From: Armatimonadota bacterium
Lineage (GTDB): Bacteria; Armatimonadota; Fimbriimonadia; Fimbriimonadales; Fimbriimonadaceae
Assembly (NCBI GenBank): GCA_018268315.1
Contig: JAFDWU010000001.1
Coordinates: forward strand, 714,324 to 778,323
Reading direction: 5' to 3'
Length of the DNA stretch: 64,000 nt
Below the pieces are notes generated by a model, which worked only from the letters and a program-made list of their open reading frames with translations, had not been told where the DNA came from and did not search any database. This document shows positions 1 through 64,000 of this stretch, piece after piece (the stretch's first letter is position 1; every line of letters starts with the position of its first letter). A program made the position numbers and the translations under genes.

Positions 1-2327
1 TGCGCAAGAGAGGCAAACCCGTTGCCGAGGCTAACCCCTTCTGCCTTAAACCCATCCAGCGATAAGTCGGCAGTCAGTCCCGCGACTGCCTTGTCCCGAT
101 ACTCAAGCCCAATCTTGCCGCTGAAGAGGCCCTCGATCCCCTCCGCTCGAAGCTCAGGAATGAGTTGGCTGACCGGCACCTTGTTTGCGGTCATGGCCGC
201 CGTGGCGCTTCCCGATTGCGTTCCGTAGGATGCCGTTCCCTCCAGGGTCCCCATGCCAACCAAGGCTCGTATTCCCGTGAAGGCCGCGATATGGTTCTGA
301 AGGTCCAGATGGCCGCTGACATCATCCACAACCGTGTCCTTGTAGGCCACATGCGAGGCTTCAACATCGGCTTGGACTCGTGGTCTATCCAGCGTTCCCG
401 AAAGAATGCCGTTGGTTAGGTTGCCGACGCCTGCCACATTGTCCTGGCCCAGCAGCTCGCCGAGATCAATGCCCTTCGCTTCGAACAAGCCATGCAGGCG
501 TGAGTCCTTGAATTGGAGGCCACCAGCGCCGTGCAGCAGAGCCAGTCCGGCAACCGCTTCCACCCTGCTTGATTCAACCCCCGACCGCGTTGCCGATAAT
601 GCAGCCACCATCAGCGGAAGCTCGACCGAGCCGATCTTGCCATCAACCATTTCCGCATTGCCGATCCACCGGGGTTCCTTGATCGTCCCAGCGATGCGGC
701 CTTGCAGTGATAAACCACCCATTAAGCCGTCATCAAGCTTGTGCGCGTTGATGCCGGTGGCCTGCGCGTAACCCTCTAGATTTTGGCTCGTCAGGTTCAA
801 TGATCCGGTGGCGACGGCGGTGGCGCCGTCAATGCTTCCCTCTGCGAAGGTTATGCTTAGCTGATCGCCCCGGAGTATCCCCCGTCCACGAACATCGGCC
901 TTCCCTGAGAGCCGCTTGCTTGCGACCATCCCTGCGCCCGTCGCATCGAATGCGACCACCGGTTGCTTCGTGGTCCCGCTCAGGACTGCAATCCCGGATA
1001 GAGCCTCGTTCTTCAGGCTCACGGTCTTAGGAAGCTCGGTTGGAAGCTTGAACCCGTTACCCTTCGCATAGCCAACCAACCCGCCGCCCTTTTCACTAAC
1101 TGCCCCGGTGAACCGCCCAAGCGGCCCGGAAACCGCCACCGCAGTTGCCGAAACCCCCGTCTTATCAACCGCCAGCTGCCCTTCGGTTTCTCCAAACGTT
1201 TGCTTCCCGCGTGCCACATCACTTGCCTTAATGCGGCCCGCAACCTGCCAACGCTTTGAATCAAAGTTGGCACCGCCAACAAAGGCCACCCGTGAAAATC
1301 GGATGTCGTTCGGAACGATCTGTCTAAGTTCTTTGATTAAAGACTCTTTCTTTCCCCCGTCTAACTGGCCCCGCACGGCAAACCGCGGGCTGGTTATCCA
1401 GTTCGCGGCGATATCGAGTCGTCCGTTCATCGAGCCCCTGGCGTTTAAGTTCCCCGTTACTGCTCGGCCCCGTATGGCGCCGGTATAGTCCGCCTTGTCC
1501 AGGAATCGGCGACCGCCATCGGTCACATTCGCCAGGTTCGCCTCAACCGTGCCGAATGCCTGAGGCGCCGAGGTGATCTGAGCGGCCACAACACCTCGTA
1601 ACGATAGGTTTTCAGCATTAAACCTATCCAGATATTGGTTCTTCGTTTCAGGCGCGGTCCTTGCGTAAGCCAGCAAGCGCCTTCCATCGGGCGCTGCCAG
1701 CGAGCCGCGCACAACAACATTTCCTCGCATGCTCCAGACGGTTAGGTCGCAACTTCCCATCGTGGGCAGATTGCTCGCCGTGGAAGCCAGCCAGTCCCCC
1801 TTGCGGCCATCCACCACTAGGCGCGGAACAGCTGCTTCCTGCCGGAATCCATTTGCCAAGTCGTCCCGCCAGTGCAGGCGCGAGTTGACGACTTCCGCGT
1901 GAAACGGAGTATCGGAGGGTGGGCCCTTACGCTCCGGGATGGAGTCAATGAGGTTGATGTGGCCGGTTTTGCCCCTTACCACCCACGCTTCCAACCGGCT
2001 GACGCGAAATGCAAGCGGGCCGCTACCGGAAAGGGCTGCCATAACCCCATCGGCCTCAATCCTCTCCGCTAGTGCGATGGGAGATTTGCGCTCATCGATG
2101 AGGCGGGGCCGCAGCACCCACGCCTGCCCCTTGCCAAAATCAATCGCATACGCCTCGGCGGTCAGCCGATAGGTCCCCGCAGGTGTTTTATAGTCGAAGA
2201 CAACCGGCGCTCCTGGCGCGGAAACAATAAGAAGGCACTCGGCCAGATAGGAGATGCCCCAAAGCAGCAAGATGAGGGGTGCAAACACCAAGAGCGCTAA
2301 TCGAACAAATGCAAGGGTAATTTTCAA
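1..2327 (-). CDS. AsmA/TamB-like envelope protein, N-terminal part (runs off left edge)
   Basis: One minus-strand frame stays open from 2327 to the window edge (at least 775 residues). I start it at a TTG because AGGAG lies 5 nt upstream and the first residues form one hydrophobic N-terminal anchor (LLVFAPLILLLWGI). After the anchor the protein is made of long runs of alternating polar and hydrophobic residues with many G/D turns, e.g. SGKIGLEYRDKAVAGLTADL and GRIAGTIKEPRW. This is the look of the repetitive beta-groove proteins AsmA and TamB, which in diderm bacteria bridge inner and outer membrane and move lipids or help outer-membrane assembly. No conserved C-terminal DUF490 can be checked because the gene continues to the left. 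Other frames here contain only short shadow ORFs. Family assignment is by overall character, not by a diagnostic motif. Confidence 0.72.
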   Translation of the reverse strand, partial: MKITLAFVRLALLVFAPLILLLWGISYLAECLLIVSAPGAPVVFDYKTPAGTYRLTAEAYAIDFGKGQAWVLRPRLIDERKSPIALAERIEADGVMAALSGSGPLAFRVSRLEAWVVRGKTGHINLIDSIPERKGPPSDTPFHAEVVNSRLHWRDDLANGFRQEAAVPRLVVDGRKGDWLASTASNLPTMGSCDLTVWSMRGNVVVRGSLAAPDGRRLLAYARTAPETKNQYLDRFNAENLSLRGVVAAQITSAPQAFGTVEANLANVTDGGRRFLDKADYTGAIRGRAVTGNLNARGSMNGRLDIAANWITSPRFAVRGQLDGGKKESLIKELRQIVPNDIRFSRVAFVGGANFDSKRWQVAGRIKASDVARGKQTFGETEGQLAVDKTGVSATAVAVSGPLGRFTGAVSEKGGGLVGYAKGNGFKLPTELPKTVSLKNEALSGIAVLSGTTKQPVVAFDATGAGMVASKRLSGKADVRGRGILRGDQLSITFAEGSIDGATAVATGSLNLTSQNLEGYAQATGINAHKLDDGLMGGLSLQGRIAGTIKEPRWIGNAEMVDGKIGSVELPLMVAALSATRSGVESSRVEAVAGLALLHGAGGLQFKDSRLHGLFEAKGIDLGELLGQDNVAGVGNLTNGILSGTLDRPRVQADVEASHVAYKDTVVDDVSGHLDLQNHIAAFTGIRALVGMGTLEGTASYGTQSGSATAAMTANKVPVSQLIPELRAEGIEGLFSGKIGLEYRDKAVAGLTADLSLDGFKAEGVSLGNGFASLA

Positions 2328-2380
2328 GCGCGCTCCTAAGTTAATGGACGTGTGACGAGACCCGCTAAATTCTGCGCTTT

Positions 2381-2926
2381 CTAGTTCCCGATAAGCGCCT
2401 GGTAGCCGATGACCGCCGCTGCCACGTGAACGTTCAGCGAGCGGCCCTTCCCGAACATCGGAATGAACACCGCCGCATCGCGCAAGCGCATCACGCTTTC
2501 ATACACGCCGTTCGCTTCGTTGCCCAGCACAATGCACGTTTTCTGCGGATATTTGAACTCAAGATAGTTCTGCGCGCCCTCGGCGACCTCGGCCACGACA
2601 ATCGACCATCCGGCGTCCTTCAGCGCTTTAACCGCCTCCGGGTTGCCGCTCACATGGCGGCAATCGATTCGGCGATGCGCCCCGATGGAGGTCACCGGAA
2701 TCATCGGATTTGGCATCATAGGAGTTCGGCCCGAGGCGTAAAGCGTTTTAATGCCAAGACCATCCGCCACCCGGTACAGCCCGCCGACGTTGTAAGCATC
2801 TTCCCAATCCTGCATCAAGAAGGTCAGCTCAATCCGCTCGGAATATTGCTCCTTCAATGAGCGATACAAGTTCCGGACACCGGTTTTCGACCTTATTGTG
2901 CGTATGGGCTCATTCGGTTCTGGCAT
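2381..2926 (-). CDS. TrmH/SpoU-family RNA 2'-O-methyltransferase
   Basis: 181 residues, the size of a bare SPOUT domain with no RNA-binding extension, as in the short TrmL-like members. The three SpoU motifs are visible: motif 1 around N46-VGG-L-YR52, motif 2 IVLGNEANGV at 132-141, and motif 3 PMFGKGRSLNVHVAAAVIGYQ-type sequence at about 156-176, which forms the knotted SAM site. The likely reaction is SAM-dependent methylation of a ribose 2'-OH in tRNA or rRNA; the target cannot be told from sequence. It lies 12 nt downstream of the ABC exporter on the same strand, so the two are probably co-transcribed although a functional tie is not obvious. Confidence 0.9.
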   Translation of the reverse strand: MPEPNEPIRTIRSKTGVRNLYRSLKEQYSERIELTFLMQDWEDAYNVGGLYRVADGLGIKTLYASGRTPMMPNPMIPVTSIGAHRRIDCRHVSGNPEAVKALKDAGWSIVVAEVAEGAQNYLEFKYPQKTCIVLGNEANGVYESVMRLRDAAVFIPMFGKGRSLNVHVAAAVIGYQALIGN

Positions 2927-2938
2927 CGAATCGAAAGT

Positions 2939-4732
2939 CTAGCGCATCGCTCGCGCGACTTCAAACTGCTCGTGATACAGCTTCGCGTAAAGGCCGTCCA
3001 GCTTCAGAAGCTCGTCATGCCGCCCCGATTCCACGACCCGCCCGTCCTTCATCGCCATGATGAGGTCGGCGTTCAGAATCGTTGAAAGCCGGTGAGCGAT
3101 CGCGAAGGTTGTTCGGCCCTCCGTGAGCTTGGCAAGCGCGGCTTGGATCAGCCGCTCGGAATGCGTATCGAGGGCGGAAGTCGCCTCGTCCAGAATCAGA
3201 ATCGGCGGGTTCTTCAGAATCGCGCGCGCAATCGCAACCCGCTGCTTTTCGCCGCCGCTTAGCTTGTAACCGCGCTCACCCACCACCGTGTCGTAACCAT
3301 CCGGCAGCGAAGCGATGTGGGCGTGAATCGCCGCCGCTTCGCAAGCTTTGATGAGTTCTTCATCAGTGGCGTCGGGCTTAGCGATGAGGAGGTTCTCGCG
3401 GATGGTGGTGTGGACCAGATACGTTTCCTGCGTTACCATGCCGACCGCCTGCTTCAAATCTTCAAGAGAGATGTCGCGCACGTCGTGCCCATCAATCGTC
3501 ACCCGACCGGCGTCGACGTCGTAAAGGCGGGGAATCAAGTAAGTGAGCGTTGTCTTGCCCGCGCCAGAGGGTCCAACCAAGGCGATGAGCTGCCCCGGAT
3601 GCGCTTTGAACGTGATGTCTTCCAGCGTCCAGTCATCCGATTCCTGGTCGTACTTAAAGCCGACCTTCTCGAACGCAACTTCGCCCTTTACTTGGCCCCG
3701 TGGCAATGCCAGCGCATTCGGCGCTTCCTGCACATCGAACGGCTTATCCATGTATTCGAAAATGCGGTCGAACAGAGCCATGGAGCTAATCAATTCCACC
3801 TGCAAGCCCATTAGGCCGGTTAGCGGGAAGAACATGCGCGCTTGCAGCGCGGAAAACGAGACCAGCAAGCCAACCGAAATCGAGCGATCTCCCCGGAACA
3901 TAAGCCAACCGGCAAGCCAGTAGATGATGGCGGGAATGATTTGGGTGATGATTCGGAACATGCCGAAGAACACGTACTGCAGCACCGAGGACTTGATCAT
4001 CCAGACTGCCAGCTTCTCGTTCTCGACATCGAACTTGTGAGCAAGCACGTCCGCCCGGCCGATGGTTTTGCCGAGCAAAGCGCCAGAGACCGATAGGTTC
4101 TCCTGCATCAAGGAGTTCAACTCGGAAGTCTGCTCCTGGGTGCCTTTGCGCACGTCTCGCGCAAAATCTCCCACCACCTTGCCAAGCAGCGCGAACACCG
4201 GAATAAGGCCGAGCGCGAGCAGGGTCAGCCGCCAATCCATGTAAAGCATGGCGGCGATAGCGGAAATAACAATGGCGACGTTGCTTAGCGCGTCGACGAA
4301 CGTGTTGCAGACCACGTTCTGCACGCCGCCGATATCGGAAATGAGGCGGGTTTGAATGTCGCCGGTGCGGGTGGAGGTAAAGAATCGCAGCGACATCCCC
4401 TGCAGGTGCGTGAACAAGTTGTTGCGCATCTCGCGCATAACCTTCTGGCCAATTACAACGCTTTGATAGCCGTAAAGCAACGTGACGCTGGCCGCCAGGA
4501 GGGTTAGCAGAATGGTGTACAGCGAGTAGCGGCTGATGATATCAAGGCTCTTTGACTGAAGTCCCTGATCGATGATGACCTTAAGCAGGAACGGGGGCGC
4601 CAGACCGAGGAGAACACCGAAAAGCACGGTGACGAACATGATGATGACCTCGCCCCGATAATCATTGAACAGGCCGGCTATGCGTCTCAGCGAGGTCTTG
4701 TTTATACTGATGGCCGGTTCATTTTCGATCAT
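2939..4732 (-). CDS. ABC exporter, fused membrane and ATPase domains (MsbA/MDR type)
   Basis: 597 residues, the usual length for a half-transporter that works as a homodimer. Residues about 20-310 hold six hydrophobic segments of an ABC exporter domain; the ATPase follows with Walker A GPSGAGKTT near 387, signature LSGGEKQRVAIARAI near 494 and Walker B ILILDEATSALD near 515, then the H-loop in AIAHRLSTI. It should pump a lipid, drug or peptide outwards at the cost of ATP; substrate unknown. It heads a two-gene unit with the TrmH-like gene. No strong Shine-Dalgarno is visible before the ATG at 4732, and the upstream 265 bp contain no further gene except the tRNA promoter of the other strand. 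Confidence 0.92.
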   Translation of the reverse strand: MIENEPAISINKTSLRRIAGLFNDYRGEVIIMFVTVLFGVLLGLAPPFLLKVIIDQGLQSKSLDIISRYSLYTILLTLLAASVTLLYGYQSVVIGQKVMREMRNNLFTHLQGMSLRFFTSTRTGDIQTRLISDIGGVQNVVCNTFVDALSNVAIVISAIAAMLYMDWRLTLLALGLIPVFALLGKVVGDFARDVRKGTQEQTSELNSLMQENLSVSGALLGKTIGRADVLAHKFDVENEKLAVWMIKSSVLQYVFFGMFRIITQIIPAIIYWLAGWLMFRGDRSISVGLLVSFSALQARMFFPLTGLMGLQVELISSMALFDRIFEYMDKPFDVQEAPNALALPRGQVKGEVAFEKVGFKYDQESDDWTLEDITFKAHPGQLIALVGPSGAGKTTLTYLIPRLYDVDAGRVTIDGHDVRDISLEDLKQAVGMVTQETYLVHTTIRENLLIAKPDATDEELIKACEAAAIHAHIASLPDGYDTVVGERGYKLSGGEKQRVAIARAILKNPPILILDEATSALDTHSERLIQAALAKLTEGRTTFAIAHRLSTILNADLIMAMKDGRVVESGRHDELLKLDGLYAKLYHEQFEVARAMR

Positions 4733-4977
4733 TGATTCACTTTCTTACGTCCCATCAGCGGCGGCAAGCGCAATCCGCGCCTAATGTCTCAGTGGAAGCT
4801 GGAACGAGCGTCGATTTGACGCTGGTAATGAAGTTTACCTTTCGGCGCTTTGTCAAGCTCTTTGGTTCTTCCCTCAAATTCCCTGTGGTTCAAGCTTGCG
4901 CATGCCACAATAAGCCTTTGGACCTTCGCCGCCGAACGCCGCTTGCAGCGGCGCAAGGAACGCGATTTATCGCGCGG

Positions 4978-4983
4978 TATAAT
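4978..4983 (+). promoter_or_regulatory. -10 box of the tRNA promoter
   Basis: A perfect TATAAT ends 14 nt before the first base of tRNA-Ala. The -35 region at about 4955-4960 (AAGGAA) is poor. This is the only good promoter signal before the two tRNAs, which are 15 nt apart and so are probably made as one transcript that would also carry the GIY-YIG frame. Confidence 0.6.
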
Positions 4984-4997
4984 GTCGGAGCGTTTCT

Positions 4998-5073
4998 GGG
5001 GGCATAGCTCAGCTGGGAGAGCATCTGCTTTGCAAGCAGAGGGTCAGGGGTTCGAATCCCCTTGCCTCCACCA
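4998..5073 (+). tRNA. tRNA-Ala (anticodon UGC)
   Basis: Full cloverleaf: acceptor GGGGGCA pairs with TGCCTCC (one G-U), the anticodon stem TCTGC/GCAGA encloses loop TTTGCAA with anticodon TGC at 5031-5033, and the T-arm reads AGGGGTTCGAATCCCCT. The discriminator is A5070 and the CCA end is encoded (5071-5073). A promoter -10 box lies just upstream. Confidence 0.97.
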
Positions 5074-5088
5074 ACCTACAACGCATTC

Positions 5089-5163
5089 GGGCGGTTAGCT
5101 CAGTGGTAGAGCACTACAATGACACTGTAGGGGTCACAGGTTCAAGTCCTGTACCGCCCACCA
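5089..5163 (+). tRNA. tRNA-Val (anticodon GAC)
   Basis: Acceptor GGGCGGT pairs with ACCGCCC; anticodon stem CTACA/TGTAG with loop ATGACAC places GAC at 5121-5123; T-arm ACAGGTTCAAGTCCTGT. Discriminator A5160 and encoded CCA at 5161-5163. The GIY-YIG reading frame runs through the tRNA, so the T-arm is read there as a Gly-Ser-Ser-Pro peptide. Confidence 0.97.
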
Positions 5164-5411
5164 CTTTTTGGACTTACATTCTCGAAAATTCGGCAGGCAG
5201 ATTTTACGTCGGCCACACTGAGGACCTAGCCCAGAGAATTCACTTTCACAATTCCGGCCAATCCCATTACACCGCCCGAAAGGGGCCGTGGAACCTGGTT
5301 TATCATGAGGTGTACGCGACTCGCGGCGAAGCAATGAAGCGAGGATCAGAGATCAAGCGCTGGAAAAGTGCTGTAAGGATTCGAGCGCTGATCGCAAGTA
5401 GCGAAGGTTAG
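5103..5411 (+). CDS. GIY-YIG nuclease-domain protein fused in frame to tRNA-Val
   Basis: The conserved domain (about 80 residues) begins at once after the tRNA CCA end: TYILE is the GIY strand, FYVGHTEDLAQRI carries the YIG motif and the following Arg, and ARKGPWNLVYHEVY with the later Glu/Lys-rich helix matches small UPF0213/UvrC-N-like proteins. No ATG, GTG or TTG in this frame lies between the tRNA end and the domain; the only canonical start is GTG 5103 inside the tRNA D-arm, giving 102 residues. Small GIY-YIG genes abutting tRNAs, with a spurious tRNA-derived N-terminus containing GSSP, are something I recall from other bacteria. Whether translation truly starts in the tRNA or at a non-standard codon after 3' processing is open. 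Confidence 0.7.
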   Translation: MVEHYNDTVGVTGSSPVPPTTFWTYILENSAGRFYVGHTEDLAQRIHFHNSGQSHYTARKGPWNLVYHEVYATRGEAMKRGSEIKRWKSAVRIRALIASSEG

Positions 5412-5954
5412 GCATCCCAATGTCGCGGGGGTGTCTGGTACCTAAAGAGAAACGAGAGGTCCGTATGCTGCGGCCCGTCAAAGGCTTGTCCTCAAGCTTG
5501 CGCGCCGCAGTCTGAATCGCTCGAAACCTCAACCGTATGACCCGTTCCGGCCCTGGTTGCGCGCTACTTTCCGTGGCTGAGCTCGAATGGGTGGCAGAGC
5601 GGACAATTGCATTCGCCGTGGGCGTCTACCGAGGGCGCCCAAGTGAGCACATTCGCCCCAATCCAGGCTAGGGTGGCCCACTTCATCGCTTTGGCTAGTA
5701 TCTGGCCGACGCCCCGAGGAAACGCCGCTGGACGAGGCATATGACAAACGACCTGCTGGTTGCGAAGAATAAGAGCCATCGTTGTTTGGACTTACGGGGA
5801 TTCTACCCTGGGAGAGAGACTACAATTGATTGAAGCTAGGACGATTCGATAGTGCGCGTAACGGCAGTTCTGAGCCTCCTTATAGATGCTTCGGTCATGT
5901 CGAGCATCGCTTGCCACCGCGTGGAGTAGGCCTCTTGCTCACTTCTGGACTCCA
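5412..5954. other. Intergenic stretch with little recognisable content
   Basis: About 540 bp between the GIY-YIG frame and the convergent iron permease gene. Apart from one weak minus-strand frame at 5564-5779, listed separately, I see no gene, clear hairpin terminator or repeat. Both flanking genes end here, so at least one terminator is expected, but I cannot point to a stem followed by a T-run. Confidence 0.5.
5564..5779 (-). CDS. Possible small Cys-rich protein (uncertain)
   Basis: A 71-residue frame with one hydrophobic stretch (KWATLAWIGANVLTW) followed by a tight cysteine pair, ECNCPLCHPFELSHGK, at its end. CxCPxCH could bind a metal, which would fit the metal-transport genes next door on the same strand, but no ribosome-binding site precedes the ATG and no family is recognised. 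It may equally be chance. Confidence 0.25.
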   Translation of the reverse strand: MALILRNQQVVCHMPRPAAFPRGVGQILAKAMKWATLAWIGANVLTWAPSVDAHGECNCPLCHPFELSHGK

Positions 5955-7040
5955 CTAGCCGAGAGCATCCGATCCGTCCTCGCAGACCGCGCAATCCAAA
6001 CTTGACAGACTTGGGTGCGCGATCACGCAGTCGAGGGGCTCTGCATTGACCGGGCAGACGGTGGGAGCCGCCTTCATCCGGCGCACCTTCGTTCGGACCC
6101 AAGCAAACGGACCGACAACGAACAAGATCGCAAGAGTTTGTCCGATGAAGCCCTCGACGGTTGGAAACACTGCGAACCAGGTGCCTACCCAGCTAGGTAT
6201 TGGGAGAGATAGGTTTGTAGAGGGAAGCCAATATGCGAGTTGCATCTCTTGCACGCTCTCTCCGACCATCACGACCATGACTACTCCGAGCAAAATGCCC
6301 GCCCACACAAGCATCTTCTTGTATGGGAGGCGTTGATGCGCGGAAAACACGAGACCTGCGACGATGCACGTGAGCAAAAGCCCGATGCCAGCGCCGGTGA
6401 GGATGATGCCAGTACCCGCCTTGAGCCGCAAATCTTGTAAGAACAAGACGATCTCGAACCCTTCTCGATAGACGGCGGTGAATCCGAGAAGAGCCAGCCC
6501 CCAGAAGGTGTTCCTATCGAGTTCGGTCGAGCCCCTCAGGAGGTTTCTCCCGCGCGCGCTGTGATGGCCGATCCAGCCTGTCCAATACACTTTGTGGAAG
6601 AACCAATTCATCACCACCAGTAAGACCGCTATGGCCAGTAGGCCGGTCACCGCCTGGATCTGGAGCATCGGAGCATTGACAGAAGAGATGATCGCCACCG
6701 CGATAAACCATGTGGCAATGGTCGCTAGGCAGGCAGCAGCCGCACCGGCGAGCACCGACCGCCAATACTCTTGCCGCGATCGAATGAGCCCGGAGGTCAC
6801 GACGGCGAGTACGAGCACCGCTTCAAGGCCCTCGCGAAAGACGAGCACGCCGCTGCTGAAAGCCATAGCCGCGTGGCTAAGGCCCTTGGCGGTCGGATCA
6901 GGGGCGCCTTGAGCAGCGATTGCTTGCCAAATGAGAGCGATCACCACGAACGCTAGGCCAAAGATGGCAAGAACAATCCGCCAGGGAAAGCCAGCACCTT
7001 GTCGGGCCAATGACGGGTTCAGAGTTTGCTGGCCCTTCAT
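5955..7040 (-). CDS. FTR1-family iron permease
   Basis: 361 residues from the ATG at 7040, which overlaps the stop of the ArsR gene as ATGA; a GTG at 7064 is possible but only adds eight residues. Two copies of the family signature are present: REGLE at 69-73 and REGFE at 192-196, each in a membrane helix, where the glutamates handle Fe3+ or Fe2+. About seven hydrophobic segments are seen, as usual for FTR1/EfeU. The C-terminal tail after the last helix (about 330-361) is cytosolic-looking and has four cysteines (VCPV, LDCV, LDCAVC), which FTR1 proteins do not normally need and which could bind metal. Translational coupling to a CmtR-like metal sensor suggests metal-controlled expression. No EfeO/EfeB partner lies nearby. 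Confidence 0.87.
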   Translation of the reverse strand: MKGQQTLNPSLARQGAGFPWRIVLAIFGLAFVVIALIWQAIAAQGAPDPTAKGLSHAAMAFSSGVLVFREGLEAVLVLAVVTSGLIRSRQEYWRSVLAGAAAACLATIATWFIAVAIISSVNAPMLQIQAVTGLLAIAVLLVVMNWFFHKVYWTGWIGHHSARGRNLLRGSTELDRNTFWGLALLGFTAVYREGFEIVLFLQDLRLKAGTGIILTGAGIGLLLTCIVAGLVFSAHQRLPYKKMLVWAGILLGVVMVVMVGESVQEMQLAYWLPSTNLSLPIPSWVGTWFAVFPTVEGFIGQTLAILFVVGPFAWVRTKVRRMKAAPTVCPVNAEPLDCVIAHPSLSSLDCAVCEDGSDALG

Positions 7041-7387
7041 TCCTCGTATCTCGGGCAAGTGCACAGGGTCGGGCCAATCCGTGAGACGATAACATCTGCT
7101 ACGTAGAGCAGACTGAGCATTTCCTCGTCAGCCAGGGAATAGTAGGTCTGCCTGCCCGACGGGCTTGCCTTCACCAAACCACAGTCTCTTAGACACGCAA
7201 GGTGTCCTGACACGTTCGGTTGGGCCCTGCCAGTGACTTTGGAGAGGTCTACGACGCGAAGCGGACCAGTTCGGAGGGCTTGGAGAATCGTGAGCCTCGT
7301 GGGGTCAGCCAGACCTCGAAACAGCTTCGAAGACAAAGTCGTCCTGGCGGAGGCGACTGGGCACTCCATCAGCATGCATTGATTCAT
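7037..7387 (-). CDS. ArsR/SmtB-family metal sensor, CmtR-like
   Basis: 116 residues from ATG 7387. Winged-helix repressor with the ArsR core LADPTRLTILQAL (26-38) and recognition helix QPNVSGHLACLRDCGLV. Cys65 and Cys69 in that helix are spaced as in the Cd/Pb sensor CmtR of Mycobacterium, and a C-terminal pair Cys109/Cys111 can stand for its third ligand. The frame extends upstream to 7501, but codons there overlap a promoter and a perfect palindrome, so I take 7387 as the start. With a -10 box ending 7 nt before the ATG and no ribosome-binding site, the message is probably leaderless. Expected role: represses itself and the FTR1 permease until a soft metal or iron binds. Confidence 0.85.
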   Translation of the reverse strand: MNQCMLMECPVASARTTLSSKLFRGLADPTRLTILQALRTGPLRVVDLSKVTGRAQPNVSGHLACLRDCGLVKASPSGRQTYYSLADEEMLSLLYVADVIVSRIGPTLCTCPRYEE

Positions 7388-7394
7388 GCGCCAA

Positions 7395-7423
7395 AGTATA
7401 TCATACATATTAGTGTATGTATC
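7395..7423 (-). promoter_or_regulatory. Promoter of the arsR-FTR1 unit
   Basis: On the minus strand, -35 GATACA (7423-7418) and -10 TATACT (7400-7395) are separated by exactly 17 bp. The -10 ends 7 nt before the ATG at 7387, so transcription should begin at or within a base of the start codon. Confidence 0.6.
7403..7422. promoter_or_regulatory. Palindromic operator for the CmtR-like repressor
   Basis: Perfect inverted repeat ATACATA-N6-TATGTAT lying in the promoter spacer and touching the -35 box. AT-rich palindromes of this kind between -35 and -10 are typical binding sites of ArsR/SmtB repressors, so autoregulation is the natural reading. Confidence 0.65.
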
Positions 7424-7531
7424 TGGCGTTGACGGTGAATGCGAGAACTGCAATTCGTATAGAGAGCGGCGGTGAGCCATAGGTGACATCCCTAGATCCA
7501 CATCGTCTTAACTAAGGACATACGAGAGAGA

Positions 7532-7548
7532 GTGGGCGGAGCGCCCAC
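7532..7548 (-). terminator. Hairpin after hsp20
   Basis: Seven-base perfect stem GTGGGCG/CGCCCAC with a 3-nt loop, 14 nt past the hsp20 stop. On the hsp20 strand it is followed by TCTCTCTC and not by a clean T-run, so it is an imperfect intrinsic terminator or an mRNA 3' stabiliser. Confidence 0.5.
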
Positions 7549-7562
7549 CCCCTTGGTGAGCT

Positions 7563-8069
7563 TCAGTTTTTCGCGCCTGCTTTCAGGCTCTTGGGCCGTT
7601 CGGCAGAGCCCTGCTCCAGAACCGGCGCATCCGACTGCTTGACGGCGATCTTCACGCTCTTCGGGCTTTGGATAGCCATCGGAACGCGAATGATGACGAA
7701 GCCGTTCTCGAACGACGCCTCGATGTTCTCCGTATCCACAAACTCGGGCAGGCGAAGCGAGCGCTGGAACTTGCCAGTCAGATACTCGCGACGCCAAACC
7801 TGAACGGTCTCCGTCGGCTGCGGCCCAGACACCACTTCCCCAGTGATCGTCATGACACCATTCTGAACCTGAATGTCAATGTTGTGGGGATCGATGCCGG
7901 GAATGGCCGCGCGAACGTAGAACACGTTTTCCTGCTGCCAAATATCAACGGGAAGCGTGTAAACCGTCTCGGTTTGCGAGGGAGCCTTCGCGTTGGACCA
8001 GAAAGTCCTGTCGATGAACTCAACAAGTTGCTGCAAATCGCTTACCGGATTTAGCAATGAACGATACAT
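7563..8069 (-). CDS. Small heat-shock protein (Hsp20/alpha-crystallin)
   Basis: 168 residues. The alpha-crystallin domain spans about 40-140: it begins with LPVDIWQQENVFYVRAAIPG and ends with the strand FENGFVIIRVPM before a flexible tail; the I-x-I/V motif expected in the tail is seen only loosely (VKIAV). Such proteins form oligomers in the cytosol and hold unfolding proteins without ATP. GGAGG sits 7 nt before the ATG, in contrast to several leaderless genes nearby. It is transcribed alone, away from maeB, and ends at a hairpin. Confidence 0.93.
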   Translation of the reverse strand: MYRSLLNPVSDLQQLVEFIDRTFWSNAKAPSQTETVYTLPVDIWQQENVFYVRAAIPGIDPHNIDIQVQNGVMTITGEVVSGPQPTETVQVWRREYLTGKFQRSLRLPEFVDTENIEASFENGFVIIRVPMAIQSPKSVKIAVKQSDAPVLEQGSAERPKSLKAGAKN

Positions 8070-8253
8070 AACTTACCTCCGCTATTTGTTTTGTAGTCTT
8101 TTGAGTGGCGCGGTGATCGCGCCTAAAAATTGAAACCGGAGGACGCAAACGAGAGTTCCCAACTCCTTCGATCCCTCAAGGCGAACCGCATGGCGATCTT
8201 AGTCCACCAAACTGGTGGCAACCACTGAACCCGCGCGGCCCCATACTTAGAAT

Positions 8254-10524
8254 ATGAGTCAGCGTGAATCCGACGCGCTTCGATACCACGAGCAAGGACG
8301 GCCGGGCAAGCTCGAGGTGGTTTCAACCAAACCTTGCGTGACCGCGCGCGATCTATCCCTTGCCTACTCACCCGGCGTGGCAGAGCCATGCCTGGCGATA
8401 GCGGCAGATCCCGGCCTTGCTTACCGATACACGAACAAGGGGAACCTCGTCGCTGTGCTGTCGAACGGCACTGCGGTGTTGGGCCTCGGGGCCATCGGCG
8501 CGCTTGCCGGAAAGCCGGTTATGGAGGGCAAGGCCGTCCTCTTCAAGCGATTCGCCCAGGTCGACGTGTTTGACATCGAACTTGATACCACTGATACCGC
8601 CGCCATCATCCAGGCTTGCCAGCTGCTGGAACCCACCTTCGGCGGCATCAACCTGGAGGACATCAAAGCGCCGGAGTGCTTCGAGATTGAGGAAACGCTA
8701 AAGAAGTCGATGTCGATTCCCGTGTTTCACGACGACCAACACGGGACCGCCATCATCTCCGGCGCCGCCCTCCTGAACGCGCTGGAACTGAATGGCAAGC
8801 GCATCGAAGACATTCGCGTCGTCGTGAGCGGCGCGGGCGCGTCGGCGATCGCCTGCGCGCGCTTTTACGAGTCGCTCGGCGTTCAAACCGGCAACATCCT
8901 GATGGTGGATTCCAAGGGCGTTATCAATCGCGGTCGAACCGAAGGCATGAACCGCTACAAGGAGCATTTCGCCAAGGACACGCCGCTGCGCACGCTGACG
9001 GAAGCCCTGAGGGGCGCGGACGTCTTCCTTGGATGCTCTGCCAAGGGGCTCGTCACCGGTGAAATGCTGCGCGGGATGGCGCAAGCGCCTGTCGTCTTCG
9101 CTCTCGCCAATCCCGATCCAGAAATTGATTACGATGAAGCCCGGGCCGCCCGACCCGATGCCATCGTCGCCACCGGGCGTAGCGACTATCCGAATCAGGT
9201 CAACAACGTGCTGGGCTTCCCTTACATCTTCCGCGGGGCGCTCGATGTACGCGCAACCGGAATCAATGAGGCGATGAAGATTGCCGCCGCCCAGGCGCTT
9301 GCCGCGCTAGCCCGTGAGCCTGTTCCTCAAGAGGTGGGATTGGCCTATGCTGGGCAGCGATTCGAGTTCGGGCCTGATTACATCATTCCAAAGCCGTTCG
9401 ATCCGCGCCTGCTCCAAGTGGTCTCGATGGCGGTCGCCAAAGCGGCCTGCGAAACGGGAGTCGCTCGGGAGCCGATTCAGGATTGGGACGCGTATGCCAC
9501 ACGCCTGTTCGGCATGACCAGTCGAAGCGAAATCGTGATGCACCGCGTGCGGTCCGTCGCGAAGGCCCATCCAAAGCGGATCGTGTTCTCGGACGGCGAA
9601 TGCGCGCGCGTTCTCGAGGCGTGCCGCATCCTCAGCCAAGAGGAAACCGGCCGCCTCATTCTGTTGGGTCGCCAGGAATTCATTGCCGAGCAAGCCGCCC
9701 ACCTGATGCTGGAGCCTTCCGCTTATCAGGTCGTCGACCCCTCCACATCGCCCGACCGGGGGGCGTTTGCGGAGGAGCTCTGCCGACTCGGCGCGCGTGA
9801 TGGCTTCACGCCCCAGAAGGCCAATCACCTCATCGGCACACCCGCCATCTTTGGGGCAATGATGGTAAGGCTGGGAAAGGCGGACGCCATGGTCGCGGGG
9901 GCGGAAGACGCCTATTCCGACACGATTCGAATGCTGCTGCCGATGCTGGAAATCCGCCAAGGCGTGAAACGAGCGGCGGGCTTCAATCTCTTAATTGTCG
10001 AAGGGCAGATTCTGATCCTGGGAGACACCACCCTCCAGATCGACCCTGACGCAAGGGCGCTTGCCGACATCGCGATGATGGGCGCCGATTTGGCGAAGGA
10101 CATCGGCATTGAACCGAAGGTCGCCATGCTCTCGTTTTCGAATTTCGGCGATAGCCGCCACCCGAAAGCGCGCAAAGTGCGGGAGGCGGTCGCGATCCTC
10201 CGCCGCGAGCGGCCCGAAATGGTGGTCGATGGGGAGATGCACGGAGACGTGGCGCTGCTTCCCGCTTTTGCGCGCAAGGACTTCCCCCACAGCCGCATCC
10301 AAGGTGACGCCAACGTGCTGATCTTCCCGGATCTCGACTCCGCGAACATCGCCTTCAAGCTCTCGGCGTACTTGGGACAGGGGCGCGAAGGCATTGGTCC
10401 GTTGCTGGAAGGATTGAAACACCCCGTCAACGTCCTCTCCTTCAACTCAACTCCGCGCGAAATCGCGAACCTCGCTGAATTCAGCTGCTTCCGCGCCAAT
10501 GCGTTAAGTAGCAGCCAACCGTAG
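8254..10524 (+). CDS. maeB: NADP-dependent malic enzyme with C-terminal phosphotransacetylase-like domain
   Basis: 756 residues, the full MaeB length. The N-terminal malic enzyme part (about 1-425) shows the start [12 protein letters not shown], the NADP-binding segment [17 protein letters not shown] near 187-203 and the conserved [11 protein letters not shown]. The C-terminal part (about 430-756) is a phosphotransacetylase-like domain beginning [10 protein letters not shown] that in MaeB regulates the enzyme by acetyl-CoA and is normally inactive. Reaction: malate + NADP+ gives pyruvate + CO2 + NADPH. No ribosome-binding site precedes the ATG; a CATACT hexamer ends 6 nt before it, so the mRNA may be leaderless. 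The NADPH it makes links it to the transhydrogenase and ferredoxin genes further on. Confidence 0.95.
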
Positions 10525-10573
10525 TTGGGCCCAGATGAATCCACAAGCGCGCAGGTAGCGTAATCAACTACAG

Positions 10574-11239
10574 ATGAGCGAGCTACGATTCGACGAGGCC
10601 CAGGCGGCGGAGATATTCCAGCGGGCGGCGCAGCTCCAATCGGCGGATGCGGCTGATGGCGCGACTCTCGATCAGCTCAAGAAGATCGCGTCCGAGGTCG
10701 GAATCGATCCCGCCCTCGTAGAGCAGGCTGCCACCGAGGTCAACACCAAGCTCCTCACACCTGTCACCTCCGACCAGGGCGTGGTCACCCTCTTCGAAAG
10801 AAACATCAACGATGAACTCTCAGCGAGCGCTTGGGAGGACATCATCGCAACGTTGCGATCCTACACTGGCGCGACCGGCACAGTGTCGCAGGATGGCGCA
10901 ACGAAAGAATGGCAGTGCCGCACGGGCACCGTTGGGATCACCTTCAGCACGACGGTGAGGGCAGGGCGAACGCGGTTCCGGCTCATCGCCGACACCTCGC
11001 CTCTCGGTTACTTTTGGGGCACGGTTCGTTTTGGAGGCGCGTTCATGGGTGGCGCAATGACGTTTGGCCTGATGGGGGCGCTTCACATCTGGCAGCTTTC
11101 CGTACTCAGCGCCGCCGCCGTCGTGTTCGCATCTATATTCGGAACGCGCTTCATGGCGAAACGAGGCAGAAACCAGATCCAGGCTGAACTTAACCAGGTG
11201 ATGGACTCCATCGCTCGAATCGGGTCCACAAAGTCCTAA
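10574..11239 (+). CDS. Membrane protein with N-terminal three-helix sensor-like motif
   Basis: 221 residues. The first 60 residues (FDEAQAAEIFQRAAQLQ, then LDQLKKIASEVGIDPALVEQ) match a short helical motif that I know from many unannotated membrane proteins of Gemmatimonadetes and Acidobacteria, where it precedes a membrane domain. A mixed middle region follows, then two hydrophobic segments at about 150-190 (GGAFMGGAMTFGLMGALHIW, SVLSAAAVVFASIFG). The function is unknown. It starts 49 nt after maeB on the same strand and has no clear ribosome-binding site. A decayed fragment of a different gene follows directly downstream. Confidence 0.75.
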   Translation: MSELRFDEAQAAEIFQRAAQLQSADAADGATLDQLKKIASEVGIDPALVEQAATEVNTKLLTPVTSDQGVVTLFERNINDELSASAWEDIIATLRSYTGATGTVSQDGATKEWQCRTGTVGITFSTTVRAGRTRFRLIADTSPLGYFWGTVRFGGAFMGGAMTFGLMGALHIWQLSVLSAAAVVFASIFGTRFMAKRGRNQIQAELNQVMDSIARIGSTKS

Positions 11240-11249
11240 AGGGCCGCCG

Positions 11250-11340
11250 TTGTAACGAAAAGAACCCAAGCGAAGTCTTCAACTCCTCAAATCCGCTAAT
11301 AGAGCCAAATACGAATCGTTCCCAAGGACCTCACCCCCAG
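11250..11340 (-). pseudogene. Decayed C-terminal fragment of a PH-domain membrane protein
   Basis: Read on the minus strand, this short stretch matches the end of the intact gene at 13526-14020: both give GTIRI followed, after a disrupted stretch, by EELKTSL and a hydrophobic tail. At the DNA level CAAGCGA(A/G)GTCTTCA(A/G)CTC and AATCGT(T/C)CCC are shared. The copy has in-frame stops, at least one frameshift and a codon deletion, and no upstream domain, so it is a remnant of a paralogue, not a gene. Confidence 0.65.
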
Positions 11341-11518
11341 ACGCGGCTGCTGGCGCCTTCAACGCATCCTAATGTATCTGTTGAATGGCTGGTCAGGTTG
11401 GATTTGGGACTTTCGCTCGCTTCCCGCGGATTAGAACTAAGTACAGTCTTGGGTTGTGCAGCAGAAACAGCTTCTGAATTCGAGATTTTTGCTTACGCCC
11501 TTTCGTATTTCCGCTTTA

Positions 11519-13465
11519 ATGCGTTTCCTAGTCTCTACTACAGTTCTGTTGGCCCATTGCATCGCGCCAGCACAGTCCAACCACCTTAAGGGCTACCCGA
11601 TGTCGACGCCGCCAAAGATAGATGGCGTCATTGAAGATTCCGAATGGGGCCAGGTTCCGTATAAGGAAGGGTTCACCGAGGCAAACACCAACAAGGCAGA
11701 GTCACATAGAACGCGGTTTTGGCTTGGCTACGACAACAGGTTCGTCTATATCGCCGGGCGGCTTGAAGCCTCTGAACCTTCTAAGATCGTCGCGACAGAA
11801 ACTCATACGAACGGCGACATGGGGGGTGACGATTACTTCGAAGTCCAGATCGACCCGAGCGGCACTCTGACAGAATTCAGCTCATTTCGAATCAATCCAC
11901 TTGGCACGACGCGAACACAACTAGCGGGTGGACGTGCGGTTAAACGGGAGTGGGCCGGGGAGATCGAAGCAAAGTCGAGGATAACGGCCATGGGATGGGA
12001 ATTTGAAGCAAGGATTCCTTGGCAGCTGATGCGCCTTGGAACTAACAAGGCGAAGCGAGGCCTGCGCTTGAACGCTGTGCGTCACGTGCCAGCCGATAAC
12101 CTAACCTACAATTGGCGTTTTGTGGCTAACGACAGCACCAATTACGGCTACTGGGACTCGGTGGAAACTCCAGCTGCGGAAGTCGATCGCAGCATTCAAC
12201 TGCTACCGTACGTGTTTGGCGGCTACGACCCGGGGCACCAGCCACTCGACGCGGGACTGGATATGCGAAGCAGGCTGAACGCGAACTTGACGGCCGTCGC
12301 CTCGATCAACCCGGATTTTCGGAACGTCGAGAACGCGATCCTAAGTCTGGACTTCAGCAGATTCGCCAGAATCGCCGCGGAAACCCGACCGTTTATGCTC
12401 GAGGGTGGCCAGTATCTGGGTGGCTCGGCCATTCTTCAAACGCAAAAAATCCCCGACTTTGACATCGGAACGAAGGTCTATGGCCGCCTTTCCGACAAGA
12501 TATCGACCGGGGTGCTAAACACAACCGAATTCGGGAACTTCAGCGATACAGCTGCGCAGTTCGACGTGAGCTGGAATCAAGCGCGAACGAGCAGATTTTC
12601 GGTCGTCAACAAAACCAGTCCCGACGTGAAGAACACGGCGGTGTTAGCGAACTACGGCTATACGATTTCGCCCACTTGGTACAGCTTTACGCGCTTCGTC
12701 GGCACCGATGATAATGCGCGAGGACAAGGGCACGAACTCTTAACCAATATCAACTACGGGAACGCGGAATGGCAAGGGTCAGCGGAGTACATCGAAAGAT
12801 CGCCGCAACTGTTTCCAGCTCTCGGATACCTCCCCAACATTGATATTAGGGGCTATGACGGGGGGCTGGTGTATCAAAAGAACTTTGAAAAGGGGAACTT
12901 GTCTCGGTTTGTTGCTACAGCGGCTGGCGACGAATTCCACCATTACCACGGAGGCATGTACCAACGCGATTGGGTCGCCACGCTGGCTCTAACGACATCG
13001 AAACAGGTTCAAACCACGTACAACTACGCGTACGCCCGGTTCGACGGCGTTGACGATACGACGCACGAAATTAAAGTTCTGTTTCCTGCTAATAATGCGC
13101 GGACGAACGCGAGCGTCGATTACGTGACTGGCACTGCGAACAACGATCCATACCGCAGTTTGTCGCTAGCCGCGCATGCATACTTGAAGAGGAAGCTTCA
13201 GTTGACTACGACCTATCAAAAGATCCACTTGCTGGGCGAGAATTCGGATCAGTTCATCGTTAGCGGGAACTACGACCTCGACGAGTCTCGCTCCATCGCC
13301 GGGCGCGTGGTGAAGACTGGGCCAGATACGAACGCTTACCTAAGCTATCGCAAGGCAGGGAACAAGGGCGCGGAGTACTACCTGATCCTTGGCAACCCGA
13401 ACGCGCAACGCACTCGCGGCAGCATCTTGATCAAGTTCGTGACGCCGCTCACGATCAAACGTTGA
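11519..13465 (+). CDS. Exported DUF5916 protein with N-terminal CBM9-like domain
   Basis: 648 residues from ATG 11519, whose first 20 residues (MRFLVSTTVLLAHCIAPAQS) are a good signal peptide. An in-frame GTG at 11456 lies 8 nt after a TACAGT hexamer and is an alternative start adding 21 residues. After the signal, about 30-215 form a family 9 carbohydrate-binding-like sandwich (KIDGVIEDSEWGQVP, DNRFVYIAGRLEA, GDDYFEVQIDP, GWEFEARIPW). The remainder is DUF5916, a long beta-rich region with alternating strands that is thought to be an outer-membrane barrel (PDFRNVENAILSLDFSRF, ETRPFMLEGGQYL). Likely surface or outer-membrane located; substrate unknown. The gene stands alone between the decayed fragment and a convergent gene. 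Confidence 0.88.
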   Translation: MRFLVSTTVLLAHCIAPAQSNHLKGYPMSTPPKIDGVIEDSEWGQVPYKEGFTEANTNKAESHRTRFWLGYDNRFVYIAGRLEASEPSKIVATETHTNGDMGGDDYFEVQIDPSGTLTEFSSFRINPLGTTRTQLAGGRAVKREWAGEIEAKSRITAMGWEFEARIPWQLMRLGTNKAKRGLRLNAVRHVPADNLTYNWRFVANDSTNYGYWDSVETPAAEVDRSIQLLPYVFGGYDPGHQPLDAGLDMRSRLNANLTAVASINPDFRNVENAILSLDFSRFARIAAETRPFMLEGGQYLGGSAILQTQKIPDFDIGTKVYGRLSDKISTGVLNTTEFGNFSDTAAQFDVSWNQARTSRFSVVNKTSPDVKNTAVLANYGYTISPTWYSFTRFVGTDDNARGQGHELLTNINYGNAEWQGSAEYIERSPQLFPALGYLPNIDIRGYDGGLVYQKNFEKGNLSRFVATAAGDEFHHYHGGMYQRDWVATLALTTSKQVQTTYNYAYARFDGVDDTTHEIKVLFPANNARTNASVDYVTGTANNDPYRSLSLAAHAYLKRKLQLTTTYQKIHLLGENSDQFIVSGNYDLDESRSIAGRVVKTGPDTNAYLSYRKAGNKGAEYYLILGNPNAQRTRGSILIKFVTPLTIKR

Positions 13466-13525
13466 CCAAAGCGAGCATGCGGCATGAAGGTTTTGACCGT
13501 AAAAGCTGGTTTGCCTAGCTATTAG

Positions 13526-14020
13526 TTAGATTGGTTGGCTAGAGGGCCCTTGGCCCTTCTGAAACAAGATGAACTCAAGCGAGGTCTTCAGCTCTTCATA
13601 CCCGCGGATGGCGCTGTAGATGCGAATCGTCCCCGCTGAGGTCAGCACCTTCAGAGTCATGCCCGCCTTGCCACGCTTCGTTTGCAAATCGTAGATGGCT
13701 TCATACGGAGCGGAGATACGCTTTCGACCGAAGCAATCGAACCAAACCAGATGGTCGTTCTCCATCACGATCTTCTCGTTCCACCCTCGAAGCTGAAAGT
13801 AGATACCTATCACGATGAACATCGCCGCCACTCCCGCCATCACCGAAATAAACACTGGCGCCGAAGGATCGTTCGTCGGGAATCCGCGAAGGTCAATCTT
13901 CGATAGCCAAAACACGGGCAGAGCAAGCCATACAATCGAGCAAATATGGCTTCCTGTCCATCGATAGGAGTAAGTGCGTTCGGGGGCAGCCCGGACACCA
14001 TGATGTGAGTCCATCGTCAT
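13526..14020 (-). CDS. Small PH-domain-like membrane protein
   Basis: 164 residues from ATG 14020. Two hydrophobic segments near the N-terminus (SHICSIVWLALPVFWLS and FISVMAGVAAMFIVIGIYF) are followed by a compact beta-rich domain (NDHLVWFDCFGRKRISAPYE, AGTIRIYSAIRGYEELKTSL), an arrangement common in bacterial PH-like (bPH2/YdbT-type) proteins of unknown role. The frame continues upstream to 14107 but that ATG overlaps a TATAAT box, and a second box, TATAGT, ends exactly 7 nt before 14020, so I prefer this start with a leaderless message. A decayed relative lies at 11250-11340 and a much larger PH-like membrane protein at 48697. Confidence 0.7.
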   Translation of the reverse strand: MTMDSHHGVRAAPERTYSYRWTGSHICSIVWLALPVFWLSKIDLRGFPTNDPSAPVFISVMAGVAAMFIVIGIYFQLRGWNEKIVMENDHLVWFDCFGRKRISAPYEAIYDLQTKRGKAGMTLKVLTSAGTIRIYSAIRGYEELKTSLEFILFQKGQGPSSQPI

Positions 14021-14136
14021 TCCAAGGACTATACGCACAAAGTCATGAAGGGGTTGATATTGGTCAAGGCGTCGATAGAGTGCAGGCGCTTTCCTGCAAA
14101 CGGACATTATAAATTATTGGGTTATAATTTTAAACA

Positions 14137-14958
14137 ATGAACACATCGTTTTTGCTGCTTCTAGCAATCGCTGGCACTACAAATACTGCGCCTCCACCAC
14201 AAACACGGTTCTTATTCCTCGGAACCTACCATATGCACAACCCACCGGGGGATATGGCAACCGCGAAGATAAAGGACACCCTGAGCCCAGAACGGCAGAA
14301 GGAGATTGCCGAGCTTAACCAAAGCCTTGCAAGATTCCGCCCGACCAAAATTATGATCGAGTCGGATCCTGTCGAAGACCATGCCCGAGCATCCTACGCC
14401 GAATATCTGAAAGGGTCGCATGAGCTTAGCCGAGATGAGGAAGAGCAAGTTGGCTTTCGACTCGCAAAGCAGTTCGGCTTACCCACAATCTATCCTGTCG
14501 ATGACCATCTTCGTATTGATGTTAGTAAGATTTTCCGGGCCGCCAAAGAACAGGGAAAGACAGCCTTTATCGACCACATGCAAAGCGTCATCAGCCGGTC
14601 AACCAAGGTCCTTGCCGAGCTAGACCAAAAATACACCGTTGGCCAGATTTTGGCGGTACTCAACTCACCGGATGCAATGCGGTTGAACCATATGGAGTTC
14701 CTCAGTATGATCGACGTGGACTCTGATCGAGATTTTATTGCCACGGACACAGTTACTAAGTGGTATCAACGAAACCTCCGCATCTTCTCAAATATCAAGA
14801 GGAACGTTGCGCCCGGTGATCGAGTATTAGTTATTTTCGGTTCTGGCCACATGAAGTTCCTCAAAGAATTCTGCTCCGAGACGCCTGGTTTCGAAATCGA
14901 GGATACTTTGAAGTATCTGCCCAAAGCCCCAAAGGTGGATTGGGGTCTCAAAGACTAG
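14137..14958 (+). CDS. DUF5694-family exported protein
   Basis: 273 residues. A short hydrophobic start (MNTSFLLLLAIAGTTNTAPP) suggests export. The mature part opens with RFLFLGTYHMHNPPGDM, the DUF5694 hallmark, continues with RPTKIMIESDP and EYLKG, and closes with GDRVLVIFGSGHMKFL. The Gly-Thr-x-His and Gly-x-Gly-His positions resemble the metal-binding histidines of the EreA/ChaN/TraB-like hydrolase fold, but no activity is established for this family as far as I know. TATAAT ends 8 nt before the ATG and there is no ribosome-binding site, so the message is probably leaderless. It overlaps the convergent next gene by 4 bp; that gene belongs to a similar fold. Confidence 0.8.
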   Translation: MNTSFLLLLAIAGTTNTAPPPQTRFLFLGTYHMHNPPGDMATAKIKDTLSPERQKEIAELNQSLARFRPTKIMIESDPVEDHARASYAEYLKGSHELSRDEEEQVGFRLAKQFGLPTIYPVDDHLRIDVSKIFRAAKEQGKTAFIDHMQSVISRSTKVLAELDQKYTVGQILAVLNSPDAMRLNHMEFLSMIDVDSDRDFIATDTVTKWYQRNLRIFSNIKRNVAPGDRVLVIFGSGHMKFLKEFCSETPGFEIEDTLKYLPKAPKVDWGLKD

Positions 14959-16145
14959 CGGTTAAGCGGCATGGGAGTCGGTTTGGCTATCACCACTAAG
15001 AAGTCGTAGCCATCAACGAATCTTAAGAAGTCCGCAGGCGCCTTAAGTCGCCCCGTGCGAATCGAGATTCGCAGGGGGCGAAGATCAAAGACGGAGTCAT
15101 GGTCCTTCGGGGCGCTCTTCAGAAACATTTGTCCCCAAGGAGTCCCACCGTATTGGCCCTTCTCGTTCTGTCCACAAATAGCGATGTGAACGGAACTTGA
15201 CGCTTTGTAGGCCGCAATCTCGCTAATGAAATTGCCCAATGTGAACACCCCGCTGAGCATCCCTGCCCCTCGACCCAAGTGATCCATACCAAACTTGAAC
15301 ATCAGCTTAGGGTCGCCGTTTTCCCGCATTTGGTTAGTGAGTGAAGCCTTCATATAGCCCTCTCGCCTCAGGTTTGAATTGGTCATCGCGCCCGGAATCC
15401 CCCGAACAGCGCGGCGATAATCGGCGTACACCTCGGCGGACATCTCGATGAGCTCCAGAATCCGCCGAGCTTCAGAACCGGGCTTCGCAGTGTAAGAACG
15501 TTGAAGCTCAGCCATATCCAATTCAGCCTGCGGAGACGACATATAGTGCGGGCGATCCGGGCCGGCGCGCTTTGAATCAATGGGCCTCACGTGATCGATG
15601 ACCCTGGATACCGCATCGCGAGACTGTTTATCCGGCGCCAATACAGCGAGCCGATCAAGGATATGCAATGCGCCGATGTTCTGGTCAAGCCCCCAAACTG
15701 GCTGCCTCGAAGTTGAGTTTCGGCAAACATATGCAAGCCAGTCCATCTCAGCGGGCATGTTGAAGGCGATCAAATTCGGATATTGCTTAAAGGCTTCTAG
15801 GATGCTCTTGCTATCGGTGCGCGCGCGAGAGGCCATCACGATCTGCATCGCATATGGGTCGTTTTCCACGACGGCATTCTGGAATCCCTTCTCCTTGTGA
15901 AGCCATCCGTACAAGCGCTCGGCAAATTGAGGCACTTCTTGAATGAAGTGCTCCTCGCCCAGGCACACGTACTTCGCCTGACCGATGGATTCGAAAATCG
16001 CCTGTGCGCCCCGCCCGATCAGGCCGTCGGCAGTCATTTCGATGGGGAGCGCATCTGAAGCAAGATGCGAGGTCAACGCAGAATAATCGCCGTTTTGGGC
16101 GCTATTTTCAATAAATAAAGCAATTATTGATAACGTTGTAAGCAC
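14955..16145 (-). CDS. Exported erythromycin-esterase/ChaN-like protein
   Basis: 396 residues from GTG 16145, giving a signal-like start (LTTLSIIALFIENSAQNG). The TTG at 16151 is rejected because it overlaps a TATACT box. Conserved-looking positions are CLGEEHFIQEVPQFAERL at about 60-77, equivalent to the GE-x-H...E motif of erythromycin esterases and haem-related ChaN proteins, then NAVVENDPYAM (the second acidic strand), WGLDQNIGALHIL and a late histidine in FKFGMDHLGRGAG. All fit a secreted member of the EreA/TIKI/ChaN hydrolase superfamily; true esterase action on macrolides is not implied. It converges on the DUF5694 gene with a 4-bp overlap. Confidence 0.7.
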   Translation of the reverse strand: MLTTLSIIALFIENSAQNGDYSALTSHLASDALPIEMTADGLIGRGAQAIFESIGQAKYVCLGEEHFIQEVPQFAERLYGWLHKEKGFQNAVVENDPYAMQIVMASRARTDSKSILEAFKQYPNLIAFNMPAEMDWLAYVCRNSTSRQPVWGLDQNIGALHILDRLAVLAPDKQSRDAVSRVIDHVRPIDSKRAGPDRPHYMSSPQAELDMAELQRSYTAKPGSEARRILELIEMSAEVYADYRRAVRGIPGAMTNSNLRREGYMKASLTNQMRENGDPKLMFKFGMDHLGRGAGMLSGVFTLGNFISEIAAYKASSSVHIAICGQNEKGQYGGTPWGQMFLKSAPKDHDSVFDLRPLRISIRTGRLKAPADFLRFVDGYDFLVVIAKPTPMPLNR

Positions 16146-16201
16146 GCCCAAGTATAGCCCTTAAACCGACCCTTGGAATCGTAAAATGAGACGCATAGGC
16201 A

Positions 16202-17095
16202 ATGCCAATAATCCTCTCACTCCTGATTGCCCTCCAATCCACCACACCCGCCACCATAACCGGCCATGCCAGCGCCATCATTGGCTCCAAGGTCTTCGTG
16301 ACCGGCGGAATGAGCATTAACAACGAGGGGCACTTCTACAAAGAAGCTTGGCTGGTGGAGCCCGAAACCGGCATGTGGGAAGCGCTTCCCCCCATGAAGA
16401 TCGCCAGGGGCATGGCCGCCGCTGCTCTGCTGGACAATGCCGTTTATGTTGCCGGAGGCTTTACGTGGGGTGGCGATGCCCAAACAACGGTCGATCGATT
16501 CGATTTGAAAACCAGAGCCTGGAGCGAAGTCGCTCCCCTGAACATTCCCCGCTCTCGCCTGGGCCTTACCGCTCTGGACGGCAAACTGTACGCGATCAGC
16601 GGCATGAACTCCGTTCCGAACGGTAGAAAATCTCTTAACACACCCACCATCGAAGAGTACGACCCCGCCCGAAACCGGTGGCAGGTCGTTGGCTCCCTGA
16701 ATCACGCTCGCCACGGATTTGAATCGATCGTCTGGCATGGCCGCATCTACATGTTCGGCGGCAACGATGATGAAACCCGCAAGAGCGCTGAAGTGTGGGA
16801 CCCCAAGACCGGCAAATCCAGCGACCTGCCCAATCTCCCGTGCGAGCGCGGGTTCGCGGGCATTGTACAGGTTGGTGAGAAGTTCGTCCTCTTCGGGGGA
16901 AGAACCGATGGCGGCACGCTTTCGCTCTTCGATCCCGCCACCTCGAGGTGGTTAGCCTGCACGACCCCCGATATCCAGCGCACCCGGTTTGCCGCCACCA
17001 TGATTGGCTCCAGGCTGTGGCTCATCGGCGGCGAAGGCCGCGGCAAAATCCCAATTATCCAGTCATTCGATCTGTCTCAGATCAGCAAGAATTAA
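16202..17095 (+). CDS. Kelch-repeat beta-propeller protein
   Basis: 297 residues with a short hydrophobic start (MPIILSLLIALQSTTPA) that could direct export. Five to six kelch repeats follow at about 50-residue spacing, each with the double-glycine and downstream Tyr/Trp: KVFVTGGMS, AVYVAGGFTWGG, KLYAISGMNSV, RIYMFGGNDDE, KFVLFGGRTDG, RLWLIGGEGRG. Such propellers bind proteins or sugars; no catalytic domain is attached. A TAAAAT box lies about 14 nt upstream and there is no clear ribosome-binding site. The next gene begins about 90 nt later with its own promoter. Confidence 0.88.
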   Translation: MPIILSLLIALQSTTPATITGHASAIIGSKVFVTGGMSINNEGHFYKEAWLVEPETGMWEALPPMKIARGMAAAALLDNAVYVAGGFTWGGDAQTTVDRFDLKTRAWSEVAPLNIPRSRLGLTALDGKLYAISGMNSVPNGRKSLNTPTIEEYDPARNRWQVVGSLNHARHGFESIVWHGRIYMFGGNDDETRKSAEVWDPKTGKSSDLPNLPCERGFAGIVQVGEKFVLFGGRTDGGTLSLFDPATSRWLACTTPDIQRTRFAATMIGSRLWLIGGEGRGKIPIIQSFDLSQISKN

Positions 17096-17144
17096 CAAAG
17101 CGATCTTGCTTCCTGTACACCCTTACGACATACGAGTCCACGTA

Positions 17145-17173
17145 TTGGTGGCCATTAATTGCAGTTGTATAAT
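17145..17173 (+). promoter_or_regulatory. Promoter of the exported coiled-coil/kinase-like operon
   Basis: -35 TTGGTG (17145-17150), 17-bp spacer, -10 TATAAT (17168-17173). The -10 overlaps the first in-frame ATG of the downstream gene, so that ATG cannot be the start; transcription should begin near 17180, about 7 nt before the ATG at 17187. Confidence 0.6.
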
Positions 17174-17186
17174 GAGCCCCAAGATC

Positions 17187-18554
17187 ATGCGACGTTGGCA
17201 AACTCGGCGCAACGATTTGAGTAGGAGGGCCCGATGGACCTTGGCCATTCTCTGTTGCCTAGTCTGCTTACCCACCCCGTCACCGGCACAAGAGTCGCTT
17301 GCCAAGACTTACCGCGAACAAGCGCTGGCATTCCGCAAGGAAGCAGAAAAGCTTAGGGCAGAGGCATCCAAGCTCCGATACGATGCCGGAGTTGAACGAG
17401 ATCAAGCAAAAGGTCTGCGGGAACAGTCAAATGCGAGTCAGCAGAAAGGGGACCGCGACGCAGCCGCGCAATTAAGAAGCAAAGCGCAGGCATTGGAGGA
17501 CGATGCCGCCACTAAGGAGGACGATGCAACCACCAAGACAAGGCAATGCGGCAACCTCGAAGCAACCGCGGGCGAGAAAGAATGGAACGCGCGTCGGATT
17601 GAAGAAACGAGCAAGGCGGCCTGCGATCAGCTTTATCGACGTGAGCGGGAAGTTGTCCAATCCGCCATTCAATCGCTTGATTCCTTGAAACAGCACCAAA
17701 AGGCCACGCGTGTTGGTCGCGAAACTATGAGCGTTAGATGGCTCTTTAGCCACGTTCATGATGAAGAACTAAAGATCCTCAGCGAGTCCGATCTCAATGA
17801 CCTTTTCATCAACTATGAAACAAAGCTTGCTGAACTTGAGCGCCAGGTTGAAATAGATAGAGACACCTATGCAACCGGCAGCAGGTCAGAAAAAGACTTT
17901 GCTTGGGATGTGTTCGACCTGGAAAAGGATGTCGTGAACACAATCATGAATGCTGAGTTCACCCTTGTGCCGAAGGGCTACGATACTTTTGAGGCGACTT
18001 GTTACAAGATTGAACGCAAATTGAATGCTGAACTTGCGGCCGCCGAAGAACAACTACGACATTCGAATATTCCAGAGGCCGATAAGGAAGCGCTCCTAAA
18101 AGCTCTGAAAGATCGACAAAGCGAGGACCGACGCAAAGTCTTCATGGAGTTGGCGCCTAAGTATCGAAGCGAGAAGAATCGTGTCGCCTTCTTCCGACGT
18201 GAATGGATGGCTATCGTGACCGAGTTGCACGATCTGGAGGTTCAGTTGAGCAAAGGTGACGACGTGCATCGCTCGATCGCCTCCGAATGGACTAGCCTCT
18301 TCGCCAACCACTTTACGGCTGAGCGCGTCGCCGCAAACAGCGTCGCAATGTTTGCTTTCGGCACCGGAAGCATGGACCGTTTTATCACTCCCTGGGGGTC
18401 AGAATGCGCCTGGCTAAATGCAAAACTATTCCCAGATATCCAAGAGGCTGATGCCCCTGGCGTTCTGCGCATGCAATCCATCGTCGACAACAGCAAGTCT
18501 TTGTTCGTTCAGGGCGGCAAATATGATGGCGCCGCCAAGACAATTCATCCCTAA
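17187..18554 (+). CDS. Exported coiled-coil protein of unknown function
   Basis: 455 residues. A basic start and hydrophobic segment (WTLAILCCLVCLPTPSPAQ) form a signal peptide. The next ~150 residues are strongly helical with short imperfect repeats built of AEKLRAEASKLR, AKGLREQSNAS and AAAQLRSKAQALEDDA-like units, i.e. a long coiled coil; the rest stays charged and helical with few glycines. No enzymatic motif is seen. I do not recognise a family. It is followed after 9 nt by the secreted kinase-like protein and shares its promoter, so the two probably act together; a coiled-coil scaffold or partner role is inference. Confidence 0.78.
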   Translation: MRRWQTRRNDLSRRARWTLAILCCLVCLPTPSPAQESLAKTYREQALAFRKEAEKLRAEASKLRYDAGVERDQAKGLREQSNASQQKGDRDAAAQLRSKAQALEDDAATKEDDATTKTRQCGNLEATAGEKEWNARRIEETSKAACDQLYRREREVVQSAIQSLDSLKQHQKATRVGRETMSVRWLFSHVHDEELKILSESDLNDLFINYETKLAELERQVEIDRDTYATGSRSEKDFAWDVFDLEKDVVNTIMNAEFTLVPKGYDTFEATCYKIERKLNAELAAAEEQLRHSNIPEADKEALLKALKDRQSEDRRKVFMELAPKYRSEKNRVAFFRREWMAIVTELHDLEVQLSKGDDVHRSIASEWTSLFANHFTAERVAANSVAMFAFGTGSMDRFITPWGSECAWLNAKLFPDIQEADAPGVLRMQSIVDNSKSLFVQGGKYDGAAKTIHP

Positions 18555-18563
18555 TTGATCGCA

Positions 18564-21500
18564 ATGCTCCGATTCGTCAGCCTCTTCCTACTCGTCGGCA
18601 TCGCTCAGTCTCTTGTTGCCTACCAAGCTAAGCCTATCCCGCTTTCACACATCCTCGGAAGTTGGGAAGATGTCGAAGGCAAGGTCATCCGAATCTCGAA
18701 AGTAGACGCTAAGACAATCGCCGTGAAGGGGGAGCTCGGGCTGGAGTGGCGGGGTACCTACGAAAACAATAAGCTGCGAGTCACGCTCAAACCGCCTTAC
18801 ACGGAAATGAATCCGGCAATACCGGAATGGGCGAGAAAGCAAGCCGATGGCGCACTGGTGTGGAAGCTCAACCTTGACGCGACCGAAGACCAGGACGGCC
18901 TCAAACTCACCGGCTCGCTCTTGCCTGGAGAGGTTGAGTGGCACGAGGTCATGGACCCCGAAGGAACCGAGAGTTACAAGCGCAGCGCGCGGGTGACGGG
19001 TTCAACCGGGACGGCAATCAAGCTCGTTTACACCAAGGCAAGGGTTTGGCAGATCGTTGATACGTCGGTCCTTGAAGCGAAGGCTGCCAAGTCAACCACA
19101 GCCGGTACGGAGTACGAATACGCGCTTTTCGTTTACGGTCCCTCGTTGCCGCGAACTCGAAAAGAACTCAAACGATTAGTCATCGACACCGACGGCATCC
19201 AGTACCAAGTGCTCGGCGCCACCGAAGATGCACTGTCCCAACATGATGCGGCGCTCCGCAGCCAAGGCTGGAAGGAAGTAAAACGTGGAGTGAGCGCGCA
19301 CGACGCCAATACGATCGATAAGGAGTGGGGATGCCTCCTCCTAAATGCTCGGGTTGACCCGAATGTCATGCCCGGATATCACAAGTTCAGGATCGGGACC
19401 GCCTCATGCGGGTGGTTCCTTGATCAGGGAACGGCGAAAGCAAAACTCACCACCTGGCGCGAAATCGACAATTCACCCGGCGAGCCGACGACCTACGCCT
19501 TCATCGGGGAGCAGTTCCGTGCTCAACTGGATGTGGGGCCAAAGTTTCTCAATCCCACCGTCACCGAGATACCCCTGACAATCGCAGTGAACGGTGCGTT
19601 CATGCTGGCGGATGGCCAGCTAACCGCACGGCTCGATGGCGCGGCCTCTACCGCTTCGAGCATTTATCGATCGCCTGAAATCGAGCTGGTTGGCGACACC
19701 GACCCGCGTCTGCAGCCCTTTAGCAAGATCGCGATGTCAGGTGGCAAGCTGCTGCTTGCCGCAGAACCAGGAGACAATATTCAGATAGGAATCAGCGACC
19801 GGAAGGCTTTCCTCTGCCCGGACCCGGTGGCCAACGTTTTTGTTTCGGCGGACAGGGATGGGCCATGGATTGAAGCGCTTAGGCGCGCGGCAGCGGCCGA
19901 TGGACTGTCGACAAAGATCGATCTGCGCGCCTCGAGAGGCAAGACTGTCGAGGAAGTATCCAACACCCTCATCACGCAGGTTGCCTTCTATTTGCGATTG
20001 CAGTATCTCTCGCCCCTCGTTCGATTTATCCAGTACTGCTATGGATATACGGATGCTGAAATGGCACATGGCGATGTCATCGTGCGCCACCGGATAAAGC
20101 TTGGCGAACACGCGGCCGCCCTTCTGCTGAGATCTGAATTCGTCGAGCAGATGCAGCCAATCGTCGATACCTTAAACGCGATAAAGACGGACCAGGACAA
20201 GCTGGCATACCTTGATGCCTGTTCGGTTGATCTCCTAAATCCTAAATCGGCTCTCTTCAACGTCGAGTTCGTTGATCCCGAGTCAACTTCAGCTGTGGAC
20301 AGCGCTACTGTCTCTCCTCGAAGTTATGAGCTCGGCAACGTCTACGGTTTCGCGGCCACAAACCCAAGCCGGAACCGGCTTCTCATCGCGGGATTTGACG
20401 CGTATCGCAAGATGGTCCTTGACGCCCAAAAGAAGGCGATCGCCATCCCAGATAACGACATCCAGGGCCTTTTCGCTTTAACCGGCGATTGCTTTGGCCC
20501 CGTGATCAAAACACTGATCCCCAAGCTCATGCGCCCCGTTGTCGACAGCGCGGGCGGAATCACCTGGCAACCTGACGGCATCGCCCGAAAGGAAGTCCAG
20601 AACATGGCTACATCTTGGGAAGCCATTAAGGCTCAAAAGGAACTGAAGTCCATTGACACTGAGGTTGTAATTGCAGCGGCAACCTGCGCCCTTCAGGGAG
20701 CCGGGCAGTTTGTTAAGCTCGCCGCCCGGATCGCGGCGGCGGCAAACCTTGCGTCCAATGTTTACTCAAGTTACAGTTCGCTCGCAAATGTGAGCGCTGA
20801 TTCACAGAAGGAAATGTTCGCGATCGGATCCTCCAAGATTCTGGGTAGCGATCGCTTCGAGATGGTTCAACAACAGAAGACGCCGGCATGGGCGGTGGCT
20901 CTAAACCTGCTGAATCTTGGCATAAGCACAAAAGGCGACCTTGCGACTCTCATGGGCCGGACACCATCGGGCGAGGCGATGGGCAAAGCCGCCGCTCTTG
21001 CACAAGCGGTTAAGTCTGATGGAGTTGCCGCAATAACCCGAATGAAGCCGGAGGAACGCGCGAAGTTTCTAATCGCTGCGGCTGGAGTTGAGCGCAAGGC
21101 TGCCAAAACAGGGGTTAACGGGCTCACGGCAAATGAACAAGAAATCTACGCCGGCATGAAGAGCTTGAGCAGCGAGTTGGAACAGAAGGGCGCCTTTAAG
21201 ATTGATATCGAACCTGGTCAGGAAACGCGAGCTATCCGAGCCGATGCCGAAACTGTCCATGTGCCCAAGAAGGAACTCTTGCCCGAGACTCCATCCCCAA
21301 GCCCTCAACCCGAGCAGGCGCCTGCCGCAGAGCCCGTCGAACCTACTGAGCCAAACACGGAATACACGTACTCCGTTAAGTATGGAGATCGGCGATTCCT
21401 GGCAAACGTTAAGGAACTACGCCAGCTGAAGAGGCTACAGCGGGAAATTTTGCCTTCAGGATTTCCGAGCGGACCCGGACCATGGAAGTGCCAGGGAGAA

Positions 21501-22334
21501 ACTTTTCAGCTTGGAACGCTCCTGGGTGAAGGAGAATTCATGGCAGTGTTTGATGAGCTCAACACGCCAAACGCCATAAAGATCTGCAAATGGATTGAAG
21601 GGCAACTACTCGGCTCAATCTACGAAGATATGGCGCTGGCTCAGAAGCTCTTAAAAGACGCTCAAATTCCACATTTGGAAGTGCAGATTGGCCCGCCGCC
21701 AAGAGCCGGTGAATCCTTCTGGGTTCGCCAACCTAAAATGGACTCCTCGATGGTTATTCCGAGAGCGGGCCAACTTCTAAGTCGGCCCCAACGCAAGGCG
21801 GTCATGAACCTGATCGAAAAGCTTTACGATGCCAAGCTCGTTGCGGAAGACCTGAAGACAAACAACATCTTTCTGAAACAACTTGGAAACGGGGATTGGG
21901 TCGCGGGAATCCTTGACGTGGACCGGGTCTGCAAGTGGGGCGAATTTACGCCCCAAATCAACGGCGCGCTCGAGATTATGGAGGATGGCAGGAAAGGCTT
22001 GAACTGCATCATGGCAGAGGCTCCGGAGAACCTGCAAAATGGGAAGCGTCTGCTCCGATACGACGAGTTTTGGAAGGCACAAATGGAAAAAGGCGCCTGG
22101 CTTCGATTCGGAGACAACGGAGACCGGCAAACCTTTATGAACTCGGTGTTAGATGCTGAAGAGGTGTTCAGCGAATTGAAGTTTATGAAAGGCCGTAACG
22201 TTAAGATTGAACTGAAGGGCCGTCTTCCCTATAAGGCGAAGCCCGCGAACTCAAATCAGTTGGCCGATATGTGGACAAATCTAGGCGATAGAATCATGGT
22301 TAAGCCAGTGCATTCCTTCGCTTTCGCTCATTAA
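18564..22334 (+). CDS. Large exported protein with C-terminal protein-kinase-like domain
   Basis: 1256 residues from ATG 18564 (a TTG at 18555 adds three). Residues 1-22 are a signal peptide (MLRFVSLFLLVGIAQSLVAY). About 25-140 is beta-rich with a lipocalin-like look (LGSWEDVEGKVIRISKVD); a large unassigned region follows, then Ala-rich helices at about 690-880 and a Pro/Glu-rich linker at about 905-935. The last ~280 residues read as a kinase fold: glycine loop GEGEFMAVF (G988, G990, V995), Lys1006 in AIK, candidate helix-C Glu1021, catalytic loop AEDLKTNNIF with Asp1096 and Asn1101, and a DVD (Asp1118) in place of DFG. All chemical residues are present; HRD is AED. A kinase with an export signal is unusual. 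Lipid, sugar or small-molecule substrates are as possible as protein. Confidence 0.75.
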   Translation: MLRFVSLFLLVGIAQSLVAYQAKPIPLSHILGSWEDVEGKVIRISKVDAKTIAVKGELGLEWRGTYENNKLRVTLKPPYTEMNPAIPEWARKQADGALVWKLNLDATEDQDGLKLTGSLLPGEVEWHEVMDPEGTESYKRSARVTGSTGTAIKLVYTKARVWQIVDTSVLEAKAAKSTTAGTEYEYALFVYGPSLPRTRKELKRLVIDTDGIQYQVLGATEDALSQHDAALRSQGWKEVKRGVSAHDANTIDKEWGCLLLNARVDPNVMPGYHKFRIGTASCGWFLDQGTAKAKLTTWREIDNSPGEPTTYAFIGEQFRAQLDVGPKFLNPTVTEIPLTIAVNGAFMLADGQLTARLDGAASTASSIYRSPEIELVGDTDPRLQPFSKIAMSGGKLLLAAEPGDNIQIGISDRKAFLCPDPVANVFVSADRDGPWIEALRRAAAADGLSTKIDLRASRGKTVEEVSNTLITQVAFYLRLQYLSPLVRFIQYCYGYTDAEMAHGDVIVRHRIKLGEHAAALLLRSEFVEQMQPIVDTLNAIKTDQDKLAYLDACSVDLLNPKSALFNVEFVDPESTSAVDSATVSPRSYELGNVYGFAATNPSRNRLLIAGFDAYRKMVLDAQKKAIAIPDNDIQGLFALTGDCFGPVIKTLIPKLMRPVVDSAGGITWQPDGIARKEVQNMATSWEAIKAQKELKSIDTEVVIAAATCALQGAGQFVKLAARIAAAANLASNVYSSYSSLANVSADSQKEMFAIGSSKILGSDRFEMVQQQKTPAWAVALNLLNLGISTKGDLATLMGRTPSGEAMGKAAALAQAVKSDGVAAITRMKPEERAKFLIAAAGVERKAAKTGVNGLTANEQEIYAGMKSLSSELEQKGAFKIDIEPGQETRAIRADAETVHVPKKELLPETPSPSPQPEQAPAAEPVEPTEPNTEYTYSVKYGDRRFLANVKELRQLKRLQREILPSGFPSGPGPWKCQGETFQLGTLLGEGEFMAVFDELNTPNAIKICKWIEGQLLGSIYEDMALAQKLLKDAQIPHLEVQIGPPPRAGESFWVRQPKMDSSMVIPRAGQLLSRPQRKAVMNLIEKLYDAKLVAEDLKTNNIFLKQLGNGDWVAGILDVDRVCKWGEFTPQINGALEIMEDGRKGLNCIMAEAPENLQNGKRLLRYDEFWKAQMEKGAWLRFGDNGDRQTFMNSVLDAEEVFSELKFMKGRNVKIELKGRLPYKAKPANSNQLADMWTNLGDRIMVKPVHSFAFAH

Positions 22335-22347
22335 ACAAGGACTACCC

Positions 22348-23031
22348 ATGCTCAAAACCATTAGCTCATTTGCGCTTGCTCTTATTGTTTCATCAGCCTT
22401 TTCGCAGACGGCGACGATGAATGGACAAGTCATCTCGTCGAACGTAAAGTTCATTAACGGCAAACCGTACGTTGCCTTGGAAGACATTGCGAGAAGCAAC
22501 GGCATGCGCGTGGTCAAGAAGGGTAACCGGTATATCCTGGTTGCCGCCGGAGGAGCAAACGAGGTGAAGGGCAGGTTTACCGGCAAGATCGGCGACGACC
22601 TGTTCACTGGCGATTGGCGGTTTAAAGTTCTTTCGGTTCAAGAAGCCGGCCAATACAATCACGTCTTTGGCGATGCTGAGCGCGTCGAGCCAAAGGGGCC
22701 CGGCAACAAGCTGGTGATCGTTCGCTGCCAGCTGCGAAATGGACACCGAGTGCCAGAAGACATGCACTTTACAAATTCATTTGCCTCTAATTCGCACTCC
22801 GCATTGACGGACACCGACTCTCATACGTATCCGATCTATGATTACGACGTCCACTATACGCATTACAAGTGGGCGGCCGAAGTCCTGCCCGGCGCAACCA
22901 TCGACTTCGCCCTGGTGTTCGAAGTCCCCGGCAGTGCGAAGCCGAGAGACCTCGTCTATTCCATCTTCCGGTACGACGACCGCGGGGATTCGAAGAAGAC
23001 AACCGACGTTCGAATTGCCTTGCACAAATAG
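22348..23031 (+). CDS. Exported protein with amine-oxidase-N-like and DUF4352-like domains
   Basis: 227 residues; AAGGA precedes the ATG and the gene follows the kinase-like gene by 13 nt, so it is in the same operon. A signal peptide (MLKTISSFALALIVSSAFSQ) is followed at about 30-70 by VKFINGKPYVALEDIARSNG and RYILVAAGG, the two-strand/helix pattern of the copper-amine-oxidase N-terminal domain, which is a common wall- or surface-binding module. The remainder (GDWRFKVLSVQEAG, GNKLVIVRCQLRNG, ATIDFALVFEVPGSAKPRDL) is an Ig-like sandwich of the DUF4352/telokin-like kind, usually found in extracytoplasmic lipoproteins. No catalytic residues are seen; a binding or scaffolding role beside its neighbours is likely. 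Confidence 0.78.
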   Translation: MLKTISSFALALIVSSAFSQTATMNGQVISSNVKFINGKPYVALEDIARSNGMRVVKKGNRYILVAAGGANEVKGRFTGKIGDDLFTGDWRFKVLSVQEAGQYNHVFGDAERVEPKGPGNKLVIVRCQLRNGHRVPEDMHFTNSFASNSHSALTDTDSHTYPIYDYDVHYTHYKWAAEVLPGATIDFALVFEVPGSAKPRDLVYSIFRYDDRGDSKKTTDVRIALHK

Positions 23032-23129
23032 CCTCCTCCGATCGCTTGCAGCTGACCAACTCATAGCGTTTGGGCATTTCCCTAAGCGCGTACAAGGGTA
23101 AATGAAGGGGTGCGAGGGACAATGAATTC

Positions 23130-23732
23130 ATGTTGTTCCTCCTCGCAATCCTTTGCATGGCTTCCTCCGAAGTCCACCCACACTCGTTTGCGGTAACGAA
23201 CGCTTCTTACGACGCCAGCGTGACCGCCCAGCCATCTCAAGACGTCGTCGTCGTAAAGGGCGTAGTCACCCACAAGAACTTTGGGACCAAGGACGGCAAA
23301 CCCTACGTGAAGATGTCGCTCACCAACGTCACGTTCAAGCAGGGCAAAGCCGCTGCCGCCCCCAAGAAGAGCGCCGTTCGCGAATATAAGATTGATCCGC
23401 ACGGCATTCCCTATGAGTCTCATGCCAGTGGCCGCGAGGAGCTTCTTGTTATCTCAAGTTCGGCCGGTTACCTGCCGGACGGCACGGTGGAGCTCGATAA
23501 GGAGTTCCCTGTTAAGTGGAGTTCTGGTGAAACTTCCATCGATGGCACAGGGGTTGCTGTCATGGAAAAGGATCGTGTTGTCGTCAAGATCAAGGGAACC
23601 TATGTTTCCGGCGGAACCTACAAGTATCACTCCGAGTGTTACTATGATAAAGCCGGTAATGTAGAGGCCCAGGACATTTTGATGGATGATGGGTCTATGC
23701 CTCTCACGTTCAAAGTCCGGCGTAAGCATTAG
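23130..23732 (+). CDS. Exported protein of unknown function
   Basis: 200 residues with a short signal peptide (MLFLLAILCMASSEV). The mature protein is mostly beta strands with many Gly, Lys and Val (DVVVVKGVVTHKNFGTKDGK, YVKMSLTNVTFKQGKAAA, RVVVKIKGTYVSGG) and no cysteine pairs or catalytic motif apart from a single Cys. I do not recognise the family. It begins about 100 nt after the DUF4352-like gene and may extend the same exported cluster. GAGGG upstream may serve as ribosome-binding site, at a rather long distance from the ATG. Confidence 0.6.
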   Translation: MLFLLAILCMASSEVHPHSFAVTNASYDASVTAQPSQDVVVVKGVVTHKNFGTKDGKPYVKMSLTNVTFKQGKAAAAPKKSAVREYKIDPHGIPYESHASGREELLVISSSAGYLPDGTVELDKEFPVKWSSGETSIDGTGVAVMEKDRVVVKIKGTYVSGGTYKYHSECYYDKAGNVEAQDILMDDGSMPLTFKVRRKH

Positions 23733-23737
23733 TTAGC

Positions 23738-24532
23738 GTGTACCCAAAGCCAACCAGCGCCAGATTCTGGCCAAGAATCGAGATCGTGGAGCCCTACAAG
23801 GTCTTCACGGTTAGAAGTAGCCCGCACGCTTCGGTCAGGAAGCCGCGGGCTCTTGACGCTGTTTACATGACCGTTTGCCTGCACGGCGAGACCGAGGAGA
23901 CGGTGGTTGGGCACGGTACTCGGGTGCGAAAGCCGTTTGATATTGGGGTGCATCCTGCTCACGAGTTGCGAACGCCTCGTACCGGCCCCGAGGGCTGCCA
24001 CATCATCGGCGTACGGCTCGATATGGCTTCGACTCGGGCCCTAGAGACCGCGAACGGCGGCCCACTGGATTCAATGGTCCTAGACGGCGCGCCTTTCTCC
24101 AGCCAACTCTTGCGCCTTGCCAGCCTGTTCGGCAAGCCGGAATTAGACGTTCCCGCCACCCGCGCAGAAGTTGAGGCGTTTCTTGCCCTATTGACCGCCC
24201 GGCTATCGGAGCGCGCCGCTCCCACCTGGCTGCAAATGGCGCGTCGGCACCTGATGCAAAACTTCCGCAACCCGGTTCGGCTGAATCAGGTAGCGGGCGA
24301 GATTGGAATCAACCCGATTCACCTTGCCCAAACCTTTAAGAAGGTCGAGGGTCACACGATCGGGGATCATCTGCGCGAGGTACGCATGGCGGAAGTGCTG
24401 AGAATGGATGGGCCGCTGGGGAACGCCGCGATCGAGGCGGGATTCTACGATCAGAGCCATTTCACACGGATTTTCAAGAAGGCCACCGGCCTCACTCCGT
24501 CCCAGTTCCGGGATCGTCTGGATCGGATTTAG
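23738..24532 (+). CDS. AraC-family transcriptional regulator
   Basis: 264 residues from GTG 23738, only 5 nt after the preceding stop. The C-terminal 100 residues are a double helix-turn-helix: LNQVAGEIGINPIHLAQTFKK and the highly conserved IEAGFYDQSHFTRIFKKATG followed by TPSQFR. The N-terminal half (about 1-150) is a beta-rich effector domain of the cupin type, ligand unknown. Such proteins usually activate a nearby gene; here the neighbours are an unknown exported protein upstream and a convergent restriction system, so the target is unclear. Confidence 0.92.
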   Translation: MYPKPTSARFWPRIEIVEPYKVFTVRSSPHASVRKPRALDAVYMTVCLHGETEETVVGHGTRVRKPFDIGVHPAHELRTPRTGPEGCHIIGVRLDMASTRALETANGGPLDSMVLDGAPFSSQLLRLASLFGKPELDVPATRAEVEAFLALLTARLSERAAPTWLQMARRHLMQNFRNPVRLNQVAGEIGINPIHLAQTFKKVEGHTIGDHLREVRMAEVLRMDGPLGNAAIEAGFYDQSHFTRIFKKATGLTPSQFRDRLDRI

Positions 24533-24538
24533 GTGCGG

Positions 24539-25330
24539 TTATTCGGGCCCTCTAGCGGTGAGACTCGCAATTTCCTCTTTGGTGATTTCGTGATGATTAA
24601 CCAGCTTGTAATGGGCTTCGTTCAAAATGACAACTTCGCCATCCTGTAGTTCAAATTCCATCATGGCAATTACTTGATCGCTCATGAATTGAGCGCCGAC
24701 CGAGCGACAGATGAGCTCCGGAAACCGGTGCTGGCACAGAGCGATGTCCTGCTCAATCTGAACAACGCTATGCTTGTCCCGCCCGCCTTTGGCCTGCACA
24801 GGAATTACGAACTGCGCGCCGCGCCGATCAATCCCCAAATACAGCTCATCAACTTCAAGCTGGCCAAGCCCCGGCACTTTTGTTCTCAAGTGGTTTTGGA
24901 GTGAATAGCAAGTTATTCGCAAGAATATATCAACCAGCCGATTGTAGCGAAGCTTTGCGAGGAGAGCCTGCTCATCCTCAAGAGCATGGGCCGCGATGAT
25001 GCCCGGAGTCGCGTCAGGAACCTTGACCACGGCACGATTAGGAGTGGGGTGCAGATTTGCAGCGCCTACGGCGACGAACTTATAGATGCCATCGCCAGCA
25101 GGGCGTATAACCCACTCTAGCCCCTTTGGCGCTTTCGTCCGGATCGCTGCTGGTAAGGACCGCCGATAGCGAAACGTATAGACAACATCGCCAATATTCT
25201 TCGGAACCGCAACGCCAAGTTCCGCCGCACACTCCAGCAAGAGTTCTCTCTTAAAGATTGCCTCAGAGGCACCCTCAACGTAAACAAGCTCAAATACGCG
25301 CGTAATCAGGCGCTCATAAGCATTAGGCAC
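24539..25330 (-). CDS. PD-(D/E)XK restriction endonuclease
   Basis: 263 residues beginning with GTG directly after the methyltransferase stop (TAAGTG). The nuclease core reads QLEVDELYLGIDRRG then FVIPVQAKGG: Asp161 (or the nearby Glu159/Glu162) with Gln179-x-Lys181 forms a PD-(D/E)XK site in which Gln replaces the usual Asp/Glu, as in a number of restriction enzymes. The N-terminal 140 residues are probably specificity and dimerisation. Placed beside a DNA methyltransferase with which it shares a transcript, it is the cutting half of a type II restriction-modification system. The recognition sequence cannot be inferred. It converges on the AraC gene with a 6-bp gap. Confidence 0.8.
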   Translation of the reverse strand: MPNAYERLITRVFELVYVEGASEAIFKRELLLECAAELGVAVPKNIGDVVYTFRYRRSLPAAIRTKAPKGLEWVIRPAGDGIYKFVAVGAANLHPTPNRAVVKVPDATPGIIAAHALEDEQALLAKLRYNRLVDIFLRITCYSLQNHLRTKVPGLGQLEVDELYLGIDRRGAQFVIPVQAKGGRDKHSVVQIEQDIALCQHRFPELICRSVGAQFMSDQVIAMMEFELQDGEVVILNEAHYKLVNHHEITKEEIASLTARGPE

Positions 25331-26659
25331 TTAGATTCCACCTTTCCAACGCAGGATAACCACCTCTTCGTTGATATGCTCTTTGGTAGCGGTCGCCCAC
25401 CGCGTGCGAAACAGATCTCGCCTTACAACTTCATAGCCCTGCATGCGGGCAACTTCCTCTAGGAGAATTCCTGTTCGGATCATGATCCGCAAATAGGAAG
25501 CTTGGTCCCCCACCACGTAAGCCAGGTGAGCGCCAGGTTTGAGAAGCGTACTCATCTCCTTGAAGTGCTTAGCCATTCCGCCAAAGTAGAGCTTCGTCAC
25601 ACGATGGTAGAGGCGCTCAAATCCCGAGGTCTTGCCAAGTTCGATTCTCTTAGCCTCGATTTCAGCTGCAATCCTCTGCACCTCGGCGATGTCCTCAGCG
25701 TGCAGGTCGTCATCGTCATTCACATAGACGTTCCGCGTGTTCGATCTCAGCAGGTGCTGCTTCAAAGCCCGCAGTTCGCTCTTGTTCTTAATGAGGCCAA
25801 GAACAACGCTTTCAAGCCGCGTGGTCCTCGTGTAGTCCTTCTCGTTCGGATAAGGCGGAGAGGTTATGATTGCGTCTACCGAATTTGGGGTGATCTGCCC
25901 ATTGATACTTCGAGAATCGCCAAGGATCACATGCGCCGAGACACCAGCGCGGTCTCCAACCTCCCGCAGGTCGCTTGCCATCCGTCCAATTTGGCCGAGC
26001 CAGGAGCCAACGACATCCGCATCAGTTTTCGGCGCCGTGATACCGACCTCCGGCCCAAAGCGAATATTCCCGGCATCGTTGACGAGCGTCCATGCTAATG
26101 CGACCTTCATGTGCCCCTGCAAGCGCAACGGCGCATTGGCAATGAGGTCCAACAAGACGAGAGATCGATGGAGCGGCAAAGCGCTGATTGAGTCTGCTAA
26201 GAGAAGCTGGCTTGCTTCCGCGTCTAGATCAAGCAGACCAAACAATGATCGGCGTTCTGACACTCCCACAGTTGAGTAACTCGCGAGGTCGATTGACCGC
26301 AATTCGGTTGTGACCGCCTTTGCGATCTTTTCTGCCTCAGCCAGCAAAGCGTCCGCATCGACTCCCCAATCGACCTTGGTGGCGCTTGCAAGCGCGGCCA
26401 TCGGGTTAGCTTCGATTCCGATGCTTCTTATGCCATGTTTCTTAGCTTCCACCAAGGTGGTTCCCGTGCCACAAAACGGATCAAGGACGCACGAATCTTC
26501 GCCTAGCCCGAACTCATCAAGATAGGTCCGGACGAGATGAGGCGGGAACGACAAGACGAATCGATACCAGGCGTGGACCGCGCGATCTTCCGGCGCTAAT
26601 TTGTTATGCAGAGGACTGCTGATAGACCAAGCACTGCGGTCAAGTGTCCTGACTGCCAT
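25331..26659 (-). CDS. DNA methyltransferase (N4-cytosine or N6-adenine)
   Basis: 442 residues. SAM-binding motif I is VLDPFCGTGTTLVEA at 58-72, and catalytic motif IV is TSPPY at 266-270 (in DAIITSPPYPNEKDYTR). TSPPY is commonest in N4-cytosine enzymes but also occurs in N6-adenine ones. Motif I lies before motif IV by about 200 residues, the alpha-like order, with a likely target-recognition region between. It protects the host DNA against the endonuclease encoded immediately downstream. No ribosome-binding site is obvious before the ATG; CAAAAT ends 6 nt upstream, so a leaderless message is possible. A 107-bp spacer separates it from korB. Confidence 0.88.
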   Translation of the reverse strand: MAVRTLDRSAWSISSPLHNKLAPEDRAVHAWYRFVLSFPPHLVRTYLDEFGLGEDSCVLDPFCGTGTTLVEAKKHGIRSIGIEANPMAALASATKVDWGVDADALLAEAEKIAKAVTTELRSIDLASYSTVGVSERRSLFGLLDLDAEASQLLLADSISALPLHRSLVLLDLIANAPLRLQGHMKVALAWTLVNDAGNIRFGPEVGITAPKTDADVVGSWLGQIGRMASDLREVGDRAGVSAHVILGDSRSINGQITPNSVDAIITSPPYPNEKDYTRTTRLESVVLGLIKNKSELRALKQHLLRSNTRNVYVNDDDDLHAEDIAEVQRIAAEIEAKRIELGKTSGFERLYHRVTKLYFGGMAKHFKEMSTLLKPGAHLAYVVGDQASYLRIMIRTGILLEEVARMQGYEVVRRDLFRTRWATATKEHINEEVVILRWKGGI

Positions 26660-26766
26660 GATTAGATTTTGACGTACGGGGACGACCGATTGTCGTGTTC
26701 TGCGAGCAGATTCAGCTACTTAATTGATAATTTAGTACCTGTCTATCTCTTAGACGGTTAGCTCGC

Positions 26767-27822
26767 CTACCTAAACCGCAATTGTAGCTTCGCGAGCGCT
26801 TCGCTGCCCGGACACAGATCGCTGTACGGCAGATTCGTCAGCGCTGCGTCCACCACGTCGTTCTGCTCCACCATGTCCTTCCCGTTCTCGTCGATATACA
26901 GCAGTCCGGTGGCGACTTCGCCCTCGCTCTGGCAGTTGCGGATGTAGGCATAAGCCTTATCTCGATCCGTCGGGTCGTAGTCTTCAGCGACCTTGCGCAG
27001 GTTCACCATGCCGCCGTCGTGCATCTGCACACGCTTCACCGAGCCCGGCTCGTACTGCGTTGTAATCTCGGACCGAATCGGCACGAAATCGGCCTCCACG
27101 ACCTCGATCATATGCTCGCGCGTGTACGAGTAGCTCTTGGTCGAGCCTTCGTGATCGTTAAACGTCACGCATGGTGAAATCACTTCCACAAACGCAAAGC
27201 CGTTATGCTGCAGGCCCGCCTGCAGAATCGGAATAAGCTGCTCCTTATCGCCGCTAAAGCTGCGAGCCACAAACGTCGCGCCCAGGTTCAGCGCCAGGGT
27301 CACGCCGTCGATTGGCGTCATCTCGTTCACTTCACCCTTCTTGCTGGTAGAGCCAAAGTCAGCGGAAGCCGAGAACTGTCCCTTCGTAAGGCCATAAACG
27401 CCGTTGTTCTCCAGGATGTAAAGCAGGTTCACGTTGCGCCGGATGGCGTGGCAAAGCTGGCCAAGGCCGATGGAGAGCGAATCGCCGTCGCCAGAAACGC
27501 CAATCATGATCAGCTCGCGGTTCGCCGCGCCCGCGCCGGTAGCAATCGAGGGCATGCGCCCGTGAACGCTGTTAAAGCCGTGCGCCTCGCGCAAGAAGTA
27601 AGCGGGAGTCTTGGAAGAGCAGCCGATGCCCGAAAGCTTGGCGACCTTGTATGGCTCGATATCCAGCTCCCAGAAGGCGTGAATGATGGCGGCGGTAATC
27701 GAATCGTGGCCGCAGCCCGCGCATAGCGTGCTCAGCGCGCCCTCGTAATCTCGGCGCGTCAGGCCAAGCGCGTTGGGCTTTAGCGATGGGTGGTGGACCT
27801 TGGGTTTTGCGAGATAGCTCAT
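26767..27822 (-). CDS. korB: 2-oxoacid:ferredoxin oxidoreductase, beta (TPP-binding) subunit
   Basis: 351 residues. The thiamine-diphosphate-binding subunit: CAGCGHDSITAAIIHAF holds the N-terminal cysteines of the Fe-S site, GIGCSSKTPAYF follows, and GVSGDGDSLSIGLGQL...ENNGVYGLTKGQ is the GDG-N TPP/Mg motif. It works with the fused gamma-alpha subunit to oxidise a 2-oxoacid and CoA to acyl-CoA and CO2, reducing ferredoxin. 2-Oxoglutarate (Kor) is the best guess from the short beta subunit and fused gamma-alpha; other 2-oxoacids cannot be excluded. The ATG overlaps the korA stop by 4 nt. Last gene of the three-gene operon. Confidence 0.9.
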   Translation of the reverse strand: MSYLAKPKVHHPSLKPNALGLTRRDYEGALSTLCAGCGHDSITAAIIHAFWELDIEPYKVAKLSGIGCSSKTPAYFLREAHGFNSVHGRMPSIATGAGAANRELIMIGVSGDGDSLSIGLGQLCHAIRRNVNLLYILENNGVYGLTKGQFSASADFGSTSKKGEVNEMTPIDGVTLALNLGATFVARSFSGDKEQLIPILQAGLQHNGFAFVEVISPCVTFNDHEGSTKSYSYTREHMIEVVEADFVPIRSEITTQYEPGSVKRVQMHDGGMVNLRKVAEDYDPTDRDKAYAYIRNCQSEGEVATGLLYIDENGKDMVEQNDVVDAALTNLPYSDLCPGSEALAKLQLRFR

Positions 27823-29618
27823 GCCGGCACTCCGATATGGGGGCGAATGCCCGAAACAACGTGATGCGCGCTCATGGGGAAGCCCGCGTAGTAGCGAACC
27901 GAGCCAAGTTTGGTTAGCGGAACCTCTGTCTCAAGCGCCAACAAACTGCGTAGCTGGCCGTCGCGGTTCTGCTCGACGACGAAGTTCATCTCGTGCTCCT
28001 CAAGGAACTCCTTCACTTCGTCGCTGAACGGGAATCCGCGAACGCGCATGTAATCAAATGGCAGCCCTTCGGCTTTCAATTCGTCCAACGCTTCCAGGCA
28101 CGCCTCGTGGCATCCGCCGATGGAGACAATTCCCATCGTCGCGCCCTTCGTGCGCTTGATGAACGGCGCGGGAACCGCGTTCTTGGCGCCCTGCACCTTG
28201 CGGGCAATGCGGTCGACCACTTCCTGGTACTCATCCGCATCCTCGGTGTAGGCGCCCATCTTGTTGTGACCAGAGCCTCGGGTGAAGTACGCGCCTTTCG
28301 GGTGAACGCCGGGCAGCGTGCGTTGCGGAATGCCGTCGCCATCTGGGTCTAGATAACGACCGTAGGTCTTGATGTTGTCCAGTTCCTTCGCGCCAAGGAC
28401 CTTGCCGCGATCGGGCCGGTAAGAATCGTCCCACGTCAGCTTCGGCACCATCCAGTCGTTCATGCCGATGTCGAGATCAGAGAGCACCAGCACCGGGGTT
28501 TGGTACCGCTCGGCTAAATCAAACGCCGCGACCGCCATCTCGAACGCTTCCTTCGGGTCCGCCGGATAGAGGCAGATGTGCTTGGTGTCGCCATGCGATG
28601 CATGCGCGCAAATCAAGATGTCGCACTGCTGGGTGCGGGTCGGCATGCCGGTCGAAGGCCCCGTGCGCTGCACGTCGAACACCACGGCAGGAACTTCGGC
28701 GTAGTAGGCAAGCCCAAGGAATTCGCTCATCAGCGAGATGCCAGGGCCAGAAGTTGGCGTGAACGCCCTTGCGCCTGCCCACGATGCACCAATGACCATG
28801 CCAATCGCGGAAAGCTCGTCTTCCGCCTGAAGGATTGCGAAGCGGTTCTTCTTGGTCTCCGGGTCAACACGATATCGCTGGCAGAAACCTTTAAACGACT
28901 CCATCAGCGAAGTCGCGGGAGTGATGGGATACCAAGCGCCAACCGTCGCGCCCGCGTAAAGACAGCCTAGCGCGGCGGAAGCGTTGCCGCCGATGAGGAT
29001 GCAGTCCTTCGTCTCATCCATCTTCTGCAAGTGGATAGGCAGCGGCACATCGAAATTTGCCTTTACGTATTCAAATCCCAGATTGATGGCCTTCTGATTG
29101 GACTCCAGCAAGGCAGGCTTCTTGGAAAACTTCTCCTGAGTCAGCTCGGCGATCACATCGCGGTCGATATTAAGCAGCGCCGCCAGCGCGCCCGCATAGG
29201 CGATGTTCTTCATCAGGATGCGCTCGCGCACCCCGCCAAAAGCTTTGTTGCACAGTTCGGCAAAGGGAACGCCGATGTAGGTGACGTCGTCGCGGATCAG
29301 CTTGTCATCCATCGGCCAGGTGGAGTCGTACATCAGCCAGCCGCCAGACCGAACCTCTTGAATATCCTTCTCGTAGGTCGCCGAGTTCAGCGCCACCATC
29401 AGGTCGAAGACCGGTGTTCGCGCCTTGTAACCCTTGCCGCTAACGCGGATCTCGTACCACGTGGGCAAGCCCTGAATGTTCGAAGGGAAAAGGTTCTTGC
29501 CGGTTACCGGCACGCCCATGCGGAAGATTGCCTGCATGATAAGGCCGTTCGCGCTGGCAGAACCGGTGCCGTTGGCGGTCGCTATCTTAAAAGCAAATTC
29601 GTTTGTTCGATCGTTCAT
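27819..29618 (-). CDS. korA: 2-oxoacid:ferredoxin oxidoreductase, fused gamma-alpha subunit
   Basis: 599 residues, the length expected when gamma (about 1-190, beginning NGTGSASANGLIMQAIFRMG) and alpha (about 200-560, beginning GNASAALGCLYAGATVGAWY and containing YPITPATSLME) are one chain. The motif QAEDELSAIGMVIGASWAG binds the TPP pyrimidine face, and TSGPGISLMSEFLGLAYYAE is conserved in the family. A C-terminal domain (GATMGIVSIGG...) completes alpha. It overlaps the upstream flavoprotein gene and the downstream beta gene by 4 nt each, which speaks for tight co-translation of one complex. Confidence 0.92.
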   Translation of the reverse strand: MNDRTNEFAFKIATANGTGSASANGLIMQAIFRMGVPVTGKNLFPSNIQGLPTWYEIRVSGKGYKARTPVFDLMVALNSATYEKDIQEVRSGGWLMYDSTWPMDDKLIRDDVTYIGVPFAELCNKAFGGVRERILMKNIAYAGALAALLNIDRDVIAELTQEKFSKKPALLESNQKAINLGFEYVKANFDVPLPIHLQKMDETKDCILIGGNASAALGCLYAGATVGAWYPITPATSLMESFKGFCQRYRVDPETKKNRFAILQAEDELSAIGMVIGASWAGARAFTPTSGPGISLMSEFLGLAYYAEVPAVVFDVQRTGPSTGMPTRTQQCDILICAHASHGDTKHICLYPADPKEAFEMAVAAFDLAERYQTPVLVLSDLDIGMNDWMVPKLTWDDSYRPDRGKVLGAKELDNIKTYGRYLDPDGDGIPQRTLPGVHPKGAYFTRGSGHNKMGAYTEDADEYQEVVDRIARKVQGAKNAVPAPFIKRTKGATMGIVSIGGCHEACLEALDELKAEGLPFDYMRVRGFPFSDEVKEFLEEHEMNFVVEQNRDGQLRSLLALETEVPLTKLGSVRYYAGFPMSAHHVVSGIRPHIGVPA

Positions 29619-31429
29619 GAAGTCACCTGGGCAACCTGCGCAACCGTCTCCACCGGCGCCGGCCTACCTGCGTACGGAAGGTGCAGGGCGAACTTGCGCA
29701 TATCCCACGCATAGGTTGGGCATCGCTCTGCGCACAGACCGCAGTGGATGCATATGTTCTCATCTTTCACCATCACGCGGCCGGTCTGCTTGAGTTCGCT
29801 TGAGACGAACAGCGCCTGCTCCATGTTTAGCGCGGGTGCGGTGAGCCGTGTCCTAAGGTCCGCCTCTTCCCCGTTCTCGGTAAGCGTTAAGCAGTCCACC
29901 GGGCAGATATCGATACACGCATCGCACTCGATGCAAAGCGAATCCGTGAAGTGGGTCTCGATGTCGCAGTTCAGGCAACGCTGCACTTCGAGCGCGGTCT
30001 GCTCTTCGGTAAAGCCCTTCTCGACCTCAATGGTCATCTTGGAGAATCGAACCGGCAGATCGACATGCACCATCTTCTGGCGGCTGGCGGGGTCGAAGTA
30101 GTTGCTGTAGGACCACTCGTGCAGCCCCATCTTGGTGCTGGCAAGAGTCTGCCCGCGCGGCGGACGATCACTCAGCGATTCGCCAATGCAGTACTTGTGA
30201 ATCGAAATCGCGGCCTGATGGCCCTGCTCTACCGCCCAGATGATGTTCGCGGGGCCGAATGCGGCGTCGCCGCCGAAGAACACGCCCTCGCGAGTGGACA
30301 TGAAGGTGTCCTTATCGACCACCGGCATATCCCATTTGGGATCGAAATCCAGCCCGATGTTGCGCTCGATCCACGGGAAGGCATTCTCCTGTCCGATGGC
30401 AAGGATGACGCTGTCGCAAGGAATCGTGATTCGGCCCGCGGGCTCTTGGATCAGTTTGCCGTCCACTTCCTGAGAGGTGAACTTGTCGAACTCCATGCCG
30501 ACCAGCTTGCCGTTCTCAACCACGAATTGAACGGGCGATAGATTCTCAAGAATCTCGACGTTCTCTTCCTCAGCGTCCTCAAGCTCCCATGGAGAGGCTT
30601 TGAAATACTTGCGGGTCTTGCGTGCGATGACCTTAACCTCGGTTGCGCCAAGGCGCTTCGCGCTGCGGCAGCAGTCCATGGCGGTGTTGCCAACGCCGAT
30701 AATCAAAACGCGCTTACCAACGCTATCGATGTGGCCGAAGTGGATCGATTCCAGCCACTCGATGCCGATGAACACCTGGTCGGTATCGTATCGGCCCGGA
30801 AGCACAAGCTCTTTGCCCTTCGGCGCGCCGCTGCCCACGAACACTGCATCGTATTCTTTCGTGTCGAGCAGTTCCTTCAGGCTGTTCACCGGGGTGTCGT
30901 ACTTCATCGTGACGCCCATATCCACGATGTAGCCGATCTCTTCATCCAGCACTTCTTCCGGCAGACGGAACGCGGGGATATTGATTCGCATCAAGCCACC
31001 GGGACGGGGGCCCTTCTCGTAAATCGTTACATCGTAGCCAAGCGGCATCAAGTCGTTCGCCACCGTGAGCGAAGATGGCCCCGCGCCAACCAGCGCGATC
31101 TTCTTGCCATTTTTCTTCGCAGGCGCCTTCGGGATGCGGTCCTTAATATCGCTCTTGTGGTCGGCGGCGACGCGCTTCAGGCGACAGATTGCCACCGGCT
31201 TCCCATCTACGCGCGTGCGCCTGCAAGCAGGCTCGCAGGGGCGGTCACAGGTTCGGCCGAGGATGCCGGGAAACACGTTGGACTCGCGATTGACTATGTA
31301 AGCGTCGTCAAAGCGCCCCTGCGCAATCAAACGGATGTATTCAGGCACGTTCGTGTGAGCGGGGCAAGCCCACTGACAGTCCACAACCTTATGGTAGTAA
31401 TCGGGGTTGTTTGTATCCGTTCGTCGCAT
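29615..31429 (-). CDS. GltD-like FAD/NAD(P)H oxidoreductase with C-terminal 4Fe-4S ferredoxin domain
   Basis: 604 residues from ATG 31429; the ATG at 31438 overlaps a TATAAT box and is rejected. The N-terminal part (ACPAHTNVPEYIRLI, GRTCDRPCEPACRR) is the Cys-rich helical domain of glutamate synthase small subunit. Two dinucleotide folds follow: IALVGAGPSSLTVANDL for FAD and VLIIGVGNTAMDCCRSAK for NAD(P)H, closing with VFFGGDAAFGPANIIWA. The C-terminus adds two ferredoxin motifs, CIECDACIDICPVDC and CIHCGLCAERCP. It heads the kor operon and should pass electrons between ferredoxin of the oxidoreductase and NAD(P)H. The message looks leaderless. Confidence 0.88.
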   Translation of the reverse strand: MRRTDTNNPDYYHKVVDCQWACPAHTNVPEYIRLIAQGRFDDAYIVNRESNVFPGILGRTCDRPCEPACRRTRVDGKPVAICRLKRVAADHKSDIKDRIPKAPAKKNGKKIALVGAGPSSLTVANDLMPLGYDVTIYEKGPRPGGLMRINIPAFRLPEEVLDEEIGYIVDMGVTMKYDTPVNSLKELLDTKEYDAVFVGSGAPKGKELVLPGRYDTDQVFIGIEWLESIHFGHIDSVGKRVLIIGVGNTAMDCCRSAKRLGATEVKVIARKTRKYFKASPWELEDAEEENVEILENLSPVQFVVENGKLVGMEFDKFTSQEVDGKLIQEPAGRITIPCDSVILAIGQENAFPWIERNIGLDFDPKWDMPVVDKDTFMSTREGVFFGGDAAFGPANIIWAVEQGHQAAISIHKYCIGESLSDRPPRGQTLASTKMGLHEWSYSNYFDPASRQKMVHVDLPVRFSKMTIEVEKGFTEEQTALEVQRCLNCDIETHFTDSLCIECDACIDICPVDCLTLTENGEEADLRTRLTAPALNMEQALFVSSELKQTGRVMVKDENICIHCGLCAERCPTYAWDMRKFALHLPYAGRPAPVETVAQVAQVTS

Positions 31430-31436
31430 ATTCACC

Positions 31437-31442
31437 ATTATA
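31437..31442 (-). promoter_or_regulatory. -10 box of the GltD-like/kor operon
   Basis: Perfect TATAAT on the minus strand, ending 7 nt before ATG 31429 and overlapping the upstream ATG at 31438. The -35 region is poor (TCAGAT at 17-bp spacing). It implies a start of transcription at the translation start. Confidence 0.5.
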
Positions 31443-31598
31443 TGAGCAAGTCTTGAGGAATCTGAAAGTTCGTTCGCGACATCAAAATCACTTCTGCCGC
31501 CGCCGGCTTTTTAGACGAGCCAATCCTTCGCGGGCGAACCAACGAAAGATTAGCCTAGATTCAGGTTCCTAAGCGTCCTATTTTCCTTTGACTATCAC

Positions 31599-32996
31599 CT
31601 AATACGAATCCAAAGCGGTTGCGATCTTGGAGATAGTCGTCTTTGCATTTCCAAACACCATGACTGTGTTGTCCAGCAAGAACAGTTCGTTCTCAACGCC
31701 GGCAAAGCCCGGGCTCATACCGCGCTTGCAAACGATGACCGTCTTCGCCTTATCTACATCCAGAATCGGCATGCCGTAGATTGGGCTCGACTTGTCGTAC
31801 CGCGCCGCAGGGTTCACAACGTCGTTCGCGCCGATAACCAGCACGACGTCGGTCTCCGGGAACAACGGGTTGATCTGCTCAAGCTCGTACAACTGATCGT
31901 AAGGCACGTCGGCTTCCGCCAGCAGCACGTTCATGTGGCCGGGCATGCGTCCGGCAACTGGGTGAACGGCGTACTTGACGTCGATTCCAATCGCCATCAG
32001 CTTTGCCGCCATTTCCTTAACCTGGTGCTGCGCTTGCGCGACCGCCATGCCGTATCCCGGCACGATGACCACCGAATTCGCATTGGTCAGCAGAATCGCC
32101 GCGTCCTCAACCGAGTAGCTCTTAGGCTGCCTGCCCGCAAGCGCGCTGTTGCCGCTGCTTGCGATTACGCTGCCAACCGCGCCGAACAGAACGTTGCCGA
32201 GCGTGCGGTTCATCGCCGTACACATCTGCAAGGTGAGGATAAGGCCGCTTGCGCCAACCAGTCCGCCGCCGATTAGGAGCGCGGTGTTCATCAGCACGAA
32301 GCCCGCTAGGCCCGCCGCGCATCCGGTAAAGGAGTTGAGCAGCGAGATTACGACCGGCATGTCCGCGCCGCCAATCGGGAGAACTCCCGATACGCCAAGC
32401 ACGAGCGCCAGCGTCACTAGCCCTGCAAACAAGGGAACTGAGCTGCCTTGCACCGTTAGCAGGCCCACCGCCATTCCGGCGAGCACAACCACCAGGAGCA
32501 TGTTCAGGAACTGCTGACCCTTAAAGGTCAGCGGTCTGCCCGGAAGAATCTCTTGCAGCTTGCCAAAGGCGATGAGGCTTCCTGAGAAGCTGACCGAGCC
32601 GATAATCGCACTAAGCACCGTCGTAACACGCTGAATCGGCTCCGGCGTGATGCCAGCATTACTCGCCTCAAGAAACTCGTAAAGGGCAACCAGAGTAACC
32701 GCGCCGCCGCCAAGGCCGTTAAGCAGGGCCACCATCTGGGGCACCGCCGTCATCTGAATCTTTCGACCCGACCACACCGCCGCCGCCGCGCCAAGAACAA
32801 CCAGAATGGCGATGAGGGCGAGGTTGCCCGGCTTGATAGCCGGGTTCAGCATTGTGGCAAGCAGAGCCGCCGCCATTCCGCCCATCGCTACCCAGTTACC
32901 CTTCCTAGCGGTAACTGGCGAGTTCATCAGCTTCAGCGAAAGGATGAAGCAGACGGCCGCCGCAAGATACGCTACGTCGATCCAATCTCTGTTCAC
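31599..32996 (-). CDS. pntB: NAD(P) transhydrogenase beta subunit
   Basis: 465 residues, normal for PntB. About nine membrane segments fill residues 1-280 (RDWIDVAYLAAAVCFILSLKL; MVALLNGLGGGAVTLVALYEF is a hallmark), then the NADP(H)-binding domain III at 290-465 with SVEDAAILLTNANSVVIVPGYGMAVAQAQHQV and GANDVVNPAARYDKSSPIYGMP. Together with PntAA and PntAB it couples proton entry to NADPH formation from NADH. Its ATG overlaps the stop of pntAB by 4 nt. The 160 bp between it and the kor operon are without a visible gene; the two operons point the same way. Confidence 0.96.
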   Translation of the reverse strand: MNRDWIDVAYLAAAVCFILSLKLMNSPVTARKGNWVAMGGMAAALLATMLNPAIKPGNLALIAILVVLGAAAAVWSGRKIQMTAVPQMVALLNGLGGGAVTLVALYEFLEASNAGITPEPIQRVTTVLSAIIGSVSFSGSLIAFGKLQEILPGRPLTFKGQQFLNMLLVVVLAGMAVGLLTVQGSSVPLFAGLVTLALVLGVSGVLPIGGADMPVVISLLNSFTGCAAGLAGFVLMNTALLIGGGLVGASGLILTLQMCTAMNRTLGNVLFGAVGSVIASSGNSALAGRQPKSYSVEDAAILLTNANSVVIVPGYGMAVAQAQHQVKEMAAKLMAIGIDVKYAVHPVAGRMPGHMNVLLAEADVPYDQLYELEQINPLFPETDVVLVIGANDVVNPAARYDKSSPIYGMPILDVDKAKTVIVCKRGMSPGFAGVENELFLLDNTVMVFGNAKTTISKIATALDSY

Positions 32997-33286
32997 GAGG
33001 TCTTCTCCCGCTTTTTGCCGCGAAACATTTCAAGCATTCGATCGGTGACCACGAACCCGCCAACCACGTTCAGCGTTCCGAAAACCACCGCCGTGCCTCC
33101 AATGATGGTCATCGCGAGTCCTTCAGCGGAGCCGAGGATCAGCAGGCCGCCAACCAGGATGACTCCGTGGATGGCGTTGGTAGCCGACATCAGCGGCGTA
33201 TGCAGCGTCTGCGGCACCTTCGAGATGACCTCAAGGCCAACGAAGATGGCGAGGATGAAGATGGTGACAATGGCGACCAAGGTCAT
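32993..33286 (-). CDS. pntAB: NAD(P) transhydrogenase alpha-2 (membrane) subunit
   Basis: 97 residues forming the small separate membrane part of the alpha chain, as in three-subunit transhydrogenases. Three or four helices are seen, with VISKVPQTLHTPLMSATNAIHGVILVGG-type sequence being the conserved segment (TLHTPLMSATNAIHG). 4-nt overlaps with both neighbours indicate one operon pntAA-pntAB-pntB. Confidence 0.95.
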   Translation of the reverse strand: MTLVAIVTIFILAIFVGLEVISKVPQTLHTPLMSATNAIHGVILVGGLLILGSAEGLAMTIIGGTAVVFGTLNVVGGFVVTDRMLEMFRGKKREKTS

Positions 33287-34428
33287 GATTTCGCCCCCTT
33301 CTCCATCGCGAGCCTTGTTGGCTCGTGGGTGACCTTCCCTTCATGGGTTACAAGCGTGTCTCGGATAATCTGGTCCTCCATATCAAGCTTGACCGCGCCT
33401 TCCGGCGCGAGATTCAAAACGAACTCCGCGATGTTCTTGCTGTACATCTTGCTGGCGTCGGCTGCCATCTCAGAGAGCAGGGTCGTCGGTCCGATGACGG
33501 TGACGCCATCAACTTCCACCGACTTGCCCGCAACTGTCGCTTCGCAGTTGCCGCCGTTCGGGGCGGCGAGATCGATGATTACCGAGCCGCGCGCCATGTG
33601 CTTCACCATCTCGCGGGTGATGAGCACAGGGGCCGGACGGCCAGGGATGAGCGCGGTGGTAATCACCACGTCGTTCTTGGTCATCCGCTGAGTAATCAAC
33701 TCGAGTTCTTTCTCGTGAGTATCTTTCGAAACTTCTTTCGCGTAGCCGGAGGCGTCCTCCAACTCGCTGGTATCAACCTGTAGCGCAACGAAGCGCGCGC
33801 CAAGGCTCTCAACCTGCTCCTTAACCGATGGCCTTACGTCGAAGGCTTCAACGATTGCGCCGAGACGCTTACAGGTCGCAATTGCCTGCAAGCCCGCAAC
33901 ACCCGCTCCGAGGACGAACACCTTAGCAGGTGGGATGGTGCCTGCAGCGGTCATGAACATCGGGAAGAACTTCGGCAGCGAATTCGCGGCAAGCAGAGCC
34001 CCCTTGTATCCGGCGATCGTGCTCATCGCGCTGAGGGCGTCCATGCTTTGGGCGCGAGTAATTCGAGGGATGAGCTCAACCGCGAAGGTGGTAACTCCCT
34101 TCTGGGCAAGCTTGTCGACTACCGGAAGGTTTGATCCAGGGAAAAGAAAAGAGACCACCACGGTCCCTGTCTTAAAGCTTTCCACCTCAGCCGCGCTGGG
34201 TGGGGCCACACGCAGGATCATTTCCGCTTGCGAGGCAACCGCCGCCGCATCCTTTGCGATTTTGGCGCCCGCTTCTTCATATGCGTGATCGTCAACTCCC
34301 GATGCCACTCCGGCTCCGGACTCAACCACGACCGTAAAGCCTTTGGCGACAAATGTCTTTACCGTCTCCGGCGTAGCCGCAACCCGGTTTTCACCGTCTA
34401 GACGTTCTTTCGTTATTCCGACCGTCAA
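33283..34428 (-). CDS. pntAA: NAD(P) transhydrogenase alpha-1 (NAD-binding) subunit
   Basis: 381 residues from TTG 34428, chosen because AGGAGG lies about 10 nt upstream and the protein then starts TVGITKERLDGENRVAATPE, the standard N-terminus; the GTG at 34452 is upstream of the ribosome-binding site. The alanine dehydrogenase-like domain I shows VFVLGAGVAGLQAIATCKRLGA and the NAD(H) loop, and LAAPNGGNCEATVAG. The C-terminus lacks membrane helices, which are on PntAB. It is the first gene of the pnt operon. Confidence 0.95.
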   Translation of the reverse strand: MTVGITKERLDGENRVAATPETVKTFVAKGFTVVVESGAGVASGVDDHAYEEAGAKIAKDAAAVASQAEMILRVAPPSAAEVESFKTGTVVVSFLFPGSNLPVVDKLAQKGVTTFAVELIPRITRAQSMDALSAMSTIAGYKGALLAANSLPKFFPMFMTAAGTIPPAKVFVLGAGVAGLQAIATCKRLGAIVEAFDVRPSVKEQVESLGARFVALQVDTSELEDASGYAKEVSKDTHEKELELITQRMTKNDVVITTALIPGRPAPVLITREMVKHMARGSVIIDLAAPNGGNCEATVAGKSVEVDGVTVIGPTTLLSEMAADASKMYSKNIAEFVLNLAPEGAVKLDMEDQIIRDTLVTHEGKVTHEPTRLAMEKGAKS

Positions 34429-34666
34429 CTTCGATCCGCCTCCTGTTTGCACTTCAAGTTACCCAGTCTTGATGATCCTAAGTCCCTTCTGCAACCCGCC
34501 GGAAAGCGCTGTTTTGTGCAGTATTGAATTCAAAACTTGGATATTCAGCGCGACCCCGCAACTGTTGCGTAGTAGATATTCATGACTTCAACGAGCGTCA
34601 ATTCGTCTCTTAAGGAGACGGACTAGCGGAGATTCCTGCCGCGTGGGAGTCGTATTAAGCCAGTGA

Positions 34667-35311
34667 ATGTTGAATTCCCAGCCGCTTTTGAGCCAAGTTG
34701 ACCACCTGGTTTACGCCACCCGCGATCTGGACAAGACCGTGGTCGAGTTGGAGGAGCTTATGGGCGTTCGGGCCACGCCCGGCGGGCAGCATCCCGGGCG
34801 AGGGACGCGCAACGCGCTCATCAGCCTTGGCCCATCGGCTTATCTTGAGATCATCGGGCCAGATCCCGCTCAGGAGATCCCGCCCGTCAGGCGTTGGTTC
34901 TCAATCGACCAACTGCGAGAGCCGAGGATTGTAACGTGGGCGGCAAAGACTAACGATGTTGGTGCTGCAGTTGCGCGCGCTGCCGGCGGCGGGGTTCAGC
35001 TTGGCCCGGTCCTGGAAGGCTCGCGGCAACGGCCGGACGGCGTTAAGTTGTCGTGGCAATACACCAATCCCGACATGATAGTCGCCGACGGCATCGTCCC
35101 CTTCCTCATCAACTGGGGCGCAAGCCCGCACCCGGCTTCTGGTTGGAAGGGCGAAGTCACCCTGCTCGAGCTGAAAGCCGAGCATCCCAATCCTGAGCAG
35201 GTCCGCTCCCAGTTGCAAGCCCTCGGGCTCGTCATGCCAGTCGACCAAGCCCCAAGGCCCGGGCTAACGGCAATCCTCCAAACCCCAAACGGCCGACTAG
35301 ACCTTTGCTAA
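34667..35311 (+). CDS. VOC/glyoxalase-like domain protein
   Basis: 214 residues. Begins VDHLVYATRDLDKTVVELEEL and GGQHPGRGTRNALISLG-like sequence with YLEIIGPDP, the pattern of the Glyoxalase_3 group of the vicinal-oxygen-chelate fold; the second half (VTLLELKAEHPNPEQVRSQL, RPGLTAILQTPNGRLDL) completes a paired beta-alpha-beta structure. Metal ligands would be His13-like and Glu in YLEI. Substrate unknown. No ribosome-binding site; TATTAA ends 8 nt before the ATG, so a leaderless message is possible. It is followed within 32 nt by the GH26-like gene and may be co-transcribed. Confidence 0.85.
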   Translation: MLNSQPLLSQVDHLVYATRDLDKTVVELEELMGVRATPGGQHPGRGTRNALISLGPSAYLEIIGPDPAQEIPPVRRWFSIDQLREPRIVTWAAKTNDVGAAVARAAGGGVQLGPVLEGSRQRPDGVKLSWQYTNPDMIVADGIVPFLINWGASPHPASGWKGEVTLLELKAEHPNPEQVRSQLQALGLVMPVDQAPRPGLTAILQTPNGRLDLC

Positions 35312-35343
35312 AAGCCACAAGCGATTTCGCGGGAACCCCGCGA

Positions 35344-36435
35344 ATGACGACTTTGTTGCGATTTCAAATGACCTCGCCATTTCAAAAATTCTTTAGAGGA
35401 AGATTTGCGCCAATCTCTCTGTTATTAGCTGCATTGTCAGCCTTGCCGACGGTTGCAAACGCCAATAGATCGCCTCTTGCGAAATTTGAACCTAGGCACG
35501 GCTGCTACGTGGGCGCATTTATCGACCACGAAACCCTCAAGACGGGCCGCATCTTTCACCCGGGCCCCGGCCCCGCTTGGGAATCAAAGACCTTCGCACT
35601 GCCGGGAGACCCCTACGAGCGCTATGTTGTCTATCCCGACACGTTCTCGAAGGTAGTTGGGAAGCGGCACGGGATTTACTTCTCCTACTTCCGCTACGGA
35701 TTCAACGAAAAGAAGTTGGCCGGATTCCTGCGCAGGATGAAGCGTTACGGTTGCGCTGCCCAAGTCGCGGTCGAGCCAACCTCCCTCGCCCAAATTCAGG
35801 ATGACCAAACACTGCATCGGCTCGCGGCAATTCTTAAAGAGTCCGAGGTGCCGGTGTTCCTGCGCTTTGCAAGCGAAATGAACGGAAGCTGGGTTCCTTA
35901 CTCCGGAGACCCTGCCCTCTATCGGGAGAAGTTTAGACTCGTTGCCAGAGTCATCCACAAAGGAGCGCCGAATGTGGCGATGGTCTGGTGCCCAAGCGCG
36001 ACCCCGCAAGCCGCCATCCCGAAATACTTCCCCGGCGATGACGCCGTCGATTGGGTTGGGGTCAACTTCTACTCTGTCCCCGGCTCCTCGGGATCGCCAT
36101 CAAACCCCGCGGATAGCCTTGACTACGTGTACCGAACCTACTCAAACAAGCACCCGATCATGATTTGCGAATGGGGTGCAAGCCACAGGGCCGCCAGCGA
36201 CGATATCGAGCGGCCCGATTTTGCGGCGAGGCAAATCACCCGGCTCTACGCCAGCCTTCCGACCAAGTACCCGCGCGTAAAGTGCGTGAACTGGCTGAGC
36301 ATGAACGCGATCATGTTCGGCAACCCCGGCCAGCGATCGCACGACTATTCGCTTCTGGATAACGAGGTCGTAAAGCGGGCGTACGCCAAGGCAGTCAGCG
36401 ATCCTTACTACCTATCGGATGTCGCGAAATCCTGA
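35344..36435 (+). CDS. Exported GH26-like glycoside hydrolase
   Basis: 363 residues from ATG 35344; an N-terminal hydrophobic segment (FAPISLLLAALSALPTVANA) marks export. The TIM-barrel landmarks are VFLRFASEMNGSWVPYSGDP, whose Glu in EMNG-x-W is the family 26 acid/base, and IMICEWGASH, whose Glu is the likely nucleophile; WVGVNFYS lies between. Families with this pattern cut beta-1,4-mannan or mixed-linkage glucans. The protein is compact with no binding modules. It ends 7 nt before the convergent helicase gene. Confidence 0.82.
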   Translation: MTTLLRFQMTSPFQKFFRGRFAPISLLLAALSALPTVANANRSPLAKFEPRHGCYVGAFIDHETLKTGRIFHPGPGPAWESKTFALPGDPYERYVVYPDTFSKVVGKRHGIYFSYFRYGFNEKKLAGFLRRMKRYGCAAQVAVEPTSLAQIQDDQTLHRLAAILKESEVPVFLRFASEMNGSWVPYSGDPALYREKFRLVARVIHKGAPNVAMVWCPSATPQAAIPKYFPGDDAVDWVGVNFYSVPGSSGSPSNPADSLDYVYRTYSNKHPIMICEWGASHRAASDDIERPDFAARQITRLYASLPTKYPRVKCVNWLSMNAIMFGNPGQRSHDYSLLDNEVVKRAYAKAVSDPYYLSDVAKS

Positions 36436-36442
36436 AGGGAAT

Positions 36443-39400
36443 TCAAACTCTCTCAGGCTGCTTTGCAACCATCAAAACGCCGTCGTCAAGGACAATCCAA
36501 GAGTCGTTGCGCAAATTGGCGACCGCTTCGCGGCCGCGCTCGCGCATGCTGTCGGTAATGCGCTTGAAACCTAACAGACGATAAGCGGCGGTAACTGCTT
36601 CATCCACTGCAATCCCGAACGAGCCGCCGATAACCCGATACAGCGTCGCCTCAACCTCCACAAGGGGTACGTAGCTCGATTTCAAACCGGCATCGCAAGT
36701 GGTCCAGTTCCGGGGCTCGACTGGTTTCTTTGCATCGATCACGTAGGCATCTCTCACCCGGCAGAACATGTCCTTTGAAAGTCCTTGGTGAATTGCAGAT
36801 TCAAGAGTCGACCGGATCCCCTTGTTCATCCGCCCAACCCCGCAGTTCCGCCGCAGCCGCTCCAGCAGTAATTCGTGGGTGATGGGGCCCTCCTGCTGAA
36901 CAATCTCCGCGACATCACTGCGCGAACAGGCCCCGAGCTTGACCGGGGAATTCCAGTACGGCTTCAGCCCAAGCACGGGGGGAATCGAAATCTCGCTAAT
37001 AACTGGCTCTGAGACACCCAGGTCGACGGACGGATCCTCGGAAGAATCTTCACTTGCCAAGGCATCGAGTAACCGCCGGATTTCGCCCTCGCGATCCTGC
37101 CACCAATCCTGTGACCAGATGCGGTGTATCTTCCAGCCCCGCGCTTCAAGAACCCGCTGGCGCAGCTTGTCGCGATCCCGCGCGCTTCGCGCGCTATGGT
37201 AGGTCGCCCCGTCACACTCTACGCCAAGCACATAGCGTCCAGGCAGCTTCGGATCGCGGACCGCCATGTCGATCCGATATCCTTCCGAGCCGACTTGAAG
37301 ATCCACTTCGTATCCGGCAAGCTGAAGCGCCTCGGCAACATCCTCCTCGAAGGGCGAATCGGCTTCCCGGCCGGTTGCCGTCGCAACTTCAAGGCTACCG
37401 GTCTCGGCAAACTGCAAGTATCGCTTCAGGCAGCTGACGCCAATCGCGCCTGGTTCAGCGCGGAGTTCGTCGGACCGGATATTGGAGAAGACCTCGCAGC
37501 GGAGCCGAGCGCGGCTAATGAGAACGTTGAGCCGCCGCTCTCCGCCATCGCGTAGCAACGGGCCAAACTGCTGGCGCAGAACGCCTGCATGATCCTTCCC
37601 ATAGGTGACGCTTATGAAGACCACATCGCGTTCGTCACCCTGCACGTTCTCCAGATTCTTGACGGCTAGCGGTTCAAACGGATGGAGCCTCGCAAATTTC
37701 TCGAAGGCGGCCGGATCAATGCGCTGGCGTCGAGCCACTTCGTCATCAATGAGGTCGGCTTGCGAGCGGTTCATCGCGGCAACCATCAGGCTTTGCTCTG
37801 GGGTTTCGCGGACGTGCCGCAAGACGGCGTCAGCGACTTGCGCCGCCTCCTTCGGGTTAATCCGCCGCTTACTTCCCGCCTCGTATTCAGTCGTCGGGTC
37901 GTGATGCAAAACAAGGCCGACTTTCTTGCCCGCCCATTCTTGTCCCGGGCTGGGAAACACGATAAGGCGGCCCTCGTAGAGCATTCGGTTGGAAGGCTCG
38001 ATGAGTGCGGGATGGAGACTGCGGTAGTGCCAACGCAAGTCTGGACGCCGAGCCCGTCCGACGGTAACCGCGCTCATCAGATTCAGAATGCTCTCAAGCT
38101 TCGCTGCTTGGCCACCGATCTCCGATTCGGTTTCTTCGTCGTAGTCCTCGTCATCGGTGATGCGGTCAAAGAAGCTGGTAGGTGGCATCTGGCGGGTATC
38201 GCCTACCACTACTGTCTGCTTTGCCCTTATGATCGAGCAAAGGGCATCTTCCGGCTTCACCTGCGAAGCTTCGTCGAAGATCACGACATCGAAAGAAGGC
38301 ATTTCGGGCGGTAGATGAATCGCAACCGAAAGCGGGCTCATCATGAACACAGGCTTAATCCGCTGAACAGCTTCCCCCGAGCGGGTCATGATCCATCGGA
38401 TCGACTTATGGCTCCGCGTAAGCTCACACTGAAGCTTGAGAGCTAAGAGATTTCCGGCGGCATTATCAAAGCGAGGGACTTGTCGTTGGTGGGCAAGGCG
38501 CACCGCCGCACGGTTATGTTTAAGTTTTAGATCGTCAAGTTGCTGAAACGCTTCCACCGCCGCTTCGTGACCGGCGCGCTCGAAGTTGCGCAACTCGGGC
38601 CTACTCTCGGCCGCCAGTCGCACGATTCCCGTGTAGTAGGAACGCATCACGGTGTAAGCAAGACGCTCCGTGGCCAACGGCCACCGGTCGGCAACCTCCA
38701 CGACAGGGGCGAAACCTTCTTTAAGAAGGGCTTGACGGGCAGCCTGCAACCCGATGTAGTTCGGTAATTCAGGGAGTCGCTCCGTCCAGGCGTCGATTCG
38801 GCTTAGAAGTTGATCCAGCGGCGTTGTTTCCAAGCCGTCTGTCGGAAACTGCAGGGTTTTGGCAGCCGACTGATACTTCTGCAAAGCCTGCGCACATGCC
38901 TCTTGCGCTTTGTCTGAGAGGGCCTTGAGCTCATCGCTGAATTCGCTGCCAGCGAGGAAATCTAAGAAGCCAGCCGGAATGCGGCCCTCCACGATCTCAG
39001 ATTCAAGCGAGAGAATCCAGTCGGCAAGGTGCTCTAACTGATTCGGTTCCGTGTCGTTGCCACGCCACTGCACGCCAAACAGTTCCAGCATATGCGGGTG
39101 TCTTTCCTCTATGAGCCGCCCGGCGTTCTGATAGCTCAGAAGGTCTTTCGCGATGCCCGAATGTTCGGAGGAATATTGCTGAACGGTCGGCGATAGGAAT
39201 TGCTTAAGCGTGTTACTGGCGCTCCTGAAAGTTCCATTTAACGACCGGAACCACTTGTCGCCATACTCCGCGTAAGCATGGGCAACAGATTGCCAGTCTG
39301 CTTTCCACGCCTCGGCCGTAACTTGGGATGACCGAGCGGAATGGATCTTTGCTCGCGTCCTCAAGGCTTCACACACTTCAGCAATTTCGGTTCGGCGATT

Positions 39401-41149
39401 CAGCCACTCCTGGTGCTTAATCGCTACCCCTTGCAGTTTCGGCGCGGACCGCGTCGTTTCCAGACAATGGACGATAACGTGAACTCCATCGACGGTCGTC
39501 GGCGCGGGAATCTTAAGGGCAGCCGCTGCCTTCTCGATGGCTTCAGCCGCGGCCCTCAATGTCTTGCTCGCTTCCGCAAGATCGGTCTCCAGGTCCATCC
39601 GTATCGAGCTATCGAACTGGCTAATCTCGGCGCGCCAAAATGGGTTTCCGATCGGAACACCAGTCAGAGCAAGACGTTTCTGGAGACCTTCCACAAGCGG
39701 CATCATGCGCTGAACGTCCGAGGGTTTCCAATTGCTAATTCGCGCCCACTCCAGCCGACCTTCCCGATCGAGCGTGTCCTCCTTTGGTAGATGGGCAAGA
39801 TGCACCATCGCCGTAAATGGACTGATGCCGTAAGGCGTAATGGGTTCGTTCACCGCAAAGCTATGGGCATTGAGCAGCTTTCTTAGCTCCGCCAAGTTGG
39901 TTAGCAGCCGCTCATCTTCCTTCACATTAATCGCGAAGTTGGCGGTGCGCTTGAGCTCGGAATAGAACGTTCGGCGGTTTGTCAGCTTATCGTGCAAATC
40001 AAGGCACATATCGCCTAACCCTGCTTCATCCAGCCTTCGCTTCACAACGTCTAGCGCAGCGCGCTTGGCAGAAACGAAAAGCACCTTCCTGCCGGATGCA
40101 ACCGCCTCGGCGATCATATTCGCGATGGTTTGGGACTTGCCGGTGCCAGGTGGGCCCTCGACGATCATCGAGTTTCCACCTGCCGCCTGAATCAGAGCCA
40201 AGATCTGGGAGCTGTCGGCATCAAAGATTTCGCGGCTCTGATCCAGCGTCCGGACGCTATCGACGAAGGTGCTGTCGTCAAGCGACGAGTCCACGGGGGC
40301 ATACCCCTCGCCAAGCATCGCCACGAGGTCGGGGTGATCCCACGGCTTTTGGCCCTCAGGCCAGTTTTCGCCGCCAAGATCAACGTACATGGCGTACTTT
40401 TCATAGTTGAAAAGCCCCATGCAAATCTCATCCTGATGGACTTCCCACCCAGCTCGACCTTTGATGATCGTTTCAAGCGAGCCAAAGAACTTGTATGCGG
40501 GCGCCTCGTCGTCGTACTCCGGCAGTTGAAGGTTGAACTCAAGCATCTTCGCGCGGAGCGGGAGGTTCTCGCCCACATCTCCGCCGTCATGCATCACCTT
40601 GATTGCCCCGTTCGCTTGGCGCTCAAGCCGTACAGGAACGAAGAGCAAAGGAGCGCGGCAAGACTTAGTGCCGCCATCGGTCCACTCGAGCGTGCCAAGG
40701 GTTATGAAAAGGGTGTTGACGCCTAATTCTTCGGATGCCGAGCGCCACTCGCGCTCCAGAACACGCAGCTTGGTTTGTAGGATCGTTTGCGTATCGGTTA
40801 CGTGGAGCTTGTTGTCCAGTTGGCCAACCGGGGCGATGGGATTCGTCAAGTAGGCGTCAAGCTCTTCCCGTGCCTCTTCCTCAAGCAGGGCATCCAGGAC
40901 AGGATTCGTTTCGAGGCGAATACCCTTGGCAGTGTCGTTCTCAACAGGATCTGGTTTGCCAACGAATGAAAGCTTCTTCTTCGGCTCGTCGGTTAGCAGA
41001 TCAAGCAGTTCGGGCGAGCTTTCCTCAACGATGGTGACGCCCAGCCGCTTGGACGGCCGGTAGTTGAGCATGCGGTTGCGCAAAGTGAGGTCAAGCAACT
41101 TTCGCCGGAGGATTTCCACCTCCGACCGCACATTCGTTGGATCACTCAC
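36443..41149 (-). CDS. DUF4011-superfamily 1 helicase-DUF559 nuclease protein (Hhe-like defence candidate)
   Basis: 1568 residues. The N-terminus (LRRKLLDLTLRNRMLNYRP) is DUF4011; the SF1 helicase follows with Walker A VEGPPGTGKSQTIANMIAE near 330, motif II IFDEASQVKPEDALC near 958, VVGDTRQMPPTSFF just after, and late motif GDERDVVFISVTYG. A Vsr/DUF559-like nuclease lies near 1300-1350 (RYVLGVECDGATYHSA, then ARDRDKLRQRVLEARGWKIHRIW; Glu and Asp are the acidic pair) and the tail is DUF3320-like (GIAVDEAVTAAYRLLGF). I recall this architecture from an anti-phage protein called Hhe. GTG start with TAGAAT ending 7 nt upstream: probably leaderless. Confidence 0.88.
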   Translation of the reverse strand: MSDPTNVRSEVEILRRKLLDLTLRNRMLNYRPSKRLGVTIVEESSPELLDLLTDEPKKKLSFVGKPDPVENDTAKGIRLETNPVLDALLEEEAREELDAYLTNPIAPVGQLDNKLHVTDTQTILQTKLRVLEREWRSASEELGVNTLFITLGTLEWTDGGTKSCRAPLLFVPVRLERQANGAIKVMHDGGDVGENLPLRAKMLEFNLQLPEYDDEAPAYKFFGSLETIIKGRAGWEVHQDEICMGLFNYEKYAMYVDLGGENWPEGQKPWDHPDLVAMLGEGYAPVDSSLDDSTFVDSVRTLDQSREIFDADSSQILALIQAAGGNSMIVEGPPGTGKSQTIANMIAEAVASGRKVLFVSAKRAALDVVKRRLDEAGLGDMCLDLHDKLTNRRTFYSELKRTANFAINVKEDERLLTNLAELRKLLNAHSFAVNEPITPYGISPFTAMVHLAHLPKEDTLDREGRLEWARISNWKPSDVQRMMPLVEGLQKRLALTGVPIGNPFWRAEISQFDSSIRMDLETDLAEASKTLRAAAEAIEKAAAALKIPAPTTVDGVHVIVHCLETTRSAPKLQGVAIKHQEWLNRRTEIAEVCEALRTRAKIHSARSSQVTAEAWKADWQSVAHAYAEYGDKWFRSLNGTFRSASNTLKQFLSPTVQQYSSEHSGIAKDLLSYQNAGRLIEERHPHMLELFGVQWRGNDTEPNQLEHLADWILSLESEIVEGRIPAGFLDFLAGSEFSDELKALSDKAQEACAQALQKYQSAAKTLQFPTDGLETTPLDQLLSRIDAWTERLPELPNYIGLQAARQALLKEGFAPVVEVADRWPLATERLAYTVMRSYYTGIVRLAAESRPELRNFERAGHEAAVEAFQQLDDLKLKHNRAAVRLAHQRQVPRFDNAAGNLLALKLQCELTRSHKSIRWIMTRSGEAVQRIKPVFMMSPLSVAIHLPPEMPSFDVVIFDEASQVKPEDALCSIIRAKQTVVVGDTRQMPPTSFFDRITDDEDYDEETESEIGGQAAKLESILNLMSAVTVGRARRPDLRWHYRSLHPALIEPSNRMLYEGRLIVFPSPGQEWAGKKVGLVLHHDPTTEYEAGSKRRINPKEAAQVADAVLRHVRETPEQSLMVAAMNRSQADLIDDEVARRQRIDPAAFEKFARLHPFEPLAVKNLENVQGDERDVVFISVTYGKDHAGVLRQQFGPLLRDGGERRLNVLISRARLRCEVFSNIRSDELRAEPGAIGVSCLKRYLQFAETGSLEVATATGREADSPFEEDVAEALQLAGYEVDLQVGSEGYRIDMAVRDPKLPGRYVLGVECDGATYHSARSARDRDKLRQRVLEARGWKIHRIWSQDWWQDREGEIRRLLDALASEDSSEDPSVDLGVSEPVISEISIPPVLGLKPYWNSPVKLGACSRSDVAEIVQQEGPITHELLLERLRRNCGVGRMNKGIRSTLESAIHQGLSKDMFCRVRDAYVIDAKKPVEPRNWTTCDAGLKSSYVPLVEVEATLYRVIGGSFGIAVDEAVTAAYRLLGFKRITDSMRERGREAVANLRNDSWIVLDDGVLMVAKQPERV

Positions 41150-41156
41150 TCAACGA

Positions 41157-41162
41157 ATTCTA
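41157..41162 (-). promoter_or_regulatory. -10 box of the DUF4011 helicase gene
   Basis: TAGAAT on the minus strand, ending 7 nt before the GTG start. The best -35 is TCGACA at 41187-41182, giving a long 19-bp spacer. Confidence 0.45.
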
Positions 41163-41201
41163 CAAGTAATGAACCACGTAATGTCGAATCATTACTACTT
41201 G
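41163..41201. repeat. Imperfect inverted repeat upstream of the DUF4011 helicase gene
   Basis: CAAGTAATGA (41163-41172) and TCATTACTACTTG (41189-41201) pair over ten bases with a 3-nt bulge (TAC). It sits directly upstream of the -10 box and spans the probable -35, so it could be an operator. Confidence 0.5.
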
Positions 41202-41213
41202 TCAATAGTGCTT

Positions 41214-42650
41214 CTATCGAGACGCCGCCGCCATCGCCTTCTTCGCCCCTGGCGCAGGAACCCCGAGCGGCTCGAAACGAGCCTGGAAGAACCGGAGCGA
41301 GCCTGGCTCGTGAACCATCTTCAGACCGTTAATCGAATCTGCCCGCTTGCACACCCGTGCGCACGCCTCTGACACCACATCCAGGTGCGACTGCGTGTAC
41401 ACGCGCCGCGGCAGCGTCAGGCGAACAAGCTCAAGCGCCGGCTTGTACTCGTTCCCGTCGTGATCTCGGCCTGCGGAAACAATTCCCCGCTCCATCGATC
41501 GCACGCCCGCCTCTAAATACAGCTCACCCGCGATGCGCTGCGCCGGGTACTTCTCCTGCGGCACGTGAGGCAGAATCTGCTTCGCGTTCAGGTAGATCGC
41601 GTGGCCGCCGTAAGGGCGCACAATCGGCACGCCGAAGGAATCCAGCCGTTTTCCAAGGTAAGCCACCTGCTCAACCCTTGCGCGGATGTAATCGTAGTGC
41701 AGCGATTCCAGAATTCCAACCGCCATCGCGCCCATGTCGCGCCCGGCCATTCCGCCGTAGGTCTGCAAGCCTTCGAACGCCACCAAAAGCTCTCGGGCGC
41801 GGAGTGCCAGCTTATCGTCCCGCAGGGCGAGGAAGCCTCCAATATTGACAAGGCAATCCTTCTTGCCAGATATCGTGCAGCCATCGGTGTAGCCGCACAG
41901 CTCGTGCAGGATATCGGCAATCGACTTATCGGCATAACCCGGCTCGCGGGTCTTGATGAAGTAGCAGTTCTCCACCGCGCGGGTGGCATCCAGCATCACC
42001 AGAATTCCGCGCTTGGAGCAGTACTCGTGCAACGCACGAGCGTTGGCCATGGAGATTGGCTGGCCGCCGCACATGTTCACGTTGGTTTCCAGGCTGACAT
42101 ACGCGATCTGCTCCGGCCCGACCCTTTTAACCAGCGCATCCAGCTTGTCTATATCGATGTTTCCTTTGAACGGGAATTCGAGATTGGGATCGAACGCCTC
42201 GTCCACAATCACGTCTTCGAAAATTCCGCCCGCGTACTCTTGGTGGAACTTGGTGGTGGTGAAATACATGTTGCCGGGCACGTATTGGCCCTTCCTGATC
42301 AGGGTTTGGCTTAGGATGTGCTCCGCGCCTCGGCCCTGGTGGGTGGGAATCAGGTGCTTATAGCCATAGACCTCTTGCACCACTGCTTCCAGCCGCTCGA
42401 AGTCCTTGCTTCCGGCGTAGGCTTCGTCGCCGGTCATGATGGCGGCCCACTGCTCATCGCTCATGGCGTTGGTGCCGGAATCGGTGAGGAGGTCGATGAA
42501 GACGAGCCGGGAGGGCAGCAGGAATGTGTTCCATCCGGCGGCCTCAAGGGCGGCTTCGCGCTCCTCGCGCGTGGATAGGCTGATGTGCTCGATGGTCTTG
42601 ATCTTCCAGGGCTCACACCAGGAATTGGGGATGTTGTCAATAATTCTCAT
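41214..42650 (-). CDS. tpl: Tyrosine phenol-lyase
   Basis: 478 residues, a beta-eliminating PLP lyase of the tryptophanase/tyrosine phenol-lyase family. The PLP lysine is Lys264 in SGKKDCLVNIGGF. Residues that separate the two enzymes follow tyrosine phenol-lyase at one constant offset of 7 from the Citrobacter enzyme as I remember it: Thr131 (T124), Lys264 (K257), Arg388 in SMERG (R381) and Phe455 in LRFFQARF (F448); tryptophanase has Asp, a different loop and His there. Reaction: tyrosine to phenol, pyruvate and ammonia, reversible. The ATG has AGAGG about 10 nt upstream, and a small hairpin lies just before it. The gene is a single unit. Confidence 0.87.
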   Translation of the reverse strand: MRIIDNIPNSWCEPWKIKTIEHISLSTREEREAALEAAGWNTFLLPSRLVFIDLLTDSGTNAMSDEQWAAIMTGDEAYAGSKDFERLEAVVQEVYGYKHLIPTHQGRGAEHILSQTLIRKGQYVPGNMYFTTTKFHQEYAGGIFEDVIVDEAFDPNLEFPFKGNIDIDKLDALVKRVGPEQIAYVSLETNVNMCGGQPISMANARALHEYCSKRGILVMLDATRAVENCYFIKTREPGYADKSIADILHELCGYTDGCTISGKKDCLVNIGGFLALRDDKLALRARELLVAFEGLQTYGGMAGRDMGAMAVGILESLHYDYIRARVEQVAYLGKRLDSFGVPIVRPYGGHAIYLNAKQILPHVPQEKYPAQRIAGELYLEAGVRSMERGIVSAGRDHDGNEYKPALELVRLTLPRRVYTQSHLDVVSEACARVCKRADSINGLKMVHEPGSLRFFQARFEPLGVPAPGAKKAMAAASR

Positions 42651-42662
42651 GAAAACGAACCT

Positions 42663-42681
42663 CTCGGCTTAGGCGGCCGAG
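42663..42681 (-). other. Hairpin in the tpl 5' leader
   Basis: Six-base stem CTCGGC/GCCGAG with a 7-nt loop, ending right before the ribosome-binding site of tpl. It could modulate translation; small enough to be chance. Confidence 0.3.
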
Positions 42682-42818
42682 CCTTCTGTTTTCAAGTGTG
42701 CAGCAAGTTCGTTTGAATCTGTGACCCTGGTTTCTAGGACGCCGACATCATGCTTGGGGCGTCCCACCTGCTCCCTTCAGATCAAGCACTTGGTGCGGAG
42801 GTAAGGCGAATCGAGAGC

Positions 42819-42847
42819 CGTGGAGCGGCATGCAATGCCGCTCCACG
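42819..42847. terminator. Long perfect hairpin after the unknown beta-rich gene
   Basis: Thirteen-base perfect stem CGTGGAGCGGCAT/ATGCCGCTCCACG with a 3-nt loop, 8 nt past the stop of the gene at 42856. There is no T-run on either strand, so it is either a T-less terminator or a mobile palindromic repeat. Confidence 0.5.
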
Positions 42848-42855
42848 ATTACTGC

Positions 42856-43704
42856 TCAGACATCAAAGTTAGCTACGAAGAAGTTAACTACCGCCTGAGA
42901 GCCGAGGCTGCCCTTGTAGACATGCCCGTGCTGCCAGAACCAAACCGTGTACCATCGATTTGGCAAGGTGTAGAACGTCGAGAAGAAGTCCAGCGGACTG
43001 CTCACAATGAGAAGGCCGCTATCCCCGCCGCTGTTGCTTGTATCGAAACTTGGCGTGTGCCCGAACGAGTGTTGCCAGAAGTTATCTGCATGGTCATAGA
43101 GCGAAATGCGAGTATCCAACTGTGCATTGCCGTCTCCGCTAAACCATGGATGGTGGATATAGGTGCTGTAGTTCCAGTGGCCAACAGCAGATACTTCGAC
43201 CCTGGGGCGGTAGTCCGTACTGTAGAAGTCGACTCCAAGGCCTACTCCGGCCGACTCGTTTCCACCAGTGTCGTCGGTAGCGATCTCGCAAGCCCTTCCG
43301 CCAAGATCAATTGATCCATGCCCAGTTACCCATTGATGATCGTAAGGCGCACCCCAGAGTTCGTGGTTTGGCCAGCGAATAGCATCCAGCGTCGTCGTGT
43401 GCCGTGGGTCAGGCTTGAGCAGATTCAGCCCACTCCAGGTGTGCGCCTCATCCTTCAATTTCTTTCGGATTGTCTCCATTTTATTGGCGATGGCCTTTTG
43501 GTTCTTGATGTACTGCTCATAGTCAGATGACTCCGCCTTCTGCAACCCGGCAATCGCCTGCTTTGCCTCACTCAGAAGCGCCATCTGTGAATGACGGTTC
43601 TCCACATAGGCTGTCAAGTCCGCCTTGCACCGCTCAATCATCGCCTTGGTTGGCCGAGGTTGATCCGCCTGACTTGCGCCAGATCTTGTCTTAAGTTCTT
43701 GCAT
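42856..43704 (-). CDS. Unknown protein: coiled-coil N-terminus and beta-sandwich C-terminus
   Basis: 282 residues from ATG 43704, which has a strong GGAGG 6 nt upstream; the frame opens earlier with a TTG but without such a site. Residues about 15-90 are a charged helix or coiled coil (AKQAIAGLQKAESSDYEQYI, KMETIRKKLKDEAH). From about 100 on the sequence is rich in aromatic residues and Gly (WGAPYDHQWVTGHGSIDLGG, HWNYSTYIHHPWFSGDGN, PNRWYTVWFWQHGHVYKGSLG) and looks like a jelly-roll sandwich. No signal peptide. No family recognised. A long hairpin follows the stop, and the AT-rich region upstream is shared with a divergent gene pair. Confidence 0.7.
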   Translation of the reverse strand: MQELKTRSGASQADQPRPTKAMIERCKADLTAYVENRHSQMALLSEAKQAIAGLQKAESSDYEQYIKNQKAIANKMETIRKKLKDEAHTWSGLNLLKPDPRHTTTLDAIRWPNHELWGAPYDHQWVTGHGSIDLGGRACEIATDDTGGNESAGVGLGVDFYSTDYRPRVEVSAVGHWNYSTYIHHPWFSGDGNAQLDTRISLYDHADNFWQHSFGHTPSFDTSNSGGDSGLLIVSSPLDFFSTFYTLPNRWYTVWFWQHGHVYKGSLGSQAVVNFFVANFDV

Positions 43705-43799
43705 TTGTTCCTCCAGGAATGGAGCGTATTCTATCAATAATCTTGCACAAATGTCACTACTTTAGTAAATTTATTTTTGGTTAAGCAATTGTTAAGTTA

Positions 43800-43973
43800 T
43801 CACTTCTAATAGGACCGATCAAGGGGACTAACTTCCTTGGGCACAGCGTCGAGCTCCCCTTTCGTGAAAACCGGGACTAATAGCCTAAAACTACGCGGTA
43901 CCGATATGACTCCGAACCAAATGCCATCCCAAAGGGCACTAGCTCAATAATCACGCAATTCGGAGGTTATGAA
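43800..43973 (+). other. Possibly structured leader before a 37-residue peptide gene
   Basis: The 270 bp between the two divergent genes hold an AT-rich promoter-like part (43740-43810) and a GC-mixed part with several short stems, e.g. CGG-TA-CCG at about 43896-43903 flanked by CCTAA (43884-43888) and TATGA (43905-43909), and a TTTCGTGAAA hairpin at 43860-43869. The pattern recalls structured RNA with a tetraloop receptor, but I cannot match it to a known riboswitch. Confidence 0.25.
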
Positions 43974-44087
43974 ATGCGCAAACGACGAATCTTTCTCATC
44001 TTCGCGATCCTGCTCGGGGCCGTGGGCTTTGCCGTGGCGTACCCCTACGTTGCTGGTTCCGGTGAAGAAGTCGTGACCGGCTACTAG
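43974..44087 (+). CDS. Small membrane or leader peptide (37 aa)
   Basis: ATG at 43974 has GGAGG with ideal 7-nt spacing. The peptide starts MRKRRIFLIFAILLG and is a single hydrophobic helix after a basic start, followed by a short polar tail ending VVTGY. It stops 6 nt before the sterol-desaturase-like gene, so it is translated from the same message and may be a small membrane partner or a leader. The strong ribosome-binding site is the main reason to believe it. Confidence 0.6.
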   Translation: MRKRRIFLIFAILLGAVGFAVAYPYVAGSGEEVVTGY

Positions 44088-44093
44088 CAAACG

Positions 44094-44798
44094 ATGCTGC
44101 CGCAAAACAACCTGGGGCCCGCGCTCCAAATCTTTGCCAGCGGCCTTCTCTTCGTCGCCTTTAGCGCGCTGATCTTTTGGCCGCTGGAGGAGATATTTGA
44201 AGGTGAGAAGGCCGCCCGGCCAAAGCTGAAGGACCTTGCCTACCTATGGTTCTACCAATCGTACGGGTTGTGGATCGCGGCGGGAATCGTGTACGAATGC
44301 GCCTTCTTGTTGCGGCGGCTTTTGCCGCACCCGTGGGTCGGGTTTGTGCAGCATCAGCCTTACTGGCTGCAAGCTATTGCCGCCCTGCTGATGGCCGAGA
44401 TTTGGGTTTATTGCGCCCACCGGCTTTCCCACTGCTCGGAGTTCCTGTGGAAATTCCACAGCGTGCATCACACGCTTGAGGAGATGACCTGGAGCGGCGC
44501 CTCGCGCCAGCACCCGTTCGACTTCCTGTTCATCATCGTCGGCGCGAACTTACCCGCGCTGGTGCTTGGCATCGATCTGCGGTCGATCGCGGTCCTGGTG
44601 ATGCTGGAGCGGGTTTACACGGTGCTGCTGCACTCCAACCTCAATCTTGATTGGGGCTGGTTCTCTCGGGTCGTGGCCAGCCCGCGGCTGCACCGGACCC
44701 ACCACCAGCCGGACGGTCATCGCAAGAATTACGCGGGCATCCTCAGCTTCCTCGACGTGCTTGGCAAAACGTATCAACCGCCGAGTCCTGAACCTTAG
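44094..44798 (+). CDS. Sterol desaturase/fatty acid hydroxylase-family membrane protein
   Basis: 234 residues with four hydrophobic segments. The eight-histidine di-iron pattern is complete in its core: H109-x3-H113 (HRLSH), H122-x2-HH126 (HSVHH) and H200-x2-HH204 (HRTHH), with the additional His140 and His180. Members hydroxylate or desaturate sterols, carotenoids or fatty acids using O2 and a reductant; substrate unknown here. It follows the 37-residue peptide by 6 nt and converges on the MerC-like gene. Confidence 0.9.
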   Translation: MLPQNNLGPALQIFASGLLFVAFSALIFWPLEEIFEGEKAARPKLKDLAYLWFYQSYGLWIAAGIVYECAFLLRRLLPHPWVGFVQHQPYWLQAIAALLMAEIWVYCAHRLSHCSEFLWKFHSVHHTLEEMTWSGASRQHPFDFLFIIVGANLPALVLGIDLRSIAVLVMLERVYTVLLHSNLNLDWGWFSRVVASPRLHRTHHQPDGHRKNYAGILSFLDVLGKTYQPPSPEP

Positions 44799-44846
44799 AG
44801 GAGAGCAGGCAAAGCAGTTTCGATATTCTCAGTGTTTGCCCTTAGC

Positions 44847-45254
44847 TCAAGCCGAGCAATCACTGCAAGCGACCGGACGCCGTCGCCCCCATCCGAAATA
44901 CCCTAGACTCGCTACTACCGCCGTTCCGAGCAGCCACGCCAATATCACTGGAGCCGAAAACTCAGAGTCCGCGTACAGCTTTGCCGCCAAGCCCAGCACC
45001 GAAAGGCTGACGAGAATGAGCCTTCCGCGTGGCTTAACGTAACGCCCCAGCACCAAAGCGGCAACCACCAGCAATCCCGCCATTACCGGCCACTTGTAGC
45101 TGTTATAGATCTCGAAATCCAGACCCAGCACCGAGAAGCCCCAAGCCCAGGCGGCGACGCATAGCGGGCACTTCGGCATCAGCAGCGCGAACACTGCTGA
45201 GCCGATGCCAAGTCCCGAGCGGCCAACTTCGCAAGCAACATTAGCCCTGTGCAT
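44847..45254 (-). CDS. Small membrane protein with CPxC motif (MerC-like)
   Basis: 135 residues. Four hydrophobic helices; the motif ALLMPKCPLCVAAWAW in the first is shared with MerC-type mercury-uptake and related small membrane proteins that carry a Cys pair in the first helix. A second pair, CSDC, ends the protein. Its start overlaps the DUF899 stop by 14 nt, so it is the last gene of the ArsR operon. Transport of a metal or a redox role is possible, not shown. Confidence 0.65.
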   Translation of the reverse strand: MHRANVACEVGRSGLGIGSAVFALLMPKCPLCVAAWAWGFSVLGLDFEIYNSYKWPVMAGLLVVAALVLGRYVKPRGRLILVSLSVLGLAAKLYADSEFSAPVILAWLLGTAVVASLGYFGWGRRRPVACSDCSA

Positions 45255-45984
45255 GGCTAAGCTCTTTGTATTCGTCGTGAAGACTGACCCAATCCATGGG
45301 CGAGTTCTCGTCTCGTCCCCTCGGTGTCAGGTCGATGTAGTTATAAGCGCCGATCAGCATGTCCAACCCCCGCTCGTAAGAGGAATAGGTCCGGAATATC
45401 TCTCCTTTCGCGTTCTTGTAGAACACGCTGATGCCAGGCTGCTCCGGGCTGCTGAGCTTCTGCATCTTGAAGTTGTAGCGGACAGGTCCCTTCTCGTATT
45501 CCTCCTTCCGAAACGACTGATCTACATCGAAGCTGAACGAGGTTCCGGCCGACGATAACCATGGGAAGGTCCAGCCCATTCGCTTCTGGAACCATGCGAA
45601 CTTCTCGTAGGGCGCGTGCGAGATCGAAGCATAGGCGATGTCGTGGTGCTCGAAATGCTGCCGGGCCGCATCTACGTGGTCCATGATCAGCGAGCAACCT
45701 GGGCAGCCATCCTTGTCTTCATCGCCCCACATTGCGTGGTAGATGATGAGCTGGCTCTTGTCGCCGAAAAGCTCTGAAAGCTTCACCTTGCCGTCGGGTC
45801 CTTCGAATACGTAGTCCTGCTCGACCTTGGTCCAAGGCAGGTCGCGTCGAAGCAGATTTAGTTCGTCCCGTAGGCGGGTGAACTCCTTCTCTTTGGCCAG
45901 CAGCTGGGCACTGGCGGCGTACCACTCGTCGTTGGATACGACCTTGTGGTTGGTCAACTGGGTTTCATCGATCTTTGTTTTCAT
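45241..45984 (-). CDS. DUF899 thioredoxin-like protein
   Basis: 247 residues. DUF899 proteins keep a thioredoxin fold; here the Cys pair appears in DGCPGCSLIMDHVDAARQHF at about 93-112, preceded by LIIYHAMWGDE, and the partner sequences WFQKRMGWTFPWLSSAG and GISVFYKNAKGEIFRTYSSY are typical for the family. Its role is unknown, although it is often encoded with ArsR and SRPBCC genes as here. 12 nt separate it from the SRPBCC gene, with AAGGAAAC before the ATG as ribosome-binding site. Confidence 0.88.
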   Translation of the reverse strand: MKTKIDETQLTNHKVVSNDEWYAASAQLLAKEKEFTRLRDELNLLRRDLPWTKVEQDYVFEGPDGKVKLSELFGDKSQLIIYHAMWGDEDKDGCPGCSLIMDHVDAARQHFEHHDIAYASISHAPYEKFAWFQKRMGWTFPWLSSAGTSFSFDVDQSFRKEEYEKGPVRYNFKMQKLSSPEQPGISVFYKNAKGEIFRTYSSYERGLDMLIGAYNYIDLTPRGRDENSPMDWVSLHDEYKELSHAQG

Positions 45985-45996
45985 AGTAGTTTCCTT

Positions 45997-46458
45997 TCAC
46001 TGAGTTTCTAAATAGGTAGCAAGGGTGGCCAGGCATCCGCTCCAACCGCCCGCGTGGGCATCGCGGGAGGCGACGCTGGCGAGACGCTCGTGAGTCATCA
46101 CAAAGCGCGTGCCTTCGTCGACGGCAACGAAATCGAGAGTGATTTGGGATTCGGTGGTCTGCAACTCTCCTTCCACCCACTGCCAAGTAAACACAAGGCG
46201 TTTTGGGCGGTCCATCACCAGGTATTCGCCGTATGCGGTGCAAGGATCGCCTGCGTCGACCGTCATCCGGTAGCGCCCACCGACGCGGGCGTCCAGCTCG
46301 GTGACATCACACGTCGATCCTGGTTCGGGCACAAACCATTTGGCGATCTTCGTGGGATCGATCCAGGCGTCGTAAACCGCTTCCGGCGGCCTTTTGATAG
46401 TTACGGTTAGCCTAAGCGCGGTATCCGAAAGCTTCTCAACGTTAACTCTTCCGCTCAA
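45997..46458 (-). CDS. SRPBCC (AHSA1-type) lipid-binding-fold protein
   Basis: 153 residues. Typical START-like hydrophobic cavity protein: LTVTIKRPPEAVYDAWIDPTKIAKWF at the start, GGRYRMTVDAGDP and RLVFTWQWVEGE in the middle, and a long C-terminal helix GGWSGCLATLATYLE. These proteins are regularly paired with an ArsR gene and are thought to bind a small hydrophobic ligand. ATG overlaps the ArsR stop by 4 nt. Confidence 0.93.
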   Translation of the reverse strand: MSGRVNVEKLSDTALRLTVTIKRPPEAVYDAWIDPTKIAKWFVPEPGSTCDVTELDARVGGRYRMTVDAGDPCTAYGEYLVMDRPKRLVFTWQWVEGELQTTESQITLDFVAVDEGTRFVMTHERLASVASRDAHAGGWSGCLATLATYLETQ

Positions 46459-46784
46459 TTCTCCTCCTCCAAGTAAGTGGCCAGGGCCTCCAGACGCTTG
46501 GTCCAGAACGAGGTGGTCTCCTCGATCCAGCGCTGCGCGTGACTAAGGGCTTCAGGCTCCAAACGGCAAAAACGGGTTCGTCCTCTCTTCTCAGTCATCA
46601 CTAGTCCTGCTTCTTCAAGAATCGCCACGTGCTTCATCATGCCGGGCAAGGTTATGTCGAAGGGTTCCGCCAACTCGCTAAGCGACTTCTCGCCTAGTGC
46701 AAGGTCCCGAACAACCGCTCGTCGCACCGGCTCTCCGAGCGCTCCGAATAGCCGGTCCAGTTGCGGCTCCAAACACTTAACCAT
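46455..46784 (-). CDS. ArsR-family repressor of the SRPBCC-DUF899 operon
   Basis: 109 residues from ATG 46784. Winged helix with LFGALGEPVRRAVVRDLALGE and recognition part ITLPGMMKHVAILEEAGLV, then the wing EKRGRTRFCRLE. No metal-binding Cys pattern, so it belongs to the group that accompanies SRPBCC genes and senses something else. An upstream ATG (46820) is discarded because it lies on the -35 box. The start codon sits inside a perfect 20-bp palindrome and 7 nt after the -10 box, giving a leaderless, self-repressed message. Confidence 0.9.
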   Translation of the reverse strand: MVKCLEPQLDRLFGALGEPVRRAVVRDLALGEKSLSELAEPFDITLPGMMKHVAILEEAGLVMTEKRGRTRFCRLEPEALSHAQRWIEETTSFWTKRLEALATYLEEEN

Positions 46785-46794
46785 TTGGTTAAGT
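46775..46794. promoter_or_regulatory. Palindromic operator overlapping the ArsR start codon
   Basis: Inverted repeat ACTTAACC-N4-GGTTAAGT. It covers the last bases of the -10, the transcription start and the ATG (46784-46782) and the first codons, so bound repressor would block RNA polymerase directly. Confidence 0.7.
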
Positions 46795-46820
46795 ATAGGA
46801 CATATTTTGTGGAATGTCAA
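46792..46820 (-). promoter_or_regulatory. Near-consensus promoter of the ArsR-SRPBCC operon
   Basis: -35 TTGACA (46820-46815, perfect), spacer exactly 17 bp, -10 TATACT (46797-46792), on the minus strand. The best sigma70-type promoter in the window. The predicted start is at the base before the ATG. Confidence 0.8.
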
Positions 46821-46921
46821 GAGATTTTCAGGAAATTATCTTCGGGAACCAGTAGATGACCGCCAGGTGGCAAGAGCCACCCATTGCGTGCCATTAAGAT
46901 CAAAGCGGTCCGCTACCGTTA

Positions 46922-47386
46922 TCAGGCTTTGCCCGGACTATCCACCGTAATCATATCCGCGCCGATGGCGCGGACCCGCGAGCCTTCGACCACCGTCTCA
47001 TCCGCCATGATGCCGAAGATGCCTTCGGTCCGGACCGCGATCGATTCGACATGGCCCTTCGCATCCATCGTAAAGTCGTGGAGGTGCCCGAGCACGTGCC
47101 CATCGCCATCAATGACCGACAGCTTTCGCAGGTCGTGACTGCTGCGGTTTTCCGGCGCAAGGCCCTTGCCGACGTTCCAGTCCACCACCCCATAAGAGTC
47201 GATCATGATTGCGTCGGGGCCGTTCTTGCCGATCTTGCCGAACGGAAGCAACCCTTCTCCACGGTCACCTTTCAAAAGGAGAGACGTTAGTTCGAGTCCC
47301 TGGAAGACGATGTCCTTGACGCTTCCAACCTCGGCGCCGTCCGCCATGCTAATCACCTTCTTGCCTAGAAAATCTCTGTCCTTCAT
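46922..47386 (-). CDS. PRC-barrel domain protein
   Basis: 154 residues containing two tandem PRC-barrel halves: FLGKKVISMADGAEVGSVKDIVFQ (1-30) and LRKLSVIDGDGHVLGHLHDFTMDAKGHV (about 86-113), each a small beta barrel. PRC-barrels occur in ribosome maturation (RimM), photosynthetic reaction centres and soluble stress proteins; without further domains the role is unclear. GAGGT precedes the ATG by about 10 nt. Single gene, followed downstream by about 100 bp without a gene towards the ArsR promoter. Confidence 0.88.
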   Translation of the reverse strand: MKDRDFLGKKVISMADGAEVGSVKDIVFQGLELTSLLLKGDRGEGLLPFGKIGKNGPDAIMIDSYGVVDWNVGKGLAPENRSSHDLRKLSVIDGDGHVLGHLHDFTMDAKGHVESIAVRTEGIFGIMADETVVEGSRVRAIGADMITVDSPGKA

Positions 47387-47640
47387 CGCTTGTACCTCAC
47401 CCTCATCTCGCCAGCCGTTACGCCCTCTGAAACAGGCAAAGTCGGTCTAAGGGCGGTCTTGAATTCAGTGTCCCATCCTCGGTCTCGCCGGAACCAGTCG
47501 GCAATTCCATCGTCGGCCAAACCATGTCAGCAAAGAATAAGACACGCGCAGCTTCCGGTTCTGCTGATCCCAGTAGCATCCAAGCCCCAAGGTAATCTGC
47601 CTTGAAGCACGCCTTTGCAGGCTGCAACCGAAGGCATAAA
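47387..47640. other. Spacer without recognisable gene
   Basis: About 250 bp between the divergent PRC-barrel and reductase genes. It holds the PRC gene's ribosome-binding site and presumably both promoters, but I see no clear -35/-10 pair, repeat or hairpin. Confidence 0.5.
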
Positions 47641-48303
47641 ATGACACGCGTCCGAGTTCAATGCTTTACCATCTCGCTTGACGGTTACGGCGCCGGCCCC
47701 AATCAGGACCTCAGCAACCCGCTTGGCGTTGGCGGGACGGACTTGCACCAGTGGCTAATCTCCACACTCACGTTCCAAAAGACCATATTTGGCGTCGAGG
47801 GCGGCACAACGGGGATCGATGACGACTTCGCCGCTAGGGGCTTCCAGAATGTTGGCGCCTGGATTCTGGGCAGAAACATGTTCGGCCCGGTTCGCGGTCC
47901 CTGGCCGGACATGAACTGGAAGGGCTGGTGGGGAGACAATCCACCCTATCACGTGCCAGCTTTCATCCTGACTCACCACCCGCGCGAGCCCATCCAGATG
48001 GAGGGCGGAACCACATTCCACTTCGTCACGGGCGGTATTCACGAGGCGCTCGACCGGGCGCGCGAGGCCGCCAACGGCATGGATGTGCGCATCGGCGGCG
48101 GGGCGAACACTATCCAGCAATATCTTCGCGCCGGCGTCATCGATGAGCTTCACATCGCCATCTCGCCGGTGCTGCTGGGCGCGGGAGAGCGGCTGTTCGA
48201 GGGGGTTGACATGCGCGCGCTGGGATACGAATGCGTTCAGTTCGTGGCGTCGGAGAAAGCCACCCATGTCGTGCTCCGGCGCAAAGCGCAGAGTGGCGCC
48301 TAA
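47641..48303 (+). CDS. Dihydrofolate reductase/RibD C-terminal-like protein
   Basis: 220 residues from ATG 47641; AAGG lies 7 nt upstream, and the TTG at 47602 is not supported. Begins RVQCFTISLDGYGAGPNQD, the conserved start of the RibD_C reductase family, with ILGRNMFGPVRGPW in the middle and VRIGGGANTIQQYLRAGVIDELHIAISPVLLG-type end (GGGANTIQQYL). The fold binds NADPH. This stand-alone group is widespread and its substrate unknown; folate or riboflavin synthesis is not implied. Confidence 0.9.
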   Translation: MTRVRVQCFTISLDGYGAGPNQDLSNPLGVGGTDLHQWLISTLTFQKTIFGVEGGTTGIDDDFAARGFQNVGAWILGRNMFGPVRGPWPDMNWKGWWGDNPPYHVPAFILTHHPREPIQMEGGTTFHFVTGGIHEALDRAREAANGMDVRIGGGANTIQQYLRAGVIDELHIAISPVLLGAGERLFEGVDMRALGYECVQFVASEKATHVVLRRKAQSGA

Positions 48304-48388
48304 CAATTAGATAAAGCTCAAGGCGCCTTACGCTTAACGACAGGCAGAACGTGGGGGCGCAATTCGATTGGGCAGGACGGGAGCGCAT

Positions 48389-48622
48389 TCACGACGCAAT
48401 CGAAATATCAAATGCCGCATCAGGCAAATTAGCGGCGGCGAAGAGGATGGCCTGACGGATATCTTCCTCTTCGATTTCAGGGAATTCCTGCGCAATTGCG
48501 GTGTGATCCTTATATAGGGCCACGATTTCCAAGACCCGGCGAACCGTGAGCCGCGTATTGCGGATGCACGGCTGCCCGTTCATCTTGTTTGGATCTACTT
48601 GGATGCGGTCAAGTGGCGCCAT
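48389..48622 (-). CDS. DUF433 protein (orphan antitoxin-like)
   Basis: 77 residues. RIQVDPNKMNGQPCIRNTRLTVRRVLEIVALY is the DUF433 hallmark, with the small helix-turn-helix at EEDIRQAILFAAANL. DUF433 proteins are usually antitoxins next to a DUF5615 PIN-like nuclease; the region downstream does not encode one. TATTCT ends exactly 7 nt before the ATG and there is no ribosome-binding site: probably leaderless. Confidence 0.88.
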   Translation of the reverse strand: MAPLDRIQVDPNKMNGQPCIRNTRLTVRRVLEIVALYKDHTAIAQEFPEIEEEDIRQAILFAAANLPDAAFDISIAS

Positions 48623-48696
48623 CCGTATCAGAATATCATAAGTATTTTAGAACTGGTCGGACGCTGACATCCCCGACGCGTGAGAGCATGGTGGGT

Positions 48697-50085
48697 TCAG
48701 CTTCGCCGCCGTGTGGCTTGCGGAGTTTGAGCAAGGATGGCGTCCCGCAAGTCTCCGTAATCTGGGGTGCTAGCCCCAATTCGAATTTCCTTATGCCCAG
48801 CTCTAAGGATTAATATTTCGAAAGCCGTGCCTTTGCGCTGGCCCCCACGAACTTCCACTGTTGCAATCTCAGCCAAGCTCAGCGACTTTTCGTAGCCGAG
48901 GATGTTCCGCCAGATGACACGCCCCGAACGGATCGCGACCACTTTTGGTACAAGCGCTCCAATCAACCCGAACAAGAGTGAGACCATGGAAAAGGAAAAA
49001 ACGAGAATGGCGACGTCATCGGCCCGCAGTCGAGGATTCGATGGACGTACCAGCATGGTCGCCACAAGCGCGACGGACAGAAAAGCGAATATCCCTCCAA
49101 TGAGATAAAGCCCGCTCAGATCACAGCGCCACTCGCCCTCGAGCCTAAGAGTGGGCGGAAAACGACCTAGCACTTGATCTCGAATCGCTTCGCCATCTTT
49201 GTATTCCGAGCAATCCAGGTATCGCGTTTTGCCGTTTCTTAGTTGAAACGTCAAACGCAGATCGTTCGGCCCGCTTCGTCGAACGCCAATAATGTCCTCC
49301 CATCGTAATTTCCCCTTCTTGAAGTCAATGCCTTCGTTTTGAATGAGGGGAGACTCTTGATGCTTCTCGGAGCCAAGGCTCGCCAAGAATATACCGATCA
49401 GCATCCAACCGGCGATCATCGCAGAGCCCGCGAGAGACACCCATCCGATCTTGGCCCAATTAATGGCCATGCCATCGGGATCTACGAAGATCGGGCCAGA
49501 ATCATGCAATCCGAATAAAACGGCTATACCACCAGCGAGCAAAGCCGCTCCAATGACCGCCAGCTTGCGATAGTCCGGCTCTAGCTCCTCAAGGACTCTT
49601 GCGCCGCCTGGCTTGGGCAGAGTCCGAAGTTTCGCAAGAAGTACCCGCACCTCGTATCGTTCACTTAAAAGGAAATTTAGAGGGATTTTGATCTTAGAAC
49701 CATCAGATAAAGACAGCTTGGCAACGGGAAACCCTTGCAGAAAGAAAGCTCCGGACCAAGTAGCTTCAAAGAGAAGTGTCTCGCCCTTACACACACGGAT
49801 GCCATCCCTGTTAAATTGATAAGTCGTCCCCACATAGCGCCATCCCAGTAACCCAAGCCATCCCATCATTAGGCTAGAACAGACGATGAACGAGCCGACA
49901 TATACAACTCTTCCAAATTGAAATAAGTTGAAGTTGATCAGCGTCGCAAACATGAAGATCATTTGCGGCAGGAATGCACCAACGCAGCCGAAACAGAGCC
50001 CCAATGAGAGCGCCATAGCAACCGACGAGCGACCTACGGTGACCGACAGCACTTCCTCAGTTAGAGGTTCTTCAGATTTCCGCAT
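48697..50085 (-). CDS. Membrane protein with repeated PH-like domains
   Basis: 462 residues from ATG 50085; TATAGG ends 7 nt upstream and there is no clear ribosome-binding site. Three pairs of hydrophobic segments (near 20-75, 180-235, 325-385) alternate with soluble beta-rich blocks such as YQFNRDGIRVCKGETLLFEATWSG, IDFKKGKLRWEDIIGVRRSG and SGRVIWRNILGYEKSLSLAEIATVEVRGG-like sequence (NILGYEKSLSLAEIATVEVR). Each block has the look of a bacterial PH domain that follows a pair of helices, so the protein may be a tandem version of the small gene at 13526. Function unknown. Confidence 0.65.
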   Translation of the reverse strand: MRKSEEPLTEEVLSVTVGRSSVAMALSLGLCFGCVGAFLPQMIFMFATLINFNLFQFGRVVYVGSFIVCSSLMMGWLGLLGWRYVGTTYQFNRDGIRVCKGETLLFEATWSGAFFLQGFPVAKLSLSDGSKIKIPLNFLLSERYEVRVLLAKLRTLPKPGGARVLEELEPDYRKLAVIGAALLAGGIAVLFGLHDSGPIFVDPDGMAINWAKIGWVSLAGSAMIAGWMLIGIFLASLGSEKHQESPLIQNEGIDFKKGKLRWEDIIGVRRSGPNDLRLTFQLRNGKTRYLDCSEYKDGEAIRDQVLGRFPPTLRLEGEWRCDLSGLYLIGGIFAFLSVALVATMLVRPSNPRLRADDVAILVFSFSMVSLLFGLIGALVPKVVAIRSGRVIWRNILGYEKSLSLAEIATVEVRGGQRKGTAFEILILRAGHKEIRIGASTPDYGDLRDAILAQTPQATRRRS

Positions 50086-50149
50086 TGGACCACCTATAAG
50101 TACCATAGCCGCGTAAGCGGGGTTGCAGGCTTGTTGGCCCTCGCTCCGC

Positions 50150-50926
50150 TCAGAACTGATCGGTCATGAACATCTGGGGGACGCTGGGAGCGTCCTTCCC
50201 CATCAGATAAAGCTCCACCCGCGGCCTGCCCGACATCGGCACGCCCATCTGACGCGCCATCGTGGTTAGCCCGAGCCAATCCGTCGCCCGCGGCACCGGC
50301 CACGATTGCAGCAGCTCCGACGAGATGCACTCGCGCACCACGCCGCCCTCGGTACACATGTAGCCCGAGCCAAAGGGCATGCACAGCTTCATGGTCCAGC
50401 GCCAGTACGCCCACCGCTCCACCGGCCTTTGCAAGCGGTCAGGATGGCCAAGCGCCCAGCGGTCGTAAATCTCTGCCACCTTGTCAGGAATCAATGAGTC
50501 CCCCGTCGGCATGGTGTTATTCGGCACAATCCCCACCCGAATAACGGTGTCCAGCAAGCGAAAGCCGTTCCGCTCGTAAAGGCCCAGCTCGCGGGCAAAC
50601 AGGTAGGTAGCGCCCTCATTGCCCTCCGACGCCACTCGCATCACCTCGTTCAACAGCTCAGAAGCAAGGCCTTCGCCACGCCGCTCGAAAGCGGTCGCAA
50701 CCCCCGCCACCCCAATGCCGCGGCCCCAGCCGAACTCCAGCGGCACGGTGGAGAGGATCGAGAGGATCTTGCCGTTCTCGAACAGCGCCCACTTGCGGCG
50801 CACGTCGAACAACGGCTCATTGAAGAACACCGCGTAGGCCCGCTCAAAGTCGATCGCGAACGTGTTGCACAAGAGGCTCAGAAACGCCTCCGCTTCCTCC
50901 ATCTTGATCGGCCTTATCTCCCTCAT
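50150..50926 (-). CDS. GNAT-family N-acetyltransferase
   Basis: 258 residues. The N-terminal half is a GNAT domain: MREIRPIKMEEAEAFLSLL and the acetyl-CoA loop VATAFERRGEGLASELLNEVM (R/Q-x-x-G-x-G/A as RRGEGLA), followed by LYERNGFRLL. The second half has no clear similarity, with SCP2-like length as in Eis-type enzymes, but this is not certain. Its start overlaps the cdaR stop by 4 nt, so it is the third gene of the c-di-AMP synthesis operon, an unusual partner. Confidence 0.83.
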   Translation of the reverse strand: MREIRPIKMEEAEAFLSLLCNTFAIDFERAYAVFFNEPLFDVRRKWALFENGKILSILSTVPLEFGWGRGIGVAGVATAFERRGEGLASELLNEVMRVASEGNEGATYLFARELGLYERNGFRLLDTVIRVGIVPNNTMPTGDSLIPDKVAEIYDRWALGHPDRLQRPVERWAYWRWTMKLCMPFGSGYMCTEGGVVRECISSELLQSWPVPRATDWLGLTTMARQMGVPMSGRPRVELYLMGKDAPSVPQMFMTDQF

Positions 50927-51882
50927 GGAACGTTATTGCCGACGCCGGGAGCCGTGATTGGAATAGAGCGAATCGAGACGCGAACGCTTACCGTCCGAGT
51001 CTCCGCATGAAGACCGTCGGGCACTTTCACTCTCGCCCGGAAGGTTTGGGTCAACCTCAAGCCCTTCAAAAGGATGGGTTCGGTGGGGATGATGGAAATC
51101 TTGCTGAGGCTGCCGCCGTTGCCTGTCATGGCGATCTGGTTCGGCCTCACCTCGACCGACGTCACCTCATACCCTGGGTCCGGCTGGCCCACGTACTGAG
51201 GCACCACCAGCACCAGCTTCTTACTCGGGGCGGGCGAAAGTTGAGGCGTCACGTTTACAGAGACCGGATCGCACCGCACTTCCCGCTCAATCTTGTCGTC
51301 ATCTCTTTCCGCCTTTACGACGGTGGGATAAGACTTTCCGAGTTCAACGTTGTTAAGGTCGATATAGCCGATTGCTGAGGTCACGTTGCGCAGCTTGCTG
51401 GCAGGTCCGATGATCGTCACGTTTTCTGGGCTGACGTCCTCACCGGAGTACATCAGGGCGCTATCGCTCTTAAGGGTGCCAATCGGCTCAATCTTCACTG
51501 GCACTTCTTTGCGCTCAATCTTCTCCAGTTCAACCGTCACCGTCACCGGCTCCCACCGAACCGAATAGGGAATGCCTTGAATATCCGTCACCGCGTACTT
51601 CGTCTTGCCCGGCTTGGCGTTGCTCAAATCGACCGTCGCCAGCCACTTGGATGGGTCGTAGCTTTTCAGAAGGTCGCCGTAGCCTTTTGCCTTGATGTTC
51701 ACGGTCTTCTCAACATTAACGATGGCGAGGTCCTCCGGTTTATTCTCCGGCTGGACAAACAGCGAGTAATTCTGTTGGACGGGCGGATCGGTGGAAAGGG
51801 TTACGCCGATAAACAGCCCCAGGCTGATGAGGAATGCGAGGATCATCCACGGCAGCCGACTCGCAAGGCCATCGTGGACCAT
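50923..51882 (-). CDS. cdaR: YbbR-domain protein (CdaR-like regulator of diadenylate cyclase)
   Basis: 319 residues. One N-terminal membrane anchor (LPWMILAFLISLGLFIGVTL) is followed by three YbbR repeats of about 80 residues: SLFVQPENKPEDLAIVN, VTVELEKIERKEVPVKIEPIG and LVLVVPQYVGQPDPGYEVTSVEVRPN-like strands (PDPGYEVTSVEVRP). It lies outside the membrane and controls the cyclase CdaA in known systems. ATG directly adjoins the cdaA stop. Confidence 0.88.
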   Translation of the reverse strand: MVHDGLASRLPWMILAFLISLGLFIGVTLSTDPPVQQNYSLFVQPENKPEDLAIVNVEKTVNIKAKGYGDLLKSYDPSKWLATVDLSNAKPGKTKYAVTDIQGIPYSVRWEPVTVTVELEKIERKEVPVKIEPIGTLKSDSALMYSGEDVSPENVTIIGPASKLRNVTSAIGYIDLNNVELGKSYPTVVKAERDDDKIEREVRCDPVSVNVTPQLSPAPSKKLVLVVPQYVGQPDPGYEVTSVEVRPNQIAMTGNGGSLSKISIIPTEPILLKGLRLTQTFRARVKVPDGLHAETRTVSVRVSIRSIPITAPGVGNNVP

Positions 51883-52758
51883 TTACTTCTTGCCTCCGGT
51901 TTTTGGCTCCTTCTTTCCGCCCATCTTTATCAGCAGGTTTCGGCTGCGCCGGGGCGGGGTTTCTGCGCGCAAGTATTCGCGCAGCGTTGTGTCTAATTCT
52001 TCCGGACCAGACATCAACATAAGCTTGCCTTCGCTCGCTATACTGATCGTCCCTCGCTCCTCGCTAACGACCAAGGCGATAGCGTCCGAGGTTTCCGTCA
52101 CCCCAACCGCCGCCCGGTGTCTCATGTGTACATCGCGGGCAAGGTTCGCGTCGCTTAGCGGCAAGCGGCAAGCCGCCGCCACCACGCGATTACCGCGGAT
52201 TACCGCCGCACCATCGTGCAAAGGGTTCTTTCCGAAGAACAGCGAGATAAGGAGCTGGCCGCTAACATCGGCATTCAGCGCGGTGCCGGTCGCAATCACG
52301 TCGTCCAAATGAGTGCTGCGTTCCAGAACGATAATCGCGCCAATGCGCTGGGCGGCAAGCTCCGTGCAGGCTGGCACAAGTTCAAGAATCGTGCGTTGCT
52401 CGGCGTAAATCTCTTCCTGGCCGGAAAGGTATTGGCCAATGAAACTCTCGGGCCGACGGCCCAGTTCCTCAATCGTTTGGCGCATTTCGGGCAGGAATAA
52501 AATGACGAGGGCGACCGGCGCAAGGATGATCGCGCGGTCAAGCAAGTAGTGCAAGGTGGTCAACTTGAACCAGACACTGAGCTGCAGCACCAGCACGAAC
52601 ATGAAAATGCCGAGCAAAATGCGCCAAGCGCGGCGATACCGGATTAGGAGCAGGATTCGGTAGAGGACGAAAGAGACCAGGAACAGGTCGACAATCCCCG
52701 GCAGGTTATCTCTGCTCGGAAATAGTCGGTTCCGCAGGAGGTAAAGAATCTCTTCCAC
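51883..52758 (-). CDS. cdaA: Diadenylate cyclase (c-di-AMP synthase)
   Basis: 291 residues from GTG 52758. Three N-terminal membrane helices (about 22-95) precede the DAC domain (about 105-270) with both catalytic motifs, DGA at 182-184 (NPLHDGAAVIRGNRVVAAAC) and RHR at 213-215 (VHMRHRAAVGVTE). It condenses two ATP to c-di-AMP, a regulator of potassium and wall stress. The C-terminus is Pro/Lys-rich. The order cdaA-cdaR is the classical one; the glmM gene that often follows is replaced here by a GNAT gene. Confidence 0.95.
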   Translation of the reverse strand: MEEILYLLRNRLFPSRDNLPGIVDLFLVSFVLYRILLLIRYRRAWRILLGIFMFVLVLQLSVWFKLTTLHYLLDRAIILAPVALVILFLPEMRQTIEELGRRPESFIGQYLSGQEEIYAEQRTILELVPACTELAAQRIGAIIVLERSTHLDDVIATGTALNADVSGQLLISLFFGKNPLHDGAAVIRGNRVVAAACRLPLSDANLARDVHMRHRAAVGVTETSDAIALVVSEERGTISIASEGKLMLMSGPEELDTTLREYLRAETPPRRSRNLLIKMGGKKEPKTGGKK

Positions 52759-52894
52759 AAAATACCAAGGCGCTAGGGCTTCGCAAAGCCAACATCATTG
52801 TAGCCTACGCTCAAGTTAAAAGACGGGCCATGTACGGGCAGTGTGAAAGGATTATTACAAGACCGTAAAGACATGACTCTCACGTCGCGCGTGG

Positions 52895-55708
52895 TCACGA
52901 CTTGTTATCCCTGCGCCGCTTTGCCTCTAGCAGGCTCTGCGCAGCAGAAACCCCTGCTCCCACTGCCGAACGTGGTGGCGTGGTTCCACTTGATGGCAAC
53001 ACCACCCTTTCGGCCGCGGCGGGCCGTGCGGCGGAATCGTCTCCGGCGGCCCTCTGCTTGGCGCTGATCAAACGGTCAATCACAACCTCTTGACCCTTGT
53101 TCTCGGTTGGCTTGCGGCGCAGTCGCGCCTTGAGCTTGGTGAATATCTCTCCTACTGGGAGGGCCAAGCGCCGTACGCCCACATCGACCGGCAGCAGCAG
53201 AGCGGCGAACAAAAGCAATGCCGGCCATAGGTCTGTTATGGACTGTCCGGCCCTTACGGCGGGACGTAGCGAATCTTCCGGCTTAACAAGGGCCAACCCG
53301 CCCGTCATCGCGCCGAGCCGGGCCAGCAAAGGTGTATTCGGCTTGACGGTCTGATACTCGGGTGAATAGGGGATTGAGAACCCAGTTGTGGAGGCTCGCT
53401 TTCCGCCCTGTCCGTCCGGCTCGGTCACCGTCACAATGTAAGTTCCCGTCCCTGCTGCTTCGAATGAACCTGCAAACTCGCCCGGCGCAGTCTGGGTGAC
53501 AGTCACATCGCGAAACTCTCCACCCGGCAGGCCAACCCGCACGTCGGCCTGGTTGGATGAGACCGGGTTTCCATATTTATCCGTCGCCTTCAGGGTAATG
53601 ACCCCCTTGCCCCCCACCTGCTTAACATCCACTTGATAACTATTCAAAGTAGAGCGCCTCAGGACTTCACGGGACAGCTGCGACCAGAAGGCTCCGAATC
53701 CGCTCCACGGCACCCACTTGGTGGCCCATCGTGGCTGCGCATCCGAGGTGAAGGCAATCGTTGTTCCTAAACCGTATTGCCAACGGGCGAGCAGGGGATC
53801 GTCCTTCTGGGTCCACATCCCTGCGCGAGCCAAGGGCCTGATGTCGGTAAGGCAGTAAGCAAGCAGCGGAGGTACGCCGGTTTGATCGAAACCACGTAGC
53901 GACTCCTCCCCCGCCACGATCTTGGGAATGAACGCCCCTTCCTCGATTGCCGACCGGGCGATCAGCGAAGTGTCCTGCGTCATGATCGCGGGTAGGTTCG
54001 ACGCCTTCTTCGCAAGGAAATACTGACCACCGCCAACTGCGGCCAGCTTCTGTAGGAACTTAACGTCCTTTCCATCGCCGATGGCGACTACCGAGGTCGT
54101 AATCTTGTTCGCCCTCATGCGAGCGGCAATCGCCAGCGCGCCATCCTGCTCATCCACGTCATCGCCGTCCGCAAGCAGGATGAAATGGCGAACCTGCGAC
54201 GGCTCCTTCATCATCATCTCTTCGCCGTTTGCCATCGACGGGCGCGCATAGATGCCTCCGCCGCCAACATACAGCTTCTGGATCTGGCTGATGACCGATG
54301 CTTTGTTCGTGAGCACCTGCATGGGCGCAACCCATTCGATTCCATCCGTGCTTCCCGCCACACCGACGCGATCCAACGGCGAAAGCAGCTTGACCGTTTC
54401 TTCGGCAGCCTTCCCCGCGAGGCGTATCTTCTCGATGCCGTCCTCCAGCATTCCCATCGAGCCGGAGGCGTCAACCATAATGCCGACGGAAGTTGTGGGG
54501 AAGGTCCTGCGCTGACGGATATTCAGATCCACCGGCAGCGCATCAATGATCGGTGAGCCATAGTAGCCTCCGGGCAAGAAGCTGTTCTCGCCACCCACCA
54601 TCATAAGGCCCATACCGCTATCTCGCACATTGTCCCGGATCAGCGCCATCTGCTGAACAGTGAACGAATTTGCGTTAAAATCATTGAGGATTACCGCGTC
54701 GTACCTTAACAAATCCTCGGTGCGAGACGGCGCGTTCCCCGGCCCTCCAACCTCGACATCTAACCCGTTCTTCTTAAGCGCATCAGCCAAGGCGCTGCTG
54801 TTCGGCTTTTCCTGAAGAATGAGGATGTGGGGTTGGCCATGTACGGAGACAAAGCCAAGGCCGATATTGTTTCGCTGGTCTTGATCCTGCGGCACATGCA
54901 GAGTGGCGCGGTACCGGTGGAAACCTGAATCATGCACCTTGTCCGAAACAACAAAGGAGCTGCGCCCGGCGGTCAGGTGAACCGGCAACTTCTTAATAAT
55001 CGCCCCATCGCGATCAATGTCGAGTGTTCCCGTCTGGTCAATATTCGAATCGATTACGGCATGGAGGTCAAAAGGCTGCTCGCTCCTTACCTCCGAAGGG
55101 ATTTCAAGCGCGCTTACCGATGCCTCACCTGCCCGCTTGTTAAGCCCCAGCGGAACGTAATCAAGCTGGATGTTCTCAGCAGCGGCAACCTCACCGACCC
55201 CCGCCGCGTCACCACTTGTTTCATTCCCGTCCGAAAGGATGACGACACGCCTAGCCTTGCCTTCTGGAAAGCTCGCGCTAGCCAGGCGAACGGCCGCAGC
55301 GATATCGGTCGCCGCTCCATCGACTTGGCTTAGAACCTTCGGCGCGATTCGTCTGGCCGCAGGAGCAGACTCAATGACCGCATCCTTGCCGAACGCGATC
55401 ACGCCCGCAACATCGTTCGGGGGCAGTTTGCGGATGGCATCATCGATGAACGCTTCGCTCGAAGCCCGGTCGGCTTCGGTAACCGAATCGGATCGATCGA
55501 GCAGGAAGATTGTGCAGACGCCCTGATTCGGCCTTCGCGCCTGGGGCCCGGAGAGAGCCAAGACCAAGCTCGATGCAAGCAGAAATCTAAGACAAAAAGC
55601 CAGCCGCTTCCTTCCCCGCGCCATCCCATGAACATGGGCAAAGCTGTAGTAGAGAGCCCCAAGCGCCGGCAGCAAAAGCAGTAAATAGAAGGGCTGCGTA
55701 AATCGCAT
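52895..55708 (-). CDS. Membrane protein with two von Willebrand A domains
   Basis: 937 residues from ATG 55708 (TGATG overlap with the upstream gene); a further upstream start would run inside that gene. Two N-terminal helices, then vWA 1 starting IFLLDRSDSVTEAD near 80, an Ig-like and a glutamine-amidotransferase-like stretch (LMMVGGENSFLPGGYYGSP near 375), then vWA 2 with the full MIDAS VDASGSMGML near 415. After about 650 come a beta-sandwich (GEFAGSFEAAGTGTYIVTVTEPDG) and a C-terminal helix (LWPALLLFAALLLP). The layout is that of YegL/BatA-related proteins; peptidase-linked envelope assembly is inferred from the MoxR context. Confidence 0.85.
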   Translation of the reverse strand: MRFTQPFYLLLLLPALGALYYSFAHVHGMARGRKRLAFCLRFLLASSLVLALSGPQARRPNQGVCTIFLLDRSDSVTEADRASSEAFIDDAIRKLPPNDVAGVIAFGKDAVIESAPAARRIAPKVLSQVDGAATDIAAAVRLASASFPEGKARRVVILSDGNETSGDAAGVGEVAAAENIQLDYVPLGLNKRAGEASVSALEIPSEVRSEQPFDLHAVIDSNIDQTGTLDIDRDGAIIKKLPVHLTAGRSSFVVSDKVHDSGFHRYRATLHVPQDQDQRNNIGLGFVSVHGQPHILILQEKPNSSALADALKKNGLDVEVGGPGNAPSRTEDLLRYDAVILNDFNANSFTVQQMALIRDNVRDSGMGLMMVGGENSFLPGGYYGSPIIDALPVDLNIRQRRTFPTTSVGIMVDASGSMGMLEDGIEKIRLAGKAAEETVKLLSPLDRVGVAGSTDGIEWVAPMQVLTNKASVISQIQKLYVGGGGIYARPSMANGEEMMMKEPSQVRHFILLADGDDVDEQDGALAIAARMRANKITTSVVAIGDGKDVKFLQKLAAVGGGQYFLAKKASNLPAIMTQDTSLIARSAIEEGAFIPKIVAGEESLRGFDQTGVPPLLAYCLTDIRPLARAGMWTQKDDPLLARWQYGLGTTIAFTSDAQPRWATKWVPWSGFGAFWSQLSREVLRRSTLNSYQVDVKQVGGKGVITLKATDKYGNPVSSNQADVRVGLPGGEFRDVTVTQTAPGEFAGSFEAAGTGTYIVTVTEPDGQGGKRASTTGFSIPYSPEYQTVKPNTPLLARLGAMTGGLALVKPEDSLRPAVRAGQSITDLWPALLLFAALLLPVDVGVRRLALPVGEIFTKLKARLRRKPTENKGQEVVIDRLISAKQRAAGDDSAARPAAAERVVLPSSGTTPPRSAVGAGVSAAQSLLEAKRRRDNKS

Positions 55709-57513
55709 CAGCTGCGCCTCACAAAAACCCACCATTCGGCAGCAAGCACCAGCAGGCACAGCGCCATCAGGGGTCGCCAAAAATCGGCAAAGGTTGAAGG
55801 GGATGCGGTGGCCTTGATATCACCGCCTGCGATCCTCAGATCCTTTACCGGAGCAATGTTCGAGTCCCAGTCGCTGGTAAGCGAAGCATAAATGACCTTG
55901 CGTTTCCCGCCTGCATCCAAAACGTAGCGCCCGACTTTGGTTAGCCCGCGCACGACCACTGATGCGCCGTTGGATTGGATACTCATCTTCCGGCCCGATG
56001 GATCCGTGAGCTGGGCATCGACCGTACTGGGAAGGCTGAAGGTTTGGCCCGGCTTGACCGCCAGGACATTGCCAGCCTGGGAACCGGCAAGGAAGTCAAG
56101 CGCGTTCGCGATGAAGATCGGAAAACCGACCTGCAATGGAAAGTCAGATTGCTGCGGCTCAAAGGCAACGAAAACCGAGCGTTTTGCGCCAAATTGCCGC
56201 GTAACAACTAGCGGACCCGTCGATGTCTGCGAAAGCACCTGAGCATCGGGCTTCGGTTCGACCTTGGCCTGGTGTTCGATATAAACCGGGGCGAAATCCA
56301 CCCCTTCCATCAATGGACTGTGCTCCGATGAAACGAACGTTGGCTTGTTCCCAACGCCGTGGCTCGCTACCGGTGACTCGTCGCCCGGTGTTCCGAAGGT
56401 CAAGACTCCCCGAGCATTGGTGGGCTGCTCAGGGACGCCGTCAAAGACGACGACATCGTAACCGCTGGTTGACTCCGGCAGCCTGGAAGCCTTATCCAAG
56501 GTTACACGCGGATCAAGTGCGAGCGCCCGTTCCAGGAAGAGGTCGCCTCGGGTCACCAACAGCACGTGAAGCGAAGCCCCCGGGTCGGTCACCAGGGCCG
56601 CATAATTATCGCTTGCCAGGTAGTCATCGGCGGTCAGCTTAGCTTCGAGAACCGTTGCGGATGCGGGAATTGGCATCGTGCGTCCCCAAGTTCCACTAGG
56701 GCCTATCTCGCCGGTCTTCACCGAATCGATGAGATTGCCGTCGGCATAGATGTTGAGACTGCCTCCAGCTTTTGAGAAGCCATAGTTCTTAACTGCACAG
56801 TAAAGCTGCTTCCCGCGCGAAGTCTCGCTTGCGCCGAATGCAGAAATCGCCAGGTTTTCCGACGAACTCCCGATGCACTGGTAGACAAAGGCCGCCTTGC
56901 CCCGCGCGAAGTTGTCGATCGGCGGGAAGTCGCCATCCGAAAGCAACACAATACGAGCGCCATCGATTGTGCCAACAAGGGCAGCCGCGAGCCGGAGAGC
57001 TTCTCCAATGTTGCATTCGGCATCGCTTGGCTCCAATTCGTCGAGTCCGGCCAACTGGCGGACCGAATCGGAGGATAGCGGGGTAATTACCTTGGGCACA
57101 GGGCCAGCTTCAATTACTGCAATTCGATCGCTTGCCCGCGCACTCTTTATGGATTCCTGCACAAGGCGCTTGGCTTCGCCAAGCCGCGAAGGTTTGACAT
57201 CGGTGGCCGACATGCTGGCGGACGTATCGACCACAAAAACCGTCACCTCGCCCGCAAGCCCAGACTGCTTCACTTGGGGCCGAGCTAAAGCCACCGCCAT
57301 CAAAAGCAGGGCGAGCAGTTGGAGGAACAACAGCAGGTTAGGGCGCAGTTTCTGGAAAAGCGAGTTCGCGCGCACTTCCTCAGTCATCGATGGCCACAGG
57401 AAGGAAGCCGGCACGAACACATCGCGCCGCCGCATCTTGAGCAGGTAGAGCGCGATAATCACGCCACCGCACGGGATCAGCCACATCAACGCCAAAGGGT
57501 TGGCCAAACTCAC
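55708..57513 (-). CDS. BatA-like vWA protein with aerotolerance N-terminal domain
   Basis: 601 residues from GTG 57513, which forms a GTGA overlap with the DUF58 stop and has GAGGG 9 nt upstream; the TTG at 57522 has none. The first 90 residues are the BatA N-terminus (ANPLALMWLIPCGGVIIALYLL, FLQLLALLLMAVALARPQV); the vWA domain starts FVVDTSASMSATD with an intact DxSxS MIDAS. The second half is beta-rich, with a C-terminal helix (WRPLMALCLLVLAAEWWVFV) that anchors it again. It belongs to the MoxR-DUF58-vWA operon. Confidence 0.88.
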   Translation of the reverse strand: MSLANPLALMWLIPCGGVIIALYLLKMRRRDVFVPASFLWPSMTEEVRANSLFQKLRPNLLLFLQLLALLLMAVALARPQVKQSGLAGEVTVFVVDTSASMSATDVKPSRLGEAKRLVQESIKSARASDRIAVIEAGPVPKVITPLSSDSVRQLAGLDELEPSDAECNIGEALRLAAALVGTIDGARIVLLSDGDFPPIDNFARGKAAFVYQCIGSSSENLAISAFGASETSRGKQLYCAVKNYGFSKAGGSLNIYADGNLIDSVKTGEIGPSGTWGRTMPIPASATVLEAKLTADDYLASDNYAALVTDPGASLHVLLVTRGDLFLERALALDPRVTLDKASRLPESTSGYDVVVFDGVPEQPTNARGVLTFGTPGDESPVASHGVGNKPTFVSSEHSPLMEGVDFAPVYIEHQAKVEPKPDAQVLSQTSTGPLVVTRQFGAKRSVFVAFEPQQSDFPLQVGFPIFIANALDFLAGSQAGNVLAVKPGQTFSLPSTVDAQLTDPSGRKMSIQSNGASVVVRGLTKVGRYVLDAGGKRKVIYASLTSDWDSNIAPVKDLRIAGGDIKATASPSTFADFWRPLMALCLLVLAAEWWVFVRRS

Positions 57514-58379
57514 CGCATCCAACCCTCGCGTTTGAATACATCGCGGATGATCTGCTCCAGCTTTTCGCCCGTTTGGGTTAAAGCGTAGCGCCCGCCAGCC
57601 CTTCTTAAGCCATCAGAGATGCCGGCGTTATGCTCGGCAAGCCGCTTACGATAGGCAAGGAGAGTCGCTCCATTCGCTGTGACCTCGGCGACGCCGCCGT
57701 TCTCGGAATCGATCAGTTTGAGATCGCCCTCAAGGTCGGGGTCCAGCTCGGGCGCGCTCAACACTTGAAGCATCAGCACCTCATGGCCCCTTGCCGCCAC
57801 CGCCCTCAGGGAAGCTGTTATTCCGGGGTCGAGGCCATCGCTGATCAGTACAACTAAACCAGGGCGGGCACGGCTTTGCGTGAAATCGCGCAGCGCCCCG
57901 CTGAGAGACTCCTTGCCCTTCTCGAGATCCCGTTCTTTGGATGCCCAACCAACCAGCTTTGGGAACCCCGCGCGACCGCGAAGCGCGGGAATGGTCGGCT
58001 CCCTGCTACCGAGAACAAGGGGGTAAACGATATCTCCACCAAGCAGAGCAACGTAGCCAATGGCGCAGGCTAATTTCATCGCTGAAGCCAGCTTCGTTGG
58101 CTCGCCGAAGGCCATGCTTGCGGAGGCGTCGACGAGCAGGTAAACGGCTAGGTCTTCTTCATCCTGATAAGTGCGAAGGACGGGTGTATCGAGCCGCGCC
58201 AGGACGTTCCAGTCGAGATGCCGCAGGTCGTCCCCGTCCGTGTACTCTCGGTAATCGGCGAACTCGATGCTGATACCCTTCGTCTTGGTCAGCCGCTCAC
58301 CCCGGATCTTGCCAGCGAAAGATTTTCGCGGCGCAAGGCGCAGTTTCTCAAGTGAGCGGAGCTCGTTAGGGGCCAGCAT
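57510..58379 (-). CDS. DUF58 domain protein
   Basis: 289 residues. The family core GIEFADYREYTDGDDLRHLDWNVLARLDTP is recognisable as EFADYREYTDGDDLRHLDWN near 38-57, and a vWA-like stretch follows (YLLVDASASMAFGEPTK, with an intact DxSxS). DUF58 proteins are encoded beside MoxR ATPases throughout bacteria. Located 5 nt after moxR, with a 4-nt overlap to the next gene; no membrane helices. Confidence 0.93.
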   Translation of the reverse strand: MLAPNELRSLEKLRLAPRKSFAGKIRGERLTKTKGISIEFADYREYTDGDDLRHLDWNVLARLDTPVLRTYQDEEDLAVYLLVDASASMAFGEPTKLASAMKLACAIGYVALLGGDIVYPLVLGSREPTIPALRGRAGFPKLVGWASKERDLEKGKESLSGALRDFTQSRARPGLVVLISDGLDPGITASLRAVAARGHEVLMLQVLSAPELDPDLEGDLKLIDSENGGVAEVTANGATLLAYRKRLAEHNAGISDGLRRAGGRYALTQTGEKLEQIIRDVFKREGWMR

Positions 58380-58384
58380 CGGTT

Positions 58385-59377
58385 CTAGACTTTAATAGGG
58401 TCTCGGTCAGAGGTATCGACCGCGGCAATGGTTTCCTCAAGAACCCGGTCCGCGCTCATGCCCTCCGCATCCGCTTCAAAATTGAGAAGGATGCGGTGCC
58501 GAAGCGCAGGCTTTACCGCCTTCCGAATGTCCTCTTTGGCGACGTTGAACCGTCCTGCCAGCAGCGCATGCACCTTCCCCGCCGTGATGAGAGACTGAGC
58601 GCCTCGCGGTGATGGGCCAAAGTTGCAGAATCGCCGTGCCGCTGGCGACGCCGTTTCACCCTCCGGATGGCAGGCCACGACGATCGAAAGGGCGTAATCC
58701 AGCACCGCCTGCGCAATGGGCACCTCCCGCACAATGGAGCGCATCTTCATCACATCTTCGCGACTAGCGACGGCGCTGGGAGCGGCCTCCGTGGAGCCGG
58801 TCGTGCGCATGACAACCTCCGCTAGTTCCTCCTTTGTTGGATACGGAACCAGCACTTTGAAGAAGAAGCGATCTAGCTGCGCCTCGGGCAGCGGGTAGGT
58901 TCCCTCCTGCTCAATCGGGTTCTGGGTGGCCATGACAAGGAACGGCTCTTCCAGCACATGCCGCTTGCCGCCAACGGTTACGCATCGCTCCTGCATGGCC
59001 TCCAGCAGGGCTGATTGCGTCTTCGGGGTTGCACGGTTGATTTCGTCCGCCAGGAGGATGTTCGCGAAGATCGGGCCTTTGCGAAACTCGAACACACGCC
59101 CCTCGCTGAGCACGTTCGTGCCGGTGACGTCCGCCGGCATCAGGTCTGGCGTGAACTGGATACGGCCAAAATCGACCGAAACGGCGCTCGCCAAGGTGCG
59201 GACCAACAGCGTTTTGCCTAAACCGGGCATGCCCTCCAGTAGCACGTGCCCGTTTGCGGCAAGGCATATCAGCACGTTCTCAACAATCTCGTGCTGGCCA
59301 ACAATTGCTTTCTGAATTTCCGCCCGTATGGCGTCAAATTTGTCTCTAAACCACGTTGCTTCGGTGTTCTCTGTCAT
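58385..59377 (-). CDS. MoxR-family AAA+ ATPase
   Basis: 330 residues. Walker [18 protein letters not shown] near 54-70, Walker [23 protein letters not shown] near 113-134, sensor 1 [23 protein letters not shown] in two runs ([20 protein letters not shown]) and the lid domain follow. MoxR ATPases act as chaperones that load metals or assemble vWA-carrying complexes. The three downstream genes all carry vWA-type folds, which fits that role. ATG is 2 nt after the previous stop. Confidence 0.95.
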
Positions 59378-59379
59378 AA

Positions 59380-61089
59380 CTACTTTCCTCCGGCCCCGGT
59401 CAGGCTGTCGAAATACTCTTTCACTCGCTTTTCATGCTTCTTGGGAATCTGTTGGCGCTCCAGCGCGGACTCGGCCCGGCGCTTATAGCTCGGCATCACT
59501 CTCTGATACGGCACCGAACTGCGCGTACCTACGAAAGTCGGCGCCTTGATCTCCACGTACGGCTCAGAACCATCGCCCGGGCGCTGCTCGCCGGTGATCG
59601 ACTCCGCGTGGGTTGTGCCCCGGTTTTCAACCGGCTTATCGAGCTTATTGACGTGCTGAGTATCACCAGCCCAGATGTCTTGGGTTGGCGCTCCCGGCCC
59701 ATAACTTGGCCCGCCTCCTGCTGACGCTCCTCCCTGGGGTCCCGACTCCCCCATACCAGAGCCCAATCCGAGACCAAGACCGGCTCCGTTACCGCGTCCC
59801 ATTTGCTTCGCATGCTTGGCGGCATCCAGCATCGCCTGCAGGAACTTCTTCATTTCCTCCGGGTCGTTAAGCCGCTTTGCGAGCGCTTCCAGCTTTCTTT
59901 GCAGCTCCTTGAGTTCCTCATCGCTTAGTGCCGACATCTTGCCGTTCGCGCCCTGTTTCATCGAGCCTTGAAGCTTTCGCTGAAGCTCAAGGATTTGCTT
60001 GTAAAGCGGATCGTTGACTAACTTGCGGAAAACGTCCATCGCCTCCTTACTGAGTTGAAGGGTCTTCATCTTCTGCTGTAGCGCCTGCATCTGGCTGCTC
60101 AGCCCTTTGCCTTGTTGGGAAAGTTGGCTAAGCTGCCTTTGCAGGGCCTCCCGCCCTGCCTGCGAAAGGTTGGATTTGTTCAGCGCCTCCCTCGCCTTGG
60201 CCTGTTCCTTCTGCAACTGACTCATGCGATTCTGCAAATCGGTCATCGCCTTGCTGAGTTGGCTTGCCATCTGAGTCTTTTCGCTTTCAGACATGTTGGC
60301 AACTGAAGCTGCGGCGGCAAGCTGATCCTCAGCGGTTTGGGCATTGGCTAGATCGACTCTCGCCTGGCCTTCCGCCTGCTTAGCAAGGTCGTTCGCCTTC
60401 TGGGCAAGCTCGTTCTGTTTTTGAAGCGCCTGCTCCTTCGGGATGCGGGCGCGCTCAAGCTCGCGAGCAAGCTTCATCATGTCCCCGGCAAGCCGCTTCT
60501 CCTCCGGAGTCAGGTCTTGCTTCGAGTCGGGCTTTTGGAACTGCTCTTTCGCTACTCGTTCAACCGCCTCGCCCATCGCGTGAACCTCATCCCGCTCCTT
60601 GCGTTGCCCCGGACTCATCAGCAGCGGAGAATTCCCAAGCATGAAAATCATCGCCGCCAGCGCGCCCAGGGCCAGTGAGCCGCCGTGTAGCCGAGTGAAC
60701 CGCAAAGGAAATGCTTTCTTCGGGCTAACTTCCCGAAGCGCCTCTGAAGCATCTGCCTGCAGGGCTTCGTCGAAAACCCCGCTCTCGCCAGTTCTCTCCG
60801 TGGCCGTCGTCAGCCGATCCTTGAGGGCAGCGCGGCGATCGATGCTCTTTGTAAGGGCTTTGGACGAGACCGGGATCACGAACCCGCAAATAAGGCCAGC
60901 CAGGGCGCAGACAGCAAACGTAATTCCAAGCCATTGCCATTCGGCCATTACTAGCCGGAACGCATCCAACGTCGCCCATACAATGCAAATCGCGGCTCCC
61001 GCGCTCGCGCCTTGCGCAATCCCACGCCAACCTCGCGCCAGCCGAACGCGCTTTGCAAAAGGAGCCAGATCCTCCTGGATATTCCTCAT
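59380..61089 (-). CDS. Membrane-anchored coiled-coil protein (DUF4175-like)
   Basis: 569 residues from ATG 61089, chosen for its ATGA overlap with the upstream permease. Two N-terminal helices (GASAGAAICIVWATLDAF and WLGITFAVCALAGLICGF) and a third near 160 (GALAAMIFMLGNSPLLM) are followed by some 250 residues of Gln/Lys/Ala-rich coiled coil (LQNRMSQLQKEQAKAREAL, LSQQGKGLSSQMQALQQKMK). A Gly-rich linker (about 460-500, GMGESGPQGGASAGGG) leads to a conserved-looking end, RSSVPYQRVMPSYKRRAE, common to proteins in such MoxR clusters. Part of the envelope operon; mechanical or scaffold role presumed. Confidence 0.75.
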   Translation of the reverse strand: MRNIQEDLAPFAKRVRLARGWRGIAQGASAGAAICIVWATLDAFRLVMAEWQWLGITFAVCALAGLICGFVIPVSSKALTKSIDRRAALKDRLTTATERTGESGVFDEALQADASEALREVSPKKAFPLRFTRLHGGSLALGALAAMIFMLGNSPLLMSPGQRKERDEVHAMGEAVERVAKEQFQKPDSKQDLTPEEKRLAGDMMKLARELERARIPKEQALQKQNELAQKANDLAKQAEGQARVDLANAQTAEDQLAAAASVANMSESEKTQMASQLSKAMTDLQNRMSQLQKEQAKAREALNKSNLSQAGREALQRQLSQLSQQGKGLSSQMQALQQKMKTLQLSKEAMDVFRKLVNDPLYKQILELQRKLQGSMKQGANGKMSALSDEELKELQRKLEALAKRLNDPEEMKKFLQAMLDAAKHAKQMGRGNGAGLGLGLGSGMGESGPQGGASAGGGPSYGPGAPTQDIWAGDTQHVNKLDKPVENRGTTHAESITGEQRPGDGSEPYVEIKAPTFVGTRSSVPYQRVMPSYKRRAESALERQQIPKKHEKRVKEYFDSLTGAGGK

Positions 61090-62573
61090 GCTGGGCTCCG
61101 TTTCTTTGAAGTCACGCTGAGCCGCGCGAATAGAACGGCAGCGAGACCTGCGCACGAAAGGGAAAGAATGTGAACGAGCGGAAGCGCGTTCTTGCCATCG
61201 AAGTCAAGCATCGGCCCAAGCAGGATGACGTCCTGATAATCTTTGAACGAGTCCCAGAACGGCATAAGGCAAACCAACGGCAAGATCACCAAAATCAAGA
61301 ACCAGCAGAAGCTGCTTGTGCGGGCAGCTTGAAGCGATCCCGCAAGCGAGGAGCACACCTGCGCGAACGCCCCAATGAAGAACCACAGCGACAGCGGATA
61401 AAGTCCAAATAGCCAGTAAGAAGGGTCAAGTGTTGCTGTTTGACTCTTGACCAGCCCATAACTTCCGTAACTGACAATCACGCAGAGCAATAAGAACGGC
61501 AAGCCGCCAGCTGGGGTGCCGTCGAGAATGCGAAGAACATTGAACGATCCATTCCGATAGTGTCGCGAGCCCGCTCCGTACCCGCTGCAGCATACAAATG
61601 GAAACAAGGGGGTGAGCACGAACAGCGCAAAGGTCGCAAGCAGCGCAGTGGCATGCCTGGCAGCTCCCCCAAAATCGACAATCGTCAACGCGGAAAAGCC
61701 GATGGCAAGATAAAGGAGCCCGTGAAGCCGCGTCTGCACCACGAGTCGCTTATCGCTCGGCATGAGCACGGTGCCCGCCGCCGAAAGGCAGATCTTCGCA
61801 ATCATCAGAGACAGAACGACAACGAAGATCCAGTTCGGTACGTGAACCGAGCCGAGCAGCGTGTAGCTTCTCGCCGCAAGCATGCTATTGAACGGGCTTG
61901 CGGCGGCGAGAAAACTAATTTGATCACGGCTGTAGTGAAAAGCGGATTCAGCGCTTGCCTCACTAGCGAGGAAGGCGCAATAAAAGAAACCGAACACGTA
62001 GCTGTAAATCACCGCAGGCACGATATTGCGGCTGAGAGTGGACATCAACACGCCGAAAGCGGTCAGCACCAAGGCGCTCATCGAAATGATGAGATACGAA
62101 ATCAAGATGTCGTACCAAGTGGCTCCTCCGAGAACAACCGACACCGCCGAGGTTGGCAGTGCCAGCGCGAGCAACATCCAGATGTAGCGATAGCTGCTGA
62201 TCATCTTTCCAACCAAGTAGTACTTGGGCGTGACGGGAGCCGAGAACACCAAATCTAAGGACTGCCGCTGCCTCTCGGTCACGATGGAGGTCGCCGCCAA
62301 CGCGGGGGCGATCATCAAAACGCCAAAAGCCAGCAGCGAAGTGGTGAAATCTCGAAACGACTGCAACCCCCGCTGAACGTTCATTAGGGTGCGTTGTTCG
62401 TCGCCAGCAAGGTTCGAGTACGTGAAGTAAGTGATGAGCAGGAGCAAGCCCAGGTAAATACCGAAGATTAGAACCGAGCGCGCGCCGCGCATCTGCACGC
62501 GGAAATCGCGGGTGGCGGCGGCATTCGCCAAATAGGCTTCGCGCTGCGCGGCAATCCACGACTGGGCGGACAT
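61086..62573 (-). CDS. ABC-2 type transporter permease
   Basis: 495 residues with about twelve hydrophobic segments, roughly two six-helix halves, the second starting near 290. The typical ABC-2 stretch is PALAATSIVTERQRQSLDLVFSAPVTPKYY (ERQRQSLDLVFSAPVTPKYY near 94-113), the conserved coupling segment contacting the ATPase. It lies 0-1 nt after the ATPase gene. Substrate unknown; related exporters in MoxR clusters of other phyla are linked to envelope or gliding functions. Confidence 0.85.
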   Translation of the reverse strand: MSAQSWIAAQREAYLANAAATRDFRVQMRGARSVLIFGIYLGLLLLITYFTYSNLAGDEQRTLMNVQRGLQSFRDFTTSLLAFGVLMIAPALAATSIVTERQRQSLDLVFSAPVTPKYYLVGKMISSYRYIWMLLALALPTSAVSVVLGGATWYDILISYLIISMSALVLTAFGVLMSTLSRNIVPAVIYSYVFGFFYCAFLASEASAESAFHYSRDQISFLAAASPFNSMLAARSYTLLGSVHVPNWIFVVVLSLMIAKICLSAAGTVLMPSDKRLVVQTRLHGLLYLAIGFSALTIVDFGGAARHATALLATFALFVLTPLFPFVCCSGYGAGSRHYRNGSFNVLRILDGTPAGGLPFLLLCVIVSYGSYGLVKSQTATLDPSYWLFGLYPLSLWFFIGAFAQVCSSLAGSLQAARTSSFCWFLILVILPLVCLMPFWDSFKDYQDVILLGPMLDFDGKNALPLVHILSLSCAGLAAVLFARLSVTSKKRSPA

Positions 62574-63506
62574 TTAGTTAACCGCTCCTGTCGTAAGCTT
62601 CATGAACACATCTTCCAGGTTTGTTTCTTCTTCCTGCAGAGACACGACTGGCAAGCCGTTCTTCACCATCATCGCGAGGAGTTCCACCTGCGCTTCAAGG
62701 TCGCCAGAAAACTCGACCCGCACTTCAGGCTTGCCATCCACTAGGCTGGCGGCGGAAACCGGCGAATGCGATTCAAGAAGGCTCAACGCGTCGCTGGCTC
62801 TGTCAAGAAGCTCGATCCTCAACACCCGCTGGGGGCGAATCTGCTGGACAATCTCGCTCACCGGCCCAAAGGCAAGCAAGTCTCCTGCTTCCAAAATTCC
62901 GACCGTATTGCAGAAATCCGACAGCTCCGGAAGGATGTGGGAGGACACGATCACAATCTTGCCCATCCGGCCAAGCTCGAGAATCAGCTCTTTCAGTTCA
63001 GCTCGGGCCCGCGGATCAAGGCCCGAGGCGGGCTCATCCAGCAAGAGCAGAGCGGGGTCGTGCACAAGGCACCGTGCCAAGCAAAGCCTCTGCTGCATAC
63101 CACGAGAAAGCGACTGAATGAACGCATCGCGCTTTCCCGTAAGGTTAGTGAGTTCGAGAACACTGGAGATGACCGCTTGCCGCTGCTTCGGAGCAATGCG
63201 ATAGATCGTCGCGAAGAAATCGAGATATTCCCAAACCTTGACGTCGTCATAAAGCCCAAAGAAGTCGGGCATGTAACCCAACATGGCCCGCACCGCCATT
63301 GGGTCCCCAATGATGTCGGCGCCGTTCAGGGTTGCCGTTCCCGAAGTGGGCTCCAAGAGGGTGGCGAGCATACGGATTGTTGTCGTCTTGCCCGCCCCGT
63401 TCGACCCAATAAATCCGAAGACGTCGCCCGGATTCAGGCTGAAAGAAAGGTCCTTTACGGCGGTTAGCCCACCGTAAGACTTACTGAGATTCTTGAGTTC
63501 GAGCAT
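62574..63506 (-). CDS. ABC transporter ATP-binding protein
   Basis: 310 residues. Walker A GSNGAGKTTTIRMLATLLEP near 34, Q-loop and GYMPDFFGLYDDVKVWEYL, signature LSRGMQQRLCLARCL near 135, Walker B LLLLDEPASGLDPRAR, H-loop in IVSSHILPEL. The C-terminal 90 residues are the regulatory part typical of ABC-2 ATPases. It starts 26 nt inside the preceding gene, pairs with the permeases on either side and supplies the energy for export. Confidence 0.95.
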   Translation of the reverse strand: MLELKNLSKSYGGLTAVKDLSFSLNPGDVFGFIGSNGAGKTTTIRMLATLLEPTSGTATLNGADIIGDPMAVRAMLGYMPDFFGLYDDVKVWEYLDFFATIYRIAPKQRQAVISSVLELTNLTGKRDAFIQSLSRGMQQRLCLARCLVHDPALLLLDEPASGLDPRARAELKELILELGRMGKIVIVSSHILPELSDFCNTVGILEAGDLLAFGPVSEIVQQIRPQRVLRIELLDRASDALSLLESHSPVSAASLVDGKPEVRVEFSGDLEAQVELLAMMVKNGLPVVSLQEEETNLEDVFMKLTTGAVN

Positions 63507-64000
63507 GTTTCTTTAACTTGGGAAGGAAGCGGACTTCGTTCTCCGCAAAGGTCAATGTGCGGCACGTCCAGGTTACGAGGAGAATGGTGAGGGCGGTATA
63601 GATGAAGCTGCATTGCCAGCCGCCGGTGAGGTACGGATACTCAACGTATCGCTGATTCCCTAGGTAACCCAAGGACACGAAAGGATTGAGGAAGGCGAAT
63701 CCGCCGAAAAGCGATTCGGCAGCTCCAAATGTCAGCAAGAGAAGGATCAGGACTCCATAAGCCGCGCCGAGGGCCGTAAGAGAGCGCTTGACCCTCGCGC
63801 TGAAGAAAAGAGTGAGGGCATACGCAAATAAGGAGAAGCTAAGACAAATAGCGTCGGCAGCGGGAATATTCGTCGTCTCAAACCGCCGCGGATAGGCTTC
63901 CATGTAACCGAAATAAGGCTGCTGCGAATTGACAATCGTGATGAGAACCGGAATGTGGCCAAGAGCCATCACGACGATAATCCCGAAAACCGCCGCGAGG
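63481..64000 (-). CDS. Membrane protein, probably second ABC permease, C-terminal part (runs off right edge)
   Basis: At least 173 residues, open to the window end; the ATG at 63972 is internal since the frame reads on as hydrophobic residues (AAVFGIIVVM). About four helices remain, e.g. ICLSFSLFAYALTLFFSA and YGVLILLLLTFGAAESL, and a cytosolic end rich in Lys. Position directly upstream of the ABC ATPase suggests an ABC-2 permease subunit. Confidence 0.65.
   Translation of the reverse strand, partial: LAAVFGIIVVMALGHIPVLITIVNSQQPYFGYMEAYPRRFETTNIPAADAICLSFSLFAYALTLFFSARVKRSLTALGAAYGVLILLLLTFGAAESLFGGFAFLNPFVSLGYLGNQRYVEYPYLTGGWQCSFIYTALTILLVTWTCRTLTFAENEVRFLPKLKKHARTQESQ

What the first reader, a model, noticed from the sequence alone, without database searches (positions are those of the whole stretch)
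18564..22334. Exported giant protein with a complete protein-kinase-like catalytic domain
A clear signal peptide (1-22) leads a 1256-residue protein whose last ~280 residues show, in correct order and spacing, a glycine loop (G988-x-G990), an AIK lysine (Lys1006), a helix-C glutamate candidate (Glu1021), a catalytic loop D-L-K-x-x-N (Asp1096, Asn1101) and a metal-binding Asp in DVD (Asp1118). Bacterial Ser/Thr kinases normally face the cytosol; secreted kinases with an export signal are known mainly in eukaryotes (Fam20C-like) and in injected effectors. The HRD histidine/arginine pair is replaced (AED), so it is a divergent family. Preceded by a Pro/Glu linker and a helical Ala-rich region it could also be a toxin-like C-terminal domain. 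I know of no described system of this make-up.
Basis: partly seen in the sequence, partly recalled or inferred. Interest (0 to 1): 0.85.

Follow-up and report, generated by a model that had tools for sequence, protein, structure and literature searches.

The report
Giant exported protein with kinase-fold tail
This bacterial gene encodes a very large exported protein ending in a divergent protein-kinase-fold domain, and it belongs to a rare, so far unnamed family of such giants scattered over at least four bacterial phyla, which hints that some bacteria send a phosphate-transferring enzyme out of the cell, perhaps as a weapon.

Summary
Window 18564-22334 encodes 1256 aa with a signal-peptide-like N-terminus and, in order, G988-x-G990, AIK1006, D1096-L-K-x-x-N1101 and D1118-V-D. 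A strict kinase pattern never arose in 200,000 shuffles. Standard searches miss it: no Pfam or NCBIfam hit passes its cut-off, and no relative turned up in 291 genomes of its phylum. A degenerate catalytic-motif scan of all genomes, followed by profile searches, found five more copies of the domain in four proteins (Verrucomicrobia, two copies in one 2649-aa protein; a genome of the same phylum, 4015-aa frame; a planctomycete-phylum genome, 2022-aa frame; Rokubacteria). The Verrucomicrobia protein is homologous through the body as well. GxG, Lys and D...N are kept in 6/6 copies and the metal Asp in 5/6. The family profile recovers only protein kinases among the 60 best PDB hits. All three complete relatives also start with a signal-peptide-like segment and lack a second clear membrane helix. 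It is therefore a real exported kinase-superfamily domain family. Not met or weak: helix-C Glu1021 does not align, "toxin tip" holds for only part of the family, and no immunity gene was found. Activity and site of action are inference.

The parts
18564..22334 (+). gene of the exported 1256-aa protein with kinase-like C-terminus
   Evidence: full-length relative in Verrucomicrobia, blastp E 7e-29
18564..18629 (+). signal-peptide-like segment, residues 1-22 (MLRFVSLFLLVGIAQSLVAYQA)
   Evidence: KD 1.96, only segment above 1.6; similar N-termini in the three complete relatives; no SignalP available
19125..21359 (+). body, residues 188-932, homologous to the body of the Verrucomicrobia protein (23% over 824 columns); no known family
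20652..20783 (+). Ala-rich mildly hydrophobic helical stretch, residues 697-740, with hydrophobic counterpart in the relative; below the usual threshold for a membrane helix
21264..21359 (+). Pro/Glu-rich linker, residues 901-932
   Evidence: sequence; Pro-rich linkers precede the domain in the Verrucomicrobia and Rokubacteria relatives too
21486..22253 (+). kinase-superfamily domain, residues 975-1230
   Evidence: alignments A3-A6; PDB profile search; Foldseek
21525..21533 (+). glycine loop G988-E-G990
   Evidence: invariant GxG in 6/6 copies
21579..21581 (+). ATP-lysine Lys1006 (AIK)
   Evidence: aligned with VVK/AVK/VIK of all relatives in L-INS-i alignment; whole-domain MAFFT shifts it by 3 residues
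21849..21866 (+). catalytic loop D1096-L-K-T-N-N1101
   Evidence: D and N invariant in 6/6 copies
21915..21923 (+). metal-binding D1118-V-D1120
   Evidence: first Asp in 5/6 copies, Glu in the planctomycete copy
17187..18554 (+). upstream exported coiled-coil protein (455 aa), 9 nt before the kinase gene; its C-terminal part is the N-terminal module of exported LCAT-like hydrolases in relatives
22348..23031 (+). downstream exported protein, weak DUF4352 match, 13 nt after the kinase gene
   Evidence: below cut-off
23130..23732 (+). downstream small protein with hydrophobic N-terminus, no family

Best explanation
The gene makes a Sec-exported giant protein whose last ~260 residues form a divergent member of the protein-kinase superfamily, closer in its catalytic loop to Kdo/YrbL-type and other eukaryotic-like kinases than to any named exported kinase. 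Shown here: the motif set, its conservation in a cross-phylum family, the conserved export-type N-terminus, and one case of full-body homology. Inferred: the domain binds ATP-Mg through Lys1006 and Asp1118 and transfers phosphate using Asp1096. Since ATP is scarce outside the cytosol, the domain most likely works as an effector-like module delivered into, or acting on, another cell after outer-membrane export. The helical Ala-rich stretch and Pro/Glu linker would serve as delivery and spacer regions, in the manner of polymorphic toxins.
For: Conserved GxG, Lys, D...N (6/6) and metal Asp (5/6). All 60 best PDB profile hits are kinases. Nine of ten weak whole-genome hits carry kinase motifs, six of them canonical HRD...DFG. 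Foldseek top 50 all kinase-domain structures despite a poor model. Signal-peptide-like N-terminus in all four complete proteins and no second clear TM helix. The same domain is fused to bodies not alike by blastp and spread sporadically: 1/291, 2/388, 1/246 and 1/95 genomes.
Against: No confident structure. Helix-C Glu not established and HR of HRD absent. In the planctomycete protein and in the first Verrucomicrobia copy the domain is internal, not a tip. No cytosolic immunity-like gene beside it. No delivery marker. ATP supply outside the cytosol is unexplained.
Confidence: 0.5

Rival explanations
1. Exported pseudokinase: the kinase fold is kept as a binding or scaffold domain in the periplasm or at the surface, with little or no phosphotransfer.
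For: No ATP expected there; HRD His/Arg missing; planctomycete copy has Glu for the metal Asp; helix-C Glu uncertain.
Against: GxG, Lys, catalytic Asp and Asn are kept in all six copies at only ~20% overall identity, which a pure scaffold would not need.
Confidence: 0.2
2. Active kinase acting on the producer's own periplasmic or surface proteins, glycans or lipids, with a donor supplied or exported locally.
For: Whole gene row 17187-23732 looks exported; a neighbour module is shared with exported LCAT-like lipid hydrolases; best Pfam leads are YrbL and Kdo, the latter a lipopolysaccharide kinase family (both below cut-off).
Against: No known ATP source outside; distribution is sporadic, as for accessory effectors rather than envelope housekeeping.
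Confidence: 0.2
3. Membrane-spanning receptor-like kinase: body outside, Ala-rich stretch 697-740 crosses the membrane, kinase in the cytosol.
For: Hydrophobic stretch lies between body and linker in both full-length relatives (best window 1.40 in the window protein, 1.49 in Verrucomicrobia).
Against: Below the usual 1.6 threshold; the 4015-aa and planctomycete relatives show no clear helix before the domain.
Confidence: 0.1

Closest known systems
Tox-Peptide Kinase of polymorphic toxins (PMC3482391)
   Same: kinase-superfamily domain in exported, polymorphic-toxin-related proteins; its DxHxEN motif resembles DGHIEN of the Verrucomicrobia copy
   Different: described from Firmicutes with PVC-SS proteases and related to lantibiotic synthetase kinases; none of the six copies hit any lantibiotic-synthetase model in Pfam up to E 1; window copy has DLKTNN
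Kdo/WaaP and YrbL families (PF06293, PF10707)
   Same: best Pfam leads, in register over catalytic loop and DxD(R)
   Different: E 0.02-0.2, below curated cut-offs; known members lack export signal and giant body (general knowledge)
Canonical bacterial Ser/Thr kinases (Hanks type)
   Same: Gly loop, Lys, D-L-K-x-x-N and the metal Asp in the same order; family profile matches them
   Different: no HRD His/Arg, DVD instead of DFG, no clear APE, exported
Fam20C / VLK secretory kinases
   Same: kinase fold acting outside the cytosol
   Different: eukaryotic secretory pathway; not among the PDB sequence matches listed

Membership tests
Protein-kinase superfamily | glycine-rich loop, GxG | tested here: met
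   6/6 copies
Protein-kinase superfamily | ATP-binding lysine in strand 3 | tested here: met
   Lys in 6/6 after N-lobe realignment; automatic whole-domain alignment is shifted by three residues in the window copy
Protein-kinase superfamily | helix-C glutamate | tested here: inconclusive
   E/E/E/D/N in relatives, Glu1021 offset
Protein-kinase superfamily | catalytic Asp and Asn | tested here: met
   6/6
Protein-kinase superfamily | metal-binding Asp | tested here: met
   5/6, window Asp1118 included
Protein-kinase superfamily | two-lobe fold | tested here: inconclusive
   pLDDT 39.6; core hits only kinases by Foldseek, best E 0.007
Hanks-type Ser/Thr kinase (ePK) | HRD, DFG and APE motifs | tested here: not met
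   AED, DVD, no APE seen
Kdo or YrbL family | score above Pfam gathering cut-off | tested here: not met
   17.3 vs 31.5 and 13.9 vs 21.3 bits at best, on a trimmed 100-aa piece
Polymorphic toxin | exported chassis with variable C-terminal enzymatic domain | tested here: inconclusive
   different bodies share the domain, but two of six copies are internal
Polymorphic toxin | adjacent immunity gene | tested here: not met
   next genes downstream look exported, no shared partner among loci
Exported protein | Sec signal peptide | tested here: met
   hydropathy and small-residue ends in four complete proteins; no dedicated predictor on hand

The most novel reading that the evidence does not exclude
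An unnamed family of giant secreted bacterial proteins carries active kinase-superfamily domains that phosphorylate targets outside the producing cell, delivered as interbacterial effectors, in some lineages perhaps through a CsgG-type outer-membrane pore encoded next door.
Probability: 0.3. Interest if true: 0.85.

Novelty: new variant of a known kind. Interest (0 to 1): 0.62.

Why it matters
Kinases that leave a bacterial cell by a Sec signal are hardly known outside injected effectors. A conserved family across at least four phyla would raise directly testable questions: where does the ATP come from, what is phosphorylated, and is this another class of interbacterial weapon. It also shows that motif-guided scanning finds kinase-fold families that current profile libraries miss.

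Tried and rejected
Single-sequence fold of the tail: pLDDT 31.6, useless. Single-sequence homologue scans of genomes, plasmids, phages and viral contigs: nothing. Weak tblastn hits in the phylum (L003-L008) are of marginal E-value; the one read, L005, is chance. Most of the 19 motif-scan loci are out of frame or unrelated proteins. PADLOC and PHROGs: nothing meaningful. Viral contigs with the family alignment: no relative. CsgG as a universal partner: rejected, found at 2 of 5 loci and not in the flanks of the other three searched by a two-sequence profile. Sequence similarity of the window protein to the hydrolase proteins: none worth keeping.

Full report
OBSERVATION. The gene at 18564-22334 (+) encodes 1256 aa. 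The N-terminus MLRFVSLFLLVGIAQSLVAYQA is the only segment of the protein above a Kyte-Doolittle mean of 1.6. The listed catalytic residues are at the stated positions. A strict kinase pattern (GxGx[FYA]xxV ... [AVIL][IVAL]K ... Dx[KNHS]xxN ... DxD/G) is met once, at 988-1120. In 200,000 shuffles of the last 296 aa it never appeared, and a looser version appeared 73 times. The pattern was written after seeing the sequence, so the shuffle figure is a guide, and the relatives below are the real test.

FIRST SEARCHES. Nothing known matches above its cut-off: Pfam gives YrbL (E 0.02) and Kdo (E 0.2), both kinase-fold families, over the catalytic loop only; NCBIfam, PHROGs and PADLOC give nothing useful. 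No relative was found in 61 relatives, 113 genomes of the order or 291 of the phylum, nor in plasmids, phages or genome contigs by single-sequence search.

FINDING THE FAMILY. A degenerate DNA pattern for N-I-[FY]-[FL]-x(6-16)-A-G-[IVM]-L-D-x-D, built from the window sequence and a recollection of similar sequences, was run over 257 Gb of genomes. Of 19 loci, two encode true relatives: Verrucomicrobia UBA6056 (blastp E 1.7e-11 for the domain) and a Rokubacteria contig (E 3e-5). The Verrucomicrobia protein is also homologous over the body (residues 188-932, E 7e-29, 23% identity). Its full length is 2649 aa with a second copy of the domain at its C-terminus. Profile searches added a 4015-aa frame in another genome of the Verrucomicrobia sample (E 1.3e-24) and a 2022-aa frame in a genome of the planctomycete phylum (E 5e-23). 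Counts: 1 of 291, 2 of 388, 1 of 246 and 1 of 95 genomes, so the domain is rare and scattered. Phyla of the other genomes are inferred from the titles of the loci used as search centres; the window's phylum is unnamed here, and is taken as distinct because its held size (291 genomes) differs from the others.

KINASE IDENTITY. In six copies GxG, the catalytic Asp and the Asn are invariant and the metal Asp is kept in five. The lysine aligns in six after realigning the N-lobe; the automatic alignment places Lys1009 there instead, a shift of three. The helix-C Glu is not established. The three-copy and six-copy profiles hit only kinases among the 60 best PDB sequences listed (best E 0.01 and 0.0054). 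The three-copy profile also finds, at E 6e-6 to 6e-4 in whole genomes, ten loci, of which nine carry kinase motifs, six of them HRD...DFG Ser/Thr kinases and three Kdo-like HGD. AlphaFold2 with three sequences gave pLDDT 39.6, with the ordered parts around the catalytic loop at roughly 60-73. Foldseek's top 50 are all kinase-domain structures, best E 0.007, most over 50-150 columns. With so poor a model this is weak support.

EXPORT AND ARCHITECTURE. All four proteins with a complete N-terminus begin with a hydrophobic segment ending in a small-residue site, and none has a second segment above 1.6. In the Verrucomicrobia protein the N-terminal segment itself is weaker (1.02). A dedicated signal-peptide predictor was not available. 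Four copies lie at the C-terminal end (window, Rokubacteria, 4015-aa protein, second Verrucomicrobia copy), two are internal. By blastp the 4015-aa and planctomycete proteins share only the kinase region with the window protein, so the domain is found on different exported bodies.

NEIGHBOURS. The upstream gene (17187-18554, 9 nt away) is an exported coiled-coil protein. Its second half is the N-terminal module of ~860-aa exported LCAT-like hydrolases in three relatives; the LCAT match was tested for two of them. Downstream genes have signal-like N-termini. CsgG-family genes adjoin the giants in the Rokubacteria and 4015-aa loci but not the others.

MECHANISM. Shown: a conserved kinase-superfamily domain in exported giants. 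Inferred: catalysis, and action in or on another cell, because ATP is scarce outside the cytosol and because of the shared domain on varied bodies. Against the toxin reading: internal copies, no immunity gene, no common delivery gene. Pseudokinase, own-envelope kinase and receptor-like topology remain open.

KNOWN KINDS. Polymorphic toxins with a lantibiotic-synthetase-type kinase domain are on record (PMC3482391, read), so an exported kinase-like domain is not without precedent. The present family matched none of the models searched and no paper found describes it (a limited open-access library).

Noticed in passing
window 17187-18554; L012 8038-10632; L013 9143-11734; L018 7104-9539: An N-terminal module shared by exported LCAT-like hydrolases in three relatives stands alone as a separate exported protein directly upstream of the kinase gene; found in only 4 of 291 genomes of the phylum.
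   Followed up: partly
L026 3205-4230; L071 33-1103: CsgG-family genes lie next to the kinase-bearing giants in two phyla, in one case with an exported vWA protein between; a possible outer-membrane exit route.
   Followed up: partly
L059 2730-10679: The Verrucomicrobia giant has two kinase-like domains with a stretch between them that reads like a nucleotidyltransferase motif (FGSTNLDSDYDLS); upstream lies a 1624-aa ankyrin, beta-helix and TPR protein.
   Followed up: no
window 14137-14958: DUF5694 protein (E 7e-44) near the cluster, function unknown.
   Followed up: no
window 4998-5160: Two adjacent tRNA genes upstream of the region.
   Followed up: no
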